From contig CALQCC020000004.1 in NCBI GenBank assembly GCA_943328975.2, positions 1-64,000 of the forward strand: a DNA stretch of 64,000 bases, written 5' to 3'. This document shows, piece after piece, positions 1-64,000 of this stretch (position 1 is its first letter; each line of letters opens with the position of its first letter). The translations under genes were made by a program, and so were the position numbers. Source of the DNA: Bordetella parapertussis. GTDB lineage: Bacteria > Acidobacteriota > Terriglobia > Bryobacterales > Bryobacteraceae. Below the pieces are notes generated by a model. It was not told the DNA's origin and made no database searches. It saw only the letters and a list, made by a program, of their open reading frames with translations.

Positions 1-2
1 AC

Positions 3-21
3 GGCGGAGAGAAAGTAGACC
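3..21. repeat. IS21 left inner terminal repeat
   Basis: Nineteen bases here are the exact reverse complement of 2475-2493 at the other end of the element. In IS21 elements such subterminal repeats are transposase binding sites. The outer copy expected to the left is outside the window. Confidence 0.85.
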
Positions 22-54
22 GCCGGGAAACTGGTTCCAGCAGACATTCTGTGT

Positions 55-1566
55 TTGTGGAACACCGGAGAGGTGTACACAGTGGAGTTATACGCGCGGG
101 TTCGGCGAGCGGTCATCGTCGAGAAGATGAGTGAACGCGATGTGGCCCGGCAGTTCGGGCTGGCGCGCGAGACAGTGCGAAAGATGCTGCGGTACTCGGT
201 GCCACCCGGCTACCGGCGGCAGCAGTCCGTGCGCCGGCCCAAGCTGGGTGCCTGGATTGGGGCCATCGACCAGATCTTGGAAGCAGACAAAGCGGAAGGC
301 AAGAAGCAGCGTCACAGCGCCAAACGGATCTTCGAGCGGCTGCGCGCCGAACATGGATACACGGGCGGCTACACGATCGTGAAGGACTACGTGCGGCTCA
401 GGAAGCTGAGTCAGCGCGAGATGTTCGTTCCGCTGGAGCACCCGCCGGGAGATGCGCAGGCGGACTTTGGCGAAGCGATGGTGGTGGTGGGCGGGGTGGA
501 GCGCAAGGCGCACTACCTGGTGATGGACCTGCCGCAGTCCGATGACGGCTTCGTAATGGCCTTTCCGGCCGAGACGACAGAAGCGTTTCTCGAAGGTCAC
601 AACCACGCCTTCACGTACTTCGGCGGAGTGCCGCGCACGATCTTGTACGACAACACCAAGCTGGCGGTGGCGCGGATCTTGGGCGATGGCGCGCGCACGA
701 AGACGCGGTCGTTCAGTGAACTGCAGAGCCATTACCTGTTCGCGGAGAAGTTCGGGCGTCCGGGCAAGGGCAACGACAAGGGGAAGGTGGAAGGGCTGGT
801 GGGGTATGTGCGGCGGAACTTCATGGTGCCGCGTCCGCGATTCGCCACCTGGGAGGAGTTCAACGCGGATCTGCGCCTCCAATGCCAGAAACGGCGGGAG
901 CGAACGCTGCGGGGACAGCAGCAGACCATCGGCCAGCGGTTCGAGAAAGACCGGGAGCGGTTGCTGCCGTTGCCAGCAGCACCGTATGAAGCCTGCGCGA
1001 AACACTCGACGCGAGTGACCTCGATGTCACTGGTGCGCTATCGCACGAACGACTACTCGGTGCCGGTGTGTTGGGGACACCGCGAAGTGCTGGTGAAGGG
1101 TTTCGTGCATGAAGTGGCGATCTGCGCGGGCAGCGAGGTGATTGCACGGCATCCACGGAGCTATGAACGTGAAGACATGATCTTCAACCCGCTGCATTAC
1201 CTGGCGCTGCTGGAGCAGAAGCCGAACGCGCTCGACCAGGCGGCACCACTGGCTGGCTGGGTTCTGCCGGAGGGCTTCTCGCAGATGCGTCGTCTGATGG
1301 AAGCGCGTCTGGGCAAGAAGGGCAAGCGCGAGTTCGTACAAGTCCTTCGGCTGGTGGAGACGCTCACGCTCGCGGAAGTAGCGCAGGCCATCGAGGATGG
1401 CCTGCGGATGGGGACGATCTCGTTCGATGCCGTCAAGCACCTGCTGCTGTGCCGGATCGAGCGGCGGCCAGCGCGGCTGGATCTGGAGAACTATCCCCAT
1501 CTGCCTACGGCGCAAGTGGCCACCACTGCGGCCGCCGACTACCTGACGCTGCTGGAGGCCTGCTGA
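55..1566 (+). CDS. istA: IS21-family transposase IstA
   Basis: IstA is the DDE transposase that catalyses IS21 transposition together with the IstB ATPase. An N-terminal helix-turn-helix is visible around residues 26-46 (SERDVARQFGLARETVRKM). The rve/DDE core has D137 in QADFGEA, D199 in ILYDNTK and E246 in KGKVEGLVGY, and all three catalytic residues are intact. Length of 503 aa is normal. The start is uncertain: TTG at 55 gives the longest frame, while GTG at 73 gives the more typical MYTVELYARVRR N-terminus. It is followed after one base by istB. No frameshift is visible, so the element may still be active. Confidence 0.93.
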   Translation: MWNTGEVYTVELYARVRRAVIVEKMSERDVARQFGLARETVRKMLRYSVPPGYRRQQSVRRPKLGAWIGAIDQILEADKAEGKKQRHSAKRIFERLRAEHGYTGGYTIVKDYVRLRKLSQREMFVPLEHPPGDAQADFGEAMVVVGGVERKAHYLVMDLPQSDDGFVMAFPAETTEAFLEGHNHAFTYFGGVPRTILYDNTKLAVARILGDGARTKTRSFSELQSHYLFAEKFGRPGKGNDKGKVEGLVGYVRRNFMVPRPRFATWEEFNADLRLQCQKRRERTLRGQQQTIGQRFEKDRERLLPLPAAPYEACAKHSTRVTSMSLVRYRTNDYSVPVCWGHREVLVKGFVHEVAICAGSEVIARHPRSYEREDMIFNPLHYLALLEQKPNALDQAAPLAGWVLPEGFSQMRRLMEARLGKKGKREFVQVLRLVETLTLAEVAQAIEDGLRMGTISFDAVKHLLLCRIERRPARLDLENYPHLPTAQVATTAAADYLTLLEAC

Positions 1567-1567
1567 T

Positions 1568-2332
1568 ATGGACACGCCCCAGGTCTTGCTCGACCATCAT
1601 CTGAAAACGCTGCGGCTGCCGACCTTCCTGCGCGAGTACGACAAAGTCGCGCAGCAGTGTGCCTCCGAGGGTGTGGACTTTCCGCGTTACCTGCTGCGCT
1701 TGAGCGAACTGGAACTGCTCGACCGCGAACGGCGCGCCACCGAGCGCCGCATCCGCCAAGCGAAGTTCGACGTGGTGAAGAGCCTGGACACCTTCGACTT
1801 TCTGGCGATCCCATCCTTAAACAAGTCGCTGGTGTTGGATCTGGCCCGTTGCGAGTTCATCGAGCGCAAGGAAAACATCCTGGCGTTAGGAAACTCGGGC
1901 ACCGGGAAAACCCACGTCGCACTGGCACTTGGTCTGGCCGCTTGCCAGAAGGGTTTTCGCGTCCGCTTCACCACCGCGGCGTCGCTGGCACACGAACTGA
2001 TCGAGGCCAAGGACGAACGGCGCTTGATGCGCTTTCAGAAGACGCTATCCACCTTCGAACTACTGATCATCGACGAGTTGGGCTTCGTTCCGTTATCCAA
2101 GACGGGAGCCGAACTGCTATTCGAGGTCTTCAGCCGCCGCTATGAACGCAGCGCCACGCTGGTCACCAGCAACTTGCCGTTCAACGAATGGACCGAAGCG
2201 TTCGGATCCGAACGGCTGACGGGAGCCCTGCTGGACAGGCTCACCCATCACGTCCACATCCTGGAGATGAACGGGGAAAGCTACCGGCTCAAGGACAGCA
2301 AACAGAAGCGGCCTGCCAAGCCGCGTTCGTAG
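1568..2332 (+). CDS. istB: IS21-family helper ATPase IstB
   Basis: IstB is the AAA+ ATPase that helps IstA choose and capture target DNA. The DnaC-like core shows Walker A GNSGTGKT at residues 108-115 and Walker B LLIIDE at 165-170. Length (254 aa) is normal for the family. The ATG starts one base after the istA stop, so the two are probably translationally coupled. No damage is visible. Confidence 0.94.
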   Translation: MDTPQVLLDHHLKTLRLPTFLREYDKVAQQCASEGVDFPRYLLRLSELELLDRERRATERRIRQAKFDVVKSLDTFDFLAIPSLNKSLVLDLARCEFIERKENILALGNSGTGKTHVALALGLAACQKGFRVRFTTAASLAHELIEAKDERRLMRFQKTLSTFELLIIDELGFVPLSKTGAELLFEVFSRRYERSATLVTSNLPFNEWTEAFGSERLTGALLDRLTHHVHILEMNGESYRLKDSKQKRPAKPRS

Positions 2333-4674
2333 TCGCCTCCCTCCACTCTCGGCGCCAAGTTACGAGGGCGGCTTCCGCTCCGGCCTAAAACGCGCCCCGC
2401 AACGCGGGTCGCAGGCCTACGCTCCAGCCACCCCCGCAACTCCTTCAAGCTAAGGCACCTCCACCCTGTGGAGTGGTCTACTTTCTCTCCGCCCCAGTGG
2501 TCTGGTTTTACTCCGCCCTTGACAGCCTCCTCCGTGGTTTCCACGGTTATGAGAAGGTCGGCCCTGCGGACCGATTTGCCTGCCGCGCCACCCACCACTA
2601 CCTGCCAGCTGCCTTCTTGTCCGATGAGGCCCAGGTCTTTGACGGTCGCCTCGGCACAGTTGCGAGGGCATCCGACCACCCCCATTTTGTATTTGTGCGG
2701 CGTGAACAGATTCTCCAGGCGACGCTCGAGCTCAATCCCGGTGTTGGTCGAATCCTGCACACCGAAGCGGCAGTATTCCGAGCCCACGCATGTTTTCACC
2801 ATGCGCACGCCCTTCGTGTATGCCTGTCCCGAGGGCATTCCGAGATCCGCCCAGACCTTCGGAAGATCGGCTTTCTTGATGCCTAGAAGATCCAAGCGCT
2901 GGCTTCCGGTGACCTTCACCATCGGGACGTTGTATTTGTCGGCGACGTCGGCGATGTGCCGCAATTCGTCCGGCGTTGTGACGCCTCCCCGCATGCGCGG
3001 GACTACGGAGAATGTTCCGTCCTTCTGGATATTGGCGTGGACGCGATCGTTGATGAAGCGCGCCGAGCGGTCCTCTTCGTGATCGCCACACCACAGTACG
3101 TCCAGCATGTAGCTCAGTGCGGGCTTGCAGACTTCGCAGCCTTTGCGATTCCCGTAGACCGCCAGTACTTCTTCCACCGACTTCAACTGCTGGCCGCGAA
3201 TGATGTCGCGCAGCTTCTCATAAGAGAAGGGCAGGCAATTGCACAGCGTGGTTCGGGTCTCCTCCTGGAAATTGGGGGCGACGGCGCGTAGCAGCTTTTC
3301 GCATAGTCCGGTGCAACTGCCGCAACTGGTGGACGCACGCGTGTGTTTCTTCAACTGAGTGAGGCCGGTGATGCCGTGCTCGTGAATGGCCTGGATAATG
3401 TCACCCTTGCGCACCCCGTTGCACCCGCAGACCGTGACACTGTCCGCCATGTCCGCAACTTCCAACCCCGGATCCGCATCCCGCGGTGGAAATAGGATCT
3501 GGCGGCGCAGATCCGTCAGGTCGGTTCCATTGCGCAACCAATCTGTGTAGATATGTTCGTCTTCGGTGTCTCCGACGAGGATCACGCCGTGCAGGCGATT
3601 GTCCTTGAGCAGCAGTTTCTTGTATACGCCCAAGGAAGGATCGTCGTAGCGGACCACGTCGATACCCGCCTCCGACTCGTCGATCGAACCGGCGGAGAAA
3701 ATGTCCACGCCCATGATCTTGAGCTTCGCGGCGGGCGATGCTCCGGTGAATGTCTTGACCCGTGTGCCGGTGATCGTCTCCGCTAGCACGCGGCCCTGTT
3801 CAAAAAGAGGCGCAACCAGACCGAAAGTCTGTCCCCGATGTTCCGTACATTCGCCGACGGCGAAGATGTCGGGGTCGGAGGTTTCCATGTAGTCGTTGAC
3901 TACGATGCCTCGGCCCACTGTGAGTCCAGCGCTGCTCGCCAACTGTGCATTCGGCCGGATACCGGCGGCGATCACGACTAAGTCGGCGTCGAGTTCCTCA
4001 CCGGATGCGAACTGTAATCCATCCACGCGACCGTTGCCCATCAGCGCCGCAGTCTGTTTGGGCAACATGACCCGGATTCCGAGGCTTTCGATTTTGCGTT
4101 TCAGATATTCGGCACCGGTGGTATCGAGCTGACGATCCATCAACTTGTCCATCAAATGCACAACCGTAACGTCGCAGCCCTGTACCTGTAGGCCACGCGC
4201 TGCTTCCAGTCCCAACAGTCCGCCACCAATAACGACCGTCTTCAGCCCCGGCCGAGCCTTTTCGATCAAAGCCCGCGTGTCGTCCAGCGTGCGAAACACG
4301 TGGACGTTGGTTTTCTCCACGCCCGGAATCGGCGGGATGAAGGCGCTGCTGCCGGTCGCCAGGATCAACTTGTCGTATTCGGTGACGCCTCCCAATTCAT
4401 CAATGACGTGCCGCCGTTCACGATCAATGCCTGCAATCTTCACGCCCAGACGAGTACGAATCCCGTTGGACTGATACCAGTTGAGATCGTTGAGCACAAT
4501 GTCGTCTGCCGACTTCTCTCCCGATAGAACCAGGGAGAGCATGATCCGGTTGTAGTTGACGTGTGTCTCATCGCCGAAGATGGTGATTTCAAAATCATGC
4601 GGCTGCTTGAGGATCTGCTCCACACACGAAACTCCGGCCATCCCGTTACCGATCACTACAAGCTGCTGTTTCAT
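2281..4674 (-). CDS. nirB: Nitrite reductase [NAD(P)H] large subunit NirB, 3' end replaced by IS21
   Basis: NirB reduces nitrite to ammonium with NAD(P)H in the cytoplasm. Visible parts in order: FAD motif near residues 5-15, a second dinucleotide motif near 150, two BFD-like [2Fe-2S] cysteine clusters (CGCNG, then CGSCTGLC; CNC with CEVC), and the sulfite/nitrite reductase half with siroheme/4Fe-4S cysteines at about 628, 634, 668 and 672. Native sequence stops near residue 716 at the IS junction (2525). The frame then runs through the IS end for about 80 foreign residues to a stop at 2281. Full-length NirB is usually about 800-850 aa, so roughly the last 100 residues are lost and any nirD is cut off. 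The ATG at 4674 overlaps the nitrate reductase stop (ATGA). The frame continues open upstream to 5250 but only as the shadow of that gene. Confidence 0.85.
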   Translation of the reverse strand: MKQQLVVIGNGMAGVSCVEQILKQPHDFEITIFGDETHVNYNRIMLSLVLSGEKSADDIVLNDLNWYQSNGIRTRLGVKIAGIDRERRHVIDELGGVTEYDKLILATGSSAFIPPIPGVEKTNVHVFRTLDDTRALIEKARPGLKTVVIGGGLLGLEAARGLQVQGCDVTVVHLMDKLMDRQLDTTGAEYLKRKIESLGIRVMLPKQTAALMGNGRVDGLQFASGEELDADLVVIAAGIRPNAQLASSAGLTVGRGIVVNDYMETSDPDIFAVGECTEHRGQTFGLVAPLFEQGRVLAETITGTRVKTFTGASPAAKLKIMGVDIFSAGSIDESEAGIDVVRYDDPSLGVYKKLLLKDNRLHGVILVGDTEDEHIYTDWLRNGTDLTDLRRQILFPPRDADPGLEVADMADSVTVCGCNGVRKGDIIQAIHEHGITGLTQLKKHTRASTSCGSCTGLCEKLLRAVAPNFQEETRTTLCNCLPFSYEKLRDIIRGQQLKSVEEVLAVYGNRKGCEVCKPALSYMLDVLWCGDHEEDRSARFINDRVHANIQKDGTFSVVPRMRGGVTTPDELRHIADVADKYNVPMVKVTGSQRLDLLGIKKADLPKVWADLGMPSGQAYTKGVRMVKTCVGSEYCRFGVQDSTNTGIELERRLENLFTPHKYKMGVVGCPRNCAEATVKDLGLIGQEGSWQVVVGGAAGKSVRRADLLITVETTEEAVKGGVKPDHWGGEKVDHSTGWRCLSLKELRGWLERRPATRVAGRVLGRSGSRPRNLAPRVEGGDYERGLAGRFCLLSLSR
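2472..2517. repeat. IS21 right end: two tandem 22-bp terminal repeats
   Basis: Two related 22-bp units, 2472-2493 and 2496-2517, begin AGTGGTCT and end CTCCGCC, spaced 24 bp start to start. The inner one is inverted relative to 3-21. This is the multi-repeat end structure of IS21 elements. The tip 5'-TGTCAA (minus strand) follows at 2519-2524. Confidence 0.8.
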
Positions 4675-6854
4675 GCGTTTGCTCCTGTTCGTTCTACCCG
4701 TACTGCGCACTGTTTGTAATTGGGTTCCCGCGAAATGGGGTCGAATGCGTCTTGTGTTACTTCGTTCACATTCGTCTCGGCGAAATGAAATGGCATGAAC
4801 ACCTGTCCCGGAGCTGTAATTTCCGTCAGCCGTAGTTCGACTTCCCTCACCCGGCCGCGCCGCGAAACGATATCCACCGAATCGTAGCTGCGCAGGCCAA
4901 GCTGTTTGGCGTCGCGCGGATTCATCTCCAGCCAGGCCCTCGGCGAGAGTCGTTCCAGGATCGGCACCTCCTTGGTCTTGGTGCGTGTATGCCAGTGCTC
5001 CACCGTGCGTCCGGTGTTCAGGACGAAGGGATATTCCCCGCCGGGCTGTTCCGGGAACGGCGCCCAATCGGTGCAGAGCAACTTCGCGCGTCCATCGGCT
5101 GTGGGAAAGACGCCATCGGCGTAGAGCCGCGATGAGGCAACCGGAGTGGCTCCTTCGGCCAGCGGCCACTGAACCGCGCCGTGCTCGACTAGCAGCGAGT
5201 AGCTGATGCCGGAGTAATCGCACAACTGTTCTCGGGAAACCCGCCGCCATTCGTTGAAGGCATCTTCAACCGTCAACCAACCAGGGAATAATTCTTCGCG
5301 ACAACCGAGCTTCTCGGCCAAGGCCAAGAAGATGTCGAAATCAGTCCGGGCCTCAGCGGGCGGCTCCACGGCCTTGTTGCACTTGCTGACCCGGCGTTCG
5401 GAGTTTGTATAGGTCCCGTCTTTTTCGCCCCAGATGGCAGCAGGCAAGACTAGATCGGCCAGTTCGGTTGTAGGCGTTGGATGATATCCGTCCTGCACCA
5501 CTAGGAAGTCCAGATTCGAAAGCCCGTGTTTCAAGACTTCCTGGTTCGGATACGACACTAATGGATTGGTTGCGATGATCCACAGCGCGCGAATCTTTTT
5601 CGCGACCGCCGCTTCAATGATGTCGGGGTAGGCGAGGCCACGCTTCGTTGGCAAGCGCGATTCGTCGATGCCCCACAGCGTTGCAAGTTCTGCTCGGTCC
5701 GTTGGATCGTCGAACTTGCGATAGCCCGGCAGACTGGAACTGAAACCCGCCTCGCGAGTGCCCATTGCGTTGCACTGTCCGGTGATCGAAAACGGGGACG
5801 CTCCCGCACGGCCCAGATTTCCGGTTAAGAGAGCAAGGTTGCAGATGGCATTCACAGTGGCCGTGCCCAGCGTGCTGTGATTAACGCCCATGGTCCAACC
5901 GATGAAGCCAGCCTTGGCCTGACCATAGAGAATCGCGGTCTTCAGAATGGTTTCCTGACTCAGGCCGGTGATCTCGGCGACACGTTCGGGGGTATACGCG
6001 GCGAGGAACTTCTCTAGTTCCGCAAAGCCCGACGTGTGCGCATCCACGTATGCGCGATCGATCAAGTTGTAACGGATCAGGATGTGCGCGATGCCGTGCA
6101 GCAGTGCCAGATCCGAGCGCGGTTTCAGCGGCAGATGTAAGTCCGCCATCATCGCCGTTTTCGTTACGCGAGGATCGGCTACGATCAGCGTGCGGTTCGG
6201 ATTGGTGTCCAGATATTGGCAGAGGATCGGATGGTTGTCGGCCATGTTGGCGCCGATCAGAAGGATGACGTCCGCCTTCTCCATGTCTTCGTAACTGCCC
6301 GGAGGTCCATCGCTGCCGAACGAAGTCTTGTAGCCGGACACCGCACTGGCCATGCACAGCGTCGTATTGCCGTCGTAGTTGTTGGTGCCGAAACCCAACT
6401 GCACCAGCTTGCCCAGCGTGTAGAATTCTTCCGTAACCAGCTGCCCGGTGCTCAACACACCCAGCGAAGCGGGACCGTATTTCTCCTGCGTTGCGCGGAA
6501 GCGTTCCACCATCACGGTGAGCGCCTCTTCCCAACTCACGCGAACCAACTTTCCGTTCTTGCGCAGCAGGGGATACTTGGCGCGATTCTCAACGTCGATG
6601 ATGTGGTGCTCGGAGAGGCCCTTGGGGCACAGCTTGCCACGATTCACCGGATGCGAATCCAGCGGTCTGCAAGATACTGCACGGCCGTCCTTCACTCCGA
6701 TTTCGATGCCGCAGCCCACCGAACAATACCCGCACGTGGTGGGCACCCAAGTTTCGGGGATGCGCTTGGCAGAGGTGTAGCCAGTGGAGGCGTCGCGCGC
6801 GAACGCGTACTGCTCACTCAGATTGTCGAGACCGATGGCGCGTTTCCAGTTCAT
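4671..6854 (-). CDS. nasA: NasA/NarB-type assimilatory nitrate reductase catalytic subunit
   Basis: This is a molybdopterin oxidoreductase of 727 aa that should reduce nitrate to nitrite. Near the N-terminus is the 4Fe-4S ligand set TTCGYCSVGCGIE followed by GKLCPKG, then the Mo-bisMGD domains and a C-terminal dinucleotide-binding domain beginning near VLNTGRTVEHWHTRTK. No twin-arginine signal is seen (N-terminus MNWKRAIGLDN), so it should be cytoplasmic. The C-terminal BFD iron-sulfur domain of some NasA proteins is absent. ATGA overlaps join it to both neighbours: the DmsBC-like subunit upstream and nirB downstream. The nitrate role is inferred from NirB next door, because the superfamily also includes formate dehydrogenases. 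Confidence 0.85.
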   Translation of the reverse strand: MNWKRAIGLDNLSEQYAFARDASTGYTSAKRIPETWVPTTCGYCSVGCGIEIGVKDGRAVSCRPLDSHPVNRGKLCPKGLSEHHIIDVENRAKYPLLRKNGKLVRVSWEEALTVMVERFRATQEKYGPASLGVLSTGQLVTEEFYTLGKLVQLGFGTNNYDGNTTLCMASAVSGYKTSFGSDGPPGSYEDMEKADVILLIGANMADNHPILCQYLDTNPNRTLIVADPRVTKTAMMADLHLPLKPRSDLALLHGIAHILIRYNLIDRAYVDAHTSGFAELEKFLAAYTPERVAEITGLSQETILKTAILYGQAKAGFIGWTMGVNHSTLGTATVNAICNLALLTGNLGRAGASPFSITGQCNAMGTREAGFSSSLPGYRKFDDPTDRAELATLWGIDESRLPTKRGLAYPDIIEAAVAKKIRALWIIATNPLVSYPNQEVLKHGLSNLDFLVVQDGYHPTPTTELADLVLPAAIWGEKDGTYTNSERRVSKCNKAVEPPAEARTDFDIFLALAEKLGCREELFPGWLTVEDAFNEWRRVSREQLCDYSGISYSLLVEHGAVQWPLAEGATPVASSRLYADGVFPTADGRAKLLCTDWAPFPEQPGGEYPFVLNTGRTVEHWHTRTKTKEVPILERLSPRAWLEMNPRDAKQLGLRSYDSVDIVSRRGRVREVELRLTEITAPGQVFMPFHFAETNVNEVTQDAFDPISREPNYKQCAVRVERTGANA

Positions 6855-8386
6855 GCGGCGAACCTTTCTCCCGACGTAAACGCTGCGGCGATGTTTTTGG
6901 GAACCACACTCACGAAGAAGAGATAGCGTCCCAGCCACTCACCACCCAGTGCGAAGAGGAATGAGAGCGCCAGCGGCCAACCCGCGGGGACCATGAGCGG
7001 CAGAAGAATTCCAGCGACCAGCAGGATCACGAGGCGGAGCAAGAACAAATTCTTCAACGTCCCGGAGAGCAACAGCGCGGAGCCTCGCAATTCAAATACT
7101 TCGGACTTCGTGAGCCATAGGAACTTCAGCAGCTGTGTGCCGAACTGGAGTGCGGCACCAACCACTGTGGCGATGCGGACCCAGGCGGGCAAGTCGTTCT
7201 GCAGCAGCAGTACGAAGAACGGTCCCAGGAATAGCGCGGATGCATAGAACTCCGTCAAGGTGTAGCTGCTAAACCAAGCGGGTCGAGCCCGAACCACGTA
7301 GATGCGGGCCGAACAGGTTACGCCGGCGGCTCCGGCCAACGCTGTGAACGCGCCCGCTGCGATGCGGCCCGGAAGGTCCAAGAAGAGCATTCCGGCGAAC
7401 AGGTTCGCCGCGCCGGCGAAGAGAGACAGCGTGAGTACTTCGCGGCTCAGCCAGGATCGGCGCAATCCCTTTAGTGCGCGGAACGCGTAGATCGGACGGC
7501 CCAGGTGTAACGTGGAGGCCCCCAGACTGACCCCGGCGAGTCCTAGCGACGCCAGCGCAGTCAGTGTAAGGCCCGTGCCCTGGTGCAGCATGTCGAGCAA
7601 CCACAGCACCACAAACGCTCCCACGGAAAGCTGAGTGAGGACCAACATGAAGACCAGCGGCCAATGCGGCTGCTCCGTCTCAATGCGCTGCGTATCCACG
7701 CGGCCCGTATCGGGCAGCAAGTTTTCGGGCAGCGTCACTCTCGTGGTCGAAATGCTGTCATCGGCGGAAGGCAACCCGGGCGCATTGGCCGAGAGATAAT
7801 CTCGCCGCCAATCGGCGATGTTCACGATCTCAATGGCAATGGCGCCTTCGGGGCAGGCACCGACGCACGCTGGAGCCTGTCCATCGCTGAGACGGTTGTG
7901 GCACATGTCGCACTTGCCCACCACGCCGCGTTCGGCGTTGTACTGCGGCACCTGATAGGAGCAATTCCAGGTGCAGTACTGGCAACCGATGCAGGTATCC
8001 GCGCTATGCAGCACCACGCCTGTGCCTGCATCTTTCGAGTAGGCTTCGACGGGGCAACCGATCAGGCAGGAGGGCTCCACGCAATGGTTACAGCCCATGG
8101 AAAGGTGATAGCGCTGGGTTAGCGGATAATGCCCGCCTTCCACTTCGCCCACCCGCCGCCAGTTGAGTGCCGCGGGGTTGCCGTTCTGTTCGTTGCACGC
8201 CACCACGCAGCACTTGCAGCCGATGCACTGCGTCATGTCGAAATGAAATCGATACTGCTCGCCTGCTTCGAGGGGCCGGGTAGGAATCAGCGGCTTCGGC
8301 TCGGTTTCGATCTGCACCAGGCCGCGCCCTTTAGGCATGGCGACGGCGTACAGCAGCTCGCTGGTCATCAGGGGAAGCGTTGTCAT
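6851..8386 (-). CDS. Fused DmsB-DmsC-like ferredoxin/membrane anchor subunit
   Basis: This 511-aa protein joins two subunits that are normally separate. Residues 1-190 form a four-cluster ferredoxin with cysteine groups CIGCKCCVVAC, CNHCVEPSCLIGC, CIGCQYCTWNC and CDMCH...CVGAC, as in DmsB/NrfC. From about 235 to the end is a hydrophobic DmsC-like domain with around eight membrane segments. In this family the anchor oxidises menaquinol and the iron-sulfur subunit passes electrons to the molybdenum subunit. It is first in the operon and its stop overlaps the nitrate reductase start (ATGA), so it probably supplies quinol electrons for nitrate reduction. Confidence 0.85.
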   Translation of the reverse strand: MTTLPLMTSELLYAVAMPKGRGLVQIETEPKPLIPTRPLEAGEQYRFHFDMTQCIGCKCCVVACNEQNGNPAALNWRRVGEVEGGHYPLTQRYHLSMGCNHCVEPSCLIGCPVEAYSKDAGTGVVLHSADTCIGCQYCTWNCSYQVPQYNAERGVVGKCDMCHNRLSDGQAPACVGACPEGAIAIEIVNIADWRRDYLSANAPGLPSADDSISTTRVTLPENLLPDTGRVDTQRIETEQPHWPLVFMLVLTQLSVGAFVVLWLLDMLHQGTGLTLTALASLGLAGVSLGASTLHLGRPIYAFRALKGLRRSWLSREVLTLSLFAGAANLFAGMLFLDLPGRIAAGAFTALAGAAGVTCSARIYVVRARPAWFSSYTLTEFYASALFLGPFFVLLLQNDLPAWVRIATVVGAALQFGTQLLKFLWLTKSEVFELRGSALLLSGTLKNLFLLRLVILLVAGILLPLMVPAGWPLALSFLFALGGEWLGRYLFFVSVVPKNIAAAFTSGERFAA

Positions 8387-8673
8387 GCTCCCACCACGCC
8401 TTTTGGATACACGAATCCTGTCGCAGCCACGAGGGCTCCTTTGCCCGAGCAGTGATACGCAAACAGGCGCACTGCTTCGGAAATGATGTTGGAATTGATC
8501 TCCGGCAGGGAGATTACGAGGTGGGAGGCAGACAGGGTCCCGGGAAGGCCCCGGAAAACCCGTTTGTTTCGCGGTCGAGCTAAGAGAAGTGTAACAGCGG
8601 GAAGGACTCTTGGGAAGATCCTCGCCGGAAGATTCTTTTTATGGACCCCATCAGCCCCGATGGGCCGCTCCAA
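8383..8673 (-). CDS. Possible small ORF coupled to the nitrate operon
   Basis: A 96-codon frame ends with TGA overlapping the ATG of the DmsBC-like gene in the same ATGA pattern used at the next two junctions of this operon. The last 45 codons, ending FVYPKGVVGA, look protein-like. The N-terminal half is arginine- and proline-rich and may not be coding. I recognise no domain. Any gene starting ATGA creates such a stop, so the evidence is weak. The rest of 8387-8690 would be the operon leader and promoter, in which I see no clear motif. Confidence 0.25.
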   Translation of the reverse strand: MERPIGADGVHKKNLPARIFPRVLPAVTLLLARPRNKRVFRGLPGTLSASHLVISLPEINSNIISEAVRLFAYHCSGKGALVAATGFVYPKGVVGA

Positions 8674-8690
8674 CGCGTTACAGGTAATGG

Positions 8691-9209
8691 CTAGGGGAGC
8701 GTGCGCACGTCCCGAGTTGTGGAACGACTGTTCGGCGAGACGCCTCTTTTCGCCTCAAATCGATTCTCGCCTCTCAGCCATTCCGATAGCGGCCGGGTTC
8801 CGATTCTTATTTGGGCCCGTCGAAGCATGGAACTCAGAAATCGGACTTCGGCCAGAAGGTTTCTTTCCGGGCAACCTCGTGCTTGGCGTTGGACGCTAAT
8901 GGTGTTTTTGGTGGCCCAGAGCAATCCCCACTTAGGTGGCAGGTCCTTCAACTGGATGACATCCGGTGGGGACAAGTAATAGCGGCGTTGGCCCATTCCA
9001 GCGCGTGGGTTCTTTCGGACGGCTTTCTTCGCATCGCTCAAGAAATCGGAGCGCGTGAGCTTGCATTCGATAAGGACAGAGCCGGCTTCGGGAGCCCAAC
9101 CGATCACGTCGGGATTCTCATCCGCTGCGGTGGCAAACTCACATAGAACAACGGAGCATTGTCTGCCAAGCCAGCGGGCCCCCATCGCAACTAGAGTTGA
9201 GTGTTGCAC
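8691..9209 (-). CDS. Putative PD-(D/E)xK nuclease-like protein
   Basis: The protein shows a compact nuclease-like pattern: ENPDVIGWAPEAGSVLIECK, where the D and the E-x-K fit the PD-(D/E)xK catalytic core, followed by LTRSDFLSDAKKAVRKN. This resembles MmcB-like proteins with E(V/C)K...DFLADxK. The middle contains YYLSPPDVIQLKDLPPKWGLLWA, which suits a small soluble domain. The start is uncertain: GTG at 9209 (VQHSTLVAMGARWL), an internal ATG, or ATG at 9245. It stands alone between the nitrate and chemotaxis operons. Function is unknown; a DNA-repair or phage-derived nuclease is possible. Confidence 0.6.
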   Translation of the reverse strand: MQHSTLVAMGARWLGRQCSVVLCEFATAADENPDVIGWAPEAGSVLIECKLTRSDFLSDAKKAVRKNPRAGMGQRRYYLSPPDVIQLKDLPPKWGLLWATKNTISVQRQARGCPERNLLAEVRFLSSMLRRAQIRIGTRPLSEWLRGENRFEAKRGVSPNSRSTTRDVRTLP

Positions 9210-9296
9210 GTGGACTGTGGATGTGAAACATTGTAGCGCACCCATGTTTGGGCGAGGCTCGCAGAGCGTTGTAGGAGAGGGGGGCCCGGAGAGTGA

Positions 9297-10355
9297 CTAG
9301 ACCCATCGGAGAATACCGCTGGCAACTCGTTCCAAGGGCAACACGCTGTCGATGCAGCCGAGTCGGATCGCTTCGCGGGGCATGCCGAAAACAACGCAGG
9401 AGGCTTCGTCCTGGGCAATGGTTTTGGCGCCCACCTGCTTGAGGGCCACCATACCCTGGGCACCATCGGCACCCATACCCGCGAGAAGGGCGGCCACGAT
9501 CGTAGGCCCGGCGACTTCGGCCACGGATTGAAAAAGGACATCCACCGCGGGGCGCTGATAGCAGACCGGAGGCAGAGTGCTGCTGAGCGCGACCTTGAAG
9601 CCGTCCGCATGTTTGCGGACCAGCATATGGTAGCCGCCCGGCGCTATAAGGGCTCGCCCGGGCAAGAGGGCATCTCCGTCTTGGGCTTCTTTCACCTCGA
9701 TTGCACACAGACCATTGAGGCGATCGGCGAAGGCTTTTGAGAAGACGGCGGGAATATGTTGCACAATCACGATCGGCGGGGAATGGAGGGGAATATGGGT
9801 GAGGACTTCCTGAATTGCCTCGGTACCTCCGGTGGACGCCCCTATGGCAATCATCGAGACGGGGGAGCTGAAATGGAGAGGGGACGGACCCTTGCTTACC
9901 AAGGGGGGCCTGGGAGGCGGGGCGTGCTCTTCTACGGCAGGCCGGCGGATTCTGGAGGCCGCCGCAGCGCGAATTTTCGTTGCCAACATGTCGCGCAGCT
10001 CGCCGACCGAGTAGGGTCCATCTGGTTTAGCAAGAACTTCTACTGCCCCTGCCTGTAAAGCGTCCACTGCGGCCCGTGACGAGGCTTGCCCGAGCGAACT
10101 GATGATGATGACGGGGAGCGGATGGTAGCGCATGATACGGCGCAGAAACGACAGGCCGTCCATACGCGGCATCTCGATATCCAGTGTCATCACATCTGGA
10201 TGCAAGCTGAGAATTTTGTCTCGGGCTACAAACGGGTCAGGAGCGGAGCCGACGACTTCGATATCCGGCTCGGCTGACAAAGCGTCTGTAAGAATCTTCC
10301 GGACGATGGCGGAATCGTCCACGATCAGAACGCGCGTTTTGCGAGTGTTGTCCAT
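9297..10355 (-). CDS. cheB: Chemotaxis protein-glutamate methylesterase/deamidase CheB
   Basis: CheB removes methyl groups from chemoreceptors and drives adaptation. The receiver domain has acidic DD near residue 13 and phospho-acceptor D59 (TLDIEMPRMDG). After a proline-rich linker the methylesterase domain carries the triad S174 (GASTGGTEA), H200 (IVQHIP) and D297 (GMGADGAQG). The 352-aa length is normal. The ATG at 10355 lies just after the stop of the cheX-like gene, and cheB is the last gene of the operon. All catalytic residues are intact. Confidence 0.95.
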   Translation of the reverse strand: MDNTRKTRVLIVDDSAIVRKILTDALSAEPDIEVVGSAPDPFVARDKILSLHPDVMTLDIEMPRMDGLSFLRRIMRYHPLPVIIISSLGQASSRAAVDALQAGAVEVLAKPDGPYSVGELRDMLATKIRAAAASRIRRPAVEEHAPPPRPPLVSKGPSPLHFSSPVSMIAIGASTGGTEAIQEVLTHIPLHSPPIVIVQHIPAVFSKAFADRLNGLCAIEVKEAQDGDALLPGRALIAPGGYHMLVRKHADGFKVALSSTLPPVCYQRPAVDVLFQSVAEVAGPTIVAALLAGMGADGAQGMVALKQVGAKTIAQDEASCVVFGMPREAIRLGCIDSVLPLERVASGILRWV

Positions 10356-10359
10356 AATC

Positions 10360-10797
10360 TCAGACCTGGCACAGGACCACGGACATGCAACCTTCTTCGA
10401 GTTCAAAATCGCACCGGATTCCGGTCGCCCCGAGCAGCGATTCTGGAGCCACGGACTCGGGTAGGGAAAGATCATACTGCCCTGCCCCTCCGAACGCGCT
10501 GACAATGGCCCCGCAAATCATGTTTGCCAGCTCCAACAGGAACTGGGAGCTTTGCTCGTCGCTCACAATTTCCTCGCCCAGAAAGTTCTTGGACAGGAGT
10601 TGTGCTCCGCCCGGACTGCAACCGATCAGCACGGAGCCCTTGGAAGGTCCTCGGAACGAAACACAGGCACCTACGCCCAGCGAGGCTTGCGCCTGACTGG
10701 ATTCGGCTGGTCCCATGACGGCGGAAAAACACATCGTCTCGAGGACGTTTTCCACGGCCTCGCCGATCAAAGTCCCGATCTCCACCATTTCAGTCAT
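10360..10797 (-). CDS. cheX: CheX-family CheY-P phosphatase-like protein
   Basis: A 145-aa protein of the CheC/CheX/FliY fold. It has one phosphatase-like ExxN motif, E89-L-A-N92 in the helix LLELANMICGAI, as in CheX, whereas CheC normally has two. Such proteins dephosphorylate CheY-P. It lies between cheY and cheB, four bases from each, which fits a role in signal termination. The frame continues open upstream past 10797, but this ATG avoids overlap with cheY and gives the normal length. CheC-like or FliN-like assignments are less likely. Confidence 0.75.
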   Translation of the reverse strand: MTEMVEIGTLIGEAVENVLETMCFSAVMGPAESSQAQASLGVGACVSFRGPSKGSVLIGCSPGGAQLLSKNFLGEEIVSDEQSSQFLLELANMICGAIVSAFGGAGQYDLSLPESVAPESLLGATGIRCDFELEEGCMSVVLCQV

Positions 10798-10801
10798 GGC
10801 C

Positions 10802-11188
10802 TTAGGCACGGGTAGCTCCGAGGACACGCTCCAACTCGGAGCGCAGTCCTTCTGGGGTGAACGGTTTGGTGATGTACCCGGCCGCACCCAAACTCATCAT
10901 TTGGTCCACTCGGTCCAATCGGGCATCGGTGGAAACAACGACAACGGGAGTCTTCCGCAGCGCTTCATCAGCCTGAAGCGTTCGCAATAACTCCTCCCCG
11001 TTCATCTCCGGCATGTTGATGTCGCTGAGGACCAGGTCCACGGATTGATGCCGCAATACGTCCAATGCCTGTTTGCCGTTACTTGCCTCCAGTAACGGAC
11101 CCGTTTCCAGACCGGATACGGTCAAAACGCGTTTGATAAAAGAACGCATTACAGGCGAATCATCTACGATCAAAACTCGTAGCGTCAT
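10802..11188 (-). CDS. cheY: Chemotaxis response regulator CheY
   Basis: A stand-alone receiver domain of 128 aa. It has the acidic pair at D9-D10, phospho-acceptor D56 (LVLSDINMPEMNG), T87 in VVSTD and K108 in GYITKPF, so the full set needed for phosphorylation by CheA is present. The ATG overlaps the cheD stop (ATGA). With no flagellar genes in the window, its target (flagellar switch or type IV pilus machinery) is not shown. Confidence 0.93.
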   Translation of the reverse strand: MTLRVLIVDDSPVMRSFIKRVLTVSGLETGPLLEASNGKQALDVLRHQSVDLVLSDINMPEMNGEELLRTLQADEALRKTPVVVVSTDARLDRVDQMMSLGAAGYITKPFTPEGLRSELERVLGATRA

Positions 11189-11709
11189 TTTGTAACTCCT
11201 AGGCTAGTGATCGGCCTCTGTTGTAGCGGCCATTCCCGTTCCGCGACCGCGCCAGCGCGCAGGAAAGCCCTTCCACTGGCTACTTCCATGCGGACGGTGC
11301 GAGCCACCAGCCCGCCCGTTTCTTCTCCATGCACCATCAGTCCGCGTGTCCAAAGAATTTTTCGCAGCACGAGTTGGTTTCGCTTGCCGATGTTGAAAAT
11401 ACCCTTCTCGTCCATCACCTGCGCTCCCCCTGCCGCCCGCAAGGTCAACCTGTTCAAAGTGGCGCCTTTCCTCAGTACGGCTTCGAACAACATTTCGATA
11501 CCGGTGTCTCCAAAGAGGGCCGGATGGCTCCGGGCCCGGTCCAAATTCAAAGCAGAGTCCGGAAGCATGTAATGCAGCAGAGCGCCGATCTTGCTGACCG
11601 GATCGTGGGCCAGCAACGCGATGCAGGAGCCGAGAGCATAAGTGATCAGTATTTCGCGTGGATCAGTGCTCACCTGGCAGTCTCCAATACCCACCACTCG
11701 CAGGCTCAT
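11185..11709 (-). CDS. cheD: Chemoreceptor glutamine deamidase CheD
   Basis: CheD deamidates glutamines on chemoreceptors and can partner CheC-type phosphatases. The catalytic set is visible: T23 and C29 in ITYALGSCIALLA and H46 in GALLHYMLP. The 174-aa length is normal. The ATG at 11709 overlaps the cheR stop and its own stop overlaps the cheY start, both as ATGA. A cheX-like gene two positions downstream fits a CheD-CheC/X feedback module. Confidence 0.93.
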   Translation of the reverse strand: MSLRVVGIGDCQVSTDPREILITYALGSCIALLAHDPVSKIGALLHYMLPDSALNLDRARSHPALFGDTGIEMLFEAVLRKGATLNRLTLRAAGGAQVMDEKGIFNIGKRNQLVLRKILWTRGLMVHGEETGGLVARTVRMEVASGRAFLRAGAVAEREWPLQQRPITSLGVTK

Positions 11710-12554
11710 GACTTCGCCCCCGTGACGCCCGTGCCGGGCTTGCGATATGTCGCCGGACAGACATACTCCAGCGAGTGTTTTATGCCGGAAAGACTTTCCG
11801 AATGGCCCACGAATAGATATCCCCCTGGCTCGAGACAAGCGGCCAGCCGATTCACTACCTGCTCCTGTGTGGGGCGGTCAAAATAGATCATGACGTTGCG
11901 GCAGAAGATTGCCGCGAATGGCGGCATGGCGGGCAAGGGCCGAATCAGGTTGACCTGATCGAAGCGGATCATGCGCCGCACATCCTGCTTAATCTGATAC
12001 CAGCCATCAAAACTGTTTCGTCCGCGGAGTAGGTATTTTGTGAGCCATGGCGCGAGTGGCTGAGGAAAACTATCCTGACGATAAAGGCCTTTTGCCGCGG
12101 TGGACAGCACCCGCGTGGAAATGTCGGTGGCGAGAATTTGAACGGTTTGTGCCTCCGGACCCAGTTGTTCCAATAGCGTCATCGCGAGGGAATACGGCTC
12201 TTCCCCGGTGGAACAGGCGGCACTCCAGATTTGAAGGCTCCGCCTCCCCCTCCAGGCGGGAAAAGCGACATCCTTCAGGAAGTCGAAGTGTTTGCTCTCC
12301 CGGAAGAAGCTGGTGTGGTTTGTGGTCAGGGCGTCGATCAACTCAGTGAGCGCTGTTCCGCTGGCGTCGGCCTGAACAAAAGCACAATAGTCATCCAACG
12401 AGTCGATTCCTCGTTCTCGCATCTTCTTACCCAAGCGCGAGGTTACAAGGCCTTCCTTGCCCTCGCCCAGATCGAGCCCGAACTGTTCGTAGGCCAGCCG
12501 GGCCAGTTGTTGCATTCCCGGAGTTCCAGATTCGCGTAATGATGAGTTAGACAT
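11706..12554 (-). CDS. cheR: Chemotaxis protein methyltransferase CheR
   Basis: CheR uses S-adenosylmethionine to methylate receptor glutamates. The N-terminal helical domain is followed by the SAM-binding motif WSAACSTGEEPYSLAM (about 110-126) and the C-terminal FCRNVMIYF and GYLFVGHSESL signatures. Length 282 aa. The ATG at 12554 overlaps the 3' end of cheA by 8 bp, and the stop overlaps the cheD start. Confidence 0.95.
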   Translation of the reverse strand: MSNSSLRESGTPGMQQLARLAYEQFGLDLGEGKEGLVTSRLGKKMRERGIDSLDDYCAFVQADASGTALTELIDALTTNHTSFFRESKHFDFLKDVAFPAWRGRRSLQIWSAACSTGEEPYSLAMTLLEQLGPEAQTVQILATDISTRVLSTAAKGLYRQDSFPQPLAPWLTKYLLRGRNSFDGWYQIKQDVRRMIRFDQVNLIRPLPAMPPFAAIFCRNVMIYFDRPTQEQVVNRLAACLEPGGYLFVGHSESLSGIKHSLEYVCPATYRKPGTGVTGAKS

Positions 12555-14388
12555 CGGTTTGTTGGCTGTGAATCGCATCCAGATCGAGAATCAACCCTAC
12601 TTGACCGTTCCCCAGGATGGCGCCACCCGCAATTCCGGGGATATTCTTGAGCATCTCGCCTAACCCCTTGATGACGACTTCCTGTTTCCCGACCAATTCG
12701 TCCACCATGACGCAGAAGGTCGCGCCGCGCGCTTCGGCCACGATGAACAGACATTCCTCTGGCCTTTCAGAACGTGCGGCGATGCCCAGCCTTTTGGACA
12801 GCCTTACGACGGGAAGCAGACTCCCCCGGACCATGGCCATCTCACGGCGGTTTTCCACCGTGAAGATCATATCGGCGGTGGGCCGCAGCATCTCACGCAC
12901 CGAAAACAACGGAACGATAAAGCGTTCCTGGCCAACACCCACCACCAGACCATCGATGATGGCTAAGGTCAGAGGTAACTTCAGCTGGAACGTCGTGCCT
13001 TCGCCTGGCGTGGAGGTGATATCGATCCGGCCGCGCAGTTTTTGGATTTGCCGTTTGACCACATCCATTCCAACCCCGCGCCCTGAGATATCCGTTATCT
13101 TGGCTGCAGTGGATAGACCGGGATGAAAGATGAGGTGGAATATGTCGTTGTCGGAGAGAACGGCATTATCATCGATCACCCCTTGTTGACGGGCCTTGGC
13201 CAGGATTCTAGCCTTGTCGAGTCCTTTGCCGTCATCTGAAATACTGACTACGATCCAGCCAGCTTGATGACCAGCCGAGAGCGTGACTCTGCCAATGGAA
13301 GATTTGCCTGTTTTCGAACGTTCTTCTGCCGATTCAATGCCGTGATCCACCGAGTTCCGGATCATGTGCATCAAGGGATCCGCCAATTGTTCGACGATGT
13401 TGCGGTCTAGCTCGGTGTCACCGCCAAGAGACTCCAGATCCACTAGCTTGGTGCTCTTCCGGGAAAGATCTCGCACCAGCCGCGACATTTTCTGAAATAG
13501 CCCGTTGATCGGGACCATTCGCATCGACATGGCGGTGCGTTGTAACTCGGCCGTGATTCTTCCCAGCTGCGAGAAATCCCGCAAGAGCGCCGGGTTTTGC
13601 AGACTGGCAATCTCCGGATAGTGCCGCACCATGGATTCGGCGATCAGCAGCTCGCCCACCATGTCAGCGAGGTAGTCGAGTTTGTCTGTATCAACGCGCA
13701 CGGCTCGTGCTTCGGCCGCAGCAACACTCTTCTTGTTCTCGGGTTTGGTCTCTTCGCTCCACCCCACCTCAACTTGCTTCGCCACGTCCTCCTCACTTGG
13801 TTCAGCGCCCAAGGCCGGTTGCGGACGGGCAGAACCCGGCTCGCCCCGGCTCGCCGCCTTCACGCTTGCAATGAGTGGACTTGCGTCGGGAGCGGCGCCC
13901 AGCGGCTGCCCCGCCAATTTCAGCTCTACCCGGCGAAGCCAATTCCGCAGGAAATCTGCGGAGTTGAGCACCACATCTGCAATTCCAGGAGAAAATCGCA
14001 GCGTGTTCTGGCGCACCAGGTCGAGCAGGTTCTCGGTCTCGTGCGCCACTTCCCGGATCTCGTTCAGCTCCAGAAATCCGGCCAGGCCCTTGATGGTGTG
14101 AAAGCCGCGGAACACGGCATTGATGGCTTCTCCGTCGTCCGGAGTTTTTTCGAGGGTGAGCAGTTGTACGTCGGACCGATCCAGATGCTCGCGGGCTTCC
14201 ATGATGAAGTCCTGCATGAGTTCCGGGTCAGCGGCAAGCGCGGACATGGGATCATCCGCAATGACCGCGCCCCCCGCAGGCAAACCTTCCGCCTCGATGG
14301 CCCGGCGGAGCCGTTCAATCCCCATGGTAAGGATGTTTTCCCTTACCTCGGGCACCGCACTGCGGCCCAGTTGGTTTTCCAGCTCCAT
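12547..14388 (-). CDS. cheA: Chemotaxis histidine kinase CheA
   Basis: CheA is the central kinase of the array. The HPt domain holds phospho-acceptor H97 (FRGFHTIKGLAGF). Next come a linker, the dimerisation helices, the HATPase domain with N-box HMIRNSVDHGIE, G1 DDGKGLD and G2 GRGVGMDVVK, then a CheW-like domain ending at residue 613. No separate CheY/CheB-binding P2 domain is evident. The start is ambiguous: ATG 14388 (MELENQLGRS) is chosen, while GTG 14457 is in frame and would add 23 residues. The 54-aa frame just upstream could be part of an original longer N-terminus. Confidence 0.92.
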   Translation of the reverse strand: MELENQLGRSAVPEVRENILTMGIERLRRAIEAEGLPAGGAVIADDPMSALAADPELMQDFIMEAREHLDRSDVQLLTLEKTPDDGEAINAVFRGFHTIKGLAGFLELNEIREVAHETENLLDLVRQNTLRFSPGIADVVLNSADFLRNWLRRVELKLAGQPLGAAPDASPLIASVKAASRGEPGSARPQPALGAEPSEEDVAKQVEVGWSEETKPENKKSVAAAEARAVRVDTDKLDYLADMVGELLIAESMVRHYPEIASLQNPALLRDFSQLGRITAELQRTAMSMRMVPINGLFQKMSRLVRDLSRKSTKLVDLESLGGDTELDRNIVEQLADPLMHMIRNSVDHGIESAEERSKTGKSSIGRVTLSAGHQAGWIVVSISDDGKGLDKARILAKARQQGVIDDNAVLSDNDIFHLIFHPGLSTAAKITDISGRGVGMDVVKRQIQKLRGRIDITSTPGEGTTFQLKLPLTLAIIDGLVVGVGQERFIVPLFSVREMLRPTADMIFTVENRREMAMVRGSLLPVVRLSKRLGIAARSERPEECLFIVAEARGATFCVMVDELVGKQEVVIKGLGEMLKNIPGIAGGAILGNGQVGLILDLDAIHSQQTDV

Positions 14389-14393
14389 TGCAG

Positions 14394-14558
14394 TCAGAGC
14401 GACTTCAGCCGCCGAGCCGCGGCTCTGGTCACAGATCCGACGCAAGAGGCAACCCACTCGCCTTCTACGGGACCCTCGAGAAGCAGGCAGGAGGCCATTT
14501 CATCGACTTGTGAACGCAATGCTTCCGCTAACTCCTGAGTAGTAAGGGGTCTAGTCAT
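14394..14558 (-). CDS. 54-aa ORF between mcp and cheA
   Basis: The ATG overlaps the last 8 bases of the mcp frame, as cheR overlaps cheA, and the stop lies 5 bases before the cheA ATG. The product begins [20 protein letters not shown], looks helical and amphipathic, and matches no family I know. It is either a small coupled protein or the frameshifted start of cheA, whose own frame is open upstream to 14457. The position inside a tightly packed operon is the main support. Confidence 0.4.
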
Positions 14559-16230
14559 CTGGGTGTCTCTGGGGCGTCCTCACGAAAAGTGGGGACAGAT
14601 CCTCAGCCAATCTCCTCGAATTCATCCATGGGGATCGAAGACGGGCCCTGCGACCATGCATTCCCACCGGATGGCGCCGTTGCGATTGGGGTTGGCCGAG
14701 CCGCGGCGTGGACGGACGCACGAGAGGTTTGTCCGCCTCCGGCCCCCCCCTTCTGGGTGCGGCGTTCCCGCTAACCTCGGTCCCGGCAAGAGCCGCTAGA
14801 CGACCAACTAGTTCTCGCATGGTCGCCGACTGTGCGTTGAGTTGTTCCGCGGCTGCAGCGCCTTCTTCGGCGCTGGCGGCGGAGCGTTGGGTGACCTGCT
14901 CCATCTGCGTGATGGCCTTGGAAACCTGTTCGATTCCCCGAGTCTGCTCTTCGCTGCCTAAGCTCACTTCATCGACCAGCACCTTTACTTTGGAGGACTC
15001 TTCCGTGATGGTTCGCACCGCACCGGCGACTTCATCTACTTTGGTCTTGCCTTCGTTAGACTTGGCAATCGACTCAGCAATCAGTGTTGAGGTGTCGCGG
15101 GCTGCTTGAGCACAGCGTTGAGCGAGGTTCCGCACCTCATCGGCAACCACAGCGAATCCCATGCCCGCCTCTCCTGCTCGGGCGGCTTCTACTGCGGCGT
15201 TGAGGGCGAGAATGTTGGTCTGAAATGCGATTTCATCAATGACCTTGATGATCTTGGAAATCTTGCCGGACGACGTATTAATCTCGTCCATTGCAACCAC
15301 CATCTGATCAAGCTTACGGTTGGTAGCGCCAAACGTCTGTTGCGTATTGGTCACCAAAGCTACGGCGGAGCGGGAATTCTCCGCATTCTTGCGGGCCATA
15401 GAATTGATCTCCTCGCTGGAGGCGGAGGTCTCCTCTAGGGACGCGGCCTGCTCACTCGCCCCTTGCGCCAGCGACTGACTGGTGGCCGCTACTTCACTCG
15501 CGGCCATGGCCACTTGATCCGCGCTCTCCGCAATTTGCTGGGTAACCTGGCCTAACGCTTGGTTCAACGAACGCAGCAAGAGAATGGAGCAGCCAATGCC
15601 TGTGGCAAAAACAATGACCAACATCACCAGCGTCCACATTCTGGTGAAGCTTGAAGTAGCGACCGCTTGGGTCGCCGTGATATCCCCCCACGCGCTGTTC
15701 CACTTTTGCATGACATCGAGCATTTCCATCAGCGGCGTGGCCGCCGGCTCCACCTCCGCCCGATAGCGACGAATGGCTTCATCGGAGGAGTTGCGCTGGC
15801 TCAGAGGGAGGACTTTCGACTCCCATGCGGCAAAATAGTGCTCAAAGGATGCTTGGAGTTTCTGAAAATTGGCCCGGTCATCCGCCTGACTGATGGTGGC
15901 TTCGTAATCGGAGAGACCTTTGGAGATCTTGCTCTTCACGTCGCTAAGTTCGCTCTCGATCCTGGAGTGCTCCGCAGGGGTCCGCGAGGCCAAATGCTGC
16001 CAGGACAGCGCCTGGTGCCAGCGACCGTTGTTATCTACATCGGCGATAAACGCGAGGCCCGGCATGGCATCCGTGGTTAGGCTCCGGACACCGGCATCAA
16101 TGGCCCCTAGGCGCCAAACCGTCAGTCCGCCCATCAGCAGCGCGAGCGTCATCAACATACCGGCCAGCACGCTGACACGTTTGCCAATTGTCATTTTTGA
16201 GTTCATGTGATGTCGTTTCTCCAAACTCAT
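14551..16230 (-). CDS. Methyl-accepting chemotaxis protein, C-terminal tail out of frame after G8 tract
   Basis: A transmembrane chemoreceptor. TM1 lies near residues 20-42, a four-helix-bundle-like periplasmic sensor at 45-195, TM2 near 197-220, then a cytoplasmic signalling domain whose tip [20 protein letters not shown] is canonical. Start 16230 overlaps the cheW stop (ATGA); ATG 16206 ([10 protein letters not shown]) is an alternative. After NAAPRR the reading frame passes a run of eight G (14743-14750) and becomes arginine-rich, ending at 14551. With one more G the frame would instead end [12 protein letters not shown] at 14603, a typical MCP tail. This suggests an indel, slippage or a sequence error in the homopolymer. 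Confidence 0.88.
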
Positions 16231-16742
16231 TGCAGTATCGATTGCAAACCGGACAGTTCCTGATCTTTCAGCACCTGCCCGATATCGAGCAAAATCTTGA
16301 CTTTGTCTTTTACTTTGGCGAGCCCGAGCAAATACGGGGTGGATACCCCGTCCCCAAAGTCCGGTGTCGGCTCAATCTCACTGCCGTGAAGATTCAATAC
16401 TTCGGACACTTCGTCGACGATGATTCCGGTGTTGATCGCCGGACCCGCCTCGCCGTCCACCTGGATCACGATGATGCAGGTGCGTTCGGTATGCCCTTGC
16501 TCGGGCAGCCCGAACTTCAGGCGGAGGTCTACCACCGGGATCACCTTGCCGCGGAGGTTGATTACGCCCTTCACGCAGACCGGCGTTTGCGGAACCGTGG
16601 TGATGTCCTGAATCCCAATAATCTCCCGGACATTCATGACACGAACGGCAAACTCTTCTTTCCCCAGGCAGAACGTCAGGAACTTACCCGCTCGCGGATC
16701 GATTGCCGCGGCTTCTTGTTTTTCGTACAGTGCAGTAGCCAT
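16227..16742 (-). CDS. cheW: Chemotaxis adaptor protein CheW
   Basis: CheW links receptors to CheA. The 171-aa protein is a single CheW domain with conserved segments [38 protein letters not shown] and a C-terminal [12 protein letters not shown]. The ATG at 16742 is preferred, although the frame extends to 16763. It lies between two receptor genes and its stop overlaps the downstream mcp start by ATGA. Confidence 0.94.
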
Positions 16743-16762
16743 GAAATTGCTCGTCCTCTCCA

Positions 16763-18184
16763 CTAGCCGACCAACGTACGGAGTTCTTCCACAACGTAGG
16801 TCAGCGATTTCGCTTGTCCTTCCAACTCGCGGGATACGGCGGCGTTCTCTTCGGCGCTGGCGGCGTTGCGTTGGGTGACATCTTGGATCTTCGCTACCGA
16901 GGAAGAGAATCTCTCAATCCCGACAGCTTGTGATTGAGAGGAATGATTGATCTCTTCAATCATGGTGCGTACCCCACCAAAGTCATGCAGCAGATCTTGA
17001 ATCACGGCGGAAACCTGTTGCGCCCGGGTACTCCCTTCGGCGGATAGCGTCGAGGACTCCTCGATCAGTTCCGCGGTTTCCCGCGCCGCGCCAGTAGATC
17101 GTTGGGCCAAGCTCCGGACTTCATCCGCAACGACAGCAAACCCGGCACCCGCCGAACCCGCGCGAGCGGCCTCGACCGACGCGTTGAGCGCAAGAAGATT
17201 AGTTTGGAAGGCGATCTCTTCAATTTGCTTCACAATCTTGGATACCTTGCCGCTCGACTGTGCAATCGCGTCCATTGCGGTATTTAGTTCCTCCACAGCC
17301 TCTTGCGAATGGGCGGCTTTGGACGCGAGTGCCTCGACCAGACCGGTGGACTTCTGACAGGAGGATGCGTTGGTACGCGCGGTTTGAGAAACCTCTCCAC
17401 TGGATTCGACTGCGTTCGCGACCGATTGCGCCTGGAAGGACGCTCCTTCGGCCATAGCCCCGCTGGCCGAGGCGACTTGGGTGGCCGCTGCCGTCAAGCC
17501 CTCTGCCGTCGCGGAGAGTTGCTGATCGAGTTTCTGGAGTACTTGGGCTACATTGCGGGATACCAGCCAGCTGGCTGAGGCCGTCAAAGCGACCGCGAAC
17601 AACACGCCTAGAATCACAGCCATGACACCTTGCTCGAAGGCTTGGTTGTGCGCTGCTTCGGTCTGCGTGACGCTGGCTTGAATCAAGTCGGTCGCATTTG
17701 AATTCCGGGTCTCCAGTGCCTCAAAGGTGGCCAAGAACGCTGGATACTGCCGGACGGCCGCAGCGCGATTGGTATTGATCACGTCGAACAGCTTGGTCGC
17801 AGCCTCCGCGTATTGATTCAGTTCGGGCTCAATCGCGGAGAGCGCCGTGCGGATTTGCGGGGACAATTCGAGCTTCCCGTTGCGCTCCATCGCCTCCCGA
17901 AAAATGCGAAGGTGCTCTTGAAGATCGGCGCGAACCTCGCGGCGCTGTGCGGGCGAATCCGCAGCCAGAACACTCAACACATCCGCGCGAACAGCATCGT
18001 GCATCATGTCCGCTTCCATGTGATTGCGCATCGCGTGACCGGAGACCACTAACTCCTTGGCCGCGTCATTGAGTCCACGCATGGTCATAAACGAGAACAA
18101 GCCGAGACTTGCCGTCAATGTCACGGTGATCGCGCCGAACGCCAAGAGCCGGGTTCTTATGGAAGCTTTCTGAAGTATGTGCAT
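16763..18184 (-). CDS. Methyl-accepting chemotaxis protein
   Basis: First gene of the chemotaxis operon, 473 aa. TM1 is near residues 10-32 ([20 protein letters not shown]), a helical periplasmic domain follows, TM2 is near 190-210 ([20 protein letters not shown]), then the signalling domain with tip [20 protein letters not shown] and [16 protein letters not shown]. No HAMP domain is obvious between TM2 and the signalling coil. It has no C-terminal docking pentapeptide. ATG 18184 gives [14 protein letters not shown], a positively charged start before TM1. The 173-bp gap to the divergent gene at 18358 should hold the operon promoter, but I see no convincing motif. Confidence 0.93.
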
Positions 18185-18357
18185 AGGAAGTTTTCGATCC
18201 GTCAAACGACAGATGAACACTCTATCGGCGCGGGGGCAGCGCGGAGGAGCACAATCCTGGTCGGAATAATCCGGCCCCATACTCAGGCTCTTCCGAGCGA
18301 TGAGCCTTCCTGTACCCAGCCGCTTCCACGGCCTAGGGAAATCAAGGGGGATTTTGG

Positions 18358-19167
18358 ATGCGGAATAAGATTTTGCTTTATTCAGTGATGGCAGTCATGC
18401 CGGTATTTGCTGAGAGCGCAGTGGGACCCGAAAGAGGCGCCAATGAGATGGGAGAACTGGTCACCGACCGGCCAGACTTTACTGAATCGAGCGAAGTGGT
18501 GGGTCGTGATGTGGCGCAGTTTGAAATGGGCAGCGTCCTGGAATTCGACCGTGCCGCGGGGGTGAAGACGTTATCCTTTGGGACCCCGCTGATGCGCTGG
18601 GGGATTAGCAAGCGCTGGGAGATGCGGGTAGCCGGGGACGGGCACATTACCGAGTTTGGCGGTGGAACTGCCCGCCGGGGCGTTGCAGACACCGAATTCG
18701 GCTTTAAATTCAAGTTCCGCAATCAATCGAAATGGCTCCCGGCGATGGGTGTCATCCCCTTCCTGGGCATGCCCACGGGAGCCATCGGCTTCACCAGCGG
18801 CAAGATGGACCCGGGGGTCAAGTTCCTGTGGTCCAAAGACGTTCCGCTGGGGTTTGGGCTGTCGGGAAACGTAAACGCCGCGCGGGTATCGGGAGATCGC
18901 GTGGGATTCGTTCAAAAAGCGGTGACGCTATCGGTGGGACACGATCTCTTTGCCGGACTGGCAGGATTCTGGGAAGCCTTCGCCTTTGTACCGTTCGACA
19001 AGGGAACGGGCCCCAACTGGGTCTACGACATGGGGCTCACGCGGATGGTTGGGAACAACGCCCAGTGGGACATTACTTGGGGCCATCGGCTGAGCCAGGT
19101 GGGTCCGGACTCGTTCGTGCAGGCCGGCTACACCTTCCGGCGCAAGATTGCACCGATGCGATACTAA
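18358..19167 (+). CDS. Outer-membrane transporter-like protein (MetA-pathway/Phenol_MetA_deg type)
   Basis: A 269-aa exported protein with a short signal peptide (ending near VFAES). The early motif [16 protein letters not shown] is typical of the Phenol_MetA_deg outer-membrane family annotated as transporters. The rest alternates in the way expected of beta strands and ends in an aromatic residue (RRKIAPMRY), as beta-barrels do. A strong AGGGGG ribosome-binding site precedes ATG 18358. Substrate is unknown. Confidence 0.65.
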
Positions 19168-19281
19168 CGGCGCTCGGACGCAGGGCTTCCTCCACCCGCA
19201 TCGGACCGTTGACTGCGGAACTCGGCCAGAGTATCATTCCCCCCAGTCTGGTCTCGAACTTTTGGGTGGAGGAATCTTCCG

Positions 19282-22200
19282 ATGCGTCTGATCTTGGCGT
19301 CTATTTGTTTGCTCGCGTGTTCTGTTGGGATGTATGCCCAAGCGGATCGAGGCACGATCACGGGGACTGTTATTGACCCCACGGGGGCCGTGCTTCCGAA
19401 CGTTGCCATCCAGGCAAAGAACGTGAATACCGGAGCTTTGTTCCCCGTGTCCAGCACGGCTACAGGGAACTACACAATTTCCGCGCTGCCTACGGGCGAC
19501 TATGAGCTGAGTGTCTCGGCGTCGGGATTCAAGAACTACGTGCGCGCGGGCCTCACCGTGCAGGCGTCGCAGACGATTCGCATCGATATCTCGCTGGAGA
19601 TTGGCAGCAGCACGGAATCGGTCACGGTCACCGAGGCCACGCCTCTGCTCAAAACGGAGAGTGGCGACTTAAGCCATGTGATCGCGACGTCGCGCATGAA
19701 TAACTTGCCGATCTTGCAGACGGGAGCGATCGCTGGTAGCGGCGGCATCCGGAATCCCTTCACGGCGGTCGCACTGATGCCGGGCTCGGCGTTGGTGCAG
19801 GGCGGCACGGGTCCGACGGTGCGCATCAACGGAGGCGTGAACAATTCGCAGGCCATCCTGATCGAAGGCATGGATGCCTCGAACAGTTTGGGCCAAGGCG
19901 CATCGCAGCAGAACCAGCCGGGTGTAGATTCCATCCAAGAACTGGCGGTGCAAACCAGCAACTACGCGGCGGAGTATGGACAGGCCGGCAATGCGGTGAT
20001 GAGCTTCACCATGAAGTCGGGCACGAATCAGTATCACGGCAGCGGGTACGAGTATTTTGTGAACGAAGCTCTGAATGCGGGACAGCCCTTCACCGACAAT
20101 GGCAAGGGAAAGCTGGTACGGGTTCCGCAGCGTCGCAATGACTACGGGTTCACCCTGGGTGGTCCGGTGCGAATTCCGAAATTGTATAACGGTTCCAACA
20201 AGACGTTCTTTTTCGTGAACTGGGAGCAATACCGCATCGGCACGAACGTGTTGCCGGCGGCCATCTCTGTTCCGACGACGGCGTTCCGCCAAGGGGATTT
20301 CACCGCGGCGCGCTTAACCACAAACCTGGGCACTGATCCGCTGGGCAACATCATTCGTCCGAACATGATTTACGATCCCTTGACGCGCCAGACCATCGGC
20401 AGTCAGGTTGTCACCAGCCCGTTCCTCAACAATACGGTTCCGGTTAGCCGCTTCGATCCTGTGGCGGTCAAGGTACAGAATCTGATTCCAGCGGCGACGA
20501 ATTCCAGCCTGGTTGTGAACAACTACCAGCAGACGTTCCGGCAGCAGAGAACCACGGAAGTCCCGTCTCTCAAGCTGGACCAAAACATCGGGTCCAAAGA
20601 CAAGCTGTCTTTCTTCATGAATCGCACCAGCACCTTCTGCTGGTATTGCGCGGGAGCCGAAGGCTTGCCGCAACCGATTTCGGCAACCATTGGAACCGAC
20701 ATCCGTGCGCACAGCGAGCGTCTAAATTGGGATCACACGTTGGCCCCCACCGTTCTATTGCACTTGGGTGCTGGATATTCGCAGAACTGGCTGGGACGCC
20801 CTCCGTTGACCACGAATTACGATGCGGCTGCGGGACTGGGACTCACAGGTCCGTTCTCACAACCCGCTACGTTCCCGGTGTTTCAAGGGCTGACGACGAC
20901 GCAAGGCGGCATGGCGAACATCAGTTCGGCAGGCAGTCAAGTCGATGACGTGTTCCAGCAGTTTACTTCCATCGCCAGCCTGAGCTGGGTGAAGAACAAT
21001 CACTCCTATAAATTCGGCGGAGAATTGCGGAACCAGGGTGACATGGCTCTAAATGGTGGCGGACTCAACGGCACCTACGTCTTCAGCCAAGCGCAGACGG
21101 CGCTGCCTTACGTTGTCGGCAGCAGTGCGACTGCGACCATCGGTGGCAACAACATTGGGTTCCCCTACGCCAGCTTCTTGCTCGGCTTGGTGAATACAGC
21201 GAATGCGAAACCTGCGTCTGCTGGGCGTGTGGGGAAACATCAGCTGGGCTTCTATGCGCAAGATACGTGGAAGGTGACGCGCAAGCTCACCCTGGACATC
21301 GGCCTGCGCTACGACTATTCGACTTACCTGCAGGAACAATACGGTCGCACTCCGAACCTGGCTCCAAACCTGGCGAATCCGTCGGCGGGCGGGCATCCGG
21401 GCGCGGTTCAGTACGAGGCCACCTGCAACTGTAATTTTGCGAAGAACTATCCGTGGGCCTTTGGTCCTCGGCTGGGACTGGCATATCAAATTAATGACAA
21501 GACAGTACTGCGTGGAGGCTTCGGTATCGCCTACACAGGCACGCCGCAATACAATCTGGGTGGTGGAGCCGCGGGAGCCAGCAACCCGATCGGTCCCAAT
21601 GCCGACAACGGTCGCGAGATCATGACGCTGCGGGCGGGCAATCCGTTGACGGCTTCGCAAATTGCGTGGCCCAACTTCAACGTCGGCTACTATCCGGTGA
21701 ATTCGATCATCGGCGCAGGACCTACGCAGGTGGTGGATCAGAACTCGGGTAGGCCGGGACGCTCGTATCAATTCAGCCTGGGATTGCAGCGCGAAGTCTT
21801 CCGGGACCTTGTGGTGGAAGCTTCCTACGTGGGCAACCGCCAGATCTGGCTGTGGGGCGGCGGCGTGGGATCGAATGCCGCTGCGCTGGTGAACTACAAC
21901 TTCCTCAGCACGGATATCTTGAACAAGAACGGACTCAGCCTCAATAACCCGGCCGACGTCACGACCCTGAATGCGACGGTTGGCTCCGCAGCGGCGGGGC
22001 GCTTCCGGAATAGCATCCCGTTCGCGGGGTTCCCGACCACAGCCACGGTGGCTCAGTCGTTACGGCCGTTCCCGCAGTTTAACTCCGGACTCGCAGGATT
22101 GTGGGCTCCGGTAGGCAACGCCTGGTACGATTCCTTGCAGGCCAAGGTGACCAAGCGTTATTCACACGGCCTGGACTTCACTTATGCATTCACGTGGTCC

Positions 22201-22884
22201 AAGGAACTGGACACGCTCGGCGTCGTCAGCGACGTGCAGAACCGCCGGAACGTGAAGAACCTATCCACTTCATCGCGGCCGTTGATCAGCGGCATCGGAT
22301 TCAACTACACGCTGCAGCCGTGGGGACGGAACAAGTATTTGACCTACGCGGTGCGGGATTGGGAATTCGGCGGCTTCGTGCAGTACACGAGCGGTATCCC
22401 GATCGCTGCTCCGGCTGCGACCACTACGCCGACCATCGCGGCGGTTTCGTTCCAAAGCTCCTTGCAGAATCGCGTGCCGGGCGTGCCGCTCTTTACGCAG
22501 GACTTGAACTGCCATTGCTTCGATCCCAACACGACATTTGTGTTGAATCCTGCAGCGTGGGCGAATCCGGCTCCGGGGCAGTTCGGCAGCGCGACGCTCT
22601 ATGGCGACTATCGCCAGCAGCGTCGTCCAATGGAGAACTTGTCCCTGGGGCGCACGTTCCGGATTCACGAAGGCATGCGCCTAATGATCCGCGCGGAGTT
22701 CACCAACGCGTTCAACCGGACGCAGATGAACAACCCGACGTCGGTCAATCCCGCGGCGGTGCAGACCCGGGTGAACAGCAGCGATCCCAACAGCCGCACC
22801 ACGGCCGGGTTCGGCTTCATCAACAACACGACCGTGGCTGCGCCAGCGCGGCAAGGTCAGATGGTCGCGCGGTTTACGTTCTAG
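19282..22884 (+). CDS. Oar-like TonB-dependent receptor with carboxypeptidase-regulatory N-domain
   Basis: A 1200-aa outer-membrane receptor of the type greatly expanded in Acidobacteria. Order: signal peptide (residues 1-20, ending SVGMYAQ), a CarboxypepD_reg-like domain at 21-110 (GTVIDPTGAVLPNVAIQAKN...), a plug region at about 120-240, then a long barrel ending in the aromatic C-terminus QMVARFTF. GGAGG lies just upstream of ATG 19282. Such receptors import large or complex nutrients with TonB energy; the substrate is not evident. A terminator-like hairpin follows. Confidence 0.88.
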   Translation: MRLILASICLLACSVGMYAQADRGTITGTVIDPTGAVLPNVAIQAKNVNTGALFPVSSTATGNYTISALPTGDYELSVSASGFKNYVRAGLTVQASQTIRIDISLEIGSSTESVTVTEATPLLKTESGDLSHVIATSRMNNLPILQTGAIAGSGGIRNPFTAVALMPGSALVQGGTGPTVRINGGVNNSQAILIEGMDASNSLGQGASQQNQPGVDSIQELAVQTSNYAAEYGQAGNAVMSFTMKSGTNQYHGSGYEYFVNEALNAGQPFTDNGKGKLVRVPQRRNDYGFTLGGPVRIPKLYNGSNKTFFFVNWEQYRIGTNVLPAAISVPTTAFRQGDFTAARLTTNLGTDPLGNIIRPNMIYDPLTRQTIGSQVVTSPFLNNTVPVSRFDPVAVKVQNLIPAATNSSLVVNNYQQTFRQQRTTEVPSLKLDQNIGSKDKLSFFMNRTSTFCWYCAGAEGLPQPISATIGTDIRAHSERLNWDHTLAPTVLLHLGAGYSQNWLGRPPLTTNYDAAAGLGLTGPFSQPATFPVFQGLTTTQGGMANISSAGSQVDDVFQQFTSIASLSWVKNNHSYKFGGELRNQGDMALNGGGLNGTYVFSQAQTALPYVVGSSATATIGGNNIGFPYASFLLGLVNTANAKPASAGRVGKHQLGFYAQDTWKVTRKLTLDIGLRYDYSTYLQEQYGRTPNLAPNLANPSAGGHPGAVQYEATCNCNFAKNYPWAFGPRLGLAYQINDKTVLRGGFGIAYTGTPQYNLGGGAAGASNPIGPNADNGREIMTLRAGNPLTASQIAWPNFNVGYYPVNSIIGAGPTQVVDQNSGRPGRSYQFSLGLQREVFRDLVVEASYVGNRQIWLWGGGVGSNAAALVNYNFLSTDILNKNGLSLNNPADVTTLNATVGSAAAGRFRNSIPFAGFPTTATVAQSLRPFPQFNSGLAGLWAPVGNAWYDSLQAKVTKRYSHGLDFTYAFTWSKELDTLGVVSDVQNRRNVKNLSTSSRPLISGIGFNYTLQPWGRNKYLTYAVRDWEFGGFVQYTSGIPIAAPAATTTPTIAAVSFQSSLQNRVPGVPLFTQDLNCHCFDPNTTFVLNPAAWANPAPGQFGSATLYGDYRQQRRPMENLSLGRTFRIHEGMRLMIRAEFTNAFNRTQMNNPTSVNPAAVQTRVNSSDPNSRTTAGFGFINNTTVAAPARQGQMVARFTF

Positions 22885-22897
22885 GGCGGACAACAAA

Positions 22898-22927
22898 AAA
22901 GCGGCGAGCATCGCTGCCCGCCGCTTT
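22898..22927. terminator. Bidirectional Rho-independent terminator
   Basis: A perfect 9-bp stem AAAGCGGCG/CGCCGCTTT with a 12-base loop. The preceding A run serves the minus strand and the trailing T run, though short, serves the plus strand. It sits between the convergent TonB receptor and ahcY genes. Confidence 0.8.
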
Positions 22928-22946
22928 GTACTGAATTGGACTACTT

Positions 22947-24377
22947 CTAGTAGCGATAGTGATCCGGCTTGTACGGACCAGTAACCGGCACGCCCAAGTA
23001 GTCGGCCTGCTTCTGCGAGAGCACTGTCAGCTTCACGCCGATCTTTTCCAAGTGCAAGCGGGCGACTTCTTCGTCGAGCGCCTTCGACATCACGTAGACG
23101 CCGACCTTGTAGGTGTCCTTGTTCTTCCACAGGTCGAGCTGCGCCAGCGTTTGGTTGCTGAAGCTGTTCGACATCACGAAGCTCGGGTGGCCGGTGGCGC
23201 AACCCAGGTTGACTAGGCGGCCTTCAGCGAGCATGAAGATGCTGTGGCCGTCGGGGAAGGTGTACATGTCCACCTGCGGCTTGATGTTGGTGCGCTTCAC
23301 TCCCGCAGCGGTGTTTAAGGCGTCGATCTGAATCTCGTTATCGAAGTGACCGATGTTGCAGACGATCGCCTGGTCCTTCATCTTCGACATGTGATCCAGG
23401 GTGATGATGTCCAGGTTGCCGGTGGTGGTCACGTAGATGTCCGCGCGACCCAACGTATCCTCAACGGTGGTCACTTCGTAACCTTCCATCGAGGCCTGTA
23501 GGGCGTTGATCGGATCGATTTCCGTGATGATGACGCGCGCGCCCAGGCCACGCAGTGACTGTGCCGAGCCCTTGCCCACATCGCCATAACCGCAGACGAC
23601 CGCGACCTTGCCCGCAACCATCACGTCTGTGGCGCGCTTGATGCCGTCCACCAGCGATTCGCGGCAACCGTACAGGTTGTCGAACTTCGACTTGGTGACC
23701 GAATCGTTCACGTTGATGGCCGGCACCAGCAGCTTGCCTTCCTTCATCATCGTGTACAGGCGATGCACGCCCGTCGTCGTTTCTTCCGAAACGCCCTTCC
23801 ATTCGCTGACCACACCGGTCCAACGCTTCGGGGTCTCAGCGTGGATCTTCTTGAGGAGGTCCTTGATCACCTGCTCTTCGTGGTTGCCCGACGCTGTGTT
23901 CACCCAGCCATCGCCCTTTTCGAGGTCGAAGCCTTTGTGGATGAGTAGCGTTACATCGCCGCCGTCATCGACCACCAACTGCGGACCCTTGCCACCGGGG
24001 AAGCTCAGCGCCTGGTCAGTGCACCACCAATATTCTTCCAGCGACTCGCCCTTCCAGGCGAACACGGGGATCCCCGCCGCCGCAATGGCCGCCGCTGCGT
24101 GATCTTGCGTCGAGAAAATGTTGCAGCTGGCCCAGCGCACGTCCGCGCCGAGTTCGACCAGTGTTTCGATCAACACCGCGGTCTGAATCGTCATGTGCAG
24201 GCTGCCGGTGGTGCGCACGCCCTTCAGCGGCTTGTCCTTGGCATACTTGCGTCGGATCGACATCAAACCGGGCATTTCGCTCTCGGCAATGCTGATCTCC
24301 TTGCGGCCCCATTCGGCCAGCGACATGTCGGCTACTTTGTAGGCCAGATCAGTGGGGTTAGACAACGTGGTGCTCAT
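22947..24377 (-). CDS. ahcY: Adenosylhomocysteinase (S-adenosyl-L-homocysteine hydrolase)
   Basis: Hydrolyses S-adenosylhomocysteine to adenosine and homocysteine in the cytoplasm, which relieves product inhibition of methyltransferases. Conserved blocks: [27 protein letters not shown], the NAD-binding [22 protein letters not shown] and the C-terminal [10 protein letters not shown] with the NAD-contacting Lys-Tyr. The 476-aa length is normal. ATG 24377 is chosen because the open frame above it belongs to the divergent gene's region. The promoter lies in the 67-bp shared gap, which contains a perfect inverted repeat. Confidence 0.96.
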
Positions 24378-24398
24378 CAAAAACCTCGTGGGAAGATT

Positions 24399-24422
24399 TT
24401 GTATCGTGAAATCCCGATACAA
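24399..24422. promoter_or_regulatory. Inverted repeat, candidate SahR-type operator
   Basis: A perfect 8-bp inverted repeat, TTGTATCG-N8-CGATACAA, in the short gap between the divergent ahcY and ArsR-methyltransferase genes. An ArsR-family dimer would suit such a site. It lies just upstream of the -10 of the regulator gene and 22 bp from the ahcY start, where binding could repress both. Confidence 0.6.
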
Positions 24423-24423
24423 C

Positions 24424-24434
24424 GATATAATATC
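24424..24434. promoter_or_regulatory. Palindrome containing a TATAAT -10 box
   Basis: GATAT-A-ATATC is an 11-bp palindrome holding a consensus TATAAT at 24426-24431 on the plus strand. Transcription from it would start near 24438, only about 7 bases before the ATG at 24445 and without room for a ribosome-binding site, so a leaderless or near-leaderless mRNA is likely. No good -35 box is seen at the expected spacing. Confidence 0.5.
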
Positions 24435-24444
24435 ACACAGACCC

Positions 24445-25365
24445 ATGGAGTCAATCCTCAAATCCCTAAGATTACTCGCCGAACCCAGCCGCACTCGCAT
24501 CGTCCTGCTACTGGAGCGGGAAGAGCTCTCGGTCGCCGAACTCCAGGAGATCCTCGGGATGGGCCAAAGCACCATATCGACCTATCTTTCCCAACTGAAA
24601 CAAGCATCTTTGGTGGAAGACCGTCGCACGGGTAAGAACATCCTATATGTAGTGAAGCCCGGCGTCTCCGCCGAAATGCTGGCCGTTCTACGCCACGCCG
24701 GCACGGAAATTCCCGAAGCTGCCGACGACGCGGAGGCTTTGAAGCTAGTGCTAGCCCGCCGCCAGGATAGGATGCGCTCCTATTTCGACGAGTTGGCGGG
24801 CAAGTTCGGACGTCAATACGTTCCGGGCCGCAGTTGGCAAGGCTTGGCCGAGACGTTGTTGATGTTGATGCCTCCGTTGGTGATCGCCGATCTGGGTGCC
24901 GGCGAAGGTACGGTCTCCCAACTGCTGGCGCGCCGGGCGAAGCGGGTGATCGCAGTGGACAACTCGGAGAAGATGGTCGAGTTCGGCTCGGATCTGGCGA
25001 AAAACCACGGCGTGGAAAACCTCGAGTACCGCTTGGGCGACCTGGAGTCTTTGCCCATCGCTGACGGCGAAGTCGACGTGGCGTTTTTCAGTCAAAGCCT
25101 GCATCACGCGCAGCACCCCGCGATGGCGCTCGCCGAGGCGTACCGGATCCTGAAGCCCGGGGGCCGGGTGATCGTGCTGGACTTGTTGAAGCACCATTTC
25201 GAAGAAGCCCGAGCTATGTATGCAGATCTCCATCTTGGGTTCACCAAGGTAGAACTACAGCGTCTGCTGAACGACACCGGCTTTTCCAACGTAACGCTAG
25301 CGGTGGTTCACCGGGAAACAGAAGCTCCGCACTTTGAGACCGTACTGGCCTCGGGAGACCGCTGA
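24445..25365 (+). CDS. ArsR-family regulator fused to SAM-methyltransferase domain (SahR-like)
   Basis: A 306-aa two-domain protein. Residues 1-80 are an ArsR-type winged helix (recognition region [20 protein letters not shown]). Residues 110-290 are a class I methyltransferase fold with motif [10 protein letters not shown] at 147-155 and post-motif [17 protein letters not shown]. This architecture matches SahR, known in Proteobacteria to sense S-adenosylhomocysteine and control methionine-cycle genes. Being divergent from ahcY across an inverted repeat supports that role. Whether the domain still methylates, or only binds ligand, cannot be told. ATG 24445 is chosen over the longer frame from 24352, which would overlap ahcY. 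Confidence 0.82.
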
Positions 25366-25444
25366 TAGCGCTCTAGCCAGCCCGAGATTTTCATGGAACC
25401 TTTTCCTGAAAAGTAAGTACTACTTTAAAGCAAGGAAAACTCCA

Positions 25445-26299
25445 ATGAAGATCACCCTACTCCTCCTCGCCGTTCTCCTGGTTCCCACCGCTCAAGCGCA
25501 AACTCAGCCGCAACTCGACTGCTCCCGGGCTCGCTACTGTGAAATGCGCGAGCAAGTCACCTCCGCCACCGGACGCTTTGCCGTGGACGACCTGCGCAAT
25601 GGCACACTAACCGTCCGCGGCTCAAATCGCAGTGACGTAATGGTGCGCATGCGCGTGGAGATCGACGCCCATTCCGAACGCGAAGCCCGCAACATGTTCG
25701 GCCTGATTCACACCCACGTAACACCCGGTCGCTTCACCGCCGACGGGCCCAGCCTGGATAATCCCTTCGACTGGATCTTCGGCACCGGCTGGAGCGTGAG
25801 CATAGAAGTCCTTGTCCCGAATAAGACGGATCTCATTCTTAGCACTCGCAACGGACCCATCTTCGCTTCCAACATTGATGGGCGCGTTCAGCTGGATTCT
25901 CGCAACGGAGCGATCCGGCTCAACGACGTCACCGGTAACGTCCAGTTCGACTCCCGCAACGGAGCGGTCACGCTCACCCGCGTCGGCGGCAGCATCCGAG
26001 GCGAAAGCCGCAATGGGGCGATCAATGTGGAACTTGCCGGAAACTCCTTCGCTGGACGCCAGCTCGGTATCGAGAGCCGCAACGGAGCTGTCACCGTCGC
26101 GCTGCCGCGCAATTACAACGCCCACATCATCACGGAGACGAACAACGGCCACGTCAATTCTGATTTCCCCATGAGCGTTCGCGGGAGCGTGGGCCGCAAC
26201 AACGGTAACGACGGCAACCGCGAGTTCGATCTGGGCACCGGCGGACCCACGATGCGCATCACCACCCGCAACGGAGGAATCCGCCTGCGCCAGATCTAG
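25445..26299 (+). CDS. Exported DUF4097-type beta-repeat protein
   Basis: A 284-aa exported protein with a clear signal peptide (residues 1-20, ending PTAQAQ). The C-terminal half repeats an about 20-residue unit centred on (S/T)RNG: STRNGPIF, SRNGAIRL, SRNGAVTL, SRNGAINV, SRNGAVTV, TRNGGIRL. This is the DUF4097 pattern, predicted to form a right-handed beta-solenoid. A 6-bp inverted repeat (25410-25426) lies upstream of the ATG. Function is unknown; such proteins are often linked to envelope stress loci. Confidence 0.75.
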   Translation: MKITLLLLAVLLVPTAQAQTQPQLDCSRARYCEMREQVTSATGRFAVDDLRNGTLTVRGSNRSDVMVRMRVEIDAHSEREARNMFGLIHTHVTPGRFTADGPSLDNPFDWIFGTGWSVSIEVLVPNKTDLILSTRNGPIFASNIDGRVQLDSRNGAIRLNDVTGNVQFDSRNGAVTLTRVGGSIRGESRNGAINVELAGNSFAGRQLGIESRNGAVTVALPRNYNAHIITETNNGHVNSDFPMSVRGSVGRNNGNDGNREFDLGTGGPTMRITTRNGGIRLRQI

Positions 26300-26349
26300 A
26301 ACGGACCCTTGAACGCCTCCCGGTTCCATGACAGACTTGTGGGCGGCTC

Positions 26350-27393
26350 GTGACGAAAATACTCTTAACGCTCGCGGCGCTGCTGCCGCTGGTGGCAATT
26401 GCAGCGGATGTTGTTATCCAACTCAAAGGCGGCGAATTTCAGGTCACTGATCTGGGATCGGCGCCTGCTCCCGAACAAGGCTGGGGATCTGTGTTCGCGG
26501 TCTACGCAGGCACAGGCGACATCCCGCCGATGAGCGGAACCTACCATCGCACTGGCGACATCCTCTACTTCAAGCCGCGCTATCCACTTACCCCCGGCGT
26601 GCAATATCGAGCAGTGTACCGGCCAGTCGGCGGAAGCCCCATTGAGGCCCGATTCGATGGACCCAAGGCCATCGCCAGCCCCGCAACAAGGGTGGAGAAG
26701 ATGTATCCTTCAGCAGACACTCTGCCCGCCAACCAATTGAAGCTCTATCTGGAGTTCTCGCAACCGATGTCCAGAGGCGGCATATGGAGCCACATCCATC
26801 TCATCCGCGACGATGGCACAGCCGTCGCGCTTCCGTTTCTCGAAATCAATCAAGAGTTGTGGAATCCCGATCAGACGCGCCTCACCGTACTGTTTGACCC
26901 CGGTCGCATCAAGCGTGGCGTGACTCCACAGGTGGAGATGGGCGAAGTTTTGGAACCGGATCGGGGCTATACGCTGGTGGTGGATCGCGAGCTGCGCGAC
27001 GCTAACGACCAGCCATTGGCCGAGGGCTTCCGCCGCGAGTTCCGCGTGGCTCCGCCATTGCGCGAGGGCATCGATCTCAACCAATGGAAGGTCACGGCAT
27101 CCCGACAGTTACTGACCGTTGAGTTCGATCGCCCGCTCGACTGGGCGCTGCTGCAACACGTCTTGCGTGTGAATGGAATTGAAGGCGCTTCGGTCATCGA
27201 TCGCAGCGAAACGCGATGGCGCTTTACGCCCGTGCAGCCGTTCAGGCCCGGCCGCCACGATCTCGTGATCGATATGACACTGGAAGACCTCGCGGGTAAC
27301 CGCATCGGTCGCCCCTTCGATGTCGACCTGTTCGAACGCGGCACGGAGCGCATCACGGCGGCGACCGCCACATTAGGTTTCGACGTGCGCTAG
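26350..27393 (+). CDS. Exported protein with Ig-like (SbsA/Big_5 type) domains
   Basis: A 347-aa protein with a signal peptide (MTKILLTLAALLPLVAIAAD). Residues 105-230 and 235-330 each resemble a bacterial Ig-like domain of the SbsA/Big_5 kind: LKLYLEFSQPMS..., YTLVVDRELRDANDQPLAEGF, then LLTVEFDRPLDW... and VIDMTLEDLAGNRIG. These are usually extracytoplasmic structural modules. Start is GTG at 26350. The sugar isomerase-like gene follows after 20 bases and may be co-transcribed. Exact function is unknown. Confidence 0.6.
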   Translation: MTKILLTLAALLPLVAIAADVVIQLKGGEFQVTDLGSAPAPEQGWGSVFAVYAGTGDIPPMSGTYHRTGDILYFKPRYPLTPGVQYRAVYRPVGGSPIEARFDGPKAIASPATRVEKMYPSADTLPANQLKLYLEFSQPMSRGGIWSHIHLIRDDGTAVALPFLEINQELWNPDQTRLTVLFDPGRIKRGVTPQVEMGEVLEPDRGYTLVVDRELRDANDQPLAEGFRREFRVAPPLREGIDLNQWKVTASRQLLTVEFDRPLDWALLQHVLRVNGIEGASVIDRSETRWRFTPVQPFRPGRHDLVIDMTLEDLAGNRIGRPFDVDLFERGTERITAATATLGFDVR

Positions 27394-27413
27394 TCTATCT
27401 GGAGGTTCACTTT

Positions 27414-28226
27414 ATGCAAGCCGTCGTACAATCCGCCAAGAACACGGGACGCCTCAAGCAGTGCTCCATGAGTCAGAACTTTCCAGCGGGCGTTTCACTG
27501 GAAGACCGCTGCCGCATCACCGCCGAACTGGGCATGTGGGGCATGGACTTGGTGGGCGCGCAGGACTGGCCAACGCTGCGCAAGTACGGCCTGCAACCCA
27601 CTGCGGCCACCGGTGGAGGCATGGGATTCCCCAACGGCATCATTCGACCGGAGATGCACAATGATCTGGAAAAATCGGTGGGCGCGTTGATCGATCAGTG
27701 TGCCGAAGGCGGCTGCCCCAATATCATCGGGGTCGGCGGACAGCGCCGCGGCATGTCCTACGAACAGGGAGCCGACAACGCGGTCGCCTTCTTCAATCGC
27801 ATCAAGAGCCACCTGGAAGACAAGAACATCACGATGGTCACAGAGGTGGTCAACACCCGCAACGATGACCCCGCGCTGGGCCGCACCGACCAGATCTTTA
27901 ACCACATGGCGTGGGCTGCGGACGTGATGAAGCGGGTAAACTCCCCACGGGTCAAGATTCTCTGCGACGTGTATCACATGCAGATCATGGATGGCGATAT
28001 CGCACGTAACATCCGCGACTATTATCCGTGGATCGGGCACTTCCACACCGGCGGCGTCCCCGGGAGACGGGAGCTCGACGACACGCAGGAGATCAACTAT
28101 CGCTACGTCGCGCAGGTCATTGCGGACCTGGGCTACACCGGCTTCGTTTCGCACGAATACCACCCGACGGAGGGCCGCGACTTTGTGGCCAGCTTGAAAC
28201 AAGCCGTCGACATCATGCGCGTCTGA
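27414..28226 (+). CDS. Hydroxypyruvate isomerase-like TIM-barrel protein
   Basis: A 270-aa protein of the xylose isomerase-like/AP endonuclease 2 superfamily. The order of metal-ligand-type residues fits: E in VTEVVNTR, D and H in LCDVYHMQI, H in IGHFHTGGVPGR and E in VSHEYHPT. Hydroxypyruvate isomerase (Hyi) is the closest match, converting hydroxypyruvate and tartronate semialdehyde, but related sugar epimerases share these features. It is cytoplasmic with no signal. GGAGG precedes ATG 27414. Confidence 0.8.
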   Translation: MQAVVQSAKNTGRLKQCSMSQNFPAGVSLEDRCRITAELGMWGMDLVGAQDWPTLRKYGLQPTAATGGGMGFPNGIIRPEMHNDLEKSVGALIDQCAEGGCPNIIGVGGQRRGMSYEQGADNAVAFFNRIKSHLEDKNITMVTEVVNTRNDDPALGRTDQIFNHMAWAADVMKRVNSPRVKILCDVYHMQIMDGDIARNIRDYYPWIGHFHTGGVPGRRELDDTQEINYRYVAQVIADLGYTGFVSHEYHPTEGRDFVASLKQAVDIMRV

Positions 28227-28307
28227 GCCCAATCTGAAGGAACCGGACGCGCAGCCCCCGCGTCCCAGCTATCATTAGAAGATCCAATTCCGAAGGGGAT
28301 ATCCACT

Positions 28308-29096
28308 TTGAAGCGAACGTTGTTTACTGGCGGACTCTTGTTGTGCTCCGCTCTGACTACCTGGGCCCAGACGCCCGCGCCCGCTGCGCCTGCCACAGAC
28401 GAAGCGCCGGAGCGACTGGAGGAGCGCGCCTACGTGCGGCGCGTGTCACTCGGCATCTCATTGAATCTCACGCCGCTGAACCTGTTTGCGAAGGAAAACA
28501 TGGTGGAGAAGCTCACGACGACGCCGCCGGTGGAATTCGACTCCGCGGTGGATCCGAAGAGCAACCGCTTTGGCCTCGGCATCACGCTGCAGTACGCTCT
28601 ATCCGAGCAGTGGGCTATCGCCGTAGCACCTACCTATCGCAAGGTCGCGCTGCATGCTTTTGTGCAGAGATATGAAGGCGTCGACAATTCCTCCACGTTC
28701 CTGGACGAGCGCGCCAAGACCGAAATCAACGAAGATACAACGGCCCGCTTTATGGACATTCCGGTGCTGGCTCGCCACTATTCCAAGCCGCGCCATGAGA
28801 GCGGCAAGCGCTGGTTCCTGGAAGCTGGTCCGGTGATGCGCATGACTTCGCGGGTTCGCACGGTGAATGACATTGTGCCCCCCAAGGGCGACCGCTTCAA
28901 GACCAACACTCCGCTGGATTTCAATAAGAACAGCGTGGGCTTCACGGCGGGTATCGGCGGGCAATTCATCGACGACTTCGGCATCCGGGCGATTCCGGAA
29001 GTGCGCTACACCCACTGGATCAACAAGCCGTTTGATTCGTTTCACGGCAAGACGCGTGCGAATCAGATCGAAGTTGTGCTGACCTTCGCGTTCTAG
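28308..29096 (+). CDS. Outer-membrane beta-barrel protein
   Basis: A 262-aa exported protein: signal peptide ending TTWAQ near residue 21, a proline-alanine linker, then alternating strands such as FGLGITLQYAL, WAIAVAPTYRKVALHAF and RWFLEAGPVMRM, ending in the barrel signature IEVVLTFAF. It resembles the OMP_b-brl families. The start appears to be TTG at 28308 after a GAAGGGGAT ribosome site. Its stop shares the tetranucleotide CTAG with that of convergent pilT. Function is unknown. Confidence 0.7.
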   Translation: MKRTLFTGGLLLCSALTTWAQTPAPAAPATDEAPERLEERAYVRRVSLGISLNLTPLNLFAKENMVEKLTTTPPVEFDSAVDPKSNRFGLGITLQYALSEQWAIAVAPTYRKVALHAFVQRYEGVDNSSTFLDERAKTEINEDTTARFMDIPVLARHYSKPRHESGKRWFLEAGPVMRMTSRVRTVNDIVPPKGDRFKTNTPLDFNKNSVGFTAGIGGQFIDDFGIRAIPEVRYTHWINKPFDSFHGKTRANQIEVVLTFAF

Positions 29097-30253
29097 AAGT
29101 CGTTCAAGTAACGTTCGAAGTCTTGCGGACGATGGCAGTGGGCCATCGCGACCTCCGCTGTAATGCGCCCCGTCCGAACCATCTCGGCCAGGGACTGCTC
29201 CATCGTGATCATCCCAGCGGCGCGGCTGGTGGAGATCGCGTTGTACAACTGGTGGTCTTCGCCCTTGCGGATCAAGTTGCGCACGCCGGGAGTCGCCATT
29301 AAGATCTCGACCGCGGGATAGCGCGCACCCGTCGAGGTCGGCACCAATTGCTGCGCGACCACTGCAAGCAAGGCCAGCGACAACTGTTGCCGGATCTGCG
29401 ACTGGTTGGCTGCGGGGAACGAATCCAGAATTCTCGACACGGCTTGCGATGTATCGTTCGTATGCAGGGTCGAAAGCACCAAGTGTCCGGTTTCAGCTGC
29501 GGTGAGGACCGTGGAAATCGTCTCCGGATCGCGCATTTCACCCACCAGAATCACGTCCGGATTCTGACGCAAAATGCTGCGGACGGAGCTGGCGAAGTCC
29601 GGAGCGTCGGTACCGACCTCGATTTGTTCGATGACCGAATTGCGATTGGCGTGAACGTATTCGACGGGATCTTCGATCGTGACCACGTGATGATGGCGAG
29701 TGGTGTTGATCAGGTCCACCAGTGCTGCCAGAGTGGAGCTCTTGCCACAACCCGTTGCGCCGCTGATCAAGATCAAGCCTTGACGCGCCTCGGCCAACTT
29801 GCGCAGCACCGGCGGCAGGTGGAGAGATTCCAGCGACGGAACTTTCTCCGGCAACAATCGGAAACTGCCCGAGAGCGTCCCACGCTGATGATGCACGTTG
29901 GCCCGAAAACGCCCGATGCCTTCGCGGCTGAAACACAGGTCCACCGATTTTGTGCGCTGCAATTCCTGCAACTGCGTCGGCGTCAGGAACGACGTCAGAA
30001 TCCCGCGCGTCTCTTCGGCTGTCAATGCCGGACCCGGAGCAGGCGACAACACTCCGCCCAAGCGCAACGTCACGGGCGCGCCCGCGATCACGAGAACGTC
30101 CGACGCTCCCCGGCGCGATGCGTGCGATAACAGACGGTCGAGCGATGAAGTATCGGCCGGAATCGCGGGGGCCGTATTGGGCGACATTCCGGTGGGCGCG
30201 GACCGGTTTAGCTCCGCGACGATGTTGGCCAGTTGGTGATCGTACCCAGACAC
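29093..30253 (-). CDS. pilT: PilT-family twitching motility ATPase
   Basis: PilT powers retraction of type IV pili. The 386-aa protein has an N-terminal PAS-like domain, Walker A GATGCGKS at 165-172, the Asp box (VVTIEDPVEYVH), Walker B (DVILVGEMRDPET), the His box (HLVLSTLHTNDTSQAV) and a PilT-type NLIRKGEDHQL motif. It carries about 37 extra N-terminal residues compared with a minimal PilT. No other pilus genes are nearby, as is common for pilT. Confidence 0.92.
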   Translation of the reverse strand: MSGYDHQLANIVAELNRSAPTGMSPNTAPAIPADTSSLDRLLSHASRRGASDVLVIAGAPVTLRLGGVLSPAPGPALTAEETRGILTSFLTPTQLQELQRTKSVDLCFSREGIGRFRANVHHQRGTLSGSFRLLPEKVPSLESLHLPPVLRKLAEARQGLILISGATGCGKSSTLAALVDLINTTRHHHVVTIEDPVEYVHANRNSVIEQIEVGTDAPDFASSVRSILRQNPDVILVGEMRDPETISTVLTAAETGHLVLSTLHTNDTSQAVSRILDSFPAANQSQIRQQLSLALLAVVAQQLVPTSTGARYPAVEILMATPGVRNLIRKGEDHQLYNAISTSRAAGMITMEQSLAEMVRTGRITAEVAMAHCHRPQDFERYLNDF

Positions 30254-30281
30254 GTCCTCAGTATGACGCTATCCTAGAAGC

Positions 30282-31322
30282 ATGTGTTCCCGGCTGCTCT
30301 CCGCAGCTCTCCTATGCGCTTTGGCCGGACAAGCGCAGAGCGCGGAGGAGATTCGTTCTTTCCTGCAGAAGCGAGCTCTGTTCACGCCGGCTGAAATCGC
30401 TCGCATGGATTCCGGACAGGCCATTGCGAAACTGCTGCCTGCGCCTTCGCCCGACTACATCTACGTCTTCGGGTCCGTGTATGTAAAGGCGACGCCGGAA
30501 CAATACCTGCGTTACGCGGCCGACGCCGAATTCCTGCGCAAGCTGCCGCAATACCTCGCACTGGGGCGCTTCAGCTCCGCCCCGGAGAAGGACGACCTGC
30601 GCGGGTTCGAGTTGGAAGCAGACGACATTAAGGAACTCCGTACCTGTCGCCCTGGGAAATGCGAAGTTCAGCTACCCGACGTGGAGAGCGCCGCGTTTAC
30701 GCAATCCATCGATTGGAAGCGGGCCGATGTAGCCCAACAAGTGAGCGCGCGCACCCGGCTACTGGCGCTGGACATTCTGCAGCGATATCAACGCGGCGGT
30801 TCACGGGAGCTGGGGTCGTATCATGACCTGGGAAAGCCGGTGAGCATCGAGCAGCATTTTGCCGACTTGCTGAAGGCTCCATCGATTGCTGTAAATTTCC
30901 TACCCGAGTTCCAGCGCCACCTGATGGGATACCCGCAAGTGACCCTGCCCGGCGCGGAATCGATGTTCTACTGGGAGCGGGTCAGCTTCGGCTTGAAGCC
31001 GACGCTGCGCATCAACCATTCGGTGCGCTATCAATCGCGCACGCCGACCTCAGACATCGCGGTGATCGCGGTGAAGCAACTGTGGGCCAGCCACTATCTG
31101 CAATCGGCGATCGACTTGACGGTGTGCGTGCGCGATCAGCGTGTGGCTCCGGGCCAACCAGGCTGTTATTTGATGAGCCTGAAGGCATCGAAGCAAGCGG
31201 GACTGACAGGGTTCCTAGGCGGCATCATGCGCCGCGTGATCACTACCAAGACGCGTTCCGGCGCAGAGGAATCGTTAGCGGGAATCAAGAAGGAATTGGA
31301 AGCCAGGCCCGCAACGCGATAG
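30282..31322 (+). CDS. Exported protein of unknown function
   Basis: A 346-aa protein with a signal peptide (MCSRLLSAALLCALAGQAQSAEE). I recognise no domain. Visible features are a cysteine pair in RTCRPGKCEVQLP, a later pair in VCVRDQRVAPGQPGC that could form disulfides, and a START/polyketide-cyclase-like flavour in the middle (TLRINHSVRYQSR...). It lies just upstream of tRNA-Arg and divergent from pilT by 28 bases, so their promoters must overlap or lie inside coding sequence. Confidence 0.6.
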   Translation: MCSRLLSAALLCALAGQAQSAEEIRSFLQKRALFTPAEIARMDSGQAIAKLLPAPSPDYIYVFGSVYVKATPEQYLRYAADAEFLRKLPQYLALGRFSSAPEKDDLRGFELEADDIKELRTCRPGKCEVQLPDVESAAFTQSIDWKRADVAQQVSARTRLLALDILQRYQRGGSRELGSYHDLGKPVSIEQHFADLLKAPSIAVNFLPEFQRHLMGYPQVTLPGAESMFYWERVSFGLKPTLRINHSVRYQSRTPTSDIAVIAVKQLWASHYLQSAIDLTVCVRDQRVAPGQPGCYLMSLKASKQAGLTGFLGGIMRRVITTKTRSGAEESLAGIKKELEARPATR

Positions 31323-31342
31323 ACTCAGATTGTTACCCACAT

Positions 31343-31419
31343 GCGCCCGTAGCTCAGCTGGATAGAGCATCTGGCTTCGAACCAGAGGGTCGGCCGTTCG
31401 AATCGGTCCGGGCGCACCA
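31343..31419 (+). tRNA. tRNA-Arg (anticodon TCG)
   Basis: The cloverleaf folds: acceptor GCGCCCG/CGGGCGC, D arm with GCTC/GAGC, anticodon stem TCTGG/CCAGA enclosing loop CTTCGAA (anticodon TCG, reading CGA), and a T arm with loop TTCGAAT. A 3'-CCA is encoded (31417-31419). Confidence 0.95.
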
Positions 31420-31431
31420 CTTCTTCGGGAT

Positions 31432-32505
31432 CTAGGGCAGCGGCACCAGCCGCAGGTCCAGACGATCTTTCAGATCGAACATCATCAGGGCGCGGGTTTC
31501 ATCGTAGGCATCTAGCTGCACCACCGCTTTCAGACTCAGCACCTTCTGCATCGGAATCTGGTGGTCGTCGCCCCCATCTTCATTGACTCCTTCGAAGTTG
31601 GCGAACCCGCTTAGCGAAAGCTTCTGAACACCGTGCAGCGTGTTCGCCACCAGCAAGAAATCCTGACCGCCGCGTTGGTACAGAATCATGTCGATGGGGC
31701 TGCTGTGGCGACCCAATTCGGCCAGTGTCTCTCCGGTGATGTGCGTTCCGTCTTCCAAGTCGCTCATACGTAGCTTGACCAGCGGCGTGCAGGTGTAAGC
31801 CGCCAGCAGGAATCGCTCCCCGCCGCTGGTGTACGGCACCATGGTGCGAACGGGAGAATTTGTCTCGTAAGCGAAATGCGAGGTGTGATAGATCTCGATG
31901 GAGGCGCCCCGATCCGCCTTCGCAAAGGGAAACGGCACAACGCGTAACGTGGAAGAAAAGTCCTCATTGGAAAGCCCAGCGACGATGAGTTGTCCGGCGG
32001 AGTACTGAAGGTCGGTGATGGCAAGGGCTCGCGATGCCCTGCGGCGTGCGAGTAGTTTTGCGGGTAAACCGGGCAGATCGACGCGAGAGTGCGAGACGTT
32101 GGCGAGGTCGACCTCTTCCATAGAACCGCTAGCAGTGAGACGCAGGATGACAGGAATTGCGTCCGGCCCGCGACCGCGTCCAATTGCCAGGTAAATATTC
32201 TTCGAGATTGGATTTACTTTGATGTCGTTAAAACGGATCTCGCTAGGCTTGGTCCCCAGCAACGCCGCGATCTTCTGGTCGATGCCAGTGATGGAAACGG
32301 CCGGCGCATTGCTGACCGGCGTGCGATCGCCGGTGTCGAGCGCGAAAACAGCTCCTCCGGCGGAGTCGCCCACAAACAGGATTCCATCGGGTCCGAAAGC
32401 CAGCGCTTCAGCCGATTCGAGCTTCGCAGGACCGGCTTTCAAGCCATAAGGCTGAGCCAGCAATATTCCGGAGACAAGCAAAAAGGCAAGGAGGCAGCCG
32501 CGCAT
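31432..32505 (-). CDS. Exported beta-propeller-like protein
   Basis: A 357-aa protein with a signal peptide (MRGCLLAFLLVSGILLAQP). The sequence has propeller-like strands, for example ALAFGPDGILFVGDSAGGAVFALDT, IYLAIGRGRGPDAIPVILRL and DFLLVANTLHGVQKLSL, suggesting an NHL/PQQ-like beta-propeller. ATG 32505 is chosen because the upstream frame to 32592 lacks a second signal. No enzyme motif is recognised. Confidence 0.6.
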   Translation of the reverse strand: MRGCLLAFLLVSGILLAQPYGLKAGPAKLESAEALAFGPDGILFVGDSAGGAVFALDTGDRTPVSNAPAVSITGIDQKIAALLGTKPSEIRFNDIKVNPISKNIYLAIGRGRGPDAIPVILRLTASGSMEEVDLANVSHSRVDLPGLPAKLLARRRASRALAITDLQYSAGQLIVAGLSNEDFSSTLRVVPFPFAKADRGASIEIYHTSHFAYETNSPVRTMVPYTSGGERFLLAAYTCTPLVKLRMSDLEDGTHITGETLAELGRHSSPIDMILYQRGGQDFLLVANTLHGVQKLSLSGFANFEGVNEDGGDDHQIPMQKVLSLKAVVQLDAYDETRALMMFDLKDRLDLRLVPLP

Positions 32506-32531
32506 GAGTCTATTATGACTTGGGGTGAGCA

Positions 32532-32564
32532 GGAAAAAGGGAGGCTGCCGGAGGAGACAGCCTC
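32532..32564 (-). terminator. Possible terminator/attenuator hairpin in leader
   Basis: On the minus strand a 7-bp stem GAGGCTG/CAGCCTC with a 10-base loop is followed by a T5 run, 27 bp upstream of the beta-propeller gene start. As no minus-strand gene lies above it, it may act as a leader attenuator or be chance. The remainder of 32506-32688 shows nothing else. Confidence 0.3.
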
Positions 32565-32688
32565 GCCAAACAAGGAGCACCGTGTTCAGCAAAAATCATA
32601 GCCCTTGGAACCGGCACGTCGCCATCCCATCGATGCCGTAGTAGGAATGGAGCAGGAAAGAGTGCATCCTTAGAGAGGACGAATCCCC

Positions 32689-34089
32689 ATGCCCGTGCGA
32701 CGCTCCATTTTCTTGGTTGCCGCGTTTGCAGCCCTGCTGACGATTTGCGGTGTTGCTGCGTGGTCGGTATGGAGCAACACTCGCGATGCTCAGGCCAACA
32801 CAACCAGCGTGCATGAACGCGATCTGGCCATTCATGAAGCGTTGGCGGAAATTCGTGCAGAAGTTTATCTAACAGCGATCTTAGCTCGCGATGAGTTGCT
32901 GGACGAAGCTCCGAATGTAGCCGATTACCGGCAGCAATTCGGGGAAATCCAGCGCCGGATAAACACTGGCTTGCGGACATTGCAGCGGTTACTGGCAGGC
33001 AAAGAACCGGAAGCCGCACTGGGGCAACTGGCAAAGGAATTGGACGACTACGCGGTCTCCACCGAAGTCATCCTCGCGTGGACTCCGCAGCAGCGCCAAC
33101 TGGAGCGGGAGGAAACCTTACGGCAGCGCGTCGGTCGCAGGCGCGACATTCTCACGCTGACGGAACGCCTTGAGACACTGGCAACAAAGACTTCGGCGGA
33201 GCAGCGGATGCTGATCCAAGCCGGAGATCAATCTTTCCGCTCGTCGCTTGGGTGGATAGCAGGGGTGGCGTTGCTGCTTGGTGCAGGCGTTGCGGGGTTC
33301 ACGCTTTACCGGATGAGGGCACTGGAAGCACAGTCCGAGTGGGCTGAAAGCGAATTGCGTTCCCTGTCCGGCCAGTTGCGGACAACGCAGGAGCATGAAC
33401 GCAAGTACCTGTCGCGCGAACTTCACGACCAAGTGGGGCAGATGTTAACAGGCGTGCGGATGGAGCTGGCTGCGATTTCACGTAGGACAGATGAGTCGAG
33501 CCCAGCGATCCATGAAGCGTTGGAGCATGCGAAGGGAAACGTGGAACAAACATTGCAGGTGGTGCGAAACATCGCCATGCTGCTGCGGCCTTCCATGCTG
33601 GACGATCTGGGCCTAACACCGGCGTTGACTTGGCTGGCGAAAGAAATGGCGCGCTCCAGCGGGATGGAGATCCGGCGGGACATTGACCCGCGCGTGGATC
33701 AATTGCCCGATGCACACAGGACCTGTTTGTACCGGATCGTGCAGGAAGCTCTTACGAACGCATCGCGGCATTCCGGAGCTCGGACCGTGGACCTGAAGGT
33801 GACCAGCGGGAGTGGGTCCGTACGGGTCAAGGTGACGGATGACGGACGCGGGTTCGATCCCATTTCCGAGAAGAGAAAGGGACTCGGTTTACTGGGGATG
33901 GAAGAGCGTATACGAGAGCTCGGAGGTCAGCTGTATGTAACCTCGTTTCCAGGAAGAGGGACCTCCGTAGAGATCCACCTGCCAGAGCCGTCAACCTTGT
34001 CGGAAAACCATTTCGGAGATAACCATGACAACAGTTCTTCTCGCGGACGATCACGGGATCGTACGGACCGGATTGAGACTACTCTTTGA
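32689..34089 (+). CDS. NarX/DegS-type sensor histidine kinase
   Basis: A 466-aa membrane kinase. TM1 spans residues 8-28, a helical extracytoplasmic sensor 30-185, TM2 187-208, then the HisKA_3 dimerisation domain with H246 (YLSRELHDQVGQML). The HATPase domain has an intact N-box (QEALTNASRHSGA), G1 (VTDDGRGFDP) and G2 (GLGLLGMEERI), so all activity motifs are present. Its C-terminus (from about LPEPSTLSEN) overlaps the downstream regulator gene by 65 bp in another frame, longer than usual. It should phosphorylate the NarL-type regulator next to it. The signal is unknown. Confidence 0.9.
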   Translation: MPVRRSIFLVAAFAALLTICGVAAWSVWSNTRDAQANTTSVHERDLAIHEALAEIRAEVYLTAILARDELLDEAPNVADYRQQFGEIQRRINTGLRTLQRLLAGKEPEAALGQLAKELDDYAVSTEVILAWTPQQRQLEREETLRQRVGRRRDILTLTERLETLATKTSAEQRMLIQAGDQSFRSSLGWIAGVALLLGAGVAGFTLYRMRALEAQSEWAESELRSLSGQLRTTQEHERKYLSRELHDQVGQMLTGVRMELAAISRRTDESSPAIHEALEHAKGNVEQTLQVVRNIAMLLRPSMLDDLGLTPALTWLAKEMARSSGMEIRRDIDPRVDQLPDAHRTCLYRIVQEALTNASRHSGARTVDLKVTSGSGSVRVKVTDDGRGFDPISEKRKGLGLLGMEERIRELGGQLYVTSFPGRGTSVEIHLPEPSTLSENHFGDNHDNSSSRGRSRDRTDRIETTL

Positions 34090-34672
34090 GCGAATTCCCG
34101 GCACGCAGGTGATCGGCGAGGCCACTGATGGACGGCAAGCCGTGGCCCTGGCGAGTCAACTGCGCCCGGACATTGTGATCATGGACGTCGGCATGCCTTC
34201 ATTGAACGGACTGGAGGCTACAGCTCAAATCGTAAAGGATAACCCTTCCACCGGCGTCATCATGCTGAGTATGCATGCCGATGAGAGCTACGTCTTGAAG
34301 GCGCTGGATGCCGGAGCAAAAGGGTACCTCTTGAAAGACAATGCGGACGACGACATAGAGGAGGCAGTCCGCGCGGTTTCGGGTGGCAGGCCGTACTTTT
34401 CGCCGGCCATCACGCAGATCCTTTTGGAAGACTCCGTACAGGTCATGCGCGAGCGTGGCGTTCGGGATTCCTACGACCTTCTGACGGAGCGCGAACGCGA
34501 AGTATTGCAGCTGCTGGCCGAGGGCCACTCGAACAAGGAAGCCGCAGGCATCCTCAAATTGAGTCCTTTCACGGTGGAAACGCACCGGACAAATCTAATG
34601 CAGAAGCTCGGACTCCACAACACGGCAGAGATCGTCTTGTACGCGGTGCGTAAGGGCGTGGTCAAGATGTAG
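34025..34672 (+). CDS. NarL/FixJ-family response regulator
   Basis: A 215-aa regulator: receiver domain with D8-D9 and phospho-acceptor D54 (IVIMDVGMPSLNG), K103-type lysine in GYLLKDN, then a LuxR-type HTH (LTEREREVLQLLAEGHSNKEAA...TVETHRTNLMQKLGL). ATG 34025 lies inside the end of the kinase gene and gives the normal receiver N-terminus MTTVLLADDHGIVRTG. It forms a two-component pair with the kinase. Confidence 0.93.
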   Translation: MTTVLLADDHGIVRTGLRLLFERIPGTQVIGEATDGRQAVALASQLRPDIVIMDVGMPSLNGLEATAQIVKDNPSTGVIMLSMHADESYVLKALDAGAKGYLLKDNADDDIEEAVRAVSGGRPYFSPAITQILLEDSVQVMRERGVRDSYDLLTEREREVLQLLAEGHSNKEAAGILKLSPFTVETHRTNLMQKLGLHNTAEIVLYAVRKGVVKM

Positions 34673-35426
34673 CAACGGCTCGCTTCCGGGCGAGCAGCAA
34701 TAGCGACTGGCCTGCGGGGAAGGATCCTCCGTGCAGCAGCCACTCGGCTTCGATCCGCAGCGCGGAACCGAGAATGGTGTTGAGCCAAGCAGGAACAGGC
34801 TGCAGTCCGGAGCCGGGCTCACCCGTCTGGAAAGGTTCCCAGAGGCGGAATTTGGCCAACGCCACGGGCATCAAGAGGCTGTTCAAGTAGGTACACCGGA
34901 CAACATCAAGACCGTTGCGGCGCGCCAAGTCGAGTAGGCGGCCGCGAGTGAAGCGTTGCCGCTCATGGGTAAAGGCGGAATGACGGCTCCGGAGAATGTC
35001 GAGCGCGGAGACACGCAGCACCAAAAGACCACCAGGTTCCAGCACGCGGCTGAGTTCCGAGAAGGCGACCTCCTCCTGGCCGCGCTCCAGATGCACCAAT
35101 ACGTCGAGGGAGATCACGCAGCCATAGGCGGCTGAGGCGAAGGGCAGGGCGCGCACGTCGGATTGCGCCATTGCCCCGGCACCGCGTTGCCGCGCATGAC
35201 GGAGGCCTTCGATAGCCAGATCTGCCACGTCCACGCGCGAACCAAAGTGTTCCGCGAACTGCATGGCAAAGTGCCCTGTTCCACATCCCGCCTCCAATAC
35301 GCGCTGCGGGACGTTGCTGCCCCATTCCTGCTCCAGCAGCCCAAAAAGGATCCGCTGCATGCCCTGAAACCACCAGAACGTTTCTTCGGTTCGAACGATA
35401 TTGTCGAACTCGGCTGGATTCATCAT
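34662..35426 (-). CDS. SAM-dependent methyltransferase of the glycan cluster
   Basis: A 254-aa class I methyltransferase: motif I VLEAGCGTGHFAMQFA, acidic strand-2 residue in VDVADLA, motif IV-like GCVISLDVLVHLER and post-motif LEPGGLLVLRVS. The N-terminal MNPAEFDNIVRTEETFWWFQG is typical of methyltransferases in polysaccharide loci. ATG 35426 or 35423 follows the epimerase gene by a few bases. It ends overlapping the convergent regulator gene by 11 bp. It probably methylates a sugar or lipid carrier intermediate. Confidence 0.82.
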   Translation of the reverse strand: MMNPAEFDNIVRTEETFWWFQGMQRILFGLLEQEWGSNVPQRVLEAGCGTGHFAMQFAEHFGSRVDVADLAIEGLRHARQRGAGAMAQSDVRALPFASAAYGCVISLDVLVHLERGQEEVAFSELSRVLEPGGLLVLRVSALDILRSRHSAFTHERQRFTRGRLLDLARRNGLDVVRCTYLNSLLMPVALAKFRLWEPFQTGEPGSGLQPVPAWLNTILGSALRIEAEWLLHGGSFPAGQSLLLLARKRAVATS

Positions 35427-35433
35427 GCTGCGT

Positions 35434-36471
35434 TTAGGATGCGCACTGCGTTCGCTGAAGGTGCCCCAGTGAGCAGCCGGGTTGGCCACCGAGGTAGTGT
35501 TCCCGGTGTTCCCGGAAGTAGTCCAAGGTCTTGCGGACTCCCTCGCGAAGACTAGTCGTCGCGCGCCAACCCAGTTCCTCTTGGCAGGCGGCTGGGCAGG
35601 TAGCGTAGCTTCCAATATCAATGGGCTTGCGATCGGGCGGGAACGGACGCAGGCGCGGCTCCCCCAGACCCGCCTGGTGAGAGAATTCGCAAGCGATGTC
35701 GGCCAACGACAGGGATTCGACCGAACCGACATTCAGCGTTCGCTGACCCGGATTCTGAGCCATCCCAGCGCGCAGGAATGCGTCGCAAGCATCATCGACG
35801 TATACCGGATCGCGCAGTTGCTGCCCATCGCCATACACCTCAATGGGCATGCCTTGGATCGCACGATTCGCGAATACCGGCAGGAATCCCTGGCAAGCAA
35901 GTCCGATCGCCATGCGCGGCCCGTAGATGTTCGTCAGACGCAGAACGATCGCGTCCAAGCGGCCCAAGCGCGACAGCATCAGATGGTATTGGGCAGCGGC
36001 GGCCTTATGCACCCCGTTGAAATCGATTGGTGACACCGGATGCATTTCGTCCACAGGAAGAGACTGCGGCACCCCATAGACTTGGCGGGTTCCGGCGTAT
36101 ACGATGCGCAGGCCTGGGCGAATCCGGGAGCATGTAATGAGAAAACGCAGGTGGGCCGTTGTATTAATTTCCAGGTCGCGCTCGGGATACAGCATGGAGT
36201 GCGTGTGGCTGACCTCACCGGCCAGATTAAAAACCACGGAGGTGTTTTCCAGAAAGGGCTCAACGGCAGGATCCCCTATGTCCAGCGGGGCCATCTGGAT
36301 GTCAGAGTGCGAGCCGGCTAGGTTGAAACAATTGCTGCCGCAGCCCGGCACGCGCGAGTCGACAACCACTACGGAAGCCCCGAGTTGCACCAAGCGAAGC
36401 GCCAGATTGCTCCCGATGAACCCTAGCCCGCCCGTCACCAGGACGCGTTTTCCTTCGTAGAAACGATTCAT
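35434..36471 (-). CDS. NAD-dependent sugar-nucleotide epimerase/dehydratase, Tyr-to-Asn in active-site motif
   Basis: A 345-aa extended short-chain dehydrogenase with an NAD motif (VTGGLGFIGSNLAL, residues 11-24) and the usual substrate-domain segments (LRLTNIYGPR, QQLRDPVYVDDACDAF). The catalytic YxxxK motif is changed: FNGVHK aligns so that Asn stands in the Tyr position, and the Ser/Thr before it is in YAGTRQVYG. Similar DVNGxxK variants exist in some sugar epimerases as I recall, so this may be a subfamily trait. The start overlaps the aminotransferase stop (ATGA). Substrate is unknown. Confidence 0.82.
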   Translation of the reverse strand: MNRFYEGKRVLVTGGLGFIGSNLALRLVQLGASVVVVDSRVPGCGSNCFNLAGSHSDIQMAPLDIGDPAVEPFLENTSVVFNLAGEVSHTHSMLYPERDLEINTTAHLRFLITCSRIRPGLRIVYAGTRQVYGVPQSLPVDEMHPVSPIDFNGVHKAAAAQYHLMLSRLGRLDAIVLRLTNIYGPRMAIGLACQGFLPVFANRAIQGMPIEVYGDGQQLRDPVYVDDACDAFLRAGMAQNPGQRTLNVGSVESLSLADIACEFSHQAGLGEPRLRPFPPDRKPIDIGSYATCPAACQEELGWRATTSLREGVRKTLDYFREHREHYLGGQPGCSLGHLQRTQCAS

Positions 36472-37640
36472 GCGAAGAACCGGCCTACCTGCGCCGCCAC
36501 ATGGAGAGCGGTGTCTTCTTGAATGTGCGGTCCGATGGGAAGCGAAAGGATCTCTTTGCACGCTCGGGCCGCTTCGCAGGGCTCGGCGGCCCAGGAGCCG
36601 CGGACAGCGAACGCTGGGTGTTGGTGCAAAGGGTTCGGATAGTGGACGGCGGTTTCGATTCCGGTGGAGCGCAGATGCTCCCGCAGTTCATCGCGGCGCG
36701 CAGTCCGGATCACATAGAGATGGTGAACGCTCTCGCCCTCGTGTGGCACAGGTGTCACTCCAGGCACCCCGCGGAAGGCTTCTTCATAAACCTGGGCAAT
36801 GCGACGGCGATGCATGTTCCAGTGTTCAAGATGCGGCAAGAATGCACGCAGGCAGGCGGCCTGAAGTTCGGAGAGCCTGGAATTTATCGCCGGGATGCGC
36901 GCCCATTGATCGCTATCTCGTCCACCATCGCGCAACAGGCGAAAGTGATCCGCCAGTTCTGGTGAACTGGTGACCACGGCTCCGCCGTCGCCAACTCCCC
37001 CAAGATTCTTGGTTGGATAGAAACTATATGCAGTGTAGGGAGAAAAGGTTGTGAGCGGCTGGCCCTGATAGCGCAGTCCGTGGGCCTGGCAAGCGTCCTG
37101 AACCAGAGGCACGCCCCGCTCCCGGCAGAGATCCGAGAGTGGACCCAGTGGACAAGCGTTTCCGTACAAGTGAACGCCGATGATGGCGGCGGTGCTGCTG
37201 GTCCAAGCGGCCGCAGCGGTCTCGGCGGTTAACTGTAAAGTGTGAGGATCCACATCCGCGAAACGGACGCGAGCCCCTGCGGCGAGCACGGCTTGCGCGG
37301 TGAACAAGGAAGTATTCGCAGGGACGATGACATCCTGATCGGGAGCAACGCGAAGTGCGCGAAGGCACAGCTCAATGGCCGCCGTTCCGCTACCGACACC
37401 GATAGCCACTGTACTTCCGAAGGCGTTTGCCAGCTCTTGCTCGAAGCTCCTTACCTGCTTCCCCAGGATGAATCGACCGGCCTTGAAAACGGAAGCGCTG
37501 TTGAGCATAGCCTGCGCGCGACTTCGCTCCAGTACGGGAGCGAGGTCAAAGAGCGGGACTTCAGCTATCGCGTGTAATTGCTCGTTGTTCAAATCGTGCC
37601 ATTCACGATACGGCAGCGCCACACGTCTTGTATATCCCAC
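36468..37640 (-). CDS. DegT/DnrJ/EryC1-family sugar aminotransferase
   Basis: A PLP-dependent enzyme, up to 390 aa, that aminates keto-sugar nucleotides. Signatures: GSGTAAIELCLRAL, VIVPANTSLFTAQAVLAAGA, the Asp in LVQDACQAHG, and PLP-lysine K211 in SFYPTKNLGGVGDGGA, with VHHLYVIR near the C-terminus. The true start may lie downstream of ATG 37640, because the family usually begins close to IPLFDLAP (here VPLFDLAP at residue 29). It heads the aminotransferase-epimerase-methyltransferase operon, which suggests synthesis of an amino sugar for a surface glycan. Confidence 0.88.
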   Translation of the reverse strand: MGYTRRVALPYREWHDLNNEQLHAIAEVPLFDLAPVLERSRAQAMLNSASVFKAGRFILGKQVRSFEQELANAFGSTVAIGVGSGTAAIELCLRALRVAPDQDVIVPANTSLFTAQAVLAAGARVRFADVDPHTLQLTAETAAAAWTSSTAAIIGVHLYGNACPLGPLSDLCRERGVPLVQDACQAHGLRYQGQPLTTFSPYTAYSFYPTKNLGGVGDGGAVVTSSPELADHFRLLRDGGRDSDQWARIPAINSRLSELQAACLRAFLPHLEHWNMHRRRIAQVYEEAFRGVPGVTPVPHEGESVHHLYVIRTARRDELREHLRSTGIETAVHYPNPLHQHPAFAVRGSWAAEPCEAARACKEILSLPIGPHIQEDTALHVAAQVGRFFA

Positions 37641-37727
37641 AAAGGCTGTATTGACCGGCCGTCGCCTGATTGTTAGACTCCTGGCAATTCTTCCGCTGCT
37701 CGGGGCAGCGGCTAACGGGTATTATTT

Positions 37728-39818
37728 TTGATCTCAAGAGCCAGTCAATCGACTTCGGCGGATGCTGATTTCCGCTTTGCCGCTAGTCTATCGGTCTTCT
37801 TCCCCGCCTACAACGACGCACCCTCTTTGCCGGAATTGCTTCGCAAGACATTTGAAACGCTTTGCCGCTTCGCGTCCGATTACGAAGTAATCGTTGTCAA
37901 CGACGGCAGCTCCGATCAAACAGGCGAGGTGCTGACGCAACTGGCGAAGCAATACTCGCCACATTTACGCGTTGTGACGCACGTTCAAAATCTTGGATAT
38001 GGCGCTGCCCTGCGGAGCGGGTTCGCGGAGGCTCGCAAGGAGTATATCTTCTATACGGATGGTGACGGACAGTACGATCCCACCGAATTGGAACAACTCT
38101 TGCGCGCGGCCGGTCCGCGTACCGGGCTGGTGAATGGGTATAAGATCTCGCGTAACGATCCGTGGCACCGAATCGCAATCGGCTGGCTGTACAACCGGTT
38201 CGCGCGGTGGTTGTTTGGGATCCAACTGCGCGATATCGACTGTGATTTCCGGTTAATCCGGCGCAGCGCGTTTGAGCCGCGCACTCTTCAATCGACTGGG
38301 GGGACCATCTGCGTTGAGTTGGTGCGTCAACTGGAACTCAGCGGGGCGGAAGTGATCGAATTGCCGGTCCATCACTATGCAAGGCAGCACGGCCGTTCCC
38401 AATTCTTCCGGATCAAGTCCCTGGCGTTCACGTTCCTGCAACTGATTCAGGTCTTTCTCAGATTGGTGGTGGCCCCTGCATTGAGGACCCCGAGAGAGGA
38501 CGATACGCCCCGGTTCCGTCCATCGGCGCATTGGATTGGCGTAGCGACCCTCAGCGTGGTGGCTCTCTCGTTCTTGGCGTATGCGCGTGCGCTCGGGCTG
38601 CCATTCATCGCGGATGACTATGTTCAGATTCAGCTGGCGCGAGACTTCGGTCCTTCGTCCAAATGGGGCGCTTTGGCTCAAGACGCGCTTTACCGTTGCC
38701 GGGCCACGTCCTTGGTGTTGACGTATTGGATGGAACAATGGTTCGGCCTGGACCCGGGTTATTTCCGGCTAACCAGCGTGCTGCTGCACGCGGCAAACGG
38801 ATTACTGGTATTGTCGCTGGGCTTCTGGCGGCTCATCGGATGGAAGGTTGCCGCGCTGGCGGCTGGCTTCTTTGCCTACAGTCAACGCCATAGCGAAGCC
38901 GTCATCTGGTTCGCGGCCGTGCCTGAGTTGCTGGTATTCTTCTTCGCCATGGGCTCCTTGTTGTGTTGGATTGGGTGGCTGCAATCCACGCGCGGGGCAG
39001 CCCGATGGTACCTGGGGGCATTCGCCTGCTACGTGCTGGCGTTGTTGTCCAAGGAGTCCGCGGTCGCGGTGGTGCCTCTACTGGCTCTGGTGCTGCTTGC
39101 GGAACGAAAGTGTACGGGAAACCGGATATTGGCGATTGCTCCCTTTGCTGGCCTAGCCGGTATCTACTTTGCGTTCATCTACGGGGCACGAGCGAATCAT
39201 CTCCACTTCAACGACGGCACGTTTTCCTTGAGTGCACCTTTTGTGGAAGTTCTGGTCCGAAGCACAGGTGGATTGTTGTGGGTATGGGGCGCGATTGCCG
39301 CGGCGCTGTTGGCGTCCCGATTCTTCAAGGCTCCGCGAGGCGTGGCCCTATTGGGGCTCGTTTGGATCCCACTGGCGTTACTGCCCTACAGTTTCTTGAC
39401 TTACATGGTCCGCGTGCCCAGCCGGCACACGTATTTGGCGAGCGCCGGAATGGCCCTAGTCGTTGCGGCTGGCTTTCTGGCCTTTCGCAATAGTAAGTAC
39501 GCAACACTGCGACCCTGGCTGGTTCCAGCTGTGGCGGCGCTGAGCATCGTTCACGAGGCGGGCTACATCTGGACCGTCCAGCACCAGCGGTATGTCATGC
39601 GTGCCCAGCCCACCGAACTGCTGTTGCAGGCGGTTGAACCGGAAACGGAAGCGGTGCGAGCGGTCTGTTTTCCGTACTCGCATTACGTTGCTGACTATGC
39701 GTTGATGCTCTCATTCCCGGGTCGGCCAGGGCTGCGGTTCGAGTTGAACCCCGAGTCCGCGAAGCACCCTCAGGCGGTCGATTTGTGCAACGAATCCGTC
39801 GAAGGCATCCGCTACTAG
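37728..39818 (+). CDS. GT2 dolichol-phosphate-mannose-synthase-like glycosyltransferase fused to polytopic membrane domain
   Basis: A 696-aa fusion. Residues 20-250 are a family 2 glycosyltransferase with VVNDGSSD near 57-63 and the metal-binding TDGDGQYD near 110-117, ending in a DPMS-like tail (RSQFFRIKSL). Residues 265-620 hold roughly ten membrane segments, with an early D-D pair (FIADDYVQIQLA) as in GT-C mannosyltransferase/TMTC proteins. One chain may thus make a lipid-linked sugar and use it across the membrane. The start is uncertain: only TTG 37728 gives the full domain. It is divergent from the aminotransferase operon; the gap at 37641-37727 shows no clear promoter. Confidence 0.8.
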   Translation: MISRASQSTSADADFRFAASLSVFFPAYNDAPSLPELLRKTFETLCRFASDYEVIVVNDGSSDQTGEVLTQLAKQYSPHLRVVTHVQNLGYGAALRSGFAEARKEYIFYTDGDGQYDPTELEQLLRAAGPRTGLVNGYKISRNDPWHRIAIGWLYNRFARWLFGIQLRDIDCDFRLIRRSAFEPRTLQSTGGTICVELVRQLELSGAEVIELPVHHYARQHGRSQFFRIKSLAFTFLQLIQVFLRLVVAPALRTPREDDTPRFRPSAHWIGVATLSVVALSFLAYARALGLPFIADDYVQIQLARDFGPSSKWGALAQDALYRCRATSLVLTYWMEQWFGLDPGYFRLTSVLLHAANGLLVLSLGFWRLIGWKVAALAAGFFAYSQRHSEAVIWFAAVPELLVFFFAMGSLLCWIGWLQSTRGAARWYLGAFACYVLALLSKESAVAVVPLLALVLLAERKCTGNRILAIAPFAGLAGIYFAFIYGARANHLHFNDGTFSLSAPFVEVLVRSTGGLLWVWGAIAAALLASRFFKAPRGVALLGLVWIPLALLPYSFLTYMVRVPSRHTYLASAGMALVVAAGFLAFRNSKYATLRPWLVPAVAALSIVHEAGYIWTVQHQRYVMRAQPTELLLQAVEPETEAVRAVCFPYSHYVADYALMLSFPGRPGLRFELNPESAKHPQAVDLCNESVEGIRY

Positions 39819-39875
39819 CCAGAGCGGCAACCAATTCGTTGCGTTTCACGCTCAGAACCGTTACATTTGGGACAA

Positions 39876-40400
39876 ATGAGATTGCTTCGATCACCCATGT
39901 TGCTTATCCCCATGCTCCTGTTGCTGGCCAGTTGCCAACAGCAGTCGCGGGCAAACCTAAACTACGAGATGGGTGAACGGATCGAGATTGGCCCCTTCAC
40001 ATACGTCGTAGTGGAGAGCGCGTGGCGCAGCGAATTGGGAGAAGGGTTTCAGGTTCGGGCGGCCAAAAATCGTTTCCTGATTCTCACCGTTTCCGTGGCC
40101 AACGGTAGCGGATCGGAGACTTCTGTTCCGATGCTGAGCGTGGAAGGCTCCAACGGGCAGACGTATCAGGAATTGAGTGATGGCACGGGCCTCGCGAATT
40201 GGTTAGGAATTTTACGAACAGTGAAGCCGGCGGAGACGCTGCAAGGCCGGGTCATCTTTGACGTGCCCTTGAGTTCCTTCCGCTTGCGGTTGCCGGACGG
40301 CGGTGAGAGCGGCTACGAAAAATATGCTTGGGTGAACATCCCACTCAGCATCAGTGCCGGCGAAGTTCAGACTCCGCTTCCGGGGAGCGGGACAAAGTAG
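39876..40400 (+). CDS. DUF4352-like lipoprotein
   Basis: A 174-aa protein beginning with a signal peptide and lipobox (LLLLASC), so the mature protein should start with lipidated Cys. The mature part, an Ig-like beta sandwich (IEIGPFTYVVVESAWR..., NRFLILTVSVANGSGS..., GRVIFDVPLSSFRLRL), matches DUF4352. ATG 39876 is chosen over TTG 39867. The next gene follows after 13 bases and may be in the same operon. Role is unknown. Confidence 0.75.
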   Translation: MRLLRSPMLLIPMLLLLASCQQQSRANLNYEMGERIEIGPFTYVVVESAWRSELGEGFQVRAAKNRFLILTVSVANGSGSETSVPMLSVEGSNGQTYQELSDGTGLANWLGILRTVKPAETLQGRVIFDVPLSSFRLRLPDGGESGYEKYAWVNIPLSISAGEVQTPLPGSGTK

Positions 40401-40413
40401 CTAGGAGTGTGAC

Positions 40414-41283
40414 GTGGTCCTCTTGCGTCTCGCAGTATGCGCGTTTGCGGCGTCGGCGCTGGCCTGCGGTGCGGACTTGGCGATACAGCGCCTGGCGCTG
40501 CATGAGTATGAGGACGGTCCACTCATCGCCCCCGGGTACGAGTATCTGCCGGGAGAGACTGTATGGCTCAGTGCGCGCCTGAGCGGTTTTCAACGCGAGC
40601 AACTAGACAAAGATGCCGGGCTCGATCATGTGCGCCTATCCTGGCAATTGCGCGCCAGCGATCCTGGCGGAACTCTGATCGCACCGCCGCTTCGCGGCAC
40701 CATCGACGAGACACTGCAGCCGGAAGATAAGGCTTGGGTCCCGAAGTTTGTAGTCAGCTTTCTGGTTCCGCAGTTTGCGGTACGGGGCACCTATCGTATT
40801 CCCGTCACCGTGCGCGACGACCTGGCGAAGACCGAAGTATCCGGGCAACTGGAGTTCCGTGTGCGGGGCGAAGATGCTCCAGCCGCCGGCACAGCGCTGG
40901 GAATCCGCAATTTCCGCTTTATGGCCAAAGAAGACGACCGCTTTCCCCTGCGGCCTGCCGTCTACAAACAAGGCGCTGCATTGTTTGCCCGGTTCGACAT
41001 CATCGGGTACAAGTTCGAGGGCAACAACCACTATGCCGTCGAGTATGGACTCTCCATCTTGGGTCCCCCGAACGCGGGGGGTGTCGCCAAGCCATTGTTT
41101 GTGCAGGAATCGGCCGCGGCGGAATCGGCGGAATCGTTCTATCCGCAGCTCTGGATCCCAGGTGGATTCGGACTCAATCTGGATAAAGACGTTCCCATGG
41201 GCGAGCACACGTTGGTGCTCACCTTACGCGACAAACTGGGCGGCACCACGCAGGAATTCCGCGAAACCTTCAGCGTCCAATAG
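40414..41283 (+). CDS. Exported protein of unknown function
   Basis: A 289-aa protein with a signal peptide (MVLLRLAVCAFAASALACGADL). Two beta-rich halves are seen (YLPGETVWLSARLSGF..., KQGAALFARFDIIGYKFEG...), reminiscent of Ig-like or macroglobulin-type domains, but no family is recognised. Start GTG 40414 is supported by TAGGAG 8 bases upstream. The Cys at residue 18 might be a lipidation site, though the lipobox is weak. Confidence 0.6.
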   Translation: MVLLRLAVCAFAASALACGADLAIQRLALHEYEDGPLIAPGYEYLPGETVWLSARLSGFQREQLDKDAGLDHVRLSWQLRASDPGGTLIAPPLRGTIDETLQPEDKAWVPKFVVSFLVPQFAVRGTYRIPVTVRDDLAKTEVSGQLEFRVRGEDAPAAGTALGIRNFRFMAKEDDRFPLRPAVYKQGAALFARFDIIGYKFEGNNHYAVEYGLSILGPPNAGGVAKPLFVQESAAAESAESFYPQLWIPGGFGLNLDKDVPMGEHTLVLTLRDKLGGTTQEFRETFSVQ

Positions 41284-41320
41284 TCCAGAGATTAAACGGC
41301 GCGCGCGGCCACTAGTGGAC

Positions 41321-42838
41321 ATGGCCCTGTTCCGCACTCGTTCGGCTGCTGTCTACGGTATCGACGCCCACGTGATCGATGTTGAAGTCGATATGTATCC
41401 GGGGGCGGGACGAGATTTCATCACCGTCGGGATGCCGGACACGGCCGTCCGCGAAAGCCGGGAACGGATCAAGAGCGCGCTGCTCAATTCAGGCTTCGGC
41501 TATCCGAACAAATCCATCACCATCAACTTGGCTCCGGCGAATGTGCGTAAGGAAGGGGCAGGGTTCGACCTGCCGATGGCGCTCGGCATCCTCGGCGCGA
41601 TGGGGGTGGTCAACGCAACCAACGACCATTTGTTCGTGGGGGAATTGTCGCTCGACGGAGCGGTGCGGCCCGTGCGCGGTGCGCTCTCGATTGCCGCTTG
41701 CGCGCGGGAACAAGGGATCACGAACCTCTTCGTGCCTTTCGACAATGCGGCTGAAGCATCCGTCGCCGATGGAGTGCGGGTGTTCGGCGTTCGGCATCTC
41801 ACCGACGTGGTCCGTATTCTGGCGCGACCTGGAGAGACGGCTCCGGAGCCTCGGCCAGCAGAGCCGGCGACTGCGGCGGGCGCGAGTCTATTGGACTTCT
41901 GCGACGTCCGCGGGCAGAACACCGCTAAACGCGCGCTGGAAGTTGCTGCAGCAGGAGCGCACAGCGTTCTGTTGTTGGGGCCGCCGGGGTCGGGGAAAAC
42001 GATGCTCGCGCGGCGCTTTCCGGGGATCCTGCCGGCGCTCACCTTCACCGAGGCGCTGGAGACAACCAAGGTCCACAGCGTCGCGGGAGTGCTGCCGAAA
42101 GGCGCGGGGCTCGTGATGGAACGTCCGTTCCGCGCACCGCACCATTCCGTGTCGGATGCAGGATTGTTAGGTGGAGGCAGTGGTATGCCTCGTCCAGGTG
42201 AGGTCAGCTTAGCTCACAACGGCGTGCTGTTTCTGGACGAACTCCCGGAATTTCCACGAAATGTTTTAGAGCAGCTGCGGCAGCCCCTGGAGGAAGGCTC
42301 CGTCACCCTGGCGCGCGCCCAGATGACGCTACGGTTTCCCGCCAGCTTCATGCTGCTGGCCGCGATGAATCCGTGTCCATGTGGATTCTACGGCGATCCT
42401 ACCCGCGAATGCCGCTGTACCGGTGCGATTATTCAGCGCTACTTGGGCAAGATTAGTGGCCCACTGCTGGATCGGATCGACCTCCATATCGAGGTGCCGG
42501 CCGTGCCGTATCAGGAACTGCGCGGCGCCAGTGGCGGGGCCACTTCGGCGGAGATTGCCCAGCGAGTGGCACGAGCCAGGGCGCTGCAATCGTCACGAGG
42601 ATTCTATAACGCGCACATCCCGGCCCGCCAGTTGCGGAAGCTTTGCGCTCTGGACGCCACGGGGGAACGGACACTGGAGATGGCCGTTCGAAGAATGGGC
42701 CTCAGCGCGCGTTCGCACGACCGGATTCTGAAGGTCGCCCGCACCGTTGCGGATTTGGACCAGGCAGAATGCGTCAGCTCCAAGCACCTTGCCGAAGCAG
42801 TACAGTATCGCAGCCTCGACCGGACCTACTGGCAGTGA
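41321..42838 (+). CDS. comM: Mg-chelatase-like AAA ATPase ComM/YifB
   Basis: ComM is a hexameric helicase that promotes branch migration during natural transformation. The 505-aa protein has the N-terminal ChlI-like domain (residues 1-170), Walker A GPPGSGKT at 220-227, Walker B VLFLDELPE, a zinc-type cluster NPCPCGFYGD...CRC and the C-terminal Mg_chelatase_C domain ending [11 protein letters not shown] 41321 gives the canonical MALFRTRSAAVYGIDA. The last 57 codons are duplicated, in diverged form, at 45767-45937. Confidence 0.93.
   Translation: MALFRTRSAAVYGIDAHVIDVEVDMYPGAGRDFITVGMPDTAVRESRERIKSALLNSGFGYPNKSITINLAPANVRKEGAGFDLPMALGILGAMGVVNATNDHLFVGELSLDGAVRPVRGALSIAACAREQGITNLFVPFDNAAEASVADGVRVFGVRHLTDVVRILARPGETAPEPRPAEPATAAGASLLDFCDVRGQNTAKRALEVAAAGAHSVLLLGPPGSGKTMLARRFPGILPALTFTEALETTKVHSVAGVLPKGAGLVMERPFRAPHHSVSDAGLLGGGSGMPRPGEVSLAHNGVLFLDELPEFPRNVLEQLRQPLEEGSVTLARAQMTLRFPASFMLLAAMNPCPCGFYGDPTRECRCTGAIIQRYLGKISGPLLDRIDLHIEVPAVPYQELRGASGGATSAEIAQRVARARALQSSRGFYNAHIPARQLRKLCALDATGERTLEMAVRRMGLSARSHDRILKVARTVADLDQAECVSSKHLAEAVQYRSLDRTYWQ
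42668..42838 (+). repeat. comM 3' end, copy A of a direct repeat
   Basis: The last 171 bases of comM recur in the same orientation at 45767-45937. By hand alignment they match at about 140 of 171 positions (82 percent), with no gaps. A 43-base block (42695-42737) is identical in both. Most differences are at third codon positions. Confidence 0.9.
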
Positions 42839-42960
42839 AGCGGCTAGCGCTTTGTGGGGCTTCTCGGACTAGCTTAGGGTTGGGGAGGGCGGTATGAGGC
42901 CGGAGGAAATCGCAAGGTGGTGGAGCGAGGGGGAGATAGAGCCGCGGCCGAAGCGTGACT

Positions 42961-45678
42961 TCAGCGCTTGACCGCGATCAAGCCACCCACCGGAGCGGAC
43001 GCACCGCCGTAGCTGGCCGACAGAGCCGCGTCCCCATCCGCCAGCGTGCCTGGAACGATCACGTTGAGCTGGTACAGCCCCGGACTGATCACCCCCGCGA
43101 ACGTCACCGTTGCGGCGATCCCGCCCACTTGAATGGAAGGCAGGATCGGCAAAGGTCCCGATTGTGCGGAGGCTCCGTCAATCAGCGCTGTGGTTGGCAG
43201 CCCGAACCCGAATCCGTAAAGTACGATCGTCTCGCCCGGTTTGGCGGGACTCACTGGATAGCCGGGCGCAGAGAGCGAGGTAGGGCCGACGAGCGTATTG
43301 TCAGCATGCGTGGAGACGATATAGTTGGTTCCGAACACGTTGGTTCCGAACAAGGGGAACGACGGCGCTGCGGCTCGCATGTCCACGCTGAACGGTGCAC
43401 TGGACCTACCCCCGCTGGTCACCACGATCTGCACACTGCCGGCCGTGCTGGCCACGGGCGTCAAGACATTCAGCTGCGTGGGGCTGACGTAGTAGACATA
43501 CGCGGTCTTACCGTCGATGGTGACGCTGACTCCGCCGAGTGCGGAGGGCATTTCTCCGAAGGCGAAATCTCGCGCATCGCTCCATGTGGTCCCGCTCGCA
43601 GGCACTGTAAGCGGAGTCAGGTCCGTTCCCTTGATCTCGATCCAGCCGTTGGGCGCGATGTTGGGAGCGCCGCCGGCCATGCGAACGGAACTGATGACGG
43701 GAGTGGCGACGCCGACAGGTGGCCACAGGTTTTTCCCCCAAGCCATTCTGTTGTTATTGTTGTTTCCCAGCAGGATGTCGAGGCGGCCGTCTTCGTCAAA
43801 GTCCGCGACCTGCGCGTTGTTCACTAGTCCCACGGGCGGCAGCGTGTCCGTTTTGTTCTCAAAAGAGCCGCCCATATTTTGATACACACGCACCGTGTTA
43901 AACCCGCCTGCTTCATCGACGACCAAGTCGGGCCAGCCGTCCTGATTCAGGTCGGGGGCAAACGCGTGATTGTCGTAAACTCCATTGCCGGAGCGGATGA
44001 AGTTGAGGGTGGCGTCGGGCTGGTCACGGAATGTCCCGTCGCGATTGTTGATCAACAGCTGTATCAGGGCGTTATCGGCGTTCGATACCAAGACGGCCAC
44101 ATCGGGCCACCCATCGCGATTGAAATCCGCGACTGCGAAATCGAGAGTTTCCCAATCGTCCCCTCCCCGCTTGAGCGGCATGGATCGTTCTGTCGAGTCG
44201 ATGAAGTTTCCGTTACCGTCGTTCATCAGCAGCCAATCCCGGTTCTGGGGACCACCCTGGCAGCAACCCAGCAGCAGATCCGGAGCGCCGTCGCGGTTCA
44301 CGTCGATAAACCGGCACGCCAGGAACGCAACCGTTTTCTGCGGCTGGAGGGCTGGCGGCATGCGATTGTTGGCCCTGGAAAAATGGCCCGAACCGTCGTT
44401 TAGAAACAGCTTCGGCCCCATAAACGTCGCGGCGACGGAACTGGTGGCGTCCGCCAACAACAGATCCGGGCTTCCATTTCGATCCACATCGGCGGAGCAG
44501 ACATCGTGGGTCAGGGCCAAATCCGGTGGGAGCCGCGCCGCCGTTTCCTCCTTCAACTCGCCGGACCGTTGCATGAAGATGCGCGAGAGCGCACCAGGGA
44601 ACGGAGGTGCGTCGAGCCCGGAGCCTGCAAGAACAACGTCCTCAAAGCCGTCGCGGTCGAAGTCCGCGGACACCATGGCTCGAAGTCCTTCCGTTGTGAT
44701 GCGCGGCGCGGGTTCCAACGCAGTGAATACGCGTTTCCCTTCGTTGTGCAGGAGCATCACCGGGCCGCCGGAATTCTGCACCATATTCGCGGGAGTCAGC
44801 ACAACCAGGATGTCCTTGTGCCCCTTCGCATTCACCAATAACCCCGTCGGCCCACCCCAGTTATCGGGGATGTTGGAGAACTTGGGCAGGTCCTGAAGCT
44901 CCCAATAGGGTCCCCCTTCGAGCGCGCTGAGTCTGGACCATTGCGTCGGGTCCGGGATACTCATGGGCACCGCCTGCGGACCGATCGCCGCCGCCGTTGC
45001 CCCTTTGCCCTCCGACAGCGGCCAGTTCACCATCAGGCCCGGCTCATTGCCGCTGAGCTTCTGCGTCGCGAAGGTACGAAGCTCCGTAGCGGACAGCGCG
45101 CGCGACCAGAGACGGACCTCTCGCATCGCACCGTTGAACGAACAGCCACAGCTTAGCTCGCCGATTTTCCCGATGACGCCGCCCAGGCTGAACGGACCGG
45201 GTGAGTTCGGGGGAGGCCCCTGGCTCAACCCCGAGGCAACCTGCACACCATTCACATACAGCCGGAGCGTCCCGGCGTCCAAGGTGGAAGCCACGTGAGT
45301 CCAGCGAAGCAGCGGGAGATCCGACGTCCCAACCAGAACGCGCGAGGAGCCTGTTTGACCGGTGCTCTGGGTGAATCTCGGTTGCGGCCGGGTGAGTTCC
45401 AGACCCAGTGTGTACAAATGAAAAGGATCTGTCCTGGGATCGGTGGCTCGACCCATGATGAGTGGCCCTCGGGTGGCTGCCTCGAGATAGATCCAGCCCT
45501 CCATCGTAATGCTGGCGCCGAGCGTGATCGGATTGGCGATGGCGACGTTGTTCGAGCTGAAGTGGAGCACGAACTCCTGGGAAGGCGGCTTGAGCGACTG
45601 TGCGCACAGCAGGGCGGGCGCGCACAGCAGAAGGGCGAATCGCTTGAACTTGCTGGGCGCAAAACTCCGGGGAGACAT
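42961..45678 (-). CDS. Large secreted LamG/FG-GAP-repeat protein with Solibacter-type C-terminal domain
   Basis: A 905-aa exported protein. The signal peptide ends near LLCAQS (about residue 27). A concanavalin-like (LamG) domain follows, residues 30-215 (ITLGASITMEGWIYLE, RWTHVASTLDAGTLRLYVNG). Residues 270-670 contain at least five FG-GAP/VCBS repeats with calcium-loop motifs (DVDRNGSPDLLLAD, DVNRDGAPDLLLG, DFNRDGWPDVAVL, DLNQDGWPDLVVD, DFDEDGRLDILLGN). The C-terminus (PAKPGETIVLYGFGFG..., GLYQLNVIVPGTLADGD) fits TIGR03437, a domain abundant in Solibacter. It may bind carbohydrate or a surface. It is bracketed by the two comM 3' copies. Confidence 0.82.
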   Translation of the reverse strand: MSPRSFAPSKFKRFALLLCAPALLCAQSLKPPSQEFVLHFSSNNVAIANPITLGASITMEGWIYLEAATRGPLIMGRATDPRTDPFHLYTLGLELTRPQPRFTQSTGQTGSSRVLVGTSDLPLLRWTHVASTLDAGTLRLYVNGVQVASGLSQGPPPNSPGPFSLGGVIGKIGELSCGCSFNGAMREVRLWSRALSATELRTFATQKLSGNEPGLMVNWPLSEGKGATAAAIGPQAVPMSIPDPTQWSRLSALEGGPYWELQDLPKFSNIPDNWGGPTGLLVNAKGHKDILVVLTPANMVQNSGGPVMLLHNEGKRVFTALEPAPRITTEGLRAMVSADFDRDGFEDVVLAGSGLDAPPFPGALSRIFMQRSGELKEETAARLPPDLALTHDVCSADVDRNGSPDLLLADATSSVAATFMGPKLFLNDGSGHFSRANNRMPPALQPQKTVAFLACRFIDVNRDGAPDLLLGCCQGGPQNRDWLLMNDGNGNFIDSTERSMPLKRGGDDWETLDFAVADFNRDGWPDVAVLVSNADNALIQLLINNRDGTFRDQPDATLNFIRSGNGVYDNHAFAPDLNQDGWPDLVVDEAGGFNTVRVYQNMGGSFENKTDTLPPVGLVNNAQVADFDEDGRLDILLGNNNNNRMAWGKNLWPPVGVATPVISSVRMAGGAPNIAPNGWIEIKGTDLTPLTVPASGTTWSDARDFAFGEMPSALGGVSVTIDGKTAYVYYVSPTQLNVLTPVASTAGSVQIVVTSGGRSSAPFSVDMRAAAPSFPLFGTNVFGTNYIVSTHADNTLVGPTSLSAPGYPVSPAKPGETIVLYGFGFGLPTTALIDGASAQSGPLPILPSIQVGGIAATVTFAGVISPGLYQLNVIVPGTLADGDAALSASYGGASAPVGGLIAVKR

Positions 45679-45755
45679 TTAGCGATCTTCCCACATTGAT
45701 ACGCCGATACGTCTCACCGTCTTTTTGGGTGTGGGACACTTTCTTTCAACCGTGA

Positions 45756-45937
45756 GGATCAGGGAGCGCACGCTCGAAATGGCCGTCCGGCGCATGGGCC
45801 TCAGCGCGCGTTCGCACGACCGGATTCTGAAGGTCGGCCGCACGGTGGCGGATTTGGATGGAGCTGAAGCGGTAAGTTCAAAGCACCTAGCCGAGGCCGT
45901 TCAATACCGGAGCCTCGACCGGACGTATTGGCAGTGA
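45756..45937 (+). pseudogene. Displaced 3' fragment of comM
   Basis: About 57 codons encode [18 protein letters not shown] and on to SLDRTYWQ, the C-terminus of ComM, with its own stop. An open frame begins at 45725 but lacks the ATPase domains, so no working ComM is possible. The fragment shows third-position divergence from the intact gene, so it was not made recently. The rest of the 45679-46041 gap shows no other gene. Confidence 0.8.
45767..45937 (+). repeat. comM 3' end, copy B of a direct repeat
   Basis: Diverged partner of 42668-42838, with the 43-base identical core at 45794-45836. The two copies flank a 2928-bp segment holding only the 905-aa gene, a layout like an integrated element bounded by attachment repeats, although no integrase is present. 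Confidence 0.9.
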
Positions 45938-46041
45938 GTCGCCCCAACCCAAAATTACCCAAAGTACGGGGTGCAGTACCGTTACTTAGAAACCTTTCTT
46001 CCCTTGTCCCATGCGCAGGGAATACTCACACTTACTCTGTG

Positions 46042-47982
46042 ATGGAACGTACCGATTTCGAACAGTGGCGATCTAAAGAGGTCGCCCGGCTGTTGGCGCT
46101 GGTGGAAACCGAGCGGCGGTATTACCAGGAAGTGGTCGCGGCGCTGCCCGTGCCGCTGGCGGTGTTGTCGACCGACAATGCCATCGCCTGGGCGAACCGC
46201 AGTTTCCGGCGCTTGTTCGGCTTGCGCTCCGAAGACGTCCGTCGCAAGAATATCGAGCAATTGCTGCTCATTCCAGCACTAGGGGACTGGATTAAAGACG
46301 CCCGCACACAGGCTATGGGAGCCGCCATGGCGACCACCGTCTCCGGGCAAGCAGCTCGACTCACTGCGATTCCGGTGCGGAGCTCAGACGAAGACTCCGA
46401 CGCCGAGATGTTATTGGTGCTGGAGATGGGCGCGGAGCAGGCTCCTACTGTGGTTGACGCGCTTCCGCCCGACCTACCGGCCATCGTGTGGACTGCGGAC
46501 GCGGAATCTACGGATTTCCGGACTGTTGCCGGCGCTGTCGAGGAATTTCTGGGCTATCCGACGTCCCACTGGCTCAACCGGGCAGGTTTTTTCGAAGAAC
46601 GGATTCACCCCGACGATCGGGATTCGACGATCGCCATGTACCAGTCCCTGTTGTCAAAAGGTGGTGATGGGAGCGCGGAGTTCCGCGCAGTCACCGCATC
46701 GGGACAGGTATTTTGGTGCCGTGAGTCGATTCGTGTAGTGCTTACCGAAGGTTCGCCAAACCTGATCACAGGGGTGCTGACCAGCATTGAACGGCGTAAG
46801 AAATTAGAGCAGCAACTGCTTGCCGCGGGCCGCTTGGACGCGATCCAGTCGATGGCAGGACGGCTGGCGCACGACTTGAACAATCCGCTGATGATCATCC
46901 ACGGCTACGGCGAGGAACTGTTGCAGTCGTTGGATCAAAACAGCCCGGCACGTGCCGACGCGGTGGAGATCATGACGGCGGCGGAGCGAATTTCGGCGGT
47001 AGCAGGGCGGTTGACCGAATTGACCCGGCCTCAGGCCCAGATGCAGTCGCTTACCCGGCTAAATCTGGCGGACCTGCTCGCGGGCCAGCGCGCCAGAATC
47101 GCGAAGGCTGCCGGAGGCCGTGTCACACTCGACATGACCTTGGGCATGGCCAAAGTGTGGGCGAAAGCCGACGCAGCGCAGTTATCCGAAGTGATTCTGA
47201 CGCTAGCCTCTCCGGACCGCGAGGGAACACAGGATCGGACGCGCCTGACGGTCACCTGCGACACCGACGTGATCGCGGAACGTGTGCCGGTGAGTCCACT
47301 GGCCCCTGGCAGATATGCGCGGATTGTATTGCGCGATGACGGTCGCGGTTTGGATGCTGGCCAATTGGCGGCGATTTTCGATCCCGTGTTGCACGGAGGC
47401 CGGGCAGAAGGCTTGGCGCTGGCGCGGGCCTATAGCCTGGTACGCGAGTGGGGCGGTGACATTGGGTGCGCTGCCGAACCGTTACATGGAACTACGTTCG
47501 CGATTTATCTGCCCTATGCGGGCCTGTTCGATGAAATGGGTGAGGATGGAACCACGCCCACCGCGGCGCCCGTCCCGGAAGCCGAAGCACCGCTTGTTCC
47601 CGAAGTTGAGCCGCAGCGAGAAACGATTCTGGTAGTGGACGACGAGGCCGGCATTCGCGGTCTGATGCGGAAGATCTTGAAGCGAGAGCGTTATGAAGTG
47701 CTGGAAGCGTCCAGTGCGGAAGAAGCTCTGCAGTTGGCGGCGGCGCACAAGGGAACGATCCACATGCTGCTGACCGACGTTATGCTGCCGGGGATGTTGG
47801 GTCCGGAACTGGCGCGCAAGCTGTATGCGCTGGATTCCTCGCTCAAAGTGCTCTACATTTCAGGCTACACGCAGGACGAATCGGTGCGGACCGGTGAAGT
47901 ACCTCCGGGTGCGCGATTCCTGGCGAAGCCATTTACACTGGGCGCGTTGCTGGGGAAAGTGCGCGAAACGCTGGACGCCTAG
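46042..47982 (+). CDS. Hybrid PAS histidine kinase-receiver with degenerate ATP-binding N-box
   Basis: A 646-aa cytoplasmic protein: PAS at 28-130, a second PAS (PAS_3-like, WTADAE...HPDDRD...) at 145-255, a HisKA domain with H277 (GRLAHDLNNPLMI), an HATPase region 335-490, then a receiver at 527-646 with phospho-acceptor D579 (MLLTDVMLPGM). The N-box expected as QVLLNLAxNARDAM reads VILTLASPDREGTQ, so the magnesium-binding Asn is missing, while G1 (RDDGRGLD) remains. It may be a weak or inactive kinase, perhaps signalling through PAS and receiver only. ATG 46042 is chosen because the upstream frame runs into the comM remnant. Confidence 0.88.
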   Translation: MERTDFEQWRSKEVARLLALVETERRYYQEVVAALPVPLAVLSTDNAIAWANRSFRRLFGLRSEDVRRKNIEQLLLIPALGDWIKDARTQAMGAAMATTVSGQAARLTAIPVRSSDEDSDAEMLLVLEMGAEQAPTVVDALPPDLPAIVWTADAESTDFRTVAGAVEEFLGYPTSHWLNRAGFFEERIHPDDRDSTIAMYQSLLSKGGDGSAEFRAVTASGQVFWCRESIRVVLTEGSPNLITGVLTSIERRKKLEQQLLAAGRLDAIQSMAGRLAHDLNNPLMIIHGYGEELLQSLDQNSPARADAVEIMTAAERISAVAGRLTELTRPQAQMQSLTRLNLADLLAGQRARIAKAAGGRVTLDMTLGMAKVWAKADAAQLSEVILTLASPDREGTQDRTRLTVTCDTDVIAERVPVSPLAPGRYARIVLRDDGRGLDAGQLAAIFDPVLHGGRAEGLALARAYSLVREWGGDIGCAAEPLHGTTFAIYLPYAGLFDEMGEDGTTPTAAPVPEAEAPLVPEVEPQRETILVVDDEAGIRGLMRKILKRERYEVLEASSAEEALQLAAAHKGTIHMLLTDVMLPGMLGPELARKLYALDSSLKVLYISGYTQDESVRTGEVPPGARFLAKPFTLGALLGKVRETLDA

Positions 47983-47984
47983 CG

Positions 47985-48473
47985 CTAATCGTCGGCTGGG
48001 ACTTCATCAGAATCCGCTCGCTGCGCTTGCCGCGGTCGCGGCGGATCTACAGCTTTCGCGAGGACCTGCAGGTCCATTTCCCGATTGGCGGGCGACTCCG
48101 TTCTGGTTACGGCGAGGGGACTTGGCTCCCGTCGACGCCAGATAGTCTTGTCCTTGCATGGCTTGAAGCTGGCGAAATTACAGCGACACGCCGCGCACCG
48201 GTAGCGCTTGGCCCCCAAGTTGAGCATCAGCATGGTGCTGGATGGGGGGTTGTAATACTGCAGGCTCCAGGTGGTGAGTTCCTGGCGATAGCAGCGCGGG
48301 CAACGGGCATATTTCCAGGCTCCGCCCTCCCACATGCTGGTTTCCCACCTCGTTTTGCAACGGCGGCAGCGAAGGTGATAGATGCCGCATAACGATTTCA
48401 GAGCATCCCCAAGCCCGCGGCCGCTAGAAACTTTGATCTCTCGAGTACCGCATTTGGGGCAGGCTAGTTGCAT
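47985..48473 (-). CDS. Zinc-ribbon protein of unknown function
   Basis: A 162-aa protein with four CxxC pairs: CPKC and CRRC in the first 45 residues, CPRC near 58 and CAAC near 95, which should form two zinc ribbons. The C-terminal third is basic and proline-rich and likely disordered. It ends two bases from the convergent kinase gene. Similar small zinc-ribbon proteins are frequent in Acidobacteria, but I know no assigned function. Confidence 0.65.
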   Translation of the reverse strand: MQLACPKCGTREIKVSSGRGLGDALKSLCGIYHLRCRRCKTRWETSMWEGGAWKYARCPRCYRQELTTWSLQYYNPPSSTMLMLNLGAKRYRCAACRCNFASFKPCKDKTIWRRREPSPLAVTRTESPANREMDLQVLAKAVDPPRPRQAQRADSDEVPADD

Positions 48474-48491
48474 TCCAAGGTCTAGAAAGTA

Positions 48492-49361
48492 TTATACGGA
48501 CGTAGACGCTTTGTGGCCACTCAAATACGTTTGCACGTAACGCTTTAACTCGGTGACCAGGGCATCGCAGGTGGCACGTCCACCCTTGACCTTGAGCCCT
48601 TGGATGTCGACCACAGGCAGCAGTTCACGGGTGGTGGAGGTGATGAAGACTTCGTCGGCCGATTCGAGGTCGGCCGGGAGAAGCGTCTTTTCAACCACGC
48701 GGACGCCATTCGCCGGACGGATTTCTTCAATCAAAACCGCGCGCGTGACACCGGGTAAGCATCCCGACGTCAGCGGAGGCGTGTAGACAGTTCCGCCTTG
48801 CGCCACAAAGATGTTGGCGGAGGTGCACTCGGAAACTTCGCCGCGTTCGTTCAGCAGTACCACTTCGTCCAAGCCCTGTTCGTGCGCGCGTTCGTACCAA
48901 GTAAGGTTCTGCGCCCAGGAAGTGTACTTGACGCCGGCAAATTCGTTTCCCGCGTGGCGGCCGTGCGGGACCACGCCGAGGCGCACGCTATCGCCCCACT
49001 GGTAGACGTTGGCGGTGAATGCGAGCACGTCAAATTTCGGCATGAGGGCGTGACCTTCGAACAAACCGCCATGATTACGGACCACGTTGACGCGCAGCGT
49101 TGCATTGGTGGCTTCGTTGGCGCGGATCAATTTGTAGAGCTGCGCTTCCAGCCAAGCGGAATCCGTGGGGAATGGCACGTGCATTTTTTGGGCATCGTGG
49201 GTCATGCGGGCAAAGTGGCGTTCCCAGCAGAACATCACGCCGTCGTAGACACGGATGGTGGAAAAGACGCCCCAGCCAGTGAGGAATCCGGTTTGTCCCG
49301 CGGAGATACTGAGATCCGCCGCGTCGCGGATCTGGTCGTTGTGAAGCATGAGCCGGTGCAT
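48492..49361 (-). CDS. Class IV aminotransferase (IlvE/D-amino-acid/ADC-lyase family)
   Basis: A 289-aa fold-type IV PLP enzyme. It has the early GFLTGWGVFSTIRVYDG segment, PLP-lysine in GVKYTSWAQNL, the EVSECTSANIF signature and the C-terminal TSTTRELLPVVDI. These fit branched-chain or D-amino-acid aminotransferase, or 4-amino-4-deoxychorismate lyase; sequence alone does not decide between them. No biosynthetic neighbours help. Start ATG 49361, with MLHNDQ (49349) possible. Confidence 0.85.
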   Translation of the reverse strand: MHRLMLHNDQIRDAADLSISAGQTGFLTGWGVFSTIRVYDGVMFCWERHFARMTHDAQKMHVPFPTDSAWLEAQLYKLIRANEATNATLRVNVVRNHGGLFEGHALMPKFDVLAFTANVYQWGDSVRLGVVPHGRHAGNEFAGVKYTSWAQNLTWYERAHEQGLDEVVLLNERGEVSECTSANIFVAQGGTVYTPPLTSGCLPGVTRAVLIEEIRPANGVRVVEKTLLPADLESADEVFITSTTRELLPVVDIQGLKVKGGRATCDALVTELKRYVQTYLSGHKASTSV

Positions 49362-49395
49362 TACTTCTGATTCTATCGGCTTGGACTGGTCGCGG

Positions 49396-50583
49396 CTATG
49401 GGAACCGCAGGATTTCGGTGGCTAGCGTTTCGCGGAGTATCACGATAGGGGTGAGCTTTGACGTTTCTCTAACTGCGATAGAAATATTTGGAGCGGTGAT
49501 GCGGGCCAGGAATTCAGGGAATGTGGCTAGGTCTTGCGGAGACTGCTCCCAAGCGACGACCGAGTAGTTGCCCGGGGCGAGACCGGAGATGCGGAAGACG
49601 CCTTGCGGGTCGGGCTCGGCGTTGCGGATACCAGCGGTCGGGTCCCAGGGAGCGGGCGTTTTAGGCCAGAGGGTTACCAGCGCTCCAGTCGTGGTGCCCA
49701 TGAGCGTGGCCGCGTTGGACGAGAGCACGACTTCGTTATCGGAGATGGATTTCACATAGGTACCGGGATCCAGTGATTCAAAGGACCAGAAGTATTTGAG
49801 CGGCGCAAGATTACGGATCCGGAATGTCCCGTCAGCGGCGACTGTACCGAGCACCGGGGCTGCTGCAGCTTCCGCGGGCGAGAGGATTACGGAGACCGGA
49901 AGCTTGGCGGAGCCTTCGATGGTGATGCGTCCGGCGACCTCGAATCCAGGGGCGAGTTTCAACATGAGGCCGTCGATGTTGCCTGTAACGTCGATGTCGG
50001 CACGGGCGAAAACGCGCGCGGGCGATTCGGGTCCGGCTGAGCGGCCGGGCGTGGTACGGACCAGAAGTGTGTACCGCCCTGGAGGAAGATCCTCGATTTC
50101 GAATGCACCGGTTGCGGCATTTACGTTGGCGAAGTCGACCGACGCGCCTGTGGAATCGGTGACATTCACCTGCGCCTGCACGTTCGCCGGGGTGACTGTG
50201 CCGCGAACCGAATACGTATGGCCCCGCTGCATTTCGATCTGGATACCGGAGCCTGTGTCCGTGAGTAGCGTGGTCGGCAAGTTGCGGTCGATCACGCTGG
50301 GGAGCAAGAGAGCGTTTGGATTGCGAGTGCTCGACGCAGGGTCTTCGGCGCGAAGGTAGTAGCGGCCCTGCTCGATGTTCTGGATCTGAAATTCGCCGCG
50401 CGCGTCGGCGGTGGCGTTGCGGCCTATCGAGACAGGCTGCTTGCGTCCGTTGCGGAAATCGTAGCGCAGGACGGTCACGCGGGCGTTCTTCACCGGAGCG
50501 CCATCGGCATCAATGACGCGGCCACTCAGCTCAGTTTGCGCGGAGGCCAGCGTCGCGAACAGCAGCAACAGAGGAAACTTCAC
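49396..50583 (-). CDS. Secreted carboxypeptidase-regulatory-like protein, paralog 3
   Basis: A 395-aa exported protein with a signal peptide (MKFPLLLLFATLASAQ) and several CarboxypepD_reg-like beta-sandwich units (LSGRVIDADGAPVKNARVTV..., YSVRGTVTPANVQAQ...). Start is GTG 50583, which overlaps the stop of the preceding paralog (GTGA). The C-terminus, NYSVVAWEQSPQDLATFPEF followed by ...LRETLATEILRFP, matches the ends of the other two paralogs. It is the shortest of three tandem relatives. Function is unknown; a surface or cell-wall structural role is a guess. Confidence 0.75.
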   Translation of the reverse strand: MKFPLLLLFATLASAQTELSGRVIDADGAPVKNARVTVLRYDFRNGRKQPVSIGRNATADARGEFQIQNIEQGRYYLRAEDPASSTRNPNALLLPSVIDRNLPTTLLTDTGSGIQIEMQRGHTYSVRGTVTPANVQAQVNVTDSTGASVDFANVNAATGAFEIEDLPPGRYTLLVRTTPGRSAGPESPARVFARADIDVTGNIDGLMLKLAPGFEVAGRITIEGSAKLPVSVILSPAEAAAAPVLGTVAADGTFRIRNLAPLKYFWSFESLDPGTYVKSISDNEVVLSSNAATLMGTTTGALVTLWPKTPAPWDPTAGIRNAEPDPQGVFRISGLAPGNYSVVAWEQSPQDLATFPEFLARITAPNISIAVRETSKLTPIVILRETLATEILRFP

Positions 50584-52319
50584 GGGAACTGCGCCATCTC
50601 TTTTTCGACGGCTTCGCGGGAGATCACCTTGGGTTCGACGGCGACAGACTCGCCTTCGGCCAGCGTCACTTTTGTCGCCAGCGCGGTGAAGCGGGCCAGG
50701 AACTCGGGGACACGAAGATAGTCGGTGTTGAGGGTTCCCCATGCAGCCACGTAGTAGTCGCCGGGAGCCAGGCCCTGCGCGCGGAGCGAAACGATTGGAG
50801 CGGTGAAGCGTACGTCACCGGTGATGCTGCCGGGATTCGGCGTGCGCGGCCAGATCGTGATGGAGGCTCCACCTTGCGGGGCTTCACCTTTGTCGGTGCG
50901 CGGCGTGGCAGTGATCTCCGCACCTTTGTCTGAGATCACGATATCGAGTACCCCGCCCGTGCCGGAGGCCAGATCCATCGGCGCGCGCGTTACGTCCAGA
51001 CCGCCGAAGCGGATCGACTTCACATACGCATTGGCGGGCAACGGCGCGATTTGCAGCAGCCGGTTTAAGGCAGGAATGTTGGAAATACGATAGGTCCCGT
51101 CACTATTGACGGTCGCAGCGAGTTGTGCGCCGGGGCCTTCTGTTGCCAGCAACGTAATGTTCGGCATGCGCACTTGAGGCCCGGCCGGACCGGCTGCGGC
51201 AGGCATCGATGCCATGAAGGTTTGTAAGTCCACGCCACCTTCTATCGTGACGCGACCGCTGATCTCCGCGCCCTCGGTCATGCGAATGGTCACATCGTTG
51301 AGATCGGAGGTTCCGACGTTCACGTCGAGCCGTCCACTCAGGTTGGTAGCGGCGGCGGCTCCGGCAGGGCGGACTGCGATGGCTGGTCCCGGACTGATGG
51401 CGGGTGGAGGAACAGCTGCGGCAGCCTGTCTAGTGGAGCGCACCACGATCGTATACGCGCCGGGCTGCAGCCCATGGATCTCAAATGTGCCTTTGGCTCC
51501 GTTTGTATTGAAGGTGACTCCTAGCGGCGTGGCTGCACCCCCTTTGGGAAACACGGTGAGCTGCATGTTTTGGCCCGAGGCCGGGTCCGATACGCCGCCG
51601 TGAATGGAGTACGTGCGTCCGCGCTGCATTCGGACGCGGACGTTGGGGACTTCCGTAGAACCCACGTCAATCGCGACCGCACCACGGGCGTCCAGTGAAC
51701 TCGGATAGTAGGTAGGCAGATTCATTTCCAGCGCGCTGCGGCCGCGGATTTCGTTGAAGGTCGTGGAGACTGAGCTGGAGGCCTGCACATAGTAGCGTCC
51801 GGGGGGAACGTTGGGAAGCCGGAACGCGCCGCGATCGTCGGTGTTGAGAGCCGCCGGATTGATACCCAAGGTTAGTTTGCCTTGGTTGAAGGTGTAGCGC
51901 ATCAGCGCCACCAGCACGCCGGAGAGCGGCTCGCCGTCCGCATCGGTGACCATACCGCTAACCACTGCGAGAGGTGTGAGGCGAAGCTCGATTCCGCTCT
52001 TGGTCTCGCCCGCGGCCACTTCGAAGTTGACTACTGGGATGCCGCCCGCTGGGTTCCGCGTGGGCGTGTAACCGTTCCGTTGCGCACTGGTTGTGTACTT
52101 CCCCGGCGCGATGTTTTCCACTGTGAAGCGCCCGTCGCTGGAGGTCACTTCGACATAGCTGGTGGCCTGCTGACCGGCGAGCGCGACGGCTGCGATGAGG
52201 CGGACGGTGACCTTGCCAATCGGTTCGCCAGTGGACGAGACCACGCGGCCCTCTACACGGCTGGCTTGTTGCGCGATCGCGAACGACGCTGCCAGGAGGA
52301 GGATGAACATTGCCCGCAT
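50580..52319 (-). CDS. Secreted carboxypeptidase-regulatory-like protein, paralog 2
   Basis: A 579-aa exported protein: signal peptide MRAMFILLLAASFAIAQQ, then repeated CarboxypepD_reg-like domains (VEGRVVSSTGEPIGKVTVRL, VSGMVTDADGEPLSGVLVAL), each with an APGKY or PPGRYY turn. The final block (GDYYVAAWGTLNTDYLRVPE...SREAVEKEMAQFP) is shared by the three paralogs. It starts 4 bases after the stop of paralog 1 and is coupled to paralog 3, so all three form one operon. Confidence 0.78.
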   Translation of the reverse strand: MRAMFILLLAASFAIAQQASRVEGRVVSSTGEPIGKVTVRLIAAVALAGQQATSYVEVTSSDGRFTVENIAPGKYTTSAQRNGYTPTRNPAGGIPVVNFEVAAGETKSGIELRLTPLAVVSGMVTDADGEPLSGVLVALMRYTFNQGKLTLGINPAALNTDDRGAFRLPNVPPGRYYVQASSSVSTTFNEIRGRSALEMNLPTYYPSSLDARGAVAIDVGSTEVPNVRVRMQRGRTYSIHGGVSDPASGQNMQLTVFPKGGAATPLGVTFNTNGAKGTFEIHGLQPGAYTIVVRSTRQAAAAVPPPAISPGPAIAVRPAGAAAATNLSGRLDVNVGTSDLNDVTIRMTEGAEISGRVTIEGGVDLQTFMASMPAAAGPAGPQVRMPNITLLATEGPGAQLAATVNSDGTYRISNIPALNRLLQIAPLPANAYVKSIRFGGLDVTRAPMDLASGTGGVLDIVISDKGAEITATPRTDKGEAPQGGASITIWPRTPNPGSITGDVRFTAPIVSLRAQGLAPGDYYVAAWGTLNTDYLRVPEFLARFTALATKVTLAEGESVAVEPKVISREAVEKEMAQFP

Positions 52320-52323
52320 GTTT

Positions 52324-54162
52324 CTAGGGTAGCTTGGCGAATTCCGCGATGGCTTTCTCGCGAGAGATGAGTTTGGTCTGGGCGGTTGCCTTGCCGTTGG
52401 CGTCGAGCTTTACGTTCGCCGCCTCGCCCGAAAATCCGGCGAGGAATGGAGCGTATTGGGCCAGCCCAGGCTCGGGCAGGTCTTCCCATGCGGCAGACGC
52501 ATAGTCGCCGGGGGCAACATTGGTGAACTTGAATGCGCCGTTTTGATCGGTGGTGGCGATGCGGATGCTGCCGGTAGCGTTCGATTGATCCGGCGTCTTC
52601 GGCCACACGCTCACGGTGATGCCTGCAATGGGGTCGCCCTTGCTGTTCGAAACGGTGCCGCTGATTTCGCCGCTGCCTTTTGCCAGCGTGATGTCGAGTT
52701 GTCCGGTGCCGCCTTGCGTAAGATCCAGCGGCGAGCGTGTGATATCGGTCCCGCCGAAGCGGACGGCTTTCACGTAGTAGCCTTGCGGGAGGTTCGCGGC
52801 AGTCACGTAGTATCGCGCCGGGCTGACGTTGGTAACGCGGAAGGTTCCGTCCGCGTTGACGGTTGTGGAAGGCCCGTTGATGGCGAAGCTGCTGGTTGGC
52901 GCCACACGAATGTTCGGCAGCCGAACCGGGGGCTGCGGCGTGCCGCCGGGCAAGGGGAGCAGTCCAGGCTGCGGTCCAGCGGGCATGTCCTTGCGAAGAT
53001 CGTCGAGCGTGCCGTTCTCGAACTGGAGCGCTCCGGTAAGCTCGCCGCCACCGGACAACTGGAACACTATGTCGTTGACGTCGCTATTCGGGATAGTGAC
53101 TTGCGCGGAACCCGAAGCCTGCGTGGTGGTGCCGGAGACGCTTTGTCCCATCGCCATCATCATCACGCCGTTGCCGCTGGCGATCTGGAGAGTATCGCCT
53201 AAGATCCCTCGCAAAGAGTGCGTGCCGGGCAACAGGTTGCGCAGGTCGAATTTGCCTTGAGCATCGGCTCGCACCGAGTTTGCGATCACGTTGTTTACGC
53301 TGATGCCGTCGGTGGTGGGGGCGTTCTCGGGGAACAACACCATGACCAGCGCGTTCGCGGCGGGCTGGCCAGTGGCGCCGTTGATCACCGTGCCACGCGC
53401 GCGAAAGACGCGCTCGCGGCGTACGCGGATGTTGGCCTGCGACTCGGTTCCAACACTGATGTCGAAGGCCGAGGCTCCCTGCATGTCGAGAGCGTTGGGG
53501 AAATAAGTGGAGACGTTCGTGGTCGCCGGGACCACGCGACCAGGCTGAGGTGGATTGACTAGATTGGTGTTGGCGGCAGCCCTCACATCCGCCATCACGT
53601 AGTAACGGCCCGGCATGAGTCCAGCAATGCGGAAGCTGCCCTGATCGTCCGTGAAGCCGCCGGTGCCTTCGGTGCGCAACACTCGCTGGCCGTTCACATA
53701 GGCGTAGCGTGAGGCGCGGACCTGAATGCTGGGGACGCCGTCACCTTCCTGGTCGGTCACGCGACCCATGATGACGCCTTGTTGGTTCATGGCGATCACC
53801 AGCTTGTTGAGCTTGGTGCCCTCCGTCAGAGCCAACACCGTTCCAGTGCCGCCGATCGTGCGTGCGCCGTACCGTTGTGGGATGTAGCCGTTGCGCTCGG
53901 CGAGCAATTGATAGCTACCGGGCCGGACGTCATCGATAGTGAAGTTGCCTTCGTCGTCGACCGTTTCGGAGTAGTTGGTATTGCCGGGTGCGTTGGGAGT
54001 TCCCGCGTTGGATTGCAGGCGAACGGTAGCTTTACGCAGTGGCTCGCCCGAGGTATTGGTGACGCGGCCTTGCAGGCGGATCCTCTTCTGTTCAGCATCG
54101 GCGGCGGGTTGCTGAGCGAAGGTGAACGAGGCGAGGAGTGCGGTCAGCAGGAAGAACTTCAT
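52324..54162 (-). CDS. Secreted carboxypeptidase-regulatory-like protein, paralog 1
   Basis: A 612-aa exported protein, the first and longest of the array: signal peptide MKFFLLTALLASFTFAQQ, CarboxypepD_reg-like units (LQGRVTNTSGEPLRKATVRL, IMGRVTDQEGDGVPSIQVRA, ISGTVSNSKGDPIAGITVSV) and the shared C-terminus ending SREKAIAEFAKLP. The middle contains Ser/Thr/Pro- and Gly-rich stretches. The start MKFF is chosen because the 12 codons above it are not signal-like. No catalytic motif is visible; the units are non-enzymatic Ig-like folds. Confidence 0.78.
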   Translation of the reverse strand: MKFFLLTALLASFTFAQQPAADAEQKRIRLQGRVTNTSGEPLRKATVRLQSNAGTPNAPGNTNYSETVDDEGNFTIDDVRPGSYQLLAERNGYIPQRYGARTIGGTGTVLALTEGTKLNKLVIAMNQQGVIMGRVTDQEGDGVPSIQVRASRYAYVNGQRVLRTEGTGGFTDDQGSFRIAGLMPGRYYVMADVRAAANTNLVNPPQPGRVVPATTNVSTYFPNALDMQGASAFDISVGTESQANIRVRRERVFRARGTVINGATGQPAANALVMVLFPENAPTTDGISVNNVIANSVRADAQGKFDLRNLLPGTHSLRGILGDTLQIASGNGVMMMAMGQSVSGTTTQASGSAQVTIPNSDVNDIVFQLSGGGELTGALQFENGTLDDLRKDMPAGPQPGLLPLPGGTPQPPVRLPNIRVAPTSSFAINGPSTTVNADGTFRVTNVSPARYYVTAANLPQGYYVKAVRFGGTDITRSPLDLTQGGTGQLDITLAKGSGEISGTVSNSKGDPIAGITVSVWPKTPDQSNATGSIRIATTDQNGAFKFTNVAPGDYASAAWEDLPEPGLAQYAPFLAGFSGEAANVKLDANGKATAQTKLISREKAIAEFAKLP

Positions 54163-54204
54163 ATCGAAGATTGTATTCTGCCGGCGATTTAGTTCCAACG
54201 GGGG

Positions 54205-55686
54205 CTATTTATTTCCGAGCCGCAGGATTCCACGCCGCAGTTTCGGGGAGCGTTGCAGCAGGTGCAAGTAGGCTGTCTCTTCCGGTCCATTTTTGGCGCG
54301 AACAATTTCGTCCGATGCGGTTTCACTTCCCCGCACACGCTTTACGATCGCGGGCCACGCGTCGCCGCGCCCGATCTTTTGCGCGAACGTCCGCAGTGAG
54401 AAAGTTCGCCAATCTTCCAGCGTTGGTCCGTAGAACATCGGCGCCACGGCCATGCGTCGCAGCGTTGCGGGCGGCGTGCGATATCCAGGCCGCGCTGCTA
54501 GCTTCTTCTCTTCTGCGTCAATGATGCTCTGGATTTCCGGGGACGCTGAACAGAAGCCGAGCTTACGGTAGAACCAGTAAGCTCCCGATTGCACCGCTTC
54601 TTCGTTTTCGTGACCCAATTGATAGGGGTCAATGGAGAAGCAAGTGGCTCCAGTTTGTTGGCGGCAGAACTTGAGGAAACGCGCGTAGAGCCACGCGGAT
54701 TCGCCGTCGCGGAAGGTGTAGTACAGATTAAAGCCGACCTCCATGCGATCGAAGAACGTGAGCGTTTCAAGGTAGCCCAGCGGCACACCGTTTTTGAAAA
54801 AGATGCCTCCGTGATATGCGCGCAGCGGCAAACGCGCGGCGGGTGGAATGCCGAGCCAGTAGAGATCCACGCCGCGGCCTAAGTCAGCGTGATAAACGTG
54901 TTTCAGGTCGGGATAGCAGAAACCCCACAGCTCGCGATAACGGATGGCGGAGGTGTCGATCGAGACATCGAGCACCCGCCGAGCCTCGGCGAGCGGGAGG
55001 CGCCGCGTGGGAATGCGCGGACCCGCCAGCTCGGTTTCGAGCGATACGTCGCGACGCTTGAGTAACGGCTGTTTGTGATAAAAAGTCTTGTCTCGCGGGA
55101 GCCGAGCATGCGTGCGACTGGCATTCGCGCTGATCTCGAACAACAGAACCAGTTCCAGCGAGTCATACGTGGGCGCGTCGAGGCTCTCAAGCAGCCAGCG
55201 CAAATCGCCGCGCAACGCAGCGAACCAACGCTGCCAATCGATGTGCGGCTCGACGGTCCAATCCTCGGCGGCGAGGGGGGCCAAGCGCGCCAGCACGGGA
55301 CCCAACCGATCCGCGTGTAAATAATTCTCCCAATCTATTTTGAGGTTGTCGCCATGTCGACGAGAGAGGATTTGCGCGAACGCATGACTGTAATTGGTAG
55401 AGATGGCCGAGCCCGCAATGCCGGAAACCTCGCCGTCTTCAAAGGGCCACGGATCCACTCCTTGCAGGCGGTCCGCGAAGGTGAGCAGGATTTGGTCGGC
55501 CAAGCGGAGCACACGCGGGCTGTGTGGGTAAGCGCGCAGGAACAACGCGGCCTCGTGGAGCTGAATGAGTTTCTCCGGATCGCGCAGTCGCGTGGTGCGC
55601 AGGCGGTCGAGCAACTGCGCCGATATTCGTTCGGATTCAGGGCCGAAAATGCCCTTGAGTGCGGCCAGTTGTTCGAGCGCGGACAT
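54205..55686 (-). CDS. Unknown protein with GNAT-like C-terminal domain
   Basis: A 493-aa cytoplasmic protein. The N-terminal 300 residues are helical and unrecognised. Residues about 315-430 (AYHGGIFFKNGVPLGYLETL..., SIDPYQLGHENEEAVQSGAY, WFYRKLGF) look like a GNAT acyltransferase fold, where the last motif often marks the acetyl-CoA-proximal helix. The start is uncertain: ATG 55686 (MSALEQLAALKG), or ATG 55749, which would overlap the divergent transketolase start codon. Confidence 0.6.
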   Translation of the reverse strand: MSALEQLAALKGIFGPESERISAQLLDRLRTTRLRDPEKLIQLHEAALFLRAYPHSPRVLRLADQILLTFADRLQGVDPWPFEDGEVSGIAGSAISTNYSHAFAQILSRRHGDNLKIDWENYLHADRLGPVLARLAPLAAEDWTVEPHIDWQRWFAALRGDLRWLLESLDAPTYDSLELVLLFEISANASRTHARLPRDKTFYHKQPLLKRRDVSLETELAGPRIPTRRLPLAEARRVLDVSIDTSAIRYRELWGFCYPDLKHVYHADLGRGVDLYWLGIPPAARLPLRAYHGGIFFKNGVPLGYLETLTFFDRMEVGFNLYYTFRDGESAWLYARFLKFCRQQTGATCFSIDPYQLGHENEEAVQSGAYWFYRKLGFCSASPEIQSIIDAEEKKLAARPGYRTPPATLRRMAVAPMFYGPTLEDWRTFSLRTFAQKIGRGDAWPAIVKRVRGSETASDEIVRAKNGPEETAYLHLLQRSPKLRRGILRLGNK

Positions 55687-55747
55687 CTGCTTGAGTGTAG
55701 CGTGGAAGGCGGATATTTCAGTGTCGGATGTTACAGTAAAAGACGTC

Positions 55748-56569
55748 ATGCAAAAAACCAAGGATGCGGCAGCGCTGGCGGCCATCGCCAAGCATATGCG
55801 CCGCACGGCGATCGAAATGATCACCGAGGCAAAATCGGGACACCCCGGCGGGTCGCTCTCCATTGCGGAGATTGTCGTAACGATGTTTTTCGATGTTCTA
55901 CGGCACGATCCCGCGAATCCGCAGTGGAAGGATCGCGATAGATTCATCCTTTCCAAAGGCCACTGCTGCCCCATGCTGTACGCGGTGATGGCAGAGTGCG
56001 GGTATTGCCCGAAAGAAACATTGCACACGTTGCGCAAGCTCGGATCGATTTACCAAGGGCATCCGGACGTGCGCTTCTTCCCCGCGTTGGAAGCTTCCAC
56101 CGGCTCGCTGGGTCTGGGCTTGTCGCTCGGCCTGGGCATGGCCTTGGGCGCGAAGCTCGACTCCAGCCCGTCGCGAACTTATGTTGTTCTGGGTGACGGC
56201 GAAATTCAGGAAGGCCAGATCTGGGAAGCGGCTATGTTCGCCTCATTCCACAAACTGGACAACGTGGTCGCGATAGTGGACTACAACAAGATCCAACTGG
56301 ACGGCTTCATTAAAGACATTCTGGATCTGGAGCCGTTAGCGGACAAGTGGCGCAGCTTCGGCTGGCACGTGATCGACCTGGATGGGCACAACATCCCGGC
56401 GCTACAGCAGGCCTTCGCGGAAGCGGCGGCCACCAAGGGCAAGCCGACGTGCATTCTGGCGAACACGATCAAAGGTAAGGGCGTCTCGTTCATGGAGAAC
56501 AACCCGAAATTTCACGGCGCGGCTCCGTCGCCCGCGGAATTTGCACAAGCAATGTTGGAGCTCGCATAA
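55748..56569 (+). CDS. Transketolase, N-terminal (thiamine-diphosphate-binding) subunit
   Basis: A 273-aa half-transketolase. Signatures: AKSGHPGGSLSIAEI, DRFILSKGHCCPMLYAVM, and the ThDP motif GDGEIQEGQIWEAAMFASFH...DYNKIQLDG. Together with the next gene it reconstitutes a split transketolase, which transfers two-carbon ketol units in the pentose phosphate pathway. ATG 55748 is chosen; the frame is open upstream to 55565. Its stop TAA overlaps the ATG of the second subunit (TAATG). Confidence 0.92.
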   Translation: MQKTKDAAALAAIAKHMRRTAIEMITEAKSGHPGGSLSIAEIVVTMFFDVLRHDPANPQWKDRDRFILSKGHCCPMLYAVMAECGYCPKETLHTLRKLGSIYQGHPDVRFFPALEASTGSLGLGLSLGLGMALGAKLDSSPSRTYVVLGDGEIQEGQIWEAAMFASFHKLDNVVAIVDYNKIQLDGFIKDILDLEPLADKWRSFGWHVIDLDGHNIPALQQAFAEAAATKGKPTCILANTIKGKGVSFMENNPKFHGAAPSPAEFAQAMLELA

Positions 56570-57531
56570 TGACGGCTGCACAATACGAATTGAAGTTGGG
56601 TCCAGCTACTCGCGAGGCGTTCGGCAAGGCGTTGGCCGAGTTGGGAAAGAAGAATCCCAACGTAGTGGCGCTGGATGCGGACTTGTCGAAGTCCACCTAT
56701 TCCGCAGGATTTGCGAAGGAATTCCCGGAACGGTTCATCGAATGCGGTATCGCCGAGGCCAACATGGTCGCGATCGGCGCAGGACTGGCGTCGGCTGGAA
56801 AAATTCCGTTTGCATCGAGCTTCTCTGCGTTCGTGCTGAACAAGGGCTTCGAGCAGATGCGCGTGACGGCGGCGTTCCCGAACGTGAACCTGAAGGTAGT
56901 CGGCACGCATAGCGGCATTTCGATTGGCGAAGATGGTCCGTCGCAGATGAGCGTCGAGGATCTTAGCTTGGCGTGTTCGCTGCCTGGCTTCACCGTACTC
57001 TCGCCCGCGGACGAAGTCTCCATGATCAAGTTGATGTTCGCGGCGGCCGAACATGTCGGCCCTATGTTCATTCGCGCGGGGCGGGCCAAGGTACCCGTGA
57101 TCTACGGCGCGGATCAAGAGTTCACCATCGGCAAGGCGATCACGCTGATCGAGGGCTCGGATGTAACGCTGATGGCGACTGGCTTGCTGGTCGCGGAATC
57201 GATTCGTGCCGCGCAGACTCTGGCCGCCGAAGGAATTTCGGCGCGCGTCATCGATTTCCATACGATCAAGCCACTGGATCGCGAAGCCATCGCGAAGGCC
57301 GCGCTTGAGACGGGCGCGCTTGTCGTCGCAGAGGAACACTTGGTCGATGGCGGACTCGGCGTACGCGTGGCGCAGGTTGTCGCGGAAACGAATCCGGCAC
57401 CGATGGAATTTGTTGGCGTACAAAACACGTATGCGGAATCGGCCACACCCGAGCAGTTGCTCGACAAGTACGGCTTGTTGGCTCGCGACGTCGCGGCGGC
57501 GGCGCGGCGCGTTTTGAAGCGCAAGCGCTAA
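56569..57531 (+). CDS. Transketolase, C-terminal (pyrimidine-binding) subunit
   Basis: A 320-aa partner of the upstream half. It has the Pyr domain (VVALDADLSKST..., FIECGIAEANMVAIGAGLA with the catalytic Glu, THSGISIGEDGPSQMSVEDL) and the transketolase C-terminal domain (SDVTLMATGLLVAESIRAA). Its ATG overlaps the upstream stop by one base, so equimolar synthesis is likely. Split transketolases are common outside Enterobacteria; a DXS-like role is unlikely at this length. Confidence 0.92.
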   Translation: MTAAQYELKLGPATREAFGKALAELGKKNPNVVALDADLSKSTYSAGFAKEFPERFIECGIAEANMVAIGAGLASAGKIPFASSFSAFVLNKGFEQMRVTAAFPNVNLKVVGTHSGISIGEDGPSQMSVEDLSLACSLPGFTVLSPADEVSMIKLMFAAAEHVGPMFIRAGRAKVPVIYGADQEFTIGKAITLIEGSDVTLMATGLLVAESIRAAQTLAAEGISARVIDFHTIKPLDREAIAKAALETGALVVAEEHLVDGGLGVRVAQVVAETNPAPMEFVGVQNTYAESATPEQLLDKYGLLARDVAAAARRVLKRKR

Positions 57532-57540
57532 GATCTTCCT

Positions 57541-58158
57541 ATGGCCAAGAAACGCGCGCCCAATGAAGCAGAGGAATTAGCTGCTTTGTGCGCGCAGGCG
57601 CAAGCGACCTTGGCCCGAGCGGGACGGTCCCTGCATGACAACGTTGGTCCACAACTGGCGGGCGCTGGAATGCTGCTTTCTTTAGTAAAGAGCGATTTTC
57701 CGAAAGCGACTCCTGCCGTGGACGACATCCTCGCAGCGCTGGATCAAGCAATGGTGCACGTGCGGGCGCTCAGCCAGGAACTCAATGCGTCCCCTGTTGA
57801 CCGGCTTGGGCTGCAACATGCCCTGCGGCGCTTTTCTACGCAAGATCCGCGGGTGGAAGTAACGTTCTCAGCCACGGCGAAACCATCTCGCGAAGTGGCC
57901 TCCGTTCTCTACGAAGCCGCCGCTGCTGCGATACGAGCCGCTTTGAACGCAGGAGCGAAACGGGTCCGAGTTCGCGTGACCGGCTCGGCTGGAATGCGCG
58001 TGCGAGTAGCGGATGACGGGCGCGTCGCCGGACGGCTACGGGCTCTGGCAATCACGACCAAACTGGCCCAGGCCGCAGGCGCAACAGTGACCATTTCCAC
58101 AATAAAGAGTACAATTGTTTCAATAAGTTATGGCGTTCGACGTTCTGCTGGTAGATGA
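57541..58158 (+). CDS. Miniature soluble histidine-kinase-like protein, degenerate ATPase domain
   Basis: A 205-aa protein with a HisKA_3-like dimerisation segment carrying H32 (AGRSLHDNVGPQLAGAGMLL) and a shortened HATPase region. The N-box that should read EALTNxxxHA is EAAAAAIRAALNAGA with no Asn, G1 is VADDGRV without the following Gly, and the G2 loop is nearly absent. It has no sensor or membrane domain. Its end overlaps the downstream NarL-type regulator by 29 bp. It may bind or dephosphorylate the regulator instead of phosphorylating it. Confidence 0.7.
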   Translation: MAKKRAPNEAEELAALCAQAQATLARAGRSLHDNVGPQLAGAGMLLSLVKSDFPKATPAVDDILAALDQAMVHVRALSQELNASPVDRLGLQHALRRFSTQDPRVEVTFSATAKPSREVASVLYEAAAAAIRAALNAGAKRVRVRVTGSAGMRVRVADDGRVAGRLRALAITTKLAQAAGATVTISTIKSTIVSISYGVRRSAGR

Positions 58159-58804
58159 CCACAAGATCATGCGCGACGGGATCAAAGCGATCCTGGCTCG
58201 CGCGGAAGACTTTCGCGTGGTCGGAGAAGCCGAGAACGGCACCGACGCGGTCCAGTTCGTAAAGCTCCGCCGTCCCCACATGGTGTTGATGGATATCGGC
58301 CTGCCAAACGGGCTGAATGGCGTCGAGACAACGCTGGAAGTCCTGCGGGCGCACCCCGAGTGCAAGGTCGTCATCCTCTCCATGTTCGACGATGAAAATT
58401 CCGTCGTCAGCGCCATCCGTGGTGGTGCGCGCGCGTTCATCCTCAAGCGGGCGTCGGATTCGGATCTTCTCGAAGCCCTGCGCATGGTCGCGGCCGGTGG
58501 CATGTATCTGAGCCCGCAGGTCTCTGATCGCCTGCTCAACCGAATTCAAAAGGGTGACCTGGAATCACGACCGGCCGCAGCCATTCTGGATAGCCTCTCG
58601 CCGCGCGAAGTTCAGGTGCTGCGCTTGGTGGCCGATGGCAAGTCGAGCAAAGAAGTCGCCGTCCTGCTCGACCTGAAGGAACAAACCGTCCGCAGCTATC
58701 GCAAGACGATGATGAAGAAACTCGGCGTGAACAACGTGGCCGGGCTGACGCAACTGGCTCTTTCGACCGGCCTCACCAGCATCGCCAAAGGGCACGCCGA
58801 ATGA
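58130..58804 (+). CDS. NarL/FixJ-family response regulator
   Basis: A 224-aa regulator: receiver with D9-D10 and phospho-acceptor D55 (MVLMDIGLPNGLNG), lysine in AFILKRA, then a LuxR-type HTH (LSPREVQVLRLVADGKSSKEVA...TVRSYRKTMMKKLGV). The receiver loop has two extra residues (GLPNGLNG) compared with most NarL proteins. It overlaps the mini-kinase upstream and the amidohydrolase downstream (ATGA), so the three form one operon. Confidence 0.92.
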   Translation: MAFDVLLVDDHKIMRDGIKAILARAEDFRVVGEAENGTDAVQFVKLRRPHMVLMDIGLPNGLNGVETTLEVLRAHPECKVVILSMFDDENSVVSAIRGGARAFILKRASDSDLLEALRMVAAGGMYLSPQVSDRLLNRIQKGDLESRPAAAILDSLSPREVQVLRLVADGKSSKEVAVLLDLKEQTVRSYRKTMMKKLGVNNVAGLTQLALSTGLTSIAKGHAE

Positions 58805-59706
58805 CGAGGGAGAGAAATTCTCCCTGGGGTCCCATGCGCGTCGTGGATGCGCATGTCCATTTTTTCTCGCACCGATTCTTTACCGCCCTGGTAGCGCAGA
58901 AGCCCGGTCTGACGATGGACGCGGCTCGCGAGCAGCTCGGCTGGGAACTGCCTGCACCGGAGCCTGAGAGCCTCGCGTCACGTTGGGTCGCGGAGTTGGA
59001 TCAACAAGGCGTGGAGGCTGCTGCGATCATCGCCAGTATACCCGGCGATGAAGCGTCCGTAGTGGCCGCGGCGAAAGCGCATCCCGAACGCTTGTTCCCC
59101 TACGCGATGGTGAACCCGAAGTCCCTGCAGTTGGACGCCCTCGCCAACGTGCGCGCCGCGTGTCTGTTCCCTGCGATGCACCTATATTCGATCCAGGACG
59201 AGTGCGTGCGACCTGTGTTTGAGTGGGCCCAGCGCGAAAAGCGTGTGGTCTTCGTGCATTGCGGCCTGCTCAGCGTGGGCGTGCGGCAGAAGTTAGGACT
59301 GGCCTCGCCCTTCGATCTGCGCTTCTCCAATCCGGTGGACCTGCACGCGGTGGCCCTGCGATATCCCGATGTCCCCATCGTGCTGCCGCATTTCGGTGCG
59401 GGCTATTTCCGCGAGGCCTTGATGGTGGCCACTTTGTGTCCGAACATCTACTTCGACACTTCGAGCTCCAATGACTGGACCAAGCTCCAGGTCCCGCCCA
59501 TCAGTGTGCGGGGCGCGCTGCGGCAAGCGCTGAGGGTCATCGGCCCGTCGCGGCTGTTGTTCGGCACCGATTCGTCCTTCTTCCCTCGCGGCTGGCAGCA
59601 GCCTATTTTCGAAGCCCAGGCCAAGGCCTTGGACGAGCTCGATGTCAGTAGTACGGACGCGCAGGCCATCTTCGCCGATAATCTCCTGAGAATTCTCAGC
59701 CGCTAA
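58801..59706 (+). CDS. Amidohydrolase-family metal-dependent hydrolase (Amidohydro_2)
   Basis: A 301-aa TIM-barrel enzyme. Metal-ligand motifs in order: DAHVHFF (HxH), VFVHCG, VLPHFGAGYF and the late Asp in LLFGTDSSFFPRG. This fits the ACMSD/uronate-type decarboxylase or hydrolase branch. The ATG overlaps the response regulator stop, though MRVVDAHVHF (ATG 58834) would be a typical start. The substrate is unknown. Confidence 0.83.
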   Translation: MTRERNSPWGPMRVVDAHVHFFSHRFFTALVAQKPGLTMDAAREQLGWELPAPEPESLASRWVAELDQQGVEAAAIIASIPGDEASVVAAAKAHPERLFPYAMVNPKSLQLDALANVRAACLFPAMHLYSIQDECVRPVFEWAQREKRVVFVHCGLLSVGVRQKLGLASPFDLRFSNPVDLHAVALRYPDVPIVLPHFGAGYFREALMVATLCPNIYFDTSSSNDWTKLQVPPISVRGALRQALRVIGPSRLLFGTDSSFFPRGWQQPIFEAQAKALDELDVSSTDAQAIFADNLLRILSR

Positions 59707-59723
59707 ACCAACGACATTGGCGA

Positions 59724-60254
59724 GTGGCAATCCAATTCCTGCAATCGCGCAAAGCGGTGTTTCAATACCCGTTCGGGGAAGCACCCAGAACCGCTGTGTT
59801 GGTTCCCTGGTTCGCCGAGCCTAGGCTCACGTTCCGCCATCGACCCGCCGTGCGGAGCTTCCCCGGCTGGTCCGACGAAGCAGCCGAGTTCGCTCCAGCA
59901 GCCATCGCCGGCACGCGCGCGCAACTGATGGCGTTGGCGTTCGATGCTCCTCCGGTGACCCACGCTCTGATCGCGCTCACCCGTCCCGGGGAGACATTAC
60001 TAACGGCTAGCGACCGCGAACAGCTGTGGCGCGCATTCCGCGTCCCGATCTTCGAGCAAATCATCGGACCCCGCGGCGAGCGTCGAGCGTCGGAATGCGA
60101 AGCCCACGACGGCCTGCATTTCGAAGCGCCAGCGGACGAATGGAGCGCTTACGCGGTCGACGAAGGCCTCTGCGCCTGCGGCCTGCGTACCCCGCGACTT
60201 TCATCCCCTGTGCCGGTGGAACGCGTCCGCAGCGTCGCGATGTTCGCCCGATAA
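59724..60254 (+). CDS. Hypothetical protein
   Basis: A 176-aa frame starting at GTG 59724, 17 bases after the amidohydrolase. No signal peptide, membrane segment or known domain is seen. The C-terminal third contains HDGLHFEAPADEW and CACGLRTPRL, a CxC that might bind metal. Amino-acid content is normal for a soluble protein. It may be the last gene of the mini-kinase operon. Confidence 0.5.
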   Translation: MAIQFLQSRKAVFQYPFGEAPRTAVLVPWFAEPRLTFRHRPAVRSFPGWSDEAAEFAPAAIAGTRAQLMALAFDAPPVTHALIALTRPGETLLTASDREQLWRAFRVPIFEQIIGPRGERRASECEAHDGLHFEAPADEWSAYAVDEGLCACGLRTPRLSSPVPVERVRSVAMFAR

Positions 60255-60326
60255 GGAGTGACTTCGGTCGAGGCAAAACACATTTCACTCATTTATCCGC
60301 CTGAGCGATGGTAAACTTCAATGAAC

Positions 60327-60413
60327 GGGGCTGTGGCGGAATTGGCAGACGCACCAGATTTAGGTTCTGGCGTTCGAAAGGACGTAAGAGTTCAAGTCTC
60401 TTCAGCCCCACCA
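60327..60413 (+). tRNA. tRNA-Leu (anticodon TAG)
   Basis: Acceptor GGGGCTG/CAGCCCC, D arm with GGCAGAC, anticodon stem CCAGA/TCTGG enclosing loop TTTAGGT (anticodon TAG, reading CUA), a long class II variable arm around 60372-60385, T loop TTCAAGT and an encoded CCA at 60411-60413. Confidence 0.95.
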
Positions 60414-60430
60414 AAATCCTGTCTCGCCGC

Positions 60431-60464
60431 GCGGCTGTAAACTAGCGCCTGCGGCTGTAGACTA
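60431..60464. repeat. Short direct repeat upstream of the oxidase gene
   Basis: GCGGCTGTAAACTA at 60431-60444 is repeated at 60451-60464 with one mismatch, a 20-base period, ending 5 bases before the oxidase ATG. Two copies about two helix turns apart could form a tandem regulator site, or be a simple duplication. Confidence 0.5.
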
Positions 60465-60469
60465 AAGAC

Positions 60470-61066
60470 ATGCCCCTGCTCAGCGACCGTGCTGGCAAAA
60501 CCTCAGAAGTCGTCGTTCTGCCTGCGTCGACGGAAGACCCCGGAAAAGCACCGCCGGGATTGGTGCGCATGGGCCTGTTTCTGGCCTGTGGCTCCATGGC
60601 CGTCTTATTCGGCTCGCTGGTGTTCGCCTACTATTGGCGCAAGACCGAACCGGGGATCTGGGATCAAGCGCCGCTCCCGGGGGCGCTGTGGGTTTCGACG
60701 GCGATCATCCTGGCATCCAGCGTCGTCTTCGAAGCCGGGCGTCGAGCCTACGGCCGCGGGTTGCACGCACTGGCGTCGCGGTTGATTCTAGTCACCGGCA
60801 TTCTAGGACTGGCGTTTCTAGGCTCACAAGTAACCGCGTGGTTGGCGCTGATCGCGCGCGGCGCGTACCTTGCGCAGAACCCCTATAGCGGCTTCTTCTA
60901 CTTGTTCACAGCGCTGCACGCCGCGCATCTTATCGGCGGGCTGGGCGCGCTCGCGTTCGTCACACTCAGCAGCGGACGTCGCCGGGAGATCATTGACGCG
61001 GCCGCCTACTATTGGCACTTCCTCGGCGTGCTGTGGATCGCGTTATTCTTTGTTTTGTCCCACTAG
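60470..61066 (+). CDS. Heme-copper oxidase subunit III
   Basis: A 198-aa membrane protein with about five transmembrane helices and the subunit III signatures ALHAAHLIGG and AAYYWHFLGVLWIALFFVL. It belongs to the short, five-helix form found in bacterial aa3/bo3-type oxidases. Subunits I and II are not in the window, so this is an orphan here. lpxA follows after 19 bases. Confidence 0.85.
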   Translation: MPLLSDRAGKTSEVVVLPASTEDPGKAPPGLVRMGLFLACGSMAVLFGSLVFAYYWRKTEPGIWDQAPLPGALWVSTAIILASSVVFEAGRRAYGRGLHALASRLILVTGILGLAFLGSQVTAWLALIARGAYLAQNPYSGFFYLFTALHAAHLIGGLGALAFVTLSSGRRREIIDAAAYYWHFLGVLWIALFFVLSH

Positions 61067-61085
61067 GCCTTAGCTCACTAACCTC

Positions 61086-61874
61086 ATGCCCATTGACCCT
61101 ACCGCGCAGATTGCGCCTACTGCGACCGTGCATCCCGACGCCATCATCGGCGCGGACGTTGTCATCGGCGACTACGCGATTGTTGAAGAAGACGTTATCA
61201 TCGGCGACGACTGCCAACTGGAGCCGCACGTTTACGTGAAGCGCTGGACTTCACTCGGCGTGCGCAATCGGATTTCGGCCGGGACGGTGCTGGGCACCGA
61301 TCCGCTGGACAAGAATTTCTCCGGCGCGCGGAGCTACCTGTCCATCGGCGACGACAACGTGATCCGCGAGCACTACACGATTTCGCGCGGGACGGCTCCG
61401 GAATCGGAGACGGTTATCGGCGACGGCAACTACATCATGACGTCGGGCCACATCGCCCACAATTGCATCATCGGGAGCCGCACGGTGATTGCGAGCTGCG
61501 CACTCATCGCTGGTTACGTAGAAGTCGAAGATCAAGCTTTCATCTCCGGCGGGGTTGTGGTTCACCAGTATTCAAAGATCGGCCGCCTGGCGATGATCGG
61601 CGGCAACACGCGCGTGAATCTGGATGTCCCGCCGTTTTTCCTCTACACGGATTTCAACGTGACACCGTGCGGATTGAATCTGGTCGGCTTGAAGCGCGCG
61701 GGCTTCACGCACTCGGACGTGCAGGCGTTGAAGACGGCGTACAAGTTGCTCTACCGCTCGGGCCTGAAACTGGAAGACGCGCTGACGCAGATTGAAGCGG
61801 TGGTACCAACCGAGCATACGAAGCATCTGGTGGAATTCATCCGCTCCAGCAAGCGCGGTATCTGCCGCGAGTAG
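61086..61874 (+). CDS. lpxA: Acyl-ACP--UDP-N-acetylglucosamine O-acyltransferase LpxA
   Basis: LpxA catalyses the first step of lipid A synthesis in the cytoplasm. The 262-aa protein is a left-handed beta-helix of hexapeptide repeats (residues 5-190: VHPDAIIGADVVIGDYAIV, VIGDGNYIMTSGHIAHNCII with the catalytic-type His of MTSGHIAHNC), then a helical tail (NLVGLKRAGFTHSDVQALKT). Length is normal. Its stop lies 3 bases from the convergent ppk stop. Confidence 0.95.
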   Translation: MPIDPTAQIAPTATVHPDAIIGADVVIGDYAIVEEDVIIGDDCQLEPHVYVKRWTSLGVRNRISAGTVLGTDPLDKNFSGARSYLSIGDDNVIREHYTISRGTAPESETVIGDGNYIMTSGHIAHNCIIGSRTVIASCALIAGYVEVEDQAFISGGVVVHQYSKIGRLAMIGGNTRVNLDVPPFFLYTDFNVTPCGLNLVGLKRAGFTHSDVQALKTAYKLLYRSGLKLEDALTQIEAVVPTEHTKHLVEFIRSSKRGICRE

Positions 61875-61877
61875 CAT

Positions 61878-63968
61878 CTACAGCCCCATGAAGTGGGCCT
61901 GGCTGTTCAGCAACGGACTGGTGCCGGCTTCCGGTTTGCGATAGGAGCCATCCGGCTGCATATAGTTGGCGTTCCTCGTATCCGCTAAGTACGTGCCCAA
62001 AATATCGCCCCTCACCCGAGCGACCAGTTTACGATCTTCCACCGGGAACAGAACCTCCACGCGGCGATCCAGATTGCGCCCCATCATGTCGGCACTGCCC
62101 AGGTAGATCTGTTCCTGACCGCCATTGCGGAAGTAGTACACGCGACTGTGCTCGAGGAACCTACCGACGATGCTGGTCACGCGGATGTTCGAGCTCACGC
62201 CTTCCACACCAGGACGCAGACAGCACAGCCCCCGCACCAGAAGATTCACCTTCACCCCAGCCTGAGACGCCTCATACAGCAAACGGATCATCGCCGGATC
62301 TTCCAGCGAATTCATTTTGAAGATCAAATGTGCGGGTTCACCTCGTTGCGCGAAGCCGATTTCCCGGCGGATCAGCGACTCGATACCAGGGCGCAGACTT
62401 CGCGGCGCCACTAGCAGCTTGCGAAATTCGCGCTTGCCTGAATACGCCGTCACGTAGTTGAACAGGTCGGAGACGTCGGCACCGATTTCTTCATCCGCCG
62501 TCATCAGGCTCAGATCCGTGTACAAACGCGAGGTGACCTGGTTGTAATTGCCGGTACCCAAGTGGACGTAACGCCGGATCTTTTCGCCTTCACGGCGCAC
62601 CACCAGCGCGACCTTCGAATGCACCTTGAGCCCCACCAGTCCGTAGACCACATGCACACCAGCCGATTCCAGCGCTCGCGCCCATTCAATATTGCTCTCT
62701 TCGTCGAACCGAGCCTTCAACTCCACCAGCACCGCCACCTGCTTGCCGTGTTCGACGGCGGTCAGCAAATGCTCGACGATGGGCGAGTTGCGACCCACGC
62801 GGTACAGCATGATCTTAATGGCGAGAACATCCGGGTCTGTCGCCGCGTGGCGCAGAAAATCCGGGACCGGTTGAAACGAATCGAAAGGATGATGCAGCAG
62901 GATGTCCTGCTTGCGAATCGAGGCGAAGACATCTTCGCCCTCTTTGAAACGCAGGGCGCGTGGGATCTGCGGGTGAAATGGCGGATCCTTCAGCGAAGGC
63001 CGGTCCAGCGACATAAGCTGCTTCGCCCGGCTCAAGTCCAGCGGGCCTTCCACGTAGTAGACGTCGCGCTGGTGGAGTTCCAGATTCTCCAGCAACACGT
63101 CGAGCAGATCGCGTGGAATGTCCTTCAAGACCTGGATCTGTACAACGTCGCGGAAGCGCCGCTGCCAAACAGCTTCCTCGATGGTCTCGAGCAGATCGTC
63201 GCTCTCCAACTCCTGAATCTCGTACTCGGCGTCACGTGTCACGCGGAACGGATGCGCCTCAACAATGTCCAACCCTGGGAACAACGATTGAAGATTGGCC
63301 CGCACCAATTGTTCCAGCCAGACAAAGGTCTGCTTGGGCTCCACCGGGCTGCCGCGCTGCACCGCACTTACCAAGGCGGGAAACGTATCAGGTATCTTCA
63401 CACGCGCAAAGCGCCGAGCCCCAGCCGCATCGCGAACGATCACGGCCAAATTCAAACTCAAATTCGAGATATGCGGAAAGGGATGCCCGGGGTCAAACGC
63501 CAGCGGCGTAAGCACCGGATAGACGACGTCATGGAAATAAGTATCGAGGGAATCCCGCTCCGCTTCCGTGAGGTTACGATATTCGCGGATATCCACTCCA
63601 GCTTGTCCGAGCTCTAGATCGAGTTCGCGCCACACCGCGTAAGCCTCAGTCAACAGCTTGCGAAGTTCATTGCCGATCCGTTCCAGGTGCTCCGTCGCGG
63701 AAGGGTCGTTCTTGCTGGAATCGACCTTCTGATTGAGCAGCGCGACGCGGACCATGAAAAATTCGTCCAGATTGGAGAACAGTATGGAGAGGAACTTGAC
63801 GCGCTCTAATAATGGATTACGCACATCCCGCGCCTCGCCTAACACGCGGCGCTGAAATGCCAGCAGGCTCATCTCGCGATCGAGGTACAAACTGGGATGA
63901 TCCAGCGGCAGTGGCGCGGCTGACGCGCGTTCGGGGGCCGCGTCCGAGTTTTGGGCAACAGTTGCCAT
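61878..63968 (-). CDS. ppk1: Polyphosphate kinase Ppk1
   Basis: Ppk1 reversibly makes long-chain polyphosphate from ATP. Blocks in order: N-domain LDREMSLLAFQRRVLGEA with FLSILFSNLDEFFMVRV, head domain, then the catalytic core with VELKARFDEESNIEWARALE, the phospho-His motif GLKVHSKVALV and RYVHLGTGNYNQVTS around residues 435-460, and the second HKD-like half near the C-terminus (RRVEVLFPVED). About 696 aa, normal length. ATG 63968 (MATVAQ) is chosen over ATG 63977. No ppx or phoU is nearby. Confidence 0.94.
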   Translation of the reverse strand: MATVAQNSDAAPERASAAPLPLDHPSLYLDREMSLLAFQRRVLGEARDVRNPLLERVKFLSILFSNLDEFFMVRVALLNQKVDSSKNDPSATEHLERIGNELRKLLTEAYAVWRELDLELGQAGVDIREYRNLTEAERDSLDTYFHDVVYPVLTPLAFDPGHPFPHISNLSLNLAVIVRDAAGARRFARVKIPDTFPALVSAVQRGSPVEPKQTFVWLEQLVRANLQSLFPGLDIVEAHPFRVTRDAEYEIQELESDDLLETIEEAVWQRRFRDVVQIQVLKDIPRDLLDVLLENLELHQRDVYYVEGPLDLSRAKQLMSLDRPSLKDPPFHPQIPRALRFKEGEDVFASIRKQDILLHHPFDSFQPVPDFLRHAATDPDVLAIKIMLYRVGRNSPIVEHLLTAVEHGKQVAVLVELKARFDEESNIEWARALESAGVHVVYGLVGLKVHSKVALVVRREGEKIRRYVHLGTGNYNQVTSRLYTDLSLMTADEEIGADVSDLFNYVTAYSGKREFRKLLVAPRSLRPGIESLIRREIGFAQRGEPAHLIFKMNSLEDPAMIRLLYEASQAGVKVNLLVRGLCCLRPGVEGVSSNIRVTSIVGRFLEHSRVYYFRNGGQEQIYLGSADMMGRNLDRRVEVLFPVEDRKLVARVRGDILGTYLADTRNANYMQPDGSYRKPEAGTSPLLNSQAHFMGL

Positions 63969-64000
63969 GTATCCCACAGCTTACCCGTTTTGGCCAGGGC

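Follow-up and report, generated by a model that had tools for sequence, protein, structure and literature searches.

One of the only two chemoreceptor (MCP) genes of the acidobacterial genome considered here ends out of frame: downstream of a run of eight G residues, the acidic C-terminus of its family lies in another reading frame, and the assembled protein finishes instead in an Arg-rich tail. The explanation we favour, tentatively, is a recent −1 slip at a G tract that would have arisen by chance – in other words, a frameshift of one base, of an ordinary kind, in one of two receptors. Slippage as the cause, the existence of the base change in cells and its effect on adaptation are inferred, and several other explanations, from sequence error to an evolved genetic switch, have to be weighed against the same evidence.

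The genome comprises 4.34 Mb in 69 contigs and encodes a single CheA; both of its MCPs fall within the window, by which we mean the whole 64-kb stretch of DNA that was analysed. Read along the minus-strand transcript, the order of the genes is the second MCP, cheW, the MCP with the displaced tail, cheA, and then cheR-, cheD- and cheY-like genes (Table 1). The names of the last three are presumed from their sequences; the frames of these genes parallel those in the corresponding clusters of the two closest relatives, G008 and G001. The affected open reading frame is an MCP by its Pfam content, with PF00015 at 295–447 (154 bits against a cut-off of 34.6) and PF12729 at 12–184.

Table 1. Features of the chemotaxis cluster, in the order of minus-strand transcription
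Feature	Position	Strand	Description
Second MCP	16763..18280	(-)	ORF and Pfam; without long tail; the genome's only other MCP
cheW	16227..16763	(-)	ORF and Pfam
MCP ORF as assembled	14551..16230	(-)	559 aa; 4HB sensor domain and MCP signalling domain
G8 run	14743..14750	(-)	Zero-frame codons AGA AGG GGG GGG CCG
Arg-rich out-of-frame tail	14554..14742	(-)	Stop codon 14553-14551
Family's acidic tail, other frame	14603..14742	(-)	Stop codon 14605-14603, after a 12-residue end
cheA, first part	14394..14558	(-)	54 codons; matches the N-terminus of relatives' CheA through ...VEGEWVA, then out of frame
cheA, main frame	12547..14457	(-)	Hpt, H-kinase_dim, HATPase_c and CheW domains
Downstream part of the cluster	10802..12578	(-)	Presumed cheR-, cheD- and cheY-like genes

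The first-pass annotation of this DNA had described a G8 homopolymer that separates two alternative C-termini, and both elements are indeed there: the run can be read directly from the minus strand, and the alternative frame leads to an acidic end that stops where it had been placed. As assembled, the MCP closes with a C-terminal stretch (67 residues, not reproduced here) whose last residues are QRHPDD, and its stop codon falls just beyond the start codon of cheA (ATG, 14558-14556). In the other frame, a stretch of 48 residues can be read, and the conserved 11 residues of the acidic end are encoded at 14609-14641. The run, a slip-prone repeat whose length sets the frame, is the sole G/C run of at least 7 in the window; as only two G7 matches are found there, compared with about 11 in shuffled sequence, such runs are depleted and the G8 tract is locally conspicuous. 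In the whole genome, 23 overlapping G8 matches resolve into 17 separate tracts.

Which of the two tails is ancestral can be judged from the relatives. Of the 61 genomes searched with the MCP protein (its own included), 36 gave a match, and C-termini were read for 21 relatives' MCPs (L002–L030, the own copy excluded), a set that leaves out proteins lacking the exact hairpin motif or a stop within the locus. A long tail is present in 13 of these and absent from the other eight; all 13 long tails run through an acidic stretch and end in an aromatic/hydrophobic motif, as in one 30-residue example. A further sample of 85 MCPs on contigs of named genomes (L062–L141) includes 59 with a long tail, of which 37 have the acidic motif. 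The two closest orthologs – G008, at 81% identity, and G001, at 75% – likewise close with 12-residue ends that terminate in EFEEIH or EFEEIR. Since the long-tailed relatives carry acidic ends, these comparisons indicate that the original C-terminus of the family is the acidic one and that the Arg-rich tail is derived. The earlier view of the latter as atypical of MCPs thus stands; the contrary scenario, that all orthologs have the Arg-rich tail in frame, does not, as no ortholog whose C-terminus was read has a counterpart of it.

A possible role of the displaced peptide is suggested by known adaptation tethers. In PMC7390727, such negatively charged peptides are described by an xZxxZ pentapeptide rule, with Z standing for F, W or Y. 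The acidic, aromatic C-terminal peptide of the relatives, borne by a flexible linker that follows the signalling domain, resembles the NWETF tether of Tar and Tsr, from which the present gene differs in that its tail is out of frame and in that the peptide of its clade, EFEEI plus one residue, lacks the last aromatic residue. The strict pattern is matched neither by the Arg-rich tail nor by the acidic frame (EFEEIG), nor by the nearest orthologs; it is matched by more distant ones (e.g. L004, L006, L008, L009 and L013), amounting to seven of the 13 long-tailed relatives and to 29 of the 59 long-tailed MCPs in the larger sample. Docking of CheR or CheB by the acidic tail, as first proposed, is plausible all the same.

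The position of the change can be narrowed further. Between conserved anchors on either side of the run, the interval measures 56 nt here versus 57 nt in G008, and the G8 tract is absent at the aligned position in both G008 and G001. The one-base deficit lies within an interval that contains the tract, and G8 is the most likely site of the change. As to timing, the 33 nt that encode the conserved acidic residues differ from G008 at none of the first, none of the second and four of the third codon positions, and from G001 at one, one and eight, respectively. To judge from this pattern, the acidic frame is one that selection held until recently, or still holds in cells; the third-position bias implies that the shift is recent, that it is absent from some cells, or that it is a sequence error.

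The last of these options gains weight from the neighbouring gene. The frame of cheA is also broken, by one base near 14448, about 290 bp downstream of G8, although no homopolymer is found at that break. It sits ahead of the Hpt domain, in an N-terminal extension that the CheAs of seven relatives possess (L054, L055, L057, L058, L059, L061 and L230) and that is missing from four of the same type, which start directly at Hpt (L232, L233, L234 and L235); four further CheAs (L222, L223, L224 and L226) are of another type. Restarts at GTG 14457 or ATG 14388 are possible and would yield a kinase that keeps all four Pfam domains. Both indels – in the MCP tail and in the CheA extension – thus hit appendages and leave the signalling cores of the two proteins intact.

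With breaks in its sole CheA gene and in one of its two MCP genes, the genome might be taken to show the onset of decay, in which selection on the whole chemotaxis system would be relaxed and both genes would be early pseudogenes. The sparing of the cores speaks against this, as do the lack of the CheA extension in four relatives, the open and well-conserved bodies of both genes and an intact gene for flagellar FlhA, and we consider such decay improbable.

More serious, albeit still unlikely in our estimation, is the explanation that the consensus lost one base in G8, and perhaps another in cheA, while the cells carry the acidic frame. A consensus error at G8 would give an identical picture; it would also fit the full conservation of the acidic tail in its codons and the broken cheA in a genome with no other CheA, and the closeness of the two breaks, each of one base and both inside about 300 bp, could mean one badly called stretch. 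What weighs against it is, besides the position of the cheA break away from any homopolymer, the general state of the assembly. Frame switches unexplained by gene overlap number 15 in 479 kb of own sequence – a sample that includes five tract loci added deliberately, scanned by a method that overlooks pieces as short as the MCP tail. For G001 the count is 17 (419 kb) and for G008 it is 13 (418 kb), so that no excess of frame breaks over these relatives was found. A comparison of 1.26 Mb of own sequence with G001 (0.82 Mb) and G008 (0.42 Mb), covering orthologs of at least 50% identity (199 G001 genes and 87 G008 genes), returned 11 candidate breaks on the own side, only two of which are real: that in cheA and one in another gene on the same contig. 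The other nine proved to be 5′ leaders of stop-to-stop ORFs, which together with antisense ORFs account for most of the split tblastn matches, and the candidates on the G001 and G008 side are leaders too, or unclear. A gene at about position 15672 of L258 (G000:C4, about 159.67 kb), presumably DUF1552-like, has a frame break away from any homopolymer, its G001 homolog being open.

Homopolymer runs of moderate length are likewise in order. In a 464-kb sample, all 24 G/C6 runs flanked on either side by coding signal, and the single such G/C7 run, are in frame, as are 187 of 193 G/C5 runs; for runs of 5–7, therefore, no general homopolymer problem was found in the assembly. Longer runs are a different matter. 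An automatic frame test could score only three of the 17 tracts of at least 8 (two in frame, one out) and, at a looser threshold, four (three in, one out), but by manual reading six of them are coding. Of these six, three G8 runs are in frame (L032, L038 and L043), which again argues against a calling error, whereas two or three are out of frame – those in the MCP, in L035 and probably in L040 – a proportion that also fits undercalled long homopolymers.

The two cases outside the MCP both involve C9 runs. In a Ser/Thr kinase–TolB gene (L035:101-2759; G000:C8 around 64198), the frame changes at the run, where the kinase gives way to the sensor half, and most homologs in relatives consist of one ORF, about 860–1067 aa long; in an Ig-like gene (L040:1489-2706; G000:C21 around 66860), the end probably changes frame at the run, the homolog L217 ending in a longer Ig-like strand. 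Breaks at runs of at least 8 are as compatible with a miscall confined to the longest runs as with slippage at such runs in cells; if they are errors, frames at such G/C runs in this assembly are not to be trusted without reads. G8 runs in or beside kinase–TolB genes also occur in this genus (G002:C21:37968, G002:C71:20833, G014:C18:7130 and G000:C11:12142), which may be chance, such genes being many.

If the run does change length in cells, it could in principle serve as a switch. According to the first-pass annotation, the G run might alternate the receptor between two C-terminal tails by phase variation, here a tethered (acidic) and an untethered (Arg-rich) form; it also allowed for a fixed mutation or a sequence error. 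The frame relation at G8, a slip-prone run at a frame-sensitive position, holds; a switch between two functional tails remains without support. There are precedents for variable runs in chemoreceptor genes, the literature found being mostly on Helicobacter and Campylobacter, with none for Acidobacteria. PMC3234257 describes, for Helicobacter bizzozeronii, 80 simple repeats and 43 potentially phase-variable genes, among them an MCP gene with a C9 run at its 5′ end, where – as here – a homopolymer decides the reading frame. In Helicobacter pylori, the leader of the tlpB chemoreceptor gene contains a G-repeat read by the small RNA RepG (PMC8295292); there, too, a variable G run is tied to a chemoreceptor gene, but it lies in the leader and sets expression, whereas the present G8 is coding and affects the end of the protein. 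For genes annotated as MCPs, PMC3917866 reports amino-acid changes and not run-length changes.

Unlike the Helicobacter genome described in PMC3234257, the present genome has just 17 G/C tracts of at least 8, and its G8 matches are not enriched (23, against 2–71 in genomes of the same genus); a search for loss of mismatch repair found none, MutS and MutL both being present. The run lies at the 3′ end of its gene, and conservation of the repeat in orthologs, which a contingency gene would lead one to expect, is missing in G008 and G001, as is any counterpart of the Arg-rich tail in the orthologs read. An evolved system of phase variation therefore has a low probability in our view. Less probable still, we believe, is a newly born reversible switch, through which G8 would govern the tether used for adaptation in one of the two receptors. 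Were it true, one state would display an acidic docking peptide and the other a basic tail that stops just past the start of cheA, so that a change of tail would go hand in hand with a change in translational coupling to the kinase gene.

A final alternative is that a single DNA sequence gives rise to both tails, either by a ribosome slipping −1 at G GGG GGG or by a polymerase adding a G. The zero-frame sequence AGG GGG GGG is a perfect X XXY YYZ site in the right frame, from which −1 slippage enters the acidic frame. The other hallmarks of programmed slippage are wanting: the site is as unconserved as the tract itself, the RNA downstream of the run is no more stable than shuffled sequences (z = −0.30), and when a wider piece is taken, its stability is below that of shuffles (z = +1.50). 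We regard this mechanism, whether programmed or leaky, as very improbable.

Returning to the recent −1 slip that we favour, the sequence of events may be pictured as follows. The linker that joins the signalling domain to the C-terminal acidic peptide is poorly conserved, and the G run would have arisen there by chance; a −1 change at the run would then have shifted the conserved acidic end into another frame and exposed a random Arg-rich tail in its place, either recently or in only part of the population. Because the change leaves the sensor domain and the signalling domain as they were, the adaptation enzymes would be expected to dock less well, but the receptor would not be lost. Should the change be real, it would represent a clean natural loss of the tether for adaptation, in an acidobacterium whose one CheA and two receptors make up a small system for testing what the tether is worth.
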